Below, one piece after another: positions 1 through 24,850 of a DNA stretch of 24,850 bases; the first letter of the stretch is position 1; each line of letters begins with the position of its first letter. The stretch spans positions 1 through 24,850 of the IMG/VR virus record IMGVR_UViG_3300029319_000480; one strand, 5' to 3'. The DNA comes from a virus. The position numbers were made by a program, and so were the translations under genes. The notes under the pieces are model-generated. The model made no database searches and was not told the origin of the DNA. It was given only the letters and a program-made list of their open reading frames with translations.

Positions 1-23
1 TCAATGATACGATTGAAAACGTG

Positions 24-218
24 ATGCAGATGCGTTGCGGTAATTGTTCGTTTTTTGATCGATCACCTCAGATGCTAGAATGTATCGAGAAAGGTATCGG
101 TGACGAAGCCGAGCCTGAAATGGCCGTAGCTGCGGGTGAGCTGGGTTATTGCCAAGCCTTGGACTTTAAATGTGCATCGATGCGTGTTTGCAAGGTTTGG
201 GCAGGGAGGGTGAACTGA
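24..218 (+). CDS. Small Cys-rich protein (possible metal or Fe-S binding mini-protein)
   Basis: A short protein of about 64 residues with six cysteines in the order CxxC near the start, one after 11 residues, then C-x6-C-x5-C in the last third (GYC, FKC, RVC, followed by a Trp). The even spacing suggests a metal-binding or iron-sulfur mini-domain; I recall similar Cys-rich mini-proteins in marine phages but cannot name the family with confidence. The start is uncertain. GTG at 21 and ATG at 24 are adjacent, and the frame stays open to the left window edge, so the gene may begin upstream. I chose ATG 24 because another frame reading from the edge ends in TGA at 22-24, giving a TGATG coupling like the one at this gene's own end. 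Its TGA overlaps the next ATG at 218. Function unknown. Confidence 0.6.
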   Translation: MQMRCGNCSFFDRSPQMLECIEKGIGDEAEPEMAVAAGELGYCQALDFKCASMRVCKVWAGRVN

Positions 219-739
219 TGTTTTTTTATGACCATGCAATGTCTCGTGATGACTTTATAGATCAAGAAGAGAAGCCTGCCGGTGAGATCGACATGGTGGA
301 TGGCTTGCGCGCCATGTCGATGTTTAAGAGAGATTCTGGACCACTCTTACCGACTGACATCAACCAAGAGGTAAAACATGCCTTGGTTTCTCATCCAGAG
401 TGCATTGTAGAGTTGAAGATGGACGGTTTCTTGTCTGAGTCTCTGATTCGCGAGTTGGAACAGATGATGAAGGACTCTACTCAGCCTATGATGAAAATGC
501 CTAAAATGAATGGGTCCAGCATCATCATTGTGACTCAATCACCGGGTATGCAAGAATTTGGGAATCCGAATGACGAAATCGGCGGACCCAAGAAAAAGAA
601 CATTCCTACAAACCCTAAGCTTTACGCCAGAGTGAAATCAGAGGCCAAGCGTAAGTTCAAGGTGTATCCAAGTGCATACGCGAATGCATGGCTCGTCCGC
701 ACCTACAAAAAGCGCGGCGGCGGCTACCGGAAGGGGTAG
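218..739 (+). CDS. Conserved phage protein with a DUF5872-like basic C-terminal domain
   Basis: A 173-residue protein. The start at 218 overlaps the upstream TGA (TGATG) and is preceded by a GGGAGG ribosome site; an upstream in-frame start at 170 lies inside the previous gene and is less likely. The first 115 residues or so are acidic and Met-rich with no domain I recognise. The last 45 are strongly basic and carry the pattern NPKLYARVKSEAKRKFKVYP followed by SAYANAW and a KKRGGG tail. I associate this with DUF5872, a small domain found in phages and large algal or amoebal viruses with no established function; the family name is from memory. The basic tail suggests nucleic acid binding, which is inference. 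It is the second of four overlapping genes ending in ssb. Confidence 0.75.
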   Translation: MFFYDHAMSRDDFIDQEEKPAGEIDMVDGLRAMSMFKRDSGPLLPTDINQEVKHALVSHPECIVELKMDGFLSESLIRELEQMMKDSTQPMMKMPKMNGSSIIIVTQSPGMQEFGNPNDEIGGPKKKNIPTNPKLYARVKSEAKRKFKVYPSAYANAWLVRTYKKRGGGYRKG

Positions 740-741
740 TC

Positions 742-1137
742 ATGTCACTCACTGAATGGTTTGGTAAAGGCAAAAAAGGTGACTGGGTTGACATTGGTGC
801 GCCTAAAAAAGACGGTAAATTCCAAAAATGCGGTCGTAGTTCTGCAAAAGGATCCAAACGGAAGTATCCGAAATGTGTGCCTCGATCTAAAGCCAAACAA
901 ATGACCAAAAAAGAACGCGAAAGTGCCGTTCGACGCAAACGAGCGAAGAAGCAAGGTGTGGGCGGTAAGCCCACTTACGTGAAGACAGATGCAGAGAAGG
1001 GCAATCCGGCACAGGATAAATTTCTGGCGTCACACATGCGGAAGGAATACAAAGATAAGCCCAACATGTCGAAAGATGAGCACAAGCGTCAGTTGATGAT
1101 TGGGTTCAAAAAATATGAAAATAGGAAGAAAAAATGA
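742..1137 (+). CDS. Small highly basic phage protein (DUF6321-like)
   Basis: A 131-residue, Lys/Arg-rich protein. ATG 742 follows a GGAAGGGG ribosome site that overlaps the end of the previous gene; an earlier in-frame start at 688 would lie entirely within that gene. The N-terminal half contains WVDIGAPKKDGKFQKCGR, KYPKCVP and then a KERESAVRRKRAKKQG stretch. I recall this arrangement from a phage domain of unknown function (DUF6321), and that identification is tentative. The two Cys residues about 20 apart could pair or bind metal. The C-terminal half is also basic and helical. High positive charge and position next to ssb suggest DNA binding, possibly packaged or acting in replication, but this is not shown. 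Its TGA overlaps the ssb ATG (ATGA). Confidence 0.75.
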   Translation: MSLTEWFGKGKKGDWVDIGAPKKDGKFQKCGRSSAKGSKRKYPKCVPRSKAKQMTKKERESAVRRKRAKKQGVGGKPTYVKTDAEKGNPAQDKFLASHMRKEYKDKPNMSKDEHKRQLMIGFKKYENRKKK

Positions 1138-1529
1138 GTGTAAATAAAGCAATCTTGGTAGGCCGTCTTGGTGTTGACCCCGAACTACGAACAACGGCAT
1201 CTGGAACAAATGTTGTAAATGTTCGTATGGCTACGACCGATCGACGCAAGGAAGGCGATGAGTGGGTGCCCCACACAGAGTGGCACAGCGTAACGATTTG
1301 GGGCCGCACCGCTGAAAACGTCGCCAAGTTTTGCACAAAAGGTAAAGAAATTTACGTCGAAGGTAAGATTCAGACTCGCAAATACACCGATAAGTCTGGA
1401 AACGATCGGTACTCTACAGAGATTGTTGCAGACAACGTGCGTTTTCTCGGTGGTAAAAACGATAACGCACCGATTGCTCAGTCACAGAACAACGGGTTTC
1501 CTGTAAACGATGAGCACATTCCGTTTTAG
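1134..1529 (+). CDS. ssb: Single-stranded DNA-binding protein (OB fold)
   Basis: A 131-residue bacterial-type SSB that would coat single-stranded DNA during phage replication and recombination. The OB fold covers about residues 1-107, with the typical opening MSVNKAILVGRLGVDPELR, the aromatic core TEWHSVTIWG (Trp50, Trp56) and KEIYVEGKIQTRKYTDKSG. The usual long glycine-rich linker is reduced to about 18 residues. The protein ends in DEHIPF, matching the acidic IPF tail by which E. coli SSB recruits partner proteins. The start overlaps the upstream stop (ATGA), implying translational coupling. A GGAAGA ribosome site precedes it. It is the last of the leftmost four genes; its TAG lies within the end of the minus-strand gene that follows. 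Confidence 0.95.
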   Translation: MSVNKAILVGRLGVDPELRTTASGTNVVNVRMATTDRRKEGDEWVPHTEWHSVTIWGRTAENVAKFCTKGKEIYVEGKIQTRKYTDKSGNDRYSTEIVADNVRFLGGKNDNAPIAQSQNNGFPVNDEHIPF

Positions 1530-1696
1530 TCTGACCCGTAGACCTCTTTTTTGAAAAGTTCAGTTAGTTTTTCGATGTATTTTCTTCTTGCTATCTTGTC
1601 AGATGGTGGAGGTTCATCGCTTATTTTTCCATCTGACCGAAGCTTTTTAAGAACTTCATTAAATTTTCTATAGTCTTCTTCAAAGTTATTAGGCAT
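1526..1696 (-). CDS. Lone minus-strand small protein, 56 residues, unknown function
   Basis: I read this from the reverse complement. ATG at 1696-1694 runs in frame to a TAA at 1528-1526, giving a 56-residue, highly charged protein that begins MPNNFEEDYRKFNEVLKKLR and ends VYGSD. Both halves look helical (residues about 5-21 and 34-51) around a proline turn, EPPPSD. The start is preceded by AGGAG, about 7 bases from the ATG (complement of 1704-1708), which is as good as any ribosome site in the window. It fills the gap between ssb and the candidate small terminase, converges on ssb with overlapping stops, and is divergent from the gene at 1741. The composition and small size would suit a regulator or anti-host factor, but no motif supports either. 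It is real by ribosome site, fit to the gap and amino acid composition; function unknown. Confidence 0.7.
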   Translation of the reverse strand: MPNNFEEDYRKFNEVLKKLRSDGKISDEPPPSDKIARRKYIEKLTELFKKEVYGSD

Positions 1697-1740
1697 GTAT
1701 AACTCCTATACTGTGTGATAATGGATGATAAGGAGAACAA
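1697..1740. promoter_or_regulatory. Divergent intergenic region with an extended -10-like element
   Basis: This 44-base gap separates two divergent genes, so any leftward promoter for the small gene must lie here or inside the terminase gene. On the plus strand TGTGATAAT (1714-1722) matches an extended -10 (TGn plus GATAAT, five of six to TATAAT). There is no good -35 at the expected distance, and a start site from it would fall very close to the ribosome site AAGGAGAA before ATG 1741. No convincing minus-strand -10 was found. Confidence 0.3.
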
Positions 1741-2301
1741 ATGTCTGACGAAAAAGATGGTTTTAACGATGCTAATGATTGTGATGTCGTGGTCGATATT
1801 TCATCAGAGGTAGATCATATAAATAATCCACAGGTCAACGAATGGTTGAAGCCAGATGATAACGGGTTTCGACCTACCCCACAGCAAGAAAAATTTCGTT
1901 CTTTAGCTTACCGATTGGCTCAACGTAAACGTTTTTTCCGTGGTGAGTGGTACAAAGCCTCGAAGGCAAAAGAGTATCAAGGCGTTGCTGTAAATGAACG
2001 AACGTGGTCACGTTGGTGCAAGGAAGACGATCGTTTTCTTGGTTGGTTTTACGATGAGTTTCCCGACACTTCTGAGATTTCTGAAGAGGAATTTAAGATG
2101 ATGGACATGCAGTACTGGACTGGTGTTCGCGATGCCATGGGTGAAGGTGAAGAGTGGGCGTATCGTCAGTACGCAAAGACTCGATTTGATTCTGCAGCAG
2201 CAAAGAAAGATGCAGCAGATAGCGAGTCGTTGCTTCAGCTTCGTTCTTACTTCAATGATGGCGGTGGTGAGTCTTGGAAAGTTGAGCCAGGTGAGGCATA
2301 G
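1741..2301 (+). CDS. Candidate terminase small subunit
   Basis: A 186-residue acidic protein placed directly before the large terminase, with stop and GTG start sharing one base (2301). TerS proteins recognise phage DNA and load the packaging motor. Residues about 45-100 hold a basic, helical, tryptophan-containing segment (AQRKRFFRGEWYKA, then VNERTWSRWCKEDDRF) that could form the helix-turn-helix DNA-binding module typical of TerS. The C-terminal part is helical and acidic and could mediate oligomerisation and contact with TerL. The identification rests mainly on position and size plus this HTH-like segment; sequence motifs for TerS are weak in general. The start has a strong AAGGAGAA ribosome site. 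An alternative is another DNA-binding regulator. Confidence 0.65.
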   Translation: MSDEKDGFNDANDCDVVVDISSEVDHINNPQVNEWLKPDDNGFRPTPQQEKFRSLAYRLAQRKRFFRGEWYKASKAKEYQGVAVNERTWSRWCKEDDRFLGWFYDEFPDTSEISEEEFKMMDMQYWTGVRDAMGEGEEWAYRQYAKTRFDSAAAKKDAADSESLLQLRSYFNDGGGESWKVEPGEA

Positions 2302-3869
2302 TGAATGCGAACGATAAAAAGCTGCTTGCACAGTTAGCAAGTCATCCAGGCGAGTTTATTGGTCGTCTGAAGATTGTTGATGAGAAAGGCCAGGAGCGCT
2401 CGTTTAATACACCGTTTGCGGAACAAGTCATGGCGTTACAGGACTTCTGTTCTGATGCTGAGACTGTGATTCATTACAAACCACGTCAGATTGGTGACAC
2501 CACCGTAGCAACTGCGTACAACTTCAACTATCTGTATTGGGTTCAAGATCCAGCACGTTGTCTTGTTGTGGCTGACTCGTATGACTCTACCGATGCTATT
2601 TTCGGCCGTGTTCGTCATTACTACCGATCGTTGCCTGAAATGCTCAAGAAACCCATTGAGCGCTCAAACAAGCGCGAGTTGATATTCAAAGACAGCATGG
2701 CGGGTTTCCGGTGCATGACTGCGGGTGGTAAGAGTGATGCTCGTGGTTGGACGTATCAGCGCCTACATGCCGATGAGTTGGCGTTCTGGCCCAATGCTGA
2801 AGACGTATGGGCGTCTGTTACTTCGACGCTTCACGAAGGCCCACACAAGAAAATTATTATTATTTCTACCGCTGACGGACCCGGCAATCTCTTCCATTCC
2901 AAAGTTTTGAGTGCGATTGAAGCAAAGCAGCGGGGAGACAAGTCTGTTCGCTTTCGTTTTTTCAAGTGGTCGGACCATTGGGCATATCAGGCAGACGTGC
3001 CAGATGGTTGGGAACCAGATCAAGAAGAGTGGGTTTTAGGTCAGCAGCACAACCTTACAATGCGTCAATTGTATTGGCGTCACGATAAGATTCATGGTGT
3101 AAATGGGATCGGTATTCGTCGCTTCAGGCGGGAGTATCCCCTTACAATCGAGGACGGCTTTGCCATACATGACGGTAGTTGGTTCGATACTGATTATCTC
3201 AACAGCGTATTGTCTTCACTCAAGCCCGTAGAGGGTGAGTTGAGGATTTATGAGAGGCCGTACCCTGGACTGAATTACTCAGTCGGTGTCGATCCTTCAT
3301 GGTGTAACGGTGGAGACAATGCGGTTGCTCAAGTTTTGAGTGCAGACGGTCGTCAAGTGGCGACTTTATCGATGAATCAAGGTGGTGAGATTCTGTTTGC
3401 TCAAAAGGCTGCTGAGTTGGCGATGCATTACAACAAAGCCAGGACGTTAATCGAGGCAAACACGGGTGGTGCAGGTCCAGTGGTTATTCGAGAGTTTCAA
3501 AAGGCCGGATTGCCTTTGTGGCACAAGCCACCAGCACCAGGGCAAGCGGGCAGTAAAACTCCCAAATATTGGACTACAACTCGCGGAAGTAAAGAAGAGG
3601 CCTATGCTCACTTACGTCAAGTTGTGAACGCCGACATTTTAACTTTGAACGATTTATCTACGGTTCAAGAATTGATGCATATTCGTGAACACAATGGAAA
3701 AATCGAAGGACAAGATGGTTATCACGACGACCATTCAGATGCGTTAATGCTTGCTGAGTGGAATCGTCGTAAAATGCCACAGGCTAAGGATATTCCCAAA
3801 AGAGGGACAAAGCGATATCATGCTCGCAGAAATCCTTTTAATGTTTTGAGCGGAGCGAAGGTATCGTGA
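2301..3869 (+). CDS. terL: Terminase large subunit (packaging ATPase and nuclease)
   Basis: A 522-residue packaging motor that translocates DNA into the prohead and cuts the concatemer. The ATPase half has a P-loop region at residues 60-68 (KPRQIGDTT), Walker B with catalytic acid LHADE (155-159) and a coupling motif IIIISTA (185-191). The nuclease half has the RNase H-like acidic sites GVDPS (Asp331), IEANTGG (Glu385) and HDDHSDAL (Asp476/477/480). The usual Walker A lysine position (GK-S/T) is Asp66, and a lysine sits at the first position of the loop (Lys60), as in the deviant lambda gpA motif. GTG start; its last bases overlap the portal GTG (GTGA at 3866-3869). Length is normal for the family. 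Confidence 0.95.
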   Translation: MNANDKKLLAQLASHPGEFIGRLKIVDEKGQERSFNTPFAEQVMALQDFCSDAETVIHYKPRQIGDTTVATAYNFNYLYWVQDPARCLVVADSYDSTDAIFGRVRHYYRSLPEMLKKPIERSNKRELIFKDSMAGFRCMTAGGKSDARGWTYQRLHADELAFWPNAEDVWASVTSTLHEGPHKKIIIISTADGPGNLFHSKVLSAIEAKQRGDKSVRFRFFKWSDHWAYQADVPDGWEPDQEEWVLGQQHNLTMRQLYWRHDKIHGVNGIGIRRFRREYPLTIEDGFAIHDGSWFDTDYLNSVLSSLKPVEGELRIYERPYPGLNYSVGVDPSWCNGGDNAVAQVLSADGRQVATLSMNQGGEILFAQKAAELAMHYNKARTLIEANTGGAGPVVIREFQKAGLPLWHKPPAPGQAGSKTPKYWTTTRGSKEEAYAHLRQVVNADILTLNDLSTVQELMHIREHNGKIEGQDGYHDDHSDALMLAEWNRRKMPQAKDIPKRGTKRYHARRNPFNVLSGAKVS

Positions 3870-6241
3870 AAGAAACAGATCAAATATCACCGAAACTTGT
3901 ACACGAATTCGTTCGTTCACATGACCGCTATGCAAGAAGACACCGTAAGGATTGGTCGCTGTATAAGCACACCTACATGACTCGATACTGGGAGTACATG
4001 ACTGGTGATGACATGCCTAAGCGCAATCGTCGCCTACGCGAGGTTGAGGTAGAGGTAAACCGCCTGTGGGGGGTAATCACATCGTATCTCTCGGCCTTGT
4101 ATCCACGAGCCAGTCGTGTTGTGTTGGGTCCAGACCCTGCGGGCACCGGAGATCCTCAAAAAGCAGAATTGGCAATCAACCGATTGCTGGCCAGTCGTAA
4201 AATCCACGAACGTGTCATGTCTGCCTTGAGGCAGGCTTTGTTGTATCCAGGCTCTGGTATAAAAGTAGGATATCATCACGGCCGAGGTAGCCCCCTTGAT
4301 CGTGTGTGGATGCGAGTGATTCCGATTTGGGAGATGCTTCTGGATCACGAAGTATCAGATGCAGACGACGAGCGTTTTCGTGGTCATTTGTATTATCGAC
4401 CAAAACAAGAGGTCGAAAAAGAGTACAACTTGGAAGACATTTCAGGGACGAGAAGGTTGGACTTTTTGTCTGGTGTCGACACCGTTGCTGACACGAAAGG
4501 TGGGCGTAAGCGGTATGATAAAACTGAGGACGATAACAACTTCGTTCGCGTTCTTGAGTTTTGCAACTTGGTCGACAACTACGTCGATCCTGAAAACCCT
4601 GATATTAAGTATGAAGGAAGACTTGAAATATACGTTTTGGGTCAAGGCGATGCATCGAAAAAACCGGTGTACGTTGGTCCTCTACCTTTCGCTCGCCATG
4701 ATGGTGAGCCGATGGCGCACATTGTACCGTTGATTTTCAACTATGAGCCTGAGTATCCCTTGCGCGGTATCGCCCATGTTCGACGGCTGATGCCTCAGTT
4801 CAAAGAGTTGAATGCATATCGATCGTATATGGCGATGGCCACGCGGAAAGACACGCGCCAGTATGTGACAAGAAAAGGCACCTTCAATGCCGAAGAGATG
4901 ACCCTGCTTACAGAGGGTCACGACGGTTTGATTTTGGAAGTTGATTCTGGATTTGAACGCCCACTTGGCGATGCAATTCTGCCAATTCAAAACGCTGCCA
5001 TATCGAGCAATATACAAAGCTATGTTCGTGACGTAGAGACCGATATCGAGCGTGTGATTGGCACAAGCCCACAGGCCCGAGGCATTGTGACCAAGGCTAC
5101 TGCATTTGAGGTAGAAACGGTTCAACAATACACAGAATCAGAGTTCGGTCTGCACGCGACAATCAAGGATCAATGGTTGTCGAATCTTACTGAACTACTG
5201 CTGCGCACACTGATTGCTTGCATGCAGGATGATGGAGATAGTTCAGGTGCATACGAAGATCAGTCGATTGATGTAGCAGAAGTTGGCGCAGAACCAAACG
5301 ACGACGCCCAAACCGAGCAACCAGAGCCCGCAGAAACCTTCGATAAGCAAAAGATTTTGTCGATGGCAGAAATGGCGGGCATCGATGTGGAGTCTGATGA
5401 TTTCAAAGACTTGGCTTCACAGATTACCACCAAGCGTGAAATCGATGACATGACCCCTGAAGAACTCAATTTATTGGGTCAAACTCTGAGTGGTCGTGCG
5501 CTTGATGCAAAGTCAGCATCGGATGAAAAAGAAGCAGCACAAGTCGATGAGGCTCTTGCCAAGAATACAGCAACTCTACAAGAGCCGTTTGTAGATGAAG
5601 ACGTGGTTCCAAGTAAGGGCATTTCTAAGATTGGTGATGAATTCCGAGTCAGTCAAGAAACTTTGATCTTGAGAGAACGCAGTGAACAAATCGTTGTTAC
5701 GGTCGAAGATTTGGACGCCAACTTTGAAATTACTTTTGTCGAAGGCGGTCGTACACCACTCAGCGACAGTGTCATGCAGCAAAACTTGGTTGCTCTCCTA
5801 CAACCTTACGGTGTGCTTTGGGAAACAGCAACCAAGGGTGGACCCGCAGGAGTGTTCGCGAAAAACTACATGAAGGTACTCGCTGAACGTTTTGATCTAC
5901 CCAAAGACCTTCATCCAGAAGAGTTGGAATCTGAACTGGCTATGGAAAACCAGGCTAAAGGTCAAGAGCCTCAAACTACACCACCCCAAGGACCGGTTGA
6001 GGCGCCTCCTGGAGCCCCACCAGAAGCACCTGCAGAGGGCGCTGAACAGGCGACTGACCCACAAGAACTGATCGCACAGATTTCTCAGATGCCACCTGAC
6101 CAGGCGTTGGCAGCTATGGCTGAAATATTCGGAGATAATCCTGAAGTAATGGAAATATTGCAACAAATCTCTGCCCTTCCTCCTGAAGAGCAAGGTCCTG
6201 CGATTGCTCAAGTGTTGGAGGCTGCGAGTGCCAGTCTATAG
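3866..6241 (+). CDS. Portal protein with extended acidic C-terminal region
   Basis: A 791-residue protein immediately after terL, the usual place for the dodecameric portal through which DNA enters and leaves the head. The opening MKETDQISPKLVHEFVRSHD and the following charged helical region with many Tyr/Trp fit the large podovirus-type portals. Residues about 465-590 form an acidic, low-complexity insert including DDMTPEELNLLGQ. A conserved-looking strand-rich block (ITFVEGGRTPLSDSVMQQN, about 615-640) follows. The tail from about 705 is Pro/Ala/Glu-rich and ends in two related helical units centred on QISQMPP (about 738) and QISALPP (about 772). GTG start with GAAGGT ribosome site, overlapping terL by four bases. 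Assignment rests on position, length and overall pattern rather than a single diagnostic motif. Confidence 0.85.
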   Translation: MKETDQISPKLVHEFVRSHDRYARRHRKDWSLYKHTYMTRYWEYMTGDDMPKRNRRLREVEVEVNRLWGVITSYLSALYPRASRVVLGPDPAGTGDPQKAELAINRLLASRKIHERVMSALRQALLYPGSGIKVGYHHGRGSPLDRVWMRVIPIWEMLLDHEVSDADDERFRGHLYYRPKQEVEKEYNLEDISGTRRLDFLSGVDTVADTKGGRKRYDKTEDDNNFVRVLEFCNLVDNYVDPENPDIKYEGRLEIYVLGQGDASKKPVYVGPLPFARHDGEPMAHIVPLIFNYEPEYPLRGIAHVRRLMPQFKELNAYRSYMAMATRKDTRQYVTRKGTFNAEEMTLLTEGHDGLILEVDSGFERPLGDAILPIQNAAISSNIQSYVRDVETDIERVIGTSPQARGIVTKATAFEVETVQQYTESEFGLHATIKDQWLSNLTELLLRTLIACMQDDGDSSGAYEDQSIDVAEVGAEPNDDAQTEQPEPAETFDKQKILSMAEMAGIDVESDDFKDLASQITTKREIDDMTPEELNLLGQTLSGRALDAKSASDEKEAAQVDEALAKNTATLQEPFVDEDVVPSKGISKIGDEFRVSQETLILRERSEQIVVTVEDLDANFEITFVEGGRTPLSDSVMQQNLVALLQPYGVLWETATKGGPAGVFAKNYMKVLAERFDLPKDLHPEELESELAMENQAKGQEPQTTPPQGPVEAPPGAPPEAPAEGAEQATDPQELIAQISQMPPDQALAAMAEIFGDNPEVMEILQQISALPPEEQGPAIAQVLEAASASL

Positions 6242-6824
6242 TTATAAGTGTGACGACTGCGGACACGAACAAGATCACACGTGTAGAATGTCGAATCGAC
6301 CTGATTTTATTGATTGTTCAGCGTGCGGTAAGAGTTCGAAAAGGGTGTTCAGAGTATCTGTCGCACAATCCAATGATCCCTACAATCAAGCGCCCGCTAA
6401 ATCCAGAGAGATGACCGGCCTCGTATTGCATTTATACATGTGCAAAGATTGCGATCATCAGTTCGATGATTTGACAGACTTTAGCGCTGGAGAACATTTT
6501 GAAGATTCGCGCGAGTGTCCAAAGTGTAAATCAAAAAATTCCAAATGGATTCCAATGGCGAGAATAGATAGATTTAGTGAACAATTTCCATACTATGATC
6601 GTGGTCTTGGTGTAATGTTGACTAGTAAGCAACATCGTCGAGATATATGTAAGCAGCGTGGATTGACGCCTGTGGATGGTGACTGGGACGTAGAAAAAGA
6701 ATATAGTAAATGGGACACTAGGATGGAAAAAGAAGTAAAAGAGTACGATGACTATTGCGATCGGTTAGATAACCATCCAGCATTTAAACAATTTAGAATC
6801 GAAAGAGACAAAGGCATCATTTAG
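6228..6824 (+). CDS. Double zinc-ribbon protein (FmdB-like N-terminus)
   Basis: A 198-residue protein with two four-cysteine zinc ribbons: Cys8, Cys11, Cys30, Cys33, then Cys72, Cys75, Cys97, Cys100. The first, opening MPVYSYKCDDCGHEQDH and followed by a Met-Ser-Asn-Arg-Pro segment, matches the FmdB-type putative regulatory ribbon. After the ribbons come YYDRGLGVM and SKQHRRDICKQRGL, a pattern I recall beside such ribbons in phage proteins, and then a charged helical end. The GTG at 6228 is chosen because a GGAGG site lies six bases upstream and the ribbon starts right after it; the frame is open further upstream but only inside the portal gene. The gene overlaps the portal by 14 bases. Role unknown; the ribbon may bind DNA, RNA or an assembly partner. 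Confidence 0.85.
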   Translation: MPVYSYKCDDCGHEQDHTCRMSNRPDFIDCSACGKSSKRVFRVSVAQSNDPYNQAPAKSREMTGLVLHLYMCKDCDHQFDDLTDFSAGEHFEDSRECPKCKSKNSKWIPMARIDRFSEQFPYYDRGLGVMLTSKQHRRDICKQRGLTPVDGDWDVEKEYSKWDTRMEKEVKEYDDYCDRLDNHPAFKQFRIERDKGII

Positions 6825-6833
6825 GAGTTTGTC

Positions 6834-7430
6834 ATGTACGGATACGAAAAAGGTCAACCGATGGCTGAAGATCAAGCAGCCATGCCACCAGAGGCTGCTC
6901 CACCTGCCGCTGAAGCCGCTCCACAGGAAGCTATGGACGATTCAGAGGCACAACTGCAGCAGTTGGCTCAGTCTGCGCCGGCACCTACAAAGCCGTTCAC
7001 AGTAAAGGCGCTCAAGACTCTTTTGGATACGTTTAATCAAACGCTCTCAAAGATTTCAGCGGTAGATATGCCGACGATTGAAATAAATTTTGAAGGTGCT
7101 GAAAAAGGCAAAATGGACTCACCGATTCCTGGTGATTTGTTCTTGCCACTGGTAGCTATTTCTGAATTGATCAAAATGGTTGGTGGTGGAGAATTTGAGT
7201 CGAAACTTGGATTTGATCCATTCACTATTGTGACGGACACCGACATTCGTAAGGTCACTGCTTTGTTGAAAATGATGGCGAAAGATAAAAAGTTCATCGA
7301 AGCTGTGAAAGAACTCCAAGAGGGTGGGCCTGAAGCTGAAATGGCAGCAGCCAATGAAGGCGGCGATATGGCCCCTCCGCCCAACGATATGGGCGCTCAA
7401 GACGAAACACTTGCGGCAGCAATGCAGTAA
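6834..7430 (+). CDS. Ala/Pro/Glu-rich acidic protein in the head module, unknown
   Basis: A 198-residue acidic protein with an AGGAG site before ATG 6834. Residues 1-52 are low-complexity Ala/Pro/Glu/Gln. Residues about 53-165 look folded and helical, including TVKALKTLLDTFNQTLSKI, PGDLFLPLVAISELIKMVGG and VTALLKMMAKDKKFIEAVKE. The last 30 are again Ala/Gly/Pro-rich and acidic. The gene sits between the zinc-ribbon gene and the scaffold. The composition, with disordered flanks around a helical core, would suit a minor head or assembly protein. I do not recognise the family and assign no function. It is followed by 64 untranslated bases. Confidence 0.75.
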   Translation: MYGYEKGQPMAEDQAAMPPEAAPPAAEAAPQEAMDDSEAQLQQLAQSAPAPTKPFTVKALKTLLDTFNQTLSKISAVDMPTIEINFEGAEKGKMDSPIPGDLFLPLVAISELIKMVGGGEFESKLGFDPFTIVTDTDIRKVTALLKMMAKDKKFIEAVKELQEGGPEAEMAAANEGGDMAPPPNDMGAQDETLAAAMQ

Positions 7431-7443
7431 TAAAGTTGCATTG

Positions 7444-7473
7444 TTGCGAAAGTATTTTAAAAAATGTTAGATT
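7444..7473 (+). promoter_or_regulatory. Possible promoter for scaffold/capsid genes
   Basis: The 64-base AT-rich gap before the scaffold gene contains TTGCGA (7444-7449, four of six to a -35) and, 18 bases on, TGT followed by TAGATT (7468-7473, an extended -10 with four of six matches). The -10 lies in the loop of a 7-base AT-only inverted repeat (arms 7456-7462 and 7472-7478). The match is weak; the placement before the most highly expressed genes is the main support. Confidence 0.3.
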
Positions 7474-7494
7474 TTAAACCGAAAGGAGATTTTT

Positions 7495-8457
7495 GTGTCA
7501 GACGAAATGATTGAAAATAATGAGAATGATTTACCGGTAAATGATGATGTCCCGGCTGGTTCTACAGGTTTGCTTGATGAGATTGATTCAGAGCAGAGTG
7601 TAAGTGCTCCTGAGAACTTCGATTCTAATGAAAATCAAGAATTTTCAAGTGAACCAGAGCCCGTAGTTACAGAGCGTTCTTTCGATCCCTTGTTTTCTGA
7701 TATAGATGACAAAGAATTGAGTACAGATGCTTTTTACGAAAACATTAATGAACAAGACATAAAAGACCTTCCGACAGTCGCTCGACGTATGCTTCACAAT
7801 TTTAGAGTTGCATACAAAAATCACAAAACAGATTTAGATGCATCTCACCAAAAGAGAGTCGAGCAATATCAAAAGCGTGAACAACAAATCCAAAGCTTGG
7901 AGCGTGATTTTGCTCGTCGGCAGGCTGAGTTTGCATCTGTTATTGATGACCCACGGATCAAAGAAGCGTTGAAAACACCTGAAGGTGAGTTGCCTGACAT
8001 CATGTCTGAAGAGGGCATTCAGGCTCACATCAATCGTGGAATTGCAGAGGCTGTTTCAAATGTGTTTTCTCCGATGCAGCAAGTGTCGGAAGAGCAGCGC
8101 CAGAAGAGTCGTTATCTTGACTTTCTCGAAGCACACCCTGAAATGAAAGATGATGGCTTCAAAACTCAGGTTGCTGAGTTGGTTGCAAGTCGTCAAAATA
8201 CTGATGCGCCTCTATCTACTCAAGATGCATACGATCTTGTCGTTGCTCGGAATATGATTGCTGAAGAGCGTAAGAGAAAAGAAACACAACGGAGAGCCCG
8301 TGCCCAAGCTGCGCGACAAGTACAGCGTAGTTCTGTGAGCGGCTCTCCCGGTGTCGCTGAAATTCCCCCTGATGTCAAGAAGCAAGGTGCAGCTTCGATT
8401 GCTGCTTGGCTCCAGTCAAACCCCGAAGCTGCAAAAGCCTTTCTAAATAACCGCTAA
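7495..8457 (+). CDS. Capsid scaffolding protein
   Basis: A 320-residue protein directly before the major capsid gene, the standard place for the scaffold that guides prohead assembly and is later lost. The first 90 residues are very acidic and likely disordered. Residues about 95-160 are a long charged helical or coiled-coil stretch (KRVEQYQKREQQIQSLERDF, then ARRQAEF). The C-terminal third has an Arg/Lys-rich segment (EERKRKETQRRARAQAARQV, about 257-276), followed by a short helical end. An acidic start, helical middle and basic coat-binding end is the usual scaffold layout. The start is GTG, with a very strong AAAGGAGA ribosome site eight bases upstream. No protease domain is visible. Confidence 0.82.
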   Translation: MSDEMIENNENDLPVNDDVPAGSTGLLDEIDSEQSVSAPENFDSNENQEFSSEPEPVVTERSFDPLFSDIDDKELSTDAFYENINEQDIKDLPTVARRMLHNFRVAYKNHKTDLDASHQKRVEQYQKREQQIQSLERDFARRQAEFASVIDDPRIKEALKTPEGELPDIMSEEGIQAHINRGIAEAVSNVFSPMQQVSEEQRQKSRYLDFLEAHPEMKDDGFKTQVAELVASRQNTDAPLSTQDAYDLVVARNMIAEERKRKETQRRARAQAARQVQRSSVSGSPGVAEIPPDVKKQGAASIAAWLQSNPEAAKAFLNNR

Positions 8458-8469
8458 TAGGAGCCAAAA

Positions 8470-9522
8470 ATGGCCGTAACCGACCTTACCATTGGAAACG
8501 AACTGCTTTCCACAACCATGCATATCCTGATGAAGGACTTTCGTGACAACGTTCACGAATCCGTAGCCTTCCTTGACGCACAAGAACGTGTTCACGGTGC
8601 TGGAAAGCCAGTGCAAGCCGGTGGATCTCGGATCGTTGTGCCTCTCGGCTTCGGTGAGCACTCTTCAACCACTCGTATGCAAACTGGTTTTGAGCGTATC
8701 GACCTCAGTGTCGAAGATGTGTTCCAACCTGCACAATACGATTTTGGTCACGTTGTGCGTCCAGTCGCTATCTCTTCTGAAGAAGAAATGGTCAACTCAG
8801 GCGATGCCGCAATCCTTTCGATTCTCGAAAGCCGCGTGCTCATGACCGCTAACGCTCTCAAGCGTGAGTACGTCAAGCAAATCGTCAAGGGTGGCCAAAC
8901 TGGTTGGGACGATTGGAACACGTTGAACGGATTTGACGTGACCACTGGTGACCATCAAGGTTTCCTTGAGCCTGAAGCTGTTGGCTCTCAAGGCAACACT
9001 TGCGGAAACGTCAGCAAGGCCACCTTCTCCAGCAAAACTGGTTGGCAAAACCAAATCTTTGATGGCGCTGGATCTTTCAACGCTAACGGCCTCGCGGGTC
9101 TTTATGACCTGTTGGTTGAAATCGACGCTGTGTCGCCTTCTGGCAAGCCCAACGTCATTCTTGCTTCTCGCGCTGGATTCAAGAACCTGAAGCGTGCTCT
9201 TCAGGCTCACGAGCGGTACGTTGATCAAGCACAGATTGATGGTGGACGCATGGTTGAAACCTTCCAAGGTATTCCAATCAATGTTGAGTTCAACATGCCA
9301 AACGCTGGTTCGGCTACTACTGCTGATCCTGTCAGCTTCTACTTGCTGAACATGAACGACATCTACACCCTGTGGGACCCACAAGGTTACTTCGACCTCT
9401 CGGACTTCGAGACTGTGTCGGGTGAGTACGATGTTCGTGCTGCCAAGCTTCGGTGCCGTGGTCAACTGATCGCCAAGCACCTTGGTTCCAGCGGTGTAGC
9501 ATTCGACTTGGAAACATTCTAA
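8470..9522 (+). CDS. Major capsid protein (HK97-fold type)
   Basis: A 350-residue protein that would form the head shell. It opens MAVTDLTIGNELLSTTMHIL and has a long N-terminal helix region, an E-loop-like segment (about 45-95, including SRIVVPLGFGEHSS), a central helix (ILESRVLMTANALKREYVKQ, about 117-136) and a P-domain-like half with GKPNVILASRAGFKNLKRAL (about 225-244). It ends in a strand with YDVRAAKLRCRGQL. Size, placement after the scaffold and an AGGAG ribosome site agree. The gene is visibly richer in C-ending codons than its neighbours: a hand count of 8821-8940 gives 63 G+C in 120 bases, as expected for a very highly translated gene. A strong hairpin lies 13 bases after the stop. 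Confidence 0.9.
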   Translation: MAVTDLTIGNELLSTTMHILMKDFRDNVHESVAFLDAQERVHGAGKPVQAGGSRIVVPLGFGEHSSTTRMQTGFERIDLSVEDVFQPAQYDFGHVVRPVAISSEEEMVNSGDAAILSILESRVLMTANALKREYVKQIVKGGQTGWDDWNTLNGFDVTTGDHQGFLEPEAVGSQGNTCGNVSKATFSSKTGWQNQIFDGAGSFNANGLAGLYDLLVEIDAVSPSGKPNVILASRAGFKNLKRALQAHERYVDQAQIDGGRMVETFQGIPINVEFNMPNAGSATTADPVSFYLLNMNDIYTLWDPQGYFDLSDFETVSGEYDVRAAKLRCRGQLIAKHLGSSGVAFDLETF

Positions 9523-9534
9523 GTCATCTTGATT

Positions 9535-9568
9535 GGGTGGGGGTCGTGTTGATCCCCACCCTATTTCA
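9535..9568 (+). terminator. Hairpin after the major capsid gene (terminator or mRNA stabiliser)
   Basis: An 11-base stem (9535-9545 pairing with 9551-9561; ten Watson-Crick pairs and one G-T) closes a 5-base loop GTGTT and is followed by TATTTC. The stem is very G/C-rich. The T tract is short, so partial termination or protection of the capsid mRNA 3' end is more likely than full stop. It separates capsid from the decoration gene. Confidence 0.6.
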
Positions 9569-9598
9569 TAGGCAATGTCTCAAGAGTAGGAGGACAAA

Positions 9599-10069
9599 AT
9601 GCCAATTTACAAGATTGATGGCGTCGATGGTGACGTTCACAAGCCAAAAAAGATTGTAACGCTAAACACAATCATTCCCACAAGCACAACAATCACCAAG
9701 GGTGATGTGCTGATGATTGATACCAGTGTCACCACCAATGGTGCTGGATTCAACGTAATTAAGGGTAGTGGAGCCGATGAGGCCGTCACAGTTGGTGTGG
9801 CTGCTGAAACGATTACTAACTCATCTTCCTCGGTGACCTTGACCACAAAGATTCAAGTTCAAGTGGCTGGTCTTAACGAAGACTGTACTGCTTCCGGCTC
9901 AGCGATTAACGCTGGTGACTTGGTTGGTATGGCAAACACTACCGTTGAGTCGGTTGCTGACTATTCAAGTGACCACGAAACTCGCCCATTCGCACTTTGT
10001 GTGAAAGCCTTCAGTAGTGGCGCTTCCGATGGAGCAATCATGATCTTCGATCACGGCTTCTACGGTTGA
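9599..10069 (+). CDS. Probable head decoration/stabilisation protein
   Basis: A 156-residue protein rich in Thr, Val, Ser and Gly, almost all predicted beta strand (for example TLNTIIPTSTTITKGDVLMI and VTVGVAAETITNSSSSVTLT). It directly follows the capsid gene, has the strongest ribosome site in the window (AGGAGG, six bases before ATG 9599) and shares the capsid gene's C-ending codon style, all as expected for an abundant capsid-surface protein. Residues GDVLMI and GDLVGM resemble the small beta-barrel architecture of decoration and head-stabilising proteins in other phages, but no specific family is recognised. An alternative is a minor capsid or head-fibre protein. A strong terminator follows. 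Confidence 0.65.
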   Translation: MPIYKIDGVDGDVHKPKKIVTLNTIIPTSTTITKGDVLMIDTSVTTNGAGFNVIKGSGADEAVTVGVAAETITNSSSSVTLTTKIQVQVAGLNEDCTASGSAINAGDLVGMANTTVESVADYSSDHETRPFALCVKAFSSGASDGAIMIFDHGFYG

Positions 10070-10101
10070 TCTAAGTATCGCTACCGGACCTCGGTCCATT
10101 C

Positions 10102-10143
10102 ACGGCTGCTGGGGTATAATATCTCAGCAGCCGTTTTCTTTTT
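10102..10143 (+). terminator. Strong intrinsic terminator after the decoration gene
   Basis: A perfect 10-base stem (10102-10111 with 10125-10134, ACGGCTGCTG against its complement) encloses a 13-base loop and runs straight into a T-rich tract, 10134-10143 (nine T in ten). This is a textbook rho-independent terminator, 33 bases after the upstream stop codon. A smaller palindrome (GGACC / GGTCC, 10086-10097) lies just before it. Confidence 0.88.
10115..10120 (+). promoter_or_regulatory. Perfect -10 hexamer inside the terminator loop
   Basis: TATAAT occurs exactly in the loop of the terminator hairpin. A transcript started from it, at about 10127, would lack the 5' arm and escape termination, giving a leader of about 30 bases before the GTG at 10156. 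No good -35 is visible 16-18 bases upstream, so the promoter call is tentative. Confidence 0.4.
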
Positions 10144-10155
10144 CTGGAGCCTGAC

Positions 10156-11754
10156 GTGAATCTCAAAGAAATCCGCGAAGAAATCAATTCCGCGTTGGAC
10201 TACAACCCTGATTTGAAGCAATACAGCGACAATATTGCTCGTGTAGTCAACCGTCACTACCTTCAGATGTCGAGCCAGTATGCGTGGCTGTTCATGCAAA
10301 AACGCAACTTGTTGCAGCTTCGCGCAGATATCACCGGAGACAGCACCAGCAAGCTAACGGGTGATGGTACACACTTGGTGAGTTTGCCAACTACTACCGG
10401 TGCTGGAGTTATCAATTTACCAGCAGACATTGTCGGACACACGCTTGTAAACACCGACGATGGTGCCACATATAGAATTACCGAATTCGTCGATGAACGT
10501 AGTTTTTTAGTCGACGATATTTTTCCTTCAGGTGATCTTACTACTTGGAAAATAGAATTTACCAAATACCCGATGCCCCGAGATTGCATCGAGGTTTTGG
10601 GCATCATGGATAGAGGTATCACCACAAAAGAAACTTTAAGCTATTTGACTGATTCGACCACAAAAACAATGACCGCCCCAAATGAAGGCCGGTTCATGTT
10701 TTTGGATGCAAGAAAAGAAGAAAACTTGTACCTGGATCGATCAGATACCGGTAATCCTTTCGTCTCTGTTGAAGAAATGCACGAAAATCTGCAGTCTCCT
10801 GATTATCGGTTAGCAATATTTGGTCCAACTAAATTGGTTGCGCGGAGCGCTGCATCATTAGCAAAGTGCAGCTTTCCATATCATATGGAAGCACGATATC
10901 TTGTCGAGTATTGTTACACATTTACTTTTGCTGGAATGGAAAGTCCACCATCTGAAGTAGTAAAATTAGAAATTGATTTTGATAATATCCGACCTGATAT
11001 CGTAGATGCCGTTGAACTAAGGGACGACTTTGCAGGCACCGATAAAGCAGCTTTACTCTTCGTTCCTGGTCTTGGCGCGGCGATAGCAAGCACTCCTGAG
11101 ATACAAATAGTGCGATTTATGAAAACGACCACTTCAATTGGTGGCGTCAATGGAATGATGAAAAAACTATATCGTAAAATTACGTTGTTGGATAAACCGT
11201 ATACGAGTGGAGGAACACCGGACAAGCATCTTACGAAAGGCTCAACTTGGAGACATATCGCTACGATCCATCCTGAAGTTACAGAATATACTGATAGCGG
11301 TTTTGATATTGACGATTCAACGTCGAAAACCGTTTCGGACCCAGTTGACTCCACTAAGTTTAGTTCGTTAGATCCGGCTGGAGACGTGTTTCGCCTCGAT
11401 AGACTCAACGAATCAGGACCACGTCAGTATCTTCGTTTTTGGAACACACCCAAAAGTGACTACATGGTTGAAGTTAGATACCACAAGCGACCATTTCGAC
11501 TCGTCAAAGACTCTGATGCACCAGAGTGGCCACCCCAATACCATCATTACCTTGTGTATGCGGCTCTCAGAGACATTTGTATGCAGCATGGTATGCTCAA
11601 CCATAGTTCGTTGTATGAACGTCGTGCAGATGAAATGCTCGAAGCCATGAAGGCTAAATATTTGAGTCGAACCGATAGAATGTATGTACGAAGAGGGTTC
11701 GATCGCGCTATGGCAGATCGGGAACGCTTCGGAATACCAAGCAAGGCTGAGTAA
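10156..11754 (+). CDS. Head-to-tail adaptor-like structural protein with an inserted fibronectin-like segment
   Basis: A 532-residue protein starting at GTG 10156 (GGAG ribosome site). The N-terminal 55 residues are helical (MNLKEIREEINSALDYNPDL, then YSDNIARVVNRHYLQMSSQY), and the last 120 include PQYHHYLVYAALRDICMQHG and a helical, basic end. This N- and C-terminal helical pattern is what I expect in short-tail adaptor/connector proteins that sit below the portal. In between are beta-rich regions, including a fibronectin type III-like segment at about 248-385 (YCYTFTFAGMESPPSEVVKL) that has a counterpart in the next gene. It is the first gene after the terminator and the start of the tail module. 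The adaptor role is inferred from position and helical ends, not a diagnostic motif. Confidence 0.6.
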   Translation: MNLKEIREEINSALDYNPDLKQYSDNIARVVNRHYLQMSSQYAWLFMQKRNLLQLRADITGDSTSKLTGDGTHLVSLPTTTGAGVINLPADIVGHTLVNTDDGATYRITEFVDERSFLVDDIFPSGDLTTWKIEFTKYPMPRDCIEVLGIMDRGITTKETLSYLTDSTTKTMTAPNEGRFMFLDARKEENLYLDRSDTGNPFVSVEEMHENLQSPDYRLAIFGPTKLVARSAASLAKCSFPYHMEARYLVEYCYTFTFAGMESPPSEVVKLEIDFDNIRPDIVDAVELRDDFAGTDKAALLFVPGLGAAIASTPEIQIVRFMKTTTSIGGVNGMMKKLYRKITLLDKPYTSGGTPDKHLTKGSTWRHIATIHPEVTEYTDSGFDIDDSTSKTVSDPVDSTKFSSLDPAGDVFRLDRLNESGPRQYLRFWNTPKSDYMVEVRYHKRPFRLVKDSDAPEWPPQYHHYLVYAALRDICMQHGMLNHSSLYERRADEMLEAMKAKYLSRTDRMYVRRGFDRAMADRERFGIPSKAE

Positions 11755-11757
11755 ACC

Positions 11758-13980
11758 ATGAAAACCCAAACATTTGAAGTCGCCCGCTTACGAGGCATGG
11801 ACAATCGGTGGAGAGTTTCGGCTGACTCTGCGGCTGTAATCAAAGAGATGTCTTGGGACAATTACGATGGATGGAAAACTGCTGGAGCCTATGACTGCAT
11901 CACTTACGATGCATACGATTGGTCTGACTCCGGAACTATTCACTCAATTCATTATTTTTCCAGACACAATGGGAAAACCAGAGACGTTATATTTGAAGAC
12001 TCCGAGGGACGATTAGCAACACTCAAAACAAATAGGATCCATACAGATAATCCGTTTTTTGTTTTAAAAGATATAAATGGCGTCGATATTGGACCGCGCG
12101 GTAACCCTAGATATGTACCACCAACATCTGAGGTGAGCAGTCAGAGCATTACTTTTGGTGGTCGTTTGTATTTGGTAAATGGTATTGATGCTCCGATTGT
12201 TTATGACGGGAGGGCTGTATCGAGAGCAGGCTTTTTCGAAAAACCAGCAAAACCGGATGCCAGCGTTGTTTACAGGGAGTTCCACAATCAATTTGTTGAT
12301 GAAGGTGGGGATTTTGGAGATGACACGCATTATTTTTTAGGAACCCGTGAAAAAGGTCAGGGTTTGGGGAGTTTGCGGCCAACTGGTACAAAAGTCAGAA
12401 AAAAAATGTCAAAATCAGACGACAGTGCAAAAACTGGTCCGACATACGTTGACGGAAAACTGTGTGCTTATCAATACAGGGTTACGTTCGTTAATAGTCG
12501 GGGCCAAGAAAGCCCAATGTCTGACCCAAGCGACATTTGTAGTTTTGAGTGTGCGAACGGTAAGCGTAGGTTTACTCAAATCAATATTCCCATCGGGGAC
12601 GAAAATGTAGTCGCAAGACGACTCTATCGGACGAGGGATATTTTTGATGATGACGGTAATCCGATTACTCCAGAGTCTGGTCGTAATTTTCATTTTTTAA
12701 AAGAAGTACAAGACAACGAATCTACGGCAATCGAGGATGGAATTAGTGATTCGAATCTTGGCGTATTGACGGATCCAGAAGACTTTGGAATTTTCCCTAC
12801 ACAGGCAAAATTTATTACCTCATTTAAAAACACGGTGTTCGTGTCGGGAATGCCCAACAACTTGATCAAATACAGCGCAGAGGGAATGCCGGAAGTTTTT
12901 CCCAGAGACAACCTATTTGATATTGGAGATTCTGACTCTGGAGAAATCACGGGCATGTACGCCTCTACAAACGCTTTAGTGGTATTCAAAACACGCGGAG
13001 TGTACCTGATTAAAGGTGATCCAAGGAACGGTTTTTACGCTCAGACGCTTAACCGTGACATCGGCTGTGTAGCGCCCAGATCAATCCAAGACGTGCCAGG
13101 AACCGGCCTCGTATTTTTATCACAAGATGGTGTTTATGTGCTCAAGGGCGCCCTTGAGAACACGGGAAGTGCTACCTCAATTGTACAATTGAGCACACCG
13201 ATTAAAAATCTTACGAAAAGAATAGACTATGTGGGGGCTCGTGCAGCCGTAGGTGTCATCAACAGAGCCAACAAAGAGTATTTTTTGTGTGTTCCGACCA
13301 ATGGAAATGTGAATAATTTACTTTTGGTTTGGCATTATGAGGTTGGTGCGTGGAGTTTTCGAGAAAATTATCCAATGCAGTGTGCTGTTGAAACTACCGA
13401 TGCACGATCGTATTTGTACTTTGGTAGCAACGATCCAGAAAAGCCTGGTATCAATGTTTTCAGTAGCTTTTTTAGAGTAAAGTATGCATTTGGAGTAGTC
13501 GGCGGTAAAGATCCAGACAGACTAAAATCTACGATTGATTTGCCACTTTACGAAACCAGCCCACTTTCATTCGGCAGCGTGTACTCAGGCATTCAAATTG
13601 CATATATCAATCTGTATGCCGTCGCGTATGGCGATAATGAGATAGAAGTAAATTTTAAAATAAATAGATCCGAAGTTGTATCATTGGAAAAAAACAAAGG
13701 CAGAATACAGCAACATCTAAACGAGCCGTTAGCAGTATATGATAAAGCTAAGTTTGGTTCCGATCGTTGGGGATTTCATCGACCCATTGTCATACGGTAT
13801 GATGTAAGTCATATGCACGAATCAGTGACCACTGAACTTGCTATTCAATTTACTCAGCCTCTCGATCCGATCGTCGGAACACGAAACATGATGATTGTTG
13901 GTTACAGTGTAGATGCCAAGGTGGGCGATCAGAGAAACATTAGACCATTGACAGATGTTTTGGTATCGGAGAAACGATAA
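11758..13980 (+). CDS. Beta-propeller-like tail hub/nozzle structural protein
   Basis: A 740-residue protein, mostly beta. Repeated strand-turn units such as SQSITFGGRLYLVNGIDAPI (about 130), ALVVFKTRGVYLIKGDP (about 410) and GLVFLSQDGVYVLKG (about 455) have the blade-like pattern seen in the nozzle or stabilisation proteins that close podovirus tails. A fibronectin-like segment at about 238-332 (YQYRVTFVNSRGQESPMSDP, then VARRLYRTRD) resembles that of the preceding protein. The gene lies 3 bases after the adaptor candidate, so both are probably translated together and assemble next to each other in the tail. The specific family is not certain; another tail-hub protein is possible. No signal peptide or membrane segment. 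Confidence 0.65.
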   Translation: MKTQTFEVARLRGMDNRWRVSADSAAVIKEMSWDNYDGWKTAGAYDCITYDAYDWSDSGTIHSIHYFSRHNGKTRDVIFEDSEGRLATLKTNRIHTDNPFFVLKDINGVDIGPRGNPRYVPPTSEVSSQSITFGGRLYLVNGIDAPIVYDGRAVSRAGFFEKPAKPDASVVYREFHNQFVDEGGDFGDDTHYFLGTREKGQGLGSLRPTGTKVRKKMSKSDDSAKTGPTYVDGKLCAYQYRVTFVNSRGQESPMSDPSDICSFECANGKRRFTQINIPIGDENVVARRLYRTRDIFDDDGNPITPESGRNFHFLKEVQDNESTAIEDGISDSNLGVLTDPEDFGIFPTQAKFITSFKNTVFVSGMPNNLIKYSAEGMPEVFPRDNLFDIGDSDSGEITGMYASTNALVVFKTRGVYLIKGDPRNGFYAQTLNRDIGCVAPRSIQDVPGTGLVFLSQDGVYVLKGALENTGSATSIVQLSTPIKNLTKRIDYVGARAAVGVINRANKEYFLCVPTNGNVNNLLLVWHYEVGAWSFRENYPMQCAVETTDARSYLYFGSNDPEKPGINVFSSFFRVKYAFGVVGGKDPDRLKSTIDLPLYETSPLSFGSVYSGIQIAYINLYAVAYGDNEIEVNFKINRSEVVSLEKNKGRIQQHLNEPLAVYDKAKFGSDRWGFHRPIVIRYDVSHMHESVTTELAIQFTQPLDPIVGTRNMMIVGYSVDAKVGDQRNIRPLTDVLVSEKR

Positions 13981-13982
13981 TC

Positions 13983-15038
13983 ATGGCAATTAAGTTTCCG
14001 AACAAAGCCGCAAGATCGGGTGAAGTGATTAATCCAGATGATACACTTGAAAGCATTGGTCAAATATTTAATGAAATTAATGGAAATATAGACTCAGATA
14101 ATCTGAGAGAAGTTCCTCATAAACAAAGCTTTAAAAAGGATGCCTTCCATGAGGTGTTTAGCTTTGCTGACCCACCGTTTTCTGGCGTGTCTGAAGATTT
14201 TAAATGCCCCCACACCACAAGCGCATATGTGAAACGTGATGCTTCCAATAGTCAGCTTGCCGGCGTAGAAATTGATGCTGAAACAGACGGTTGGGCGATC
14301 ATTGATTTTAACGCATGCTTTGTTTGGGAAGGTACAGGCATAACTAGTGTGGAAATGGCCAGAGACTTACATCTAGCTACTTTGTTGTCTGAGGAAACAT
14401 CAGGATCAAATCATTTAGAATCCGGAATAGGTATGGCTAATTTAAAACTCCCCGCAGGTGGGTGGATGGGAGTAAGTGGCGAATACGCAGCCAACATGAT
14501 TAATCCCAAAGGAAGGGGGGGCGGCAGGTTCAACGCACCTTTATTAGACGCAGACGGTAATAACGGTCCTGGTTTAATTGAAATGAATTTTCCCTTGGGC
14601 CAATTTTCAGACGTCCCTGTTGACTTTTATTGCGTGCAATTTCGGATCGTGGTCAATGGAAATTTGGTTGCAGAGTCTGGGCCAATGTTCAATGGTAATT
14701 GGAGAAACACCGTTTATCTTTGCGGTGCCGTGCCCTTGACTGCTGGTAAAAATCACATCGATGCAGAGGTTCGTGCGTATACTGCTATTGAACTAAAAAC
14801 CAGCCGATGTGGTATTGGGGCAAGAGATAGTGAAGGTCGACGTGGAAAACTTTTCTCTTTTCAAACTATTTCTTCTGATGTTCACCCTTCCCCCCTGCCA
14901 GAATATGAAGCTGAAGGGTTGAAGATTGAAGATATCTCTGAAGATTTGGACGCTGAAGGAAAACACACAGATTTAGATAAAGGTATAAAGTGTACAATTA
15001 AAGATCGACATCTTTTAGTTCAATATAGGAAAAGATAA
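13983..15038 (+). CDS. Putative tail appendage/receptor-binding protein A
   Basis: A 351-residue protein, first of three consecutive similar ones. It opens MAIKFPNKAARSGEVINPDD and continues with LESIGQIFNEINGNIDSDNL, a short helix plus an NGNIDSDN turn typical of the N-terminal attachment part of phage fibre and spike proteins. The remainder is beta-rich with many Gly, Asn and aromatic residues, and contains LTAGKNHIDAEVRAY (about 260) and the ending KDRHLLVQYRKR. It follows the nozzle candidate by 2 bases, and its TAA shares a base with the next ATG (TAATG). Position and layout suggest a tail appendage, possibly a receptor-binding protein. No enzymatic motif (such as a pectate lyase or sialidase signature) is seen. 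Confidence 0.55.
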   Translation: MAIKFPNKAARSGEVINPDDTLESIGQIFNEINGNIDSDNLREVPHKQSFKKDAFHEVFSFADPPFSGVSEDFKCPHTTSAYVKRDASNSQLAGVEIDAETDGWAIIDFNACFVWEGTGITSVEMARDLHLATLLSEETSGSNHLESGIGMANLKLPAGGWMGVSGEYAANMINPKGRGGGRFNAPLLDADGNNGPGLIEMNFPLGQFSDVPVDFYCVQFRIVVNGNLVAESGPMFNGNWRNTVYLCGAVPLTAGKNHIDAEVRAYTAIELKTSRCGIGARDSEGRRGKLFSFQTISSDVHPSPLPEYEAEGLKIEDISEDLDAEGKHTDLDKGIKCTIKDRHLLVQYRKR

Positions 15039-16027
15039 TGGGTAGGTTAAAATTACCAAATATAGTTTCGGGTGATTTATTAGATGTTGATATTTGGAAT
15101 GAACATTTTCATACTCAAATAAAAGATTTTAAAATATCTTCTGAAAATATTGCTGAAGAAGGTATAAATAAAAATAAAGTTCCAGCCAGAGTGATGCGTT
15201 CAGGTGGGAGTCAAAAAATTCACACACCATCACAAGATTTTCCTGCGTATGATGCTGCGTATACTGATATCGATAGAGACCCGTTTATCATTTCGGATCA
15301 CCATTTTGTTTCAGGATCTCTTTTGAGTCCCGGCATAGTTTTTAAAAAAGATGCAACGAAGGTTGTCGCTAGATTTTCCTGTCAAATAAAAATGTTTGAT
15401 TATGGTGCAAGGACATTTTTTCCAGGTATACCAGCCACTGCTAAACTGGGATTATTTCACACGTTTAGTGACTCACCTGATGCTAAAAGTACTTGGGACT
15501 ATTGCAATGGAACCAAAGGGCTTTTTTCTTGCGCTTTTACATCCAAAATTCCAAGCGATTCGGGTGGCACTACTAATTTGACCGCAACAATGATTGATTT
15601 CGGATATCCAGGTACTGTATCATCTCGTAGCAAGGAAAAACGACCCGATCTTATTACGCTTGAGCCGTCTACCTCAACTGGTAACCCTACGGGCAGCGAT
15701 AGTTACAACGTCATTGGAAATAAACACATGCGTTTTGAATCTCGATATTCGTATTCGGGAGCGTTCCTGTTGAACTATGATGAAGTTGATCGTTCTCTTT
15801 TTACAGAGACAACAGTAGGTGGTGTAAAACAATTTGGTAGCCTACATTTTTGTATCGGAGGGGGCTACCACATACCTGATTTTTTGGGTCCAGAATACCC
15901 TGGTGAGGCCGATTCGGGTGACGTTGGATATGACTTTGAGCACTATTCGAGGGGTTGTGGAAGAGTTGTTTATCGCCCTTATCAAATAAGTGATATTCAA
16001 ATTTCTTGTTTCAGTTTGAGGTCATAA
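15038..16027 (+). CDS. Putative tail appendage/receptor-binding protein B
   Basis: A 329-residue protein, second of the trio. Its N-terminal 55 residues (MGRLKLPNIVSGDLLDVDIW, then NEHFHTQIKDFKISSENI) follow the same plan as its neighbours: a short hydrophobic start, a G-D/E-hydrophobic motif, a helix and a polar SSEN-type turn. The rest is beta-rich, with Ser, Gly, Tyr and His (SDHHFVSGSLLSPG, RYSYSGAFLLNYDE, FCIGGGYHIPDF). The first 140 bases are very AT-rich (33 G+C by hand count), in contrast to the capsid gene. The ribosome site is AGGA, weak for this genome. The stop is directly followed by the next ATG. No enzymatic motif seen; host-range or attachment role inferred from neighbours. 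Confidence 0.55.
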   Translation: MGRLKLPNIVSGDLLDVDIWNEHFHTQIKDFKISSENIAEEGINKNKVPARVMRSGGSQKIHTPSQDFPAYDAAYTDIDRDPFIISDHHFVSGSLLSPGIVFKKDATKVVARFSCQIKMFDYGARTFFPGIPATAKLGLFHTFSDSPDAKSTWDYCNGTKGLFSCAFTSKIPSDSGGTTNLTATMIDFGYPGTVSSRSKEKRPDLITLEPSTSTGNPTGSDSYNVIGNKHMRFESRYSYSGAFLLNYDEVDRSLFTETTVGGVKQFGSLHFCIGGGYHIPDFLGPEYPGEADSGDVGYDFEHYSRGCGRVVYRPYQISDIQISCFSLRS

Positions 16028-16900
16028 ATGCCAATTCGATTTTTTCCACTTAAAAATAATGGGGATATTTTAACACGCGAGGAAATAAACAATTTTAATG
16101 CTTCTGCGTCCTTTGATTTAAATAAGGGATTTTTTAGCAGTGATTTTGAGAATCTGCCTAGTGCGACTGGCGATGGGGCATCGGATAAAAAGGCAGTAAT
16201 ACAAACGTCTCATATTTTTAAGCCAGAATTTTACGGATCACCAAGCCCCCATGTTTTGGGTGTGTCTTCTGACACCTATTACAGGTCAAGAAGCAATAAC
16301 AAACTCAATCGATACTATCGACACGAGGGCATTGGGAGCGTTCAAGCTAAAAGTCTTACTGATGTCGATATTTTTGCAGATGTCAACGCTTGGCAACCGA
16401 TAGAGGGTTTGTCTGCAACCGTTTATGTAGAGCCAGGTGAGACACCCCTAACAACTTTTGTATGCGCCAGCTTTCATGCGCACGAAAAAGGTGGAAAGGT
16501 AGGAGATCCGAGAAGTCAAATTCTAAGAGAGGGTCGACTCACTGGTGATGGCAATAAAATGGAATCGCTATCGGGTTTCAATAGAGCGACTCAAGCAGGT
16601 ACATTTGTTGCAATGTTTGGTCTTTTTTTGGATCGAATGGATGGTAACGGACCAAGATATGTATCCGGCACTCAAAGACGGATTTTTGGTACTGGTGGTG
16701 GACGATACAGATGCAGGAGGATGAATCATTCAATCATTGCAAATCTAATTACGGGCACTGGTTATGATTTTTCACTTACGGAAGGTGAAAACAAAATTTC
16801 GGTTCGATGTTTGTATAGGCTTCCATCGCCATCAACTAAGGGTACCAGGCACGTTTATGTTGATGCCCGCAACCTTGTAGTTGACGTGATATACAAGTAA
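16028..16900 (+). CDS. Putative tail appendage/receptor-binding protein C
   Basis: A 290-residue protein, third of the trio, starting on the base after the previous stop (GAGGT ribosome site). The N-terminus MPIRFFPLKNNGDILTREEI followed by NNFNASASFDLN and SSDFEN matches the attachment-like module of the two upstream proteins. Towards the end, EGENKISVRCLYRLP and the terminal DARNLVVDVIYK correspond to AGKNHIDAEVRAY and KDRHLLVQYRKR of protein A, so A and C probably share a beta-sandwich fold. The middle contains a run of short polar motifs (TYYRSRSNNKLNRYYRHEG). Function as a receptor-binding or decorative tail protein is inference. Confidence 0.55.
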   Translation: MPIRFFPLKNNGDILTREEINNFNASASFDLNKGFFSSDFENLPSATGDGASDKKAVIQTSHIFKPEFYGSPSPHVLGVSSDTYYRSRSNNKLNRYYRHEGIGSVQAKSLTDVDIFADVNAWQPIEGLSATVYVEPGETPLTTFVCASFHAHEKGGKVGDPRSQILREGRLTGDGNKMESLSGFNRATQAGTFVAMFGLFLDRMDGNGPRYVSGTQRRIFGTGGGRYRCRRMNHSIIANLITGTGYDFSLTEGENKISVRCLYRLPSPSTKGTRHVYVDARNLVVDVIYK

Positions 16901-16920
16901 TATAGAAGCGAGAGGATTCA

Positions 16921-17325
16921 ATGGCCGTAGATGATGCCCTTACAGTTGGAGCAAGCACAGCATCATTGGCTGCTGCTGGCGCAGCGCTTGGGCCGATTGG
17001 TGCGGGTGTTGGAGCGGCTGTAGGACTGACTCTTGGTCTGATGCAAAACAAGGTCCAAAAGGACGCTGAAAAACAAGCCAGAAAGAGGGCAAGAAAGCAA
17101 CGGGAAAGAGCAAGAAAGGCACAAGTTGCCGCAGAGGTTGCACAGCGTAGAGAAGATGCGCAAGCCAGAGAAGCAAGAAACAGGGCCATTAAAGAGAGTT
17201 CTGAGGCGAGAGGCCCAAGCATGGCTTCAGCGGATCAATTATTGCAATCATCGATGAGCGGTGGACCTGGAACCCCTTATGATCAATACATGGCGAGCAC
17301 ATACGGTAGACCATTTTCGGCGTAG
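16921..17325 (+). CDS. Small glycine-zipper plus coiled-coil protein, probable internal virion protein
   Basis: A 134-residue protein. Residues about 8-40 are a Gly/Ala-rich hydrophobic stretch (AAAGAALGPIGAGVGAAVGL) with the repeated small residues of a glycine zipper, able to cross or line a membrane. Residues about 43-95 are a dense Arg/Lys/Glu/Ala helix (KDAEKQARKRARKQRERARK). The end is Ser/Gly-rich. Size, order and composition recall the small ejection protein of T7-like phages (gp14), but I see no direct sequence identity. It has a GAGAGGA ribosome site and is followed within 10 bases by another helical protein. Ejection-pore membership is inferred; a holin is an alternative, less likely because of the long basic coiled coil. 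Confidence 0.55.
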   Translation: MAVDDALTVGASTASLAAAGAALGPIGAGVGAAVGLTLGLMQNKVQKDAEKQARKRARKQRERARKAQVAAEVAQRREDAQAREARNRAIKESSEARGPSMASADQLLQSSMSGGPGTPYDQYMASTYGRPFSA

Positions 17326-17334
17326 GAGAAGACA

Positions 17335-18234
17335 ATGACAGAACAAGAACGAGAAGCGCTATTGCAGCAGTCTTTGTACACTGAAGGAATTGATCGCCAA
17401 AGAATCGCATTGGGTTTCGGTGGTGACGTTGCTGAGTCTCTTTTCAGTTATCTTGGCGATAGAGCGCGGTTTGCCCCCGATCCCGGTCAAGCGGCTCGGT
17501 ATCGCGATCTTCGTGCTGGTCTTGATCCCGATGAAGAGCGACGTAGAGCGGCATTTGTCGAAGCGGCTGCGGGAGAGGCTTCAGCCCGTCAACAACAAAT
17601 CGTTCGAGAGTTGCCGTCAAGAGTAGACCCTACAAAGGCTGCGGGACTACTTCAAGGTCTTGCCGGAACTGAACAACAGGTTCAGGGCGCAAGGATGAGA
17701 GCAGAGACCCAAGCTATGAAAGATAGGGCTGCAGAACGACAACAGCGTGCTGCTGAAATGTCAGCCATCGAAGATGAAAGGGCCGAAAAGAAACTTGGGC
17801 AAAAGCTTGCCAGAATTAACCTTGCTGGAAATATTGTTGGTTCAGCATTCAAGGGCGCTGCTGCGCTGAAGCCTAAAACCTTCGAGCGTAAGCTTGAGGA
17901 CCAAGCAAGACGCCAACAAAAGCGCTCGACTCGACTTGGTGAACGAATCGAGAAAAAAGATGCAAGGTCCGACGAATTGTTCGATAAAGGTGTTGCTCAG
18001 TATCAGGCAGATCCTGACAGCCGACAGGCGGATCGAACGTTCAGACGTTCGTTCAGTCAAGCCCAACGCCAAGGTCAGTTAGGTCGTCAAAAAGAAGGCG
18101 TAGATACTAAGTTTGGTGAAACCACCCAAGAGTTGCAGGATCTGCGTGCAGCAGAAGCAGCAAAACAGCGCGAAAAAATGGCTCTGCAGAACCCGCTGCC
18201 TTACATGCCTAGATACATGCCTAGATATTATTAA
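17335..18234 (+). CDS. Helical Arg/Gln/Ala-rich internal virion protein candidate
   Basis: A 299-residue, highly charged and almost wholly helical protein (ERRRAAFVEAAAGEASARQQ, about 68-87; MKDRAAERQQRAAEMSAIED, about 125). Near residue 165 a short less polar patch (INLAGNIVGSAFKGAAAL) interrupts the coiled coil. It ends in YMPRYMPRYY, produced by a 12-base tandem repeat. The start ATG 17335 has GGAGA eight bases upstream. Its location between the glycine-zipper protein and the large internal proteins, with no enzymatic motif, makes it a candidate ejection/core protein in the style of T7 gp14/gp15. The family is not recognised. Confidence 0.55.
   Translation: MTEQEREALLQQSLYTEGIDRQRIALGFGGDVAESLFSYLGDRARFAPDPGQAARYRDLRAGLDPDEERRRAAFVEAAAGEASARQQQIVRELPSRVDPTKAAGLLQGLAGTEQQVQGARMRAETQAMKDRAAERQQRAAEMSAIEDERAEKKLGQKLARINLAGNIVGSAFKGAAALKPKTFERKLEDQARRQQKRSTRLGERIEKKDARSDELFDKGVAQYQADPDSRQADRTFRRSFSQAQRQGQLGRQKEGVDTKFGETTQELQDLRAAEAAKQREKMALQNPLPYMPRYMPRYY
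18202..18225 (+). repeat. 12-base tandem repeat at the 3' end of the gene
   Basis: TACATGCCTAGA occurs twice in exact tandem (18202-18213 and 18214-18225), encoding a doubled YMPR at the C-terminus. Length is a multiple of three, so the reading frame is preserved; likely a recent slippage duplication. Confidence 0.85.
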
Positions 18235-18246
18235 TAGGGGGCTACG

Positions 18247-18798
18247 ATGCCTTGGCGCAATGGCCGATACGTGCCAAGAGAAACTACGTCTCCAACCGAA
18301 CCGCTCGTAACCCCCAAAAAAATACAAAACATCGCAAGGGGCGCGTTTCGAACTACTAATTTAAGTTCCGAAAACTTCGACGATAACTTGTTTGACTCGA
18401 CGCTTGTTTCACGTGCGTTTGCTGCAAGTTCGTTCACGGCATCGTTTTTGTTGCAAGTAATCGGTAAGTCAACGTTTACCGCCGCGAGTGGTCTTCGAGG
18501 GTTGTTTGGGTCCGGCTTTGTCGACTCATCAATGATTGAGAATGGAGCGATCACGGGTGCCAAAATAACAAACCCGATTAAGATTGCGTTGATTAATGGC
18601 GGTGCCGCAGGGAATCACACTGTGTCTGGTCTTACCATTCAAGATGAATTGATTGGAGTGTTTGAACAAGACGGGACTTCTGGTATTTTAACAGACCTAA
18701 GTACTGAGTTTTCTATTAAGACATCGGATACAATCGACAACACAGGTGGTACTGCAACAAGTGGTGACAAGCTGTTGATTTTTTACCTAAGCAAGTAG
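18247..18798 (+). CDS. Small fibre-like structural protein
   Basis: A 183-residue protein with a strong AGGGGG ribosome site. After a basic start (MPWRNGRYVPRETTSPTEPL) come NLSSENFDDNLFDSTLVSRA and later FVDSSMIENGAITGAKI, turn-rich repeats typical of phage fibres that list inputs of the form xxI-x-NGAITG. The last 80 residues are Gly/Thr/Ser-rich beta (ITNPIKIALINGGAAGNHTV). The SSEN motif also occurs in appendage protein B at 15038. It interrupts the internal-protein genes, which is unusual. A tail fibre, fibre-tip or head-fibre role is plausible; no enzymatic motif. Confidence 0.55.
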   Translation: MPWRNGRYVPRETTSPTEPLVTPKKIQNIARGAFRTTNLSSENFDDNLFDSTLVSRAFAASSFTASFLLQVIGKSTFTAASGLRGLFGSGFVDSSMIENGAITGAKITNPIKIALINGGAAGNHTVSGLTIQDELIGVFEQDGTSGILTDLSTEFSIKTSDTIDNTGGTATSGDKLLIFYLSK

Positions 18799-18808
18799 CG
18801 AGACAATC

Positions 18809-21800
18809 ATGGCCGATTTGAGTTGGACACAAAAATTTAATGAATCGTTTAGGTCGTCTGCATCGACGCAGATGAAGTCATACGAGCAAGATTTTCAGCA
18901 GGTAAAAACCACTGTAGATAAGCTGGATAGAGAGATTCAATACATTGATCGTCTCTTGGCTCGTCAGGGAATGACTCGATCCAGTTCAAGGTCAAGAATA
19001 GGATTTGATCGTTTGCCTGCTTTGTCGAGTCAATTGAAAAAAGAGAGAGCAAGAAACGACAAGCTTATCGAAAAAGACAAACGTGAAATAGAAAAAGAAT
19101 TAGAAAAATTGATTCAAACAAATAATGCAGCACACAAAGTGTTTCGAGGTGAACAGGCTCAGAAAGCAATTAATAATTTTGTTACTAATGCAAAAATGCT
19201 TACTGGTCGTGACGATGAAGTTAGATTAAAAAACGACTTAGACCGGTTTATGAGGTCTTTGGATCAAATCAACGACAAGTCTATAAATATTGCCAAGTTT
19301 TTAATTTTTGAAAAAGTATTAGAAGAAACAAAAGGTTTTCCACTATACAGCCTCATCGAAACGAGAATTGAGTCGGAAACAGCTAAGGCATCGAGTGAAC
19401 ACTCAGGCAAGCCTGTCGGTCAACCTGTTGATCCTTCAGAGTTGGCAGAACAATATCCGCTCGTAACAGTCGATAAAAATCGAAATTTAGATGAAGATTT
19501 TTTGAATGATGTTCTTGATAGCCCTGAACTTCAGCAAAAGTACCTCGGAAAAGAGTACGTATTCGAAGGCAATCCGAAACTTGAAGGTCGAATCGAGTTG
19601 CTCGATAATTTCATTTTCGCACGTATCGAAGAGGAAATGGGTATCAGTGGATCTATTGACATCCCAGCAGAAAACGATTCGATTGAGGAAAAGCAATCGT
19701 TTTTGAATCAGGTGGTCCCTGGTGGATACACCATTGATGAAAACAATGAAATCAGAGTGGATGAGTCTGCCCCGCCAGATGTGCAGGCCGAAGCTGCTAA
19801 AAAGATGGCCCTGGGTGCAGGCGAGTCTAAATCATACTCTATTTTTTCTGATTTTGGTCGCGGAACGGAGGTCCAGTCAGACCGCGAAACACGTGCTGAA
19901 CAGAGGCTGGTAAAGCGTCGAAATGAATTGGAGACGCGACGGAAAGATGCGGTCAATGCTTTCGCAAAGAGTCGTAGGCTGAATAGACAAGAGTTGGCGC
20001 TGCTGGACCACCCCATTTTGCGTGTAACGGGCTTCAGAGAGGCTGTGGGCATGTTTGACGATGTAGCGGCACCCGAGGCTGCTCCAGAGCCCGAGGCTGC
20101 TCCAGAGCCCGTCGAGGCGGCACCAGAGCCCGTTGAGGACATTCCAGAGCCAGAGGATACTGCTTTAGGTCCAGACTCTACAGGTGTTCCAATCATTCCG
20201 GCAGTTATCAATAGGGTGACAAACGCAATCAACAGAGCAAACTCGGCCACAAACCAAGATCAATTTGCTGCCGATTCTGAGTTGGAAGATGTTGTACAGG
20301 GATTCTTTACGCTGCCGGAAGATATCAAAAGCAAGTTCCCACAGCAGTTTGTTTTGGCTGCTTACGAGTACACCCAGCCGCGAGAAGGCAAAACAGATAC
20401 GCCAGAAGGCCGGCGACAGATCATGGTTGACGCCCTACCAAGTCTTGATGACTCTGCAATTACAACGCAAACAATCGGGGAGTACATTGCAGACGTATCA
20501 TTAGATCCCAACCGAGAAGCATTAGCATCAACATCAGATATGGTTGATTTTTTGAATCACCCTGATTCGGTTGGGGAGGGCAGCAATGTTGTGGGTAGAA
20601 ATTTACCTGCTGGCACGATTGGGTCAGAGTTTAACGATACGATGATGATGATTAGCGAAGGAACCGCAAGCCGATCGGACCTTATGGACGTTTTTGAGAG
20701 AGCAAAGTCCTTGTCTCAACGAGAGCGGCCTGATTTTTTCGATACCAATAAATATGGAAGATATGAGTCTATAGATCGCTTCGTAGCAGCTATGGATGCC
20801 GACAAGGGCGCAAGGGTGACCCCTGCACCTCAGCGCCCGAGACAACAGATACCGACCACACCACCAGTGACGCCTGAAGCAGATGAGCCACCACGAGACG
20901 ATCCTCGGTTGTTGGTGCAGGGTGATGATGATGGCGATTTAGACGATCGTGTTCTTGAGCAAATTGCTTCTATTAGAGAGCCAGAAGAGGCTACACGACT
21001 GGCTAGAACTGAGGCTCGTCGTCAGCAAATGACGGAAGCTGAAAAGCGCGACACATTAATGGCAGGATTGTCCCCAAGTGCAGGATCGAGAACCAGATAC
21101 ACGGAAGGCCAAATTGATACTTTGCCCGAGGGGTTCGAAGGGTCAAACATTATGGGTGATCCAACTCCACCACCAACTCCAGCACCACTACCTGCAGAGG
21201 CAATTGTAGAGGCAAACGTTCCTTCAGGAAGAAGGCCTACACCAACAGGTGTTCCTACGGGAACAACCTTTCGAGCGTCTGCTGGATCAACCGTTACGCC
21301 TGTTGAAACGATTGCTCCTATTGGTGAAACAGTCGATGAAATCGAGATGCCACCGGCTCAACGGGAGTCAGATACTCGAATGATCGCTCAAGCAGATGCA
21401 CCCGATGTGTTCGTGGCACCTGAGTCTTATGATCCAACTCCAGAGCAAGTCGCCTCTGATGATGAACTTATTCGCAGGGCCGAATCACGTGATTCAGTAA
21501 ACGAAGTAGATGCTCGGACCCCCGATCAAAGACTAGCAGATGTACAGTCCAGTCTACCTGTTGGTAATGTGCCACGGATCTCCGCTCCCCGTGAACCTGA
21601 TCCTGTTGTGCAAGCCCGATCGAGAAGGGCAATGCTTGGCGCCACACAAGATTTGTTGACCCAAGTCGAAAATAAAACGATTCAATACGACGATGCGATA
21701 GACGGCGCTAACACGATTGCAAGACAGTTCGGACGATTTGCTTCTCCAGGATTCAATAGAAGGCTGTACGAAGAGATCAATAAGAGATTTTCACAACCGG

Positions 21801-22411
21801 AGGCTCCAACACCACCGAGAGCCGTCGCAGTAAACAAACCGCCCGTCACGCGCGATGGAGGGTTGGTAACGGATGCCGCTACAGAAAGATCAGGCATTGC
21901 CCACGAGGGTATTGATCTCAGAGCATTCGAAGGTGACGACGTATTCGCTATTGCTGACGGCATCGTGATTGCTTCAAACAACGATGAAACTCTTGGTGGT
22001 CGCCATACAGCAAACAGAAAAAATGAAGACGGAGAATATATCGGGACTGGACCCGGTAAGTACGTCTACATTCTGCACGACGATGGTCGCATAACGAAGT
22101 CTATGCATCTCAGTGATGCCAAGCTTTCACCGGGAGATCGAGTGAAGGCAGGAGATGTTATCGGCGCTGCCGGCAATACAGGAGGCTCGAAGGCGGCACA
22201 CTTGCACTTCGAGGTACACGTAGCAAACGAGTCAGGCAGGTCCGTGCCTGGAACAGATGGTAAATATATTCCGGTTGATCCTTTTGCAGAATATCCAGAT
22301 GTATTCAAAAACTTTAGCCTAAAAGGTCAGGAAGGCATTACAATCGACAATATTCCTGAGTTGGCTAAACGCCTTGGATTGGAAGTTCCAACAGTAAAGC
22401 GGGCTCAATAA
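18809..22411 (+). CDS. Giant internal virion protein with C-terminal M23 peptidoglycan endopeptidase
   Basis: A 1200-residue protein. Residues about 1-200 are coiled coil (TVDKLDREIQYIDRLLARQG). The middle is a long, mostly acidic region with a Pro/Glu/Ala repeat tract (about 420-450) and Pro/Thr linkers (about 675-695, 790-800). The C-terminal domain, about 1015-1175, is an M23/LytM zinc endopeptidase: zinc ligands His1032 and Asp1036 (HEGID), catalytic-type His1100 (MHLSD), and HLHFE with His1131 and His1133. M23 enzymes cut peptide cross-bridges in peptidoglycan. Carried on a large virion protein, it would open the cell wall during DNA entry rather than lyse the cell at the end. ATG 18809 has only a weak ribosome site, so coupling with the upstream gene (stop 10 bases before) is likely. 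Confidence 0.85.
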   Translation: MADLSWTQKFNESFRSSASTQMKSYEQDFQQVKTTVDKLDREIQYIDRLLARQGMTRSSSRSRIGFDRLPALSSQLKKERARNDKLIEKDKREIEKELEKLIQTNNAAHKVFRGEQAQKAINNFVTNAKMLTGRDDEVRLKNDLDRFMRSLDQINDKSINIAKFLIFEKVLEETKGFPLYSLIETRIESETAKASSEHSGKPVGQPVDPSELAEQYPLVTVDKNRNLDEDFLNDVLDSPELQQKYLGKEYVFEGNPKLEGRIELLDNFIFARIEEEMGISGSIDIPAENDSIEEKQSFLNQVVPGGYTIDENNEIRVDESAPPDVQAEAAKKMALGAGESKSYSIFSDFGRGTEVQSDRETRAEQRLVKRRNELETRRKDAVNAFAKSRRLNRQELALLDHPILRVTGFREAVGMFDDVAAPEAAPEPEAAPEPVEAAPEPVEDIPEPEDTALGPDSTGVPIIPAVINRVTNAINRANSATNQDQFAADSELEDVVQGFFTLPEDIKSKFPQQFVLAAYEYTQPREGKTDTPEGRRQIMVDALPSLDDSAITTQTIGEYIADVSLDPNREALASTSDMVDFLNHPDSVGEGSNVVGRNLPAGTIGSEFNDTMMMISEGTASRSDLMDVFERAKSLSQRERPDFFDTNKYGRYESIDRFVAAMDADKGARVTPAPQRPRQQIPTTPPVTPEADEPPRDDPRLLVQGDDDGDLDDRVLEQIASIREPEEATRLARTEARRQQMTEAEKRDTLMAGLSPSAGSRTRYTEGQIDTLPEGFEGSNIMGDPTPPPTPAPLPAEAIVEANVPSGRRPTPTGVPTGTTFRASAGSTVTPVETIAPIGETVDEIEMPPAQRESDTRMIAQADAPDVFVAPESYDPTPEQVASDDELIRRAESRDSVNEVDARTPDQRLADVQSSLPVGNVPRISAPREPDPVVQARSRRAMLGATQDLLTQVENKTIQYDDAIDGANTIARQFGRFASPGFNRRLYEEINKRFSQPEAPTPPRAVAVNKPPVTRDGGLVTDAATERSGIAHEGIDLRAFEGDDVFAIADGIVIASNNDETLGGRHTANRKNEDGEYIGTGPGKYVYILHDDGRITKSMHLSDAKLSPGDRVKAGDVIGAAGNTGGSKAAHLHFEVHVANESGRSVPGTDGKYIPVDPFAEYPDVFKNFSLKGQEGITIDNIPELAKRLGLEVPTVKRAQ
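20075..20152 (+). repeat. Tandem Pro-Glu-Ala repeats in the hydrolase gene
   Basis: An exact 18-base unit (GAGGCTGCTCCAGAGCCC) occurs twice at 20075-20110, followed by two diverged 21-base versions to 20152, together encoding an EAAPEP/VEAAPEP-type linker. Frame is kept; such tracts are flexible spacers and change length easily. Confidence 0.85.
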
Positions 22412-22430
22412 AATATAAGGTGGTTTAATC

Positions 22431-24850
22431 GTGGCAATTCAAGATGAAAAAGACCTTGAAGACGTTGATCTTGAAAACCTTGAAGAGAACTTAGAATCGG
22501 ACTCTGATGAAGAGGATCCAATCGATGAAGTTGAAATTGCAGACGATGAGGCTGTAGAGCGTTTTCAACAACGAGTAGAGCCGCCTCTTGAGTTATTAGA
22601 CGAAAAGAATGCTGTATTTGAGGCATACGAAATACAACTCAAAAACGACTACATCAACAAAGACTTCAACATACCCGTAGAAGTAAAAATGAGGGGTGAT
22701 GATGCGATTGAAGAGTGGTTTGAGTCGAACCCTTTAGACAAAGAGGCGATTGATAAAAAGATAAAGGACACACTTGGTGAGAGAGGTGTTGTAGTTGGTG
22801 ATCTGCCGGATGAAGGATTGCTTTCAAAATACATTGGCAGTAGCTATGTTTCTGCTTTTTCTCGTGTTCACCCACGTTTCGGTACAATACCTACCTACCA
22901 AGCTGCCGCCGCAGAGGCCCGCAAAAGTCAGGGTAAGAGCCTTTACAACCGCGCCTATAGTGTTTTGGCTGAACCTATACCTCAGTCGTTAAACATTCCA
23001 GTCAAAGACACTGCAGCAATGGGTATCACCGACGAAAAGGGTGAAATCATCACTGAAGCCCAAGACAAAGAATTGTTTGGGGTCAAGGTCACCAATGACC
23101 GTCTAAAAGGTATTGCGATCGCTACGGGTGCCGGTGGTGTTGGATATGGTTTCATCAAAGGTGCCGCTGCTTCTGCTGCAGGCGGACCAGTGCTTTCTTT
23201 AGGTGGCGGTATTGTTGGCGCACTGTTGGGCGGAATCAGCATGACAGGCGTAGGCGGAATCGCAGCGCTCGGTGTTGGCGGGCTTGCAGATGTTCCCGGT
23301 GAATATAGCAAAAAAGATCATTTGCTTGATCTCGCAAAAAGGGGTTGGGTCAACTTTGGATTAGGCGACGATTTCGCTGACTTCTATACAATTTTGTCCG
23401 ATCAGGCTCGTGATGCAATGGTGACCAATGTTGTTGAAACTGCCGATGTTTTGGGCGTTAAAGATGCGGTGAAGCTTCTGGATAGACACGGCATCGTAGA
23501 CTTTGAAGATTTACAACGGAAGACAAAAGAATCTCTCGAAGCGCATGAAGAGATGTTGAAAACTCAATCGAGTGAAGACATCGATTTTAAGCCCGAAACA
23601 TTCGAACTTCCAAAAATTCCTGGCATGGTTCCAAAGCATCCTTTTGCTACATTGAATGCTTTGTTTCAGAAGTCTCCGATTCAAGATCAGTTTTTACTCG
23701 ATCTGCTAGACATTCGAGCACAAGTATTGAATGACCCTGAATATCAAGAGTATCGATCACGTGTCCGTCAAGACATGATGGTTCAAACCAAGTATGACTT
23801 GGACGTAAAATCTCGTAACTTAAAACCATCTCCTGCTGACGATAGCTTGTTGGTTGTATACGAAGCGTTCAAGTATGGTCGTATTTCTGACGAAGAGAAA
23901 GATAAAAGAATACAAGAGTCTTTTCTACAACTCTCATACAACGACCTGCACCCGTCGCTGATGAAAGAGCAGCCTGATCTGAATCTATTCAAGCAAGTTG
24001 CTATTTTAGTACCACAGGATCATCCGATATTGCAGATGGATATTGATCCTGTATTAGTGACTGCTATTCAGAGTGTTCACCAGGGCGTTGAAGACGATAA
24101 GATTCAAAGCCTTTTGAATGCTATTCCGTTCCGTACATTTGCAACACAGTACCTATTTGAAGAGATTTTAGAGTCAACGATACCTTCACAAAAAGAGTTG
24201 GATGGGTGGGGCTTATCGCTATTGAAGTTTCAAGAAGAAGAAACAGGTGAAATTGGTGCTCGAAGAACAACTCGTGCCGCATTTGACGTGATTCAAGAGA
24301 AGGTTGATGACCCAAAGTACGGAACGTTTTTCAAGCGATCTATGATTGGCGAGATATTGAACTGGTCCGGTGCGGTAATCAGTGGAGCGGCAGAGGTTGA
24401 ATATAGCTTGACGGACAACTGGATTACTCAGCTTGCCGGGACAGACGAGATTTTGGCTTCATTGTTGAAAAATCTTGGATTACCAAACGGCATATATGCG
24501 CCAACACCGGCTGGTTTAGATAAAATGATTGGATTGGGGATTCGTGATCCAGACGATGATTTTATAACTAGATTCGATGCCCGAATGGATGCGGCACTCG
24601 GTGGATTCCAAGTCGGATACGCGGAGGTCGCAACCGCGTTGGGCTATCGGCCAGATGACATTCAGTACAACCTACTCCAAAATCTCGGTATGGGTTTGGA
24701 TTCGTTCCTTAACTTAGAAAAGCGTCTATTTAAGGCCGGTGGCATGGGTTTTAGGACGGCAGCGAACACTCCAGGCGCAGTCACTCAAATTTTAAAAGGT
24801 CAAGAATCTCCAAGCATTCGATATCAGCTTGCAAAACAAAAGTTGTTTGA
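22431..24850 (+). CDS. Very large internal virion/ejection protein, incomplete at right edge
   Basis: Read by hand from GTG 22431 (AAGGTGGT ribosome site): the frame stays open for 806 codons to the window end with no stop, so the 3' end is missing. The first 50 residues are very acidic (DEKDLEDVDLENLEENLESD). A Gly/Ala-rich stretch at about 226-290 (ATGAGGVGYGFIKGAAASAA, then GGGIVGALLGGISMTGVGG) looks like membrane-inserting helices. The rest seen is alternating helical segments without an enzymatic motif I can name; no lytic transglycosylase signature is visible. Order after the M23 protein, size and the Gly-rich segment resemble the largest ejection protein of podoviruses (T7 gp16-like role), which is inference. 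The upstream stop is 19 bases before. Confidence 0.75.
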   Translation, partial: MAIQDEKDLEDVDLENLEENLESDSDEEDPIDEVEIADDEAVERFQQRVEPPLELLDEKNAVFEAYEIQLKNDYINKDFNIPVEVKMRGDDAIEEWFESNPLDKEAIDKKIKDTLGERGVVVGDLPDEGLLSKYIGSSYVSAFSRVHPRFGTIPTYQAAAAEARKSQGKSLYNRAYSVLAEPIPQSLNIPVKDTAAMGITDEKGEIITEAQDKELFGVKVTNDRLKGIAIATGAGGVGYGFIKGAAASAAGGPVLSLGGGIVGALLGGISMTGVGGIAALGVGGLADVPGEYSKKDHLLDLAKRGWVNFGLGDDFADFYTILSDQARDAMVTNVVETADVLGVKDAVKLLDRHGIVDFEDLQRKTKESLEAHEEMLKTQSSEDIDFKPETFELPKIPGMVPKHPFATLNALFQKSPIQDQFLLDLLDIRAQVLNDPEYQEYRSRVRQDMMVQTKYDLDVKSRNLKPSPADDSLLVVYEAFKYGRISDEEKDKRIQESFLQLSYNDLHPSLMKEQPDLNLFKQVAILVPQDHPILQMDIDPVLVTAIQSVHQGVEDDKIQSLLNAIPFRTFATQYLFEEILESTIPSQKELDGWGLSLLKFQEEETGEIGARRTTRAAFDVIQEKVDDPKYGTFFKRSMIGEILNWSGAVISGAAEVEYSLTDNWITQLAGTDEILASLLKNLGLPNGIYAPTPAGLDKMIGLGIRDPDDDFITRFDARMDAALGGFQVGYAEVATALGYRPDDIQYNLLQNLGMGLDSFLNLEKRLFKAGGMGFRTAANTPGAVTQILKGQESPSIRYQLAKQKLF

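Follow-up and report, generated by a model that had tools for sequence, protein, structure and literature searches.

Three conserved genes after the tail nozzle of an uncultivated podovirus-like phage probably encode paralogous tail-fibre-type proteins

The virion module and proteins A, B and C

The DNA analyzed here (the window) is part of a viral contig, IMGVR_UViG_3300029319_000480, and is 24,850 bases long. By family matches, its genes run from single-strand binding protein and terminase large subunit through a 791-aa protein, a zinc-ribbon protein and a protein in the scaffold position to the major head protein (PHROG 9953), which is followed by an SU10-type adaptor (PF24175) and the nozzle (PHROG 511/3287). 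Next come three proteins that we call A, B and C; behind these are two small proteins, then one of 183 aa, and finally one of 1,200 aa that carries an M23 peptidase domain. The 791-aa protein occupies the portal position and is without any family match. This gene order is that of a podovirus-like virion module.

The nozzle or 'stabilization' protein (740 aa; 11758..13980, + strand) matches PHROG 511 at E 1.3e-19 and PHROG 3287 at E 4.2e-17, and its tblastn matches are annotated phage stabilization proteins. The gene for A starts 2 bases past it, followed by those for B and C. Protein A (351 aa; 13983..15038), protein B (329 aa; 15038..16027) and protein C (290 aa; 16028..16900) are all encoded on the + strand, with exactly the coordinates and frames that a first-pass annotation of this DNA had given them. 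In the window, A and B meet at TAATG and B and C at TAAATG; in the relatives, the A/B/C junctions are overlapping or abutting almost everywhere, and nozzle and A are also close. The three proteins were characterized from their open reading frames, relatives and models, supplemented by fold matches for A and by evolutionary distances for B. Each is predicted to consist of an N-terminal anchor and a jelly-roll head, which is TNF/C1q-like in A and B and probable in C, where a conserved HIFKPEFYGSPSP segment is also present.

No family in PHROGs or Pfam matches A, B or C at E <= 1; among their divergent relatives, the best value is E 0.009, reached in single members. A and C gave no tblastn match in 50,697 phage records, and C gave none in the genome contigs of 84,980 species, so no prophage offers a clue to the host.

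Several neighbouring genes vary among the relatives. Directly after the major head protein lies a small 156-aa gene (9599-10069, +) whose products are only 30-34% identical between phages with 94-96% identical head proteins, and 48% identical in one further contig; in relative L036, it is doubled in tandem (1000-1497 and 1526-2020). Its sequence behaviour makes the 156-aa protein a candidate for a rapidly changing head decoration or fibre protein. The adaptor gene (10156-11754, +) encodes 532 aa, the SU10 adaptor model matches residues 423-504 only, and the length ranges from 449 to 679 aa among relatives; the adaptor therefore has a large additional part. Relatives L032 (2049-5768) and L046 (995-4726) have a longer nozzle protein of ~1,240 aa, whose match to the 740-aa window protein starts only at ~residue 470-484 and which therefore carries a large N-terminal extension. 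Downstream of C, the 1,200-aa protein (18809-22411, +) carries its M23 peptidase domain at residues 1032-1140 and sits where an ejected internal virion protein is expected. In relative L044, a fourth gene (8738-9553, 271 aa) separates C from the small D134-like gene; the product of this fourth gene has no blastp similarity to window proteins.

Conservation and the shared N-terminal module

All 28 distinct related contigs that cover the whole stretch from the nozzle to C carry exactly three genes, in the same order, after the nozzle (27 counted by script, and L045, with a wrong start codon, by hand: B 7004-7828, C 7830-8762). The set persists even in relatives whose proteins are only 22-30% identical to those of the window, and in none of the 28 contigs was A, B or C seen to be lost, gained, duplicated or swapped. 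Pairwise distances between relatives track those of the nozzle (r 0.95 for A, 0.87 for B and 0.89 for C) and are 2.1, 3.4 and 1.9 times as large, respectively, B being the fastest changing. When the contributions of nozzle and adaptor are removed, the A, B and C distances still correlate at 0.38-0.46, a purely descriptive figure given that the taxa are related. Where genes provide alternative specificities, gain, loss and exchange are usual. Because the order is fixed in 28/28 contigs despite such low identity, and because the distances follow the nozzle, the comparison favours an obligate, jointly assembled set as a better fit than interchangeable specificities.

The three proteins are not recognizably similar by simple searches: BLASTP detects no similarity for any pair, and with profiles of 5-6 sequences each, the N-terminal matches stay below significance. 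By scanning IMG/VR contigs, we gathered enough relatives for profiles of 15-21 members per family. With these, the N-termini align profile to profile in one register, with single-comparison (not database) E-values of 3.8e-6 for A/B, 5.7e-4 for A/C and 3.3e-3 for B/C. The all-against-all comparison proposed by the first-pass annotation was repeated with deeper profiles (20-21 relatives) and again matched the N-termini in one register, at single-comparison values of 1.4e-6, 4e-4 and 2.7e-3. We regard the agreement of all three pairs on one register as stronger than any single E-value. In an all-pairs control with 14 profiles from the families of the locus, A/B ranked first, A/C second and B/C fourth; the sole other pair at the level of B/C was D134/E299 (0.0024), two families of biased, Ala/Arg/Gln-rich composition. 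When columns were shuffled for the N-terminus alone, 0/150 shuffles reached the observed score for each of the three pairs.

The shared module is about 45-60 residues long, comprising residues 1-60 of A (13983..14162), 1-55 of B (15038..15202) and 1-48 of C (16028..16171), all on the + strand. It contains a predicted helix at residues 18-32 in A, 17-29 in B and 17-33 in C, a region where model confidence is low. In the distant relative L044, the same plan is visible by eye in the three N-termini, SGDVIDPDDWNLNHTNFAEEFNGNLDRDNF / AGDVLNTTDANKTLDNWASATGSINRANL / PGDTVSASDIQDKLQEISDFINEDIEASDL. The short N-terminal plan that the first-pass annotation had described in A, B and C is thus borne out by the in-register matches and the shuffles, and its proposal of tandem duplication followed by divergence is supported, in the form of an old event that precedes the whole clade: the three N-termini share common descent, and the evidence supports A, B and C as ancient paralogues that arose by tandem duplication before the clade diversified.

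A resemblance to known proteins was found by way of gene position. HTVC033P is a cultured phage whose nozzle distantly matches that of the window, and its next gene is an annotated tail fibre. The N-terminus of this fibre leads on to those of HMO-2011, HTVC104P, HTVC115P, several CRP roseophages, and Rhizobium and Sinorhizobium phages. Ten records were used, and in each of them the fibre gene directly follows a nozzle-type or tail structure gene. A profile of these ten tail-fibre N-termini matches all three window families in the same register (C at E 8.5e-4, B at 2.5e-3 and A at 9.2e-3), and its scores were reached by 0/100 shuffles for C, 0/100 for B and 1/100 for A. The likeness is weak, covering about 27 residues of sequence, and coherent with gene position. 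Since this in-register likeness coincides with a position after the nozzle, the N-terminal module is probably a tail-docking anchor.

Searches for the module elsewhere had also been proposed earlier. When viral contigs were scanned with just the A anchor, those that were mapped carried it only at the head of A-type genes after a nozzle, and no A anchor with a foreign head was seen there. Against phage records, tblastn with the N-terminus of B found only a weak Stenotrophomonas phage match (E 0.6), and the N-terminus of an A relative found no match.

Tandem genes share an anchor in Podoviridae ctKR88 (L070, MW202524.1) as well: there, two consecutive tail-fibre-like genes at 7488-8867 and 8877-9704, shortly after the stabilization protein, have nearly the same N-terminus, MGTLGRGYTFAATETVTASKLH / MGTLGRGYTFGASETVTNLKLH. 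These N-termini have no significant match to A, B or C, and we discarded them as relatives of the three families.

Predicted folds of the heads

A was modelled with AlphaFold from 16 sequences (mean pLDDT 63, core strands 85-93). For B and C, a single joint chain was predicted, in which the one in-frame TAA between them was read as glycine. Overall, the mean pLDDT of the models is about 63, and confidence is low for the anchors.

The head of A (residues 52-351; 14136..15035, +) aligns with the TNF-like lectin PLTL at a VIA-align Z of 12.6 over 123 residues and 2.5 Å, and further matches include BC2L-C (Z 12.0) and TNF and C1q domains. Among phage tail proteins, it matches a portal-tail chain of cyanophage A4 (Z 10.0) and a short-tail-fibre domain of A-1(L) (Z 9.7). 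Variable insertions of low confidence occupy residues about 131-211 and 273-298. The head of B (residues 52-329; 15191..16024, +) aligns with PLTL at a VIA-align Z of 10.5 over 133 residues and 3.1 Å, and with the A4 chain at Z 9.2. The models thus place the heads of A and B in the class of TNF/C1q-like, lectin-like jelly rolls. C has its most conserved stretch at residues 62-105, from HIFKPEFYGSPSP to YYRHEGIG (16211..16342, +), as seen in the alignments and the conservation profile. Its probable head (residues 94-290; 16307..16897, +) reaches a VIA-align Z of 7.8 on its own, to the TNF-type ligand TL1A, and does better only when joined with B; for C, a TNF/C1q-like jelly roll is suggestive. 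The AlphaFold models that the first-pass annotation had called for therefore agree on one fold class for A and B and are weaker for C. Its view of the three as appendage-type proteins gains support from the post-nozzle position, the fibre-like anchor and the predicted lectin-like heads. Lectin-like folds are also found in structural, non-binding proteins.

The first-pass annotation had further claimed that A and C match near their ends, at AGKNHID/EGENKIS and in the last 12 residues; this match is weaker than that of the N-termini. The aligner picks the same turn (AGKN/EGEN) at E 0.014, a score equalled by 2/100 shuffles, and in the models of A and C the AGKNHID/EGENKIS turn opens the long strand before the last long strand. 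The match is structurally sensible in the predicted folds and borderline by sequence, which alone is no proof. Convergence, in which a motif fitted to a common docking site would precede unrelated heads with no paralogy, could draw on the modest fold match of C and on the C-terminal profiles, which alone detect no A/B or B/C sequence similarity, but we consider it improbable, as the N-terminal module has the same position, register and predicted helix throughout and, in A and B, heads of one fold class sit identically behind it.

Assembly of the set and comparison with known systems

It is quite probable, in our view, that this podovirus-like phage makes A, B and C as virion proteins of the tail-fibre type: they would be ancient paralogues, each an anchor with a lectin-like head, and would together form an obligate appendage set. 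The computed support consists of the paralogy of the anchors, the jelly roll of A and B (suggestive for C), the strict conservation of three genes and the weak likeness to fibre anchors. No annotation or virion evidence was found for members of the three families, which likewise lack a PHROGs or Pfam match. In the virion, each N-terminal module would dock on the tail near the nozzle/adaptor region, the nozzle protein (11758..13980) being the likely docking partner of all three. The head, with its fold modelled for A and B and suggestive for C, would point outward and probably touch a surface glycan or other receptor, and heads may form trimers, as is usual for this fold elsewhere. Each site would then hold either one A:B:C heterotrimer or three homotrimers. 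After a tandem duplication before the clade diversified, the three copies would have been kept as an obligate, jointly assembled set, that is, as one appendage system.

How the chains combine is where readings diverge. The one we tentatively prefer is a single A:B:C heterotrimer, with one jelly-roll protomer per chain and three non-equivalent anchors fitting an asymmetric tail site. In the B-C read-through model (pTM 0.61 for 620 residues), both heads align at once, B into C, to single-chain C1q, APRIL-BAFF and adiponectin trimers; these single-chain trimers are the top-scoring rows, at Z 11.6-13.0 over 231-265 residues, with C1q the best at Z 13.0 (5hkj, 4.0 Å over 245 residues). This is a hint, from a model, that B and C are two neighbouring protomers of a TNF/C1q-type trimer. 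It has to be set against the read-through residue, which links B and C and forces proximity, against the possibility that AlphaFold pairs homologous heads that stay apart in nature, and against the coverage of the model, which is confined to one copy each of B and C. The strict one-of-each conservation, the overlapping or abutting genes and the residual distance correlations also fit a heterotrimer, although neighbouring genes are tightly packed too and the correlations come from related taxa. A precedent exists in gp35/gp36/gp37 of mycobacteriophage Mysterious (PMC13252515).

The other possible arrangement, close to the first-pass view of several specificities at one attachment site, is three homotrimeric receptor-binding proteins of differing specificity, each on its own site or on shared equivalent sites. 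Homotrimers are the usual state of TNF-like phage heads and lectins, the heads of A, B and C have diverged well beyond the anchors, and B changes fastest, all of which would suit this arrangement. Against it stand the 28 contigs, in none of which a gene of the set was lost, gained, duplicated or swapped, and distances that track the nozzle, unlike those of typical exchangeable specificity genes. We slightly favour the heterotrimer over the three homotrimers, because a three-fold fibre at an asymmetric site explains both the similar anchors and the one-of-each set, and because of the B-C packing. One linear fibre of stacked homotrimers, running from A at the base to C at the tip, has a model in the three-gene operon with globular trimers of A-1(L) (PMC10966104), but stacking requires different docking partners; since all three anchors look alike, each resembling tail-docking fibre N-termini, we find it unlikely.

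Under the heterotrimer reading, which we hold with less than even confidence, the obligate A:B:C assembly would be a phage analogue of the C1q head: tandem duplication would have turned a homotrimeric fibre into a heterotrimer, in which the three anchors could adapt to different parts of the asymmetric tail site and the three heads to different parts of the receptor. In either case, this group of uncultivated phages would have a fixed tail-appendage set made up of three families without a PHROG or Pfam match. A heterotrimer would be the second such case after the Mysterious baseplate protein among the literature examined, would have a clear evolutionary path starting from one fibre gene, and would explain concretely how a three-fold fibre can sit on an asymmetric tail site. 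Three homotrimers would instead make an unusually stable multi-receptor array. We found no literature on TNF-like or C1q-like podophage appendages, which is no proof of their absence.

Among known systems, the fibres of HMO-2011-type marine podoviruses and Rhizobium phages (HMO-2011 gp43, HTVC033P gp66 and those of the CRP phages) are like A, B and C in gene position and N-terminal module. They are encoded by one long gene of about 500-1,440 aa, whereas the window has three short proteins of 290-351 aa, in which the jelly roll begins at ~residue 52 and a long repetitive shaft is absent; because of this absence, we do not claim membership in the long-fibre family. The TNF-like trimeric lectins (the BC2L-C N-terminal domain and PLTL) and the TNF/C1q-like heads of phages A4 and A-1(L) belong to the fold class predicted for A and B. 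This likeness is one of fold alone, with no sequence similarity to A, B or C and with large variable insertions on the side of A.

Three genes of one operon also build one fibre of globular trimers in the neck fibre gp82-gp81-gp80 of cyanophage A-1(L), but there the homotrimers are stacked, have distinct N-termini and belong to a myophage neck, whereas the window anchors are alike (PMC10966104). By description, gp35/gp36/gp37 of Mysterious share with A, B and C a beta-sandwich head, an N-terminal arm and adjacent, consecutively numbered genes; they form a heterotrimer seen by cryo-EM in a siphophage baseplate, while for A, B and C the heterotrimer is a possibility (PMC13252515, June 2026 preprint). 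The globular head of C1q, a vertebrate complement protein, is an analogy of working principle only: it is a heterotrimer of three paralogous jelly rolls, and the B-C model packs likewise, which makes the same arrangement a model-based possibility for A, B and C.
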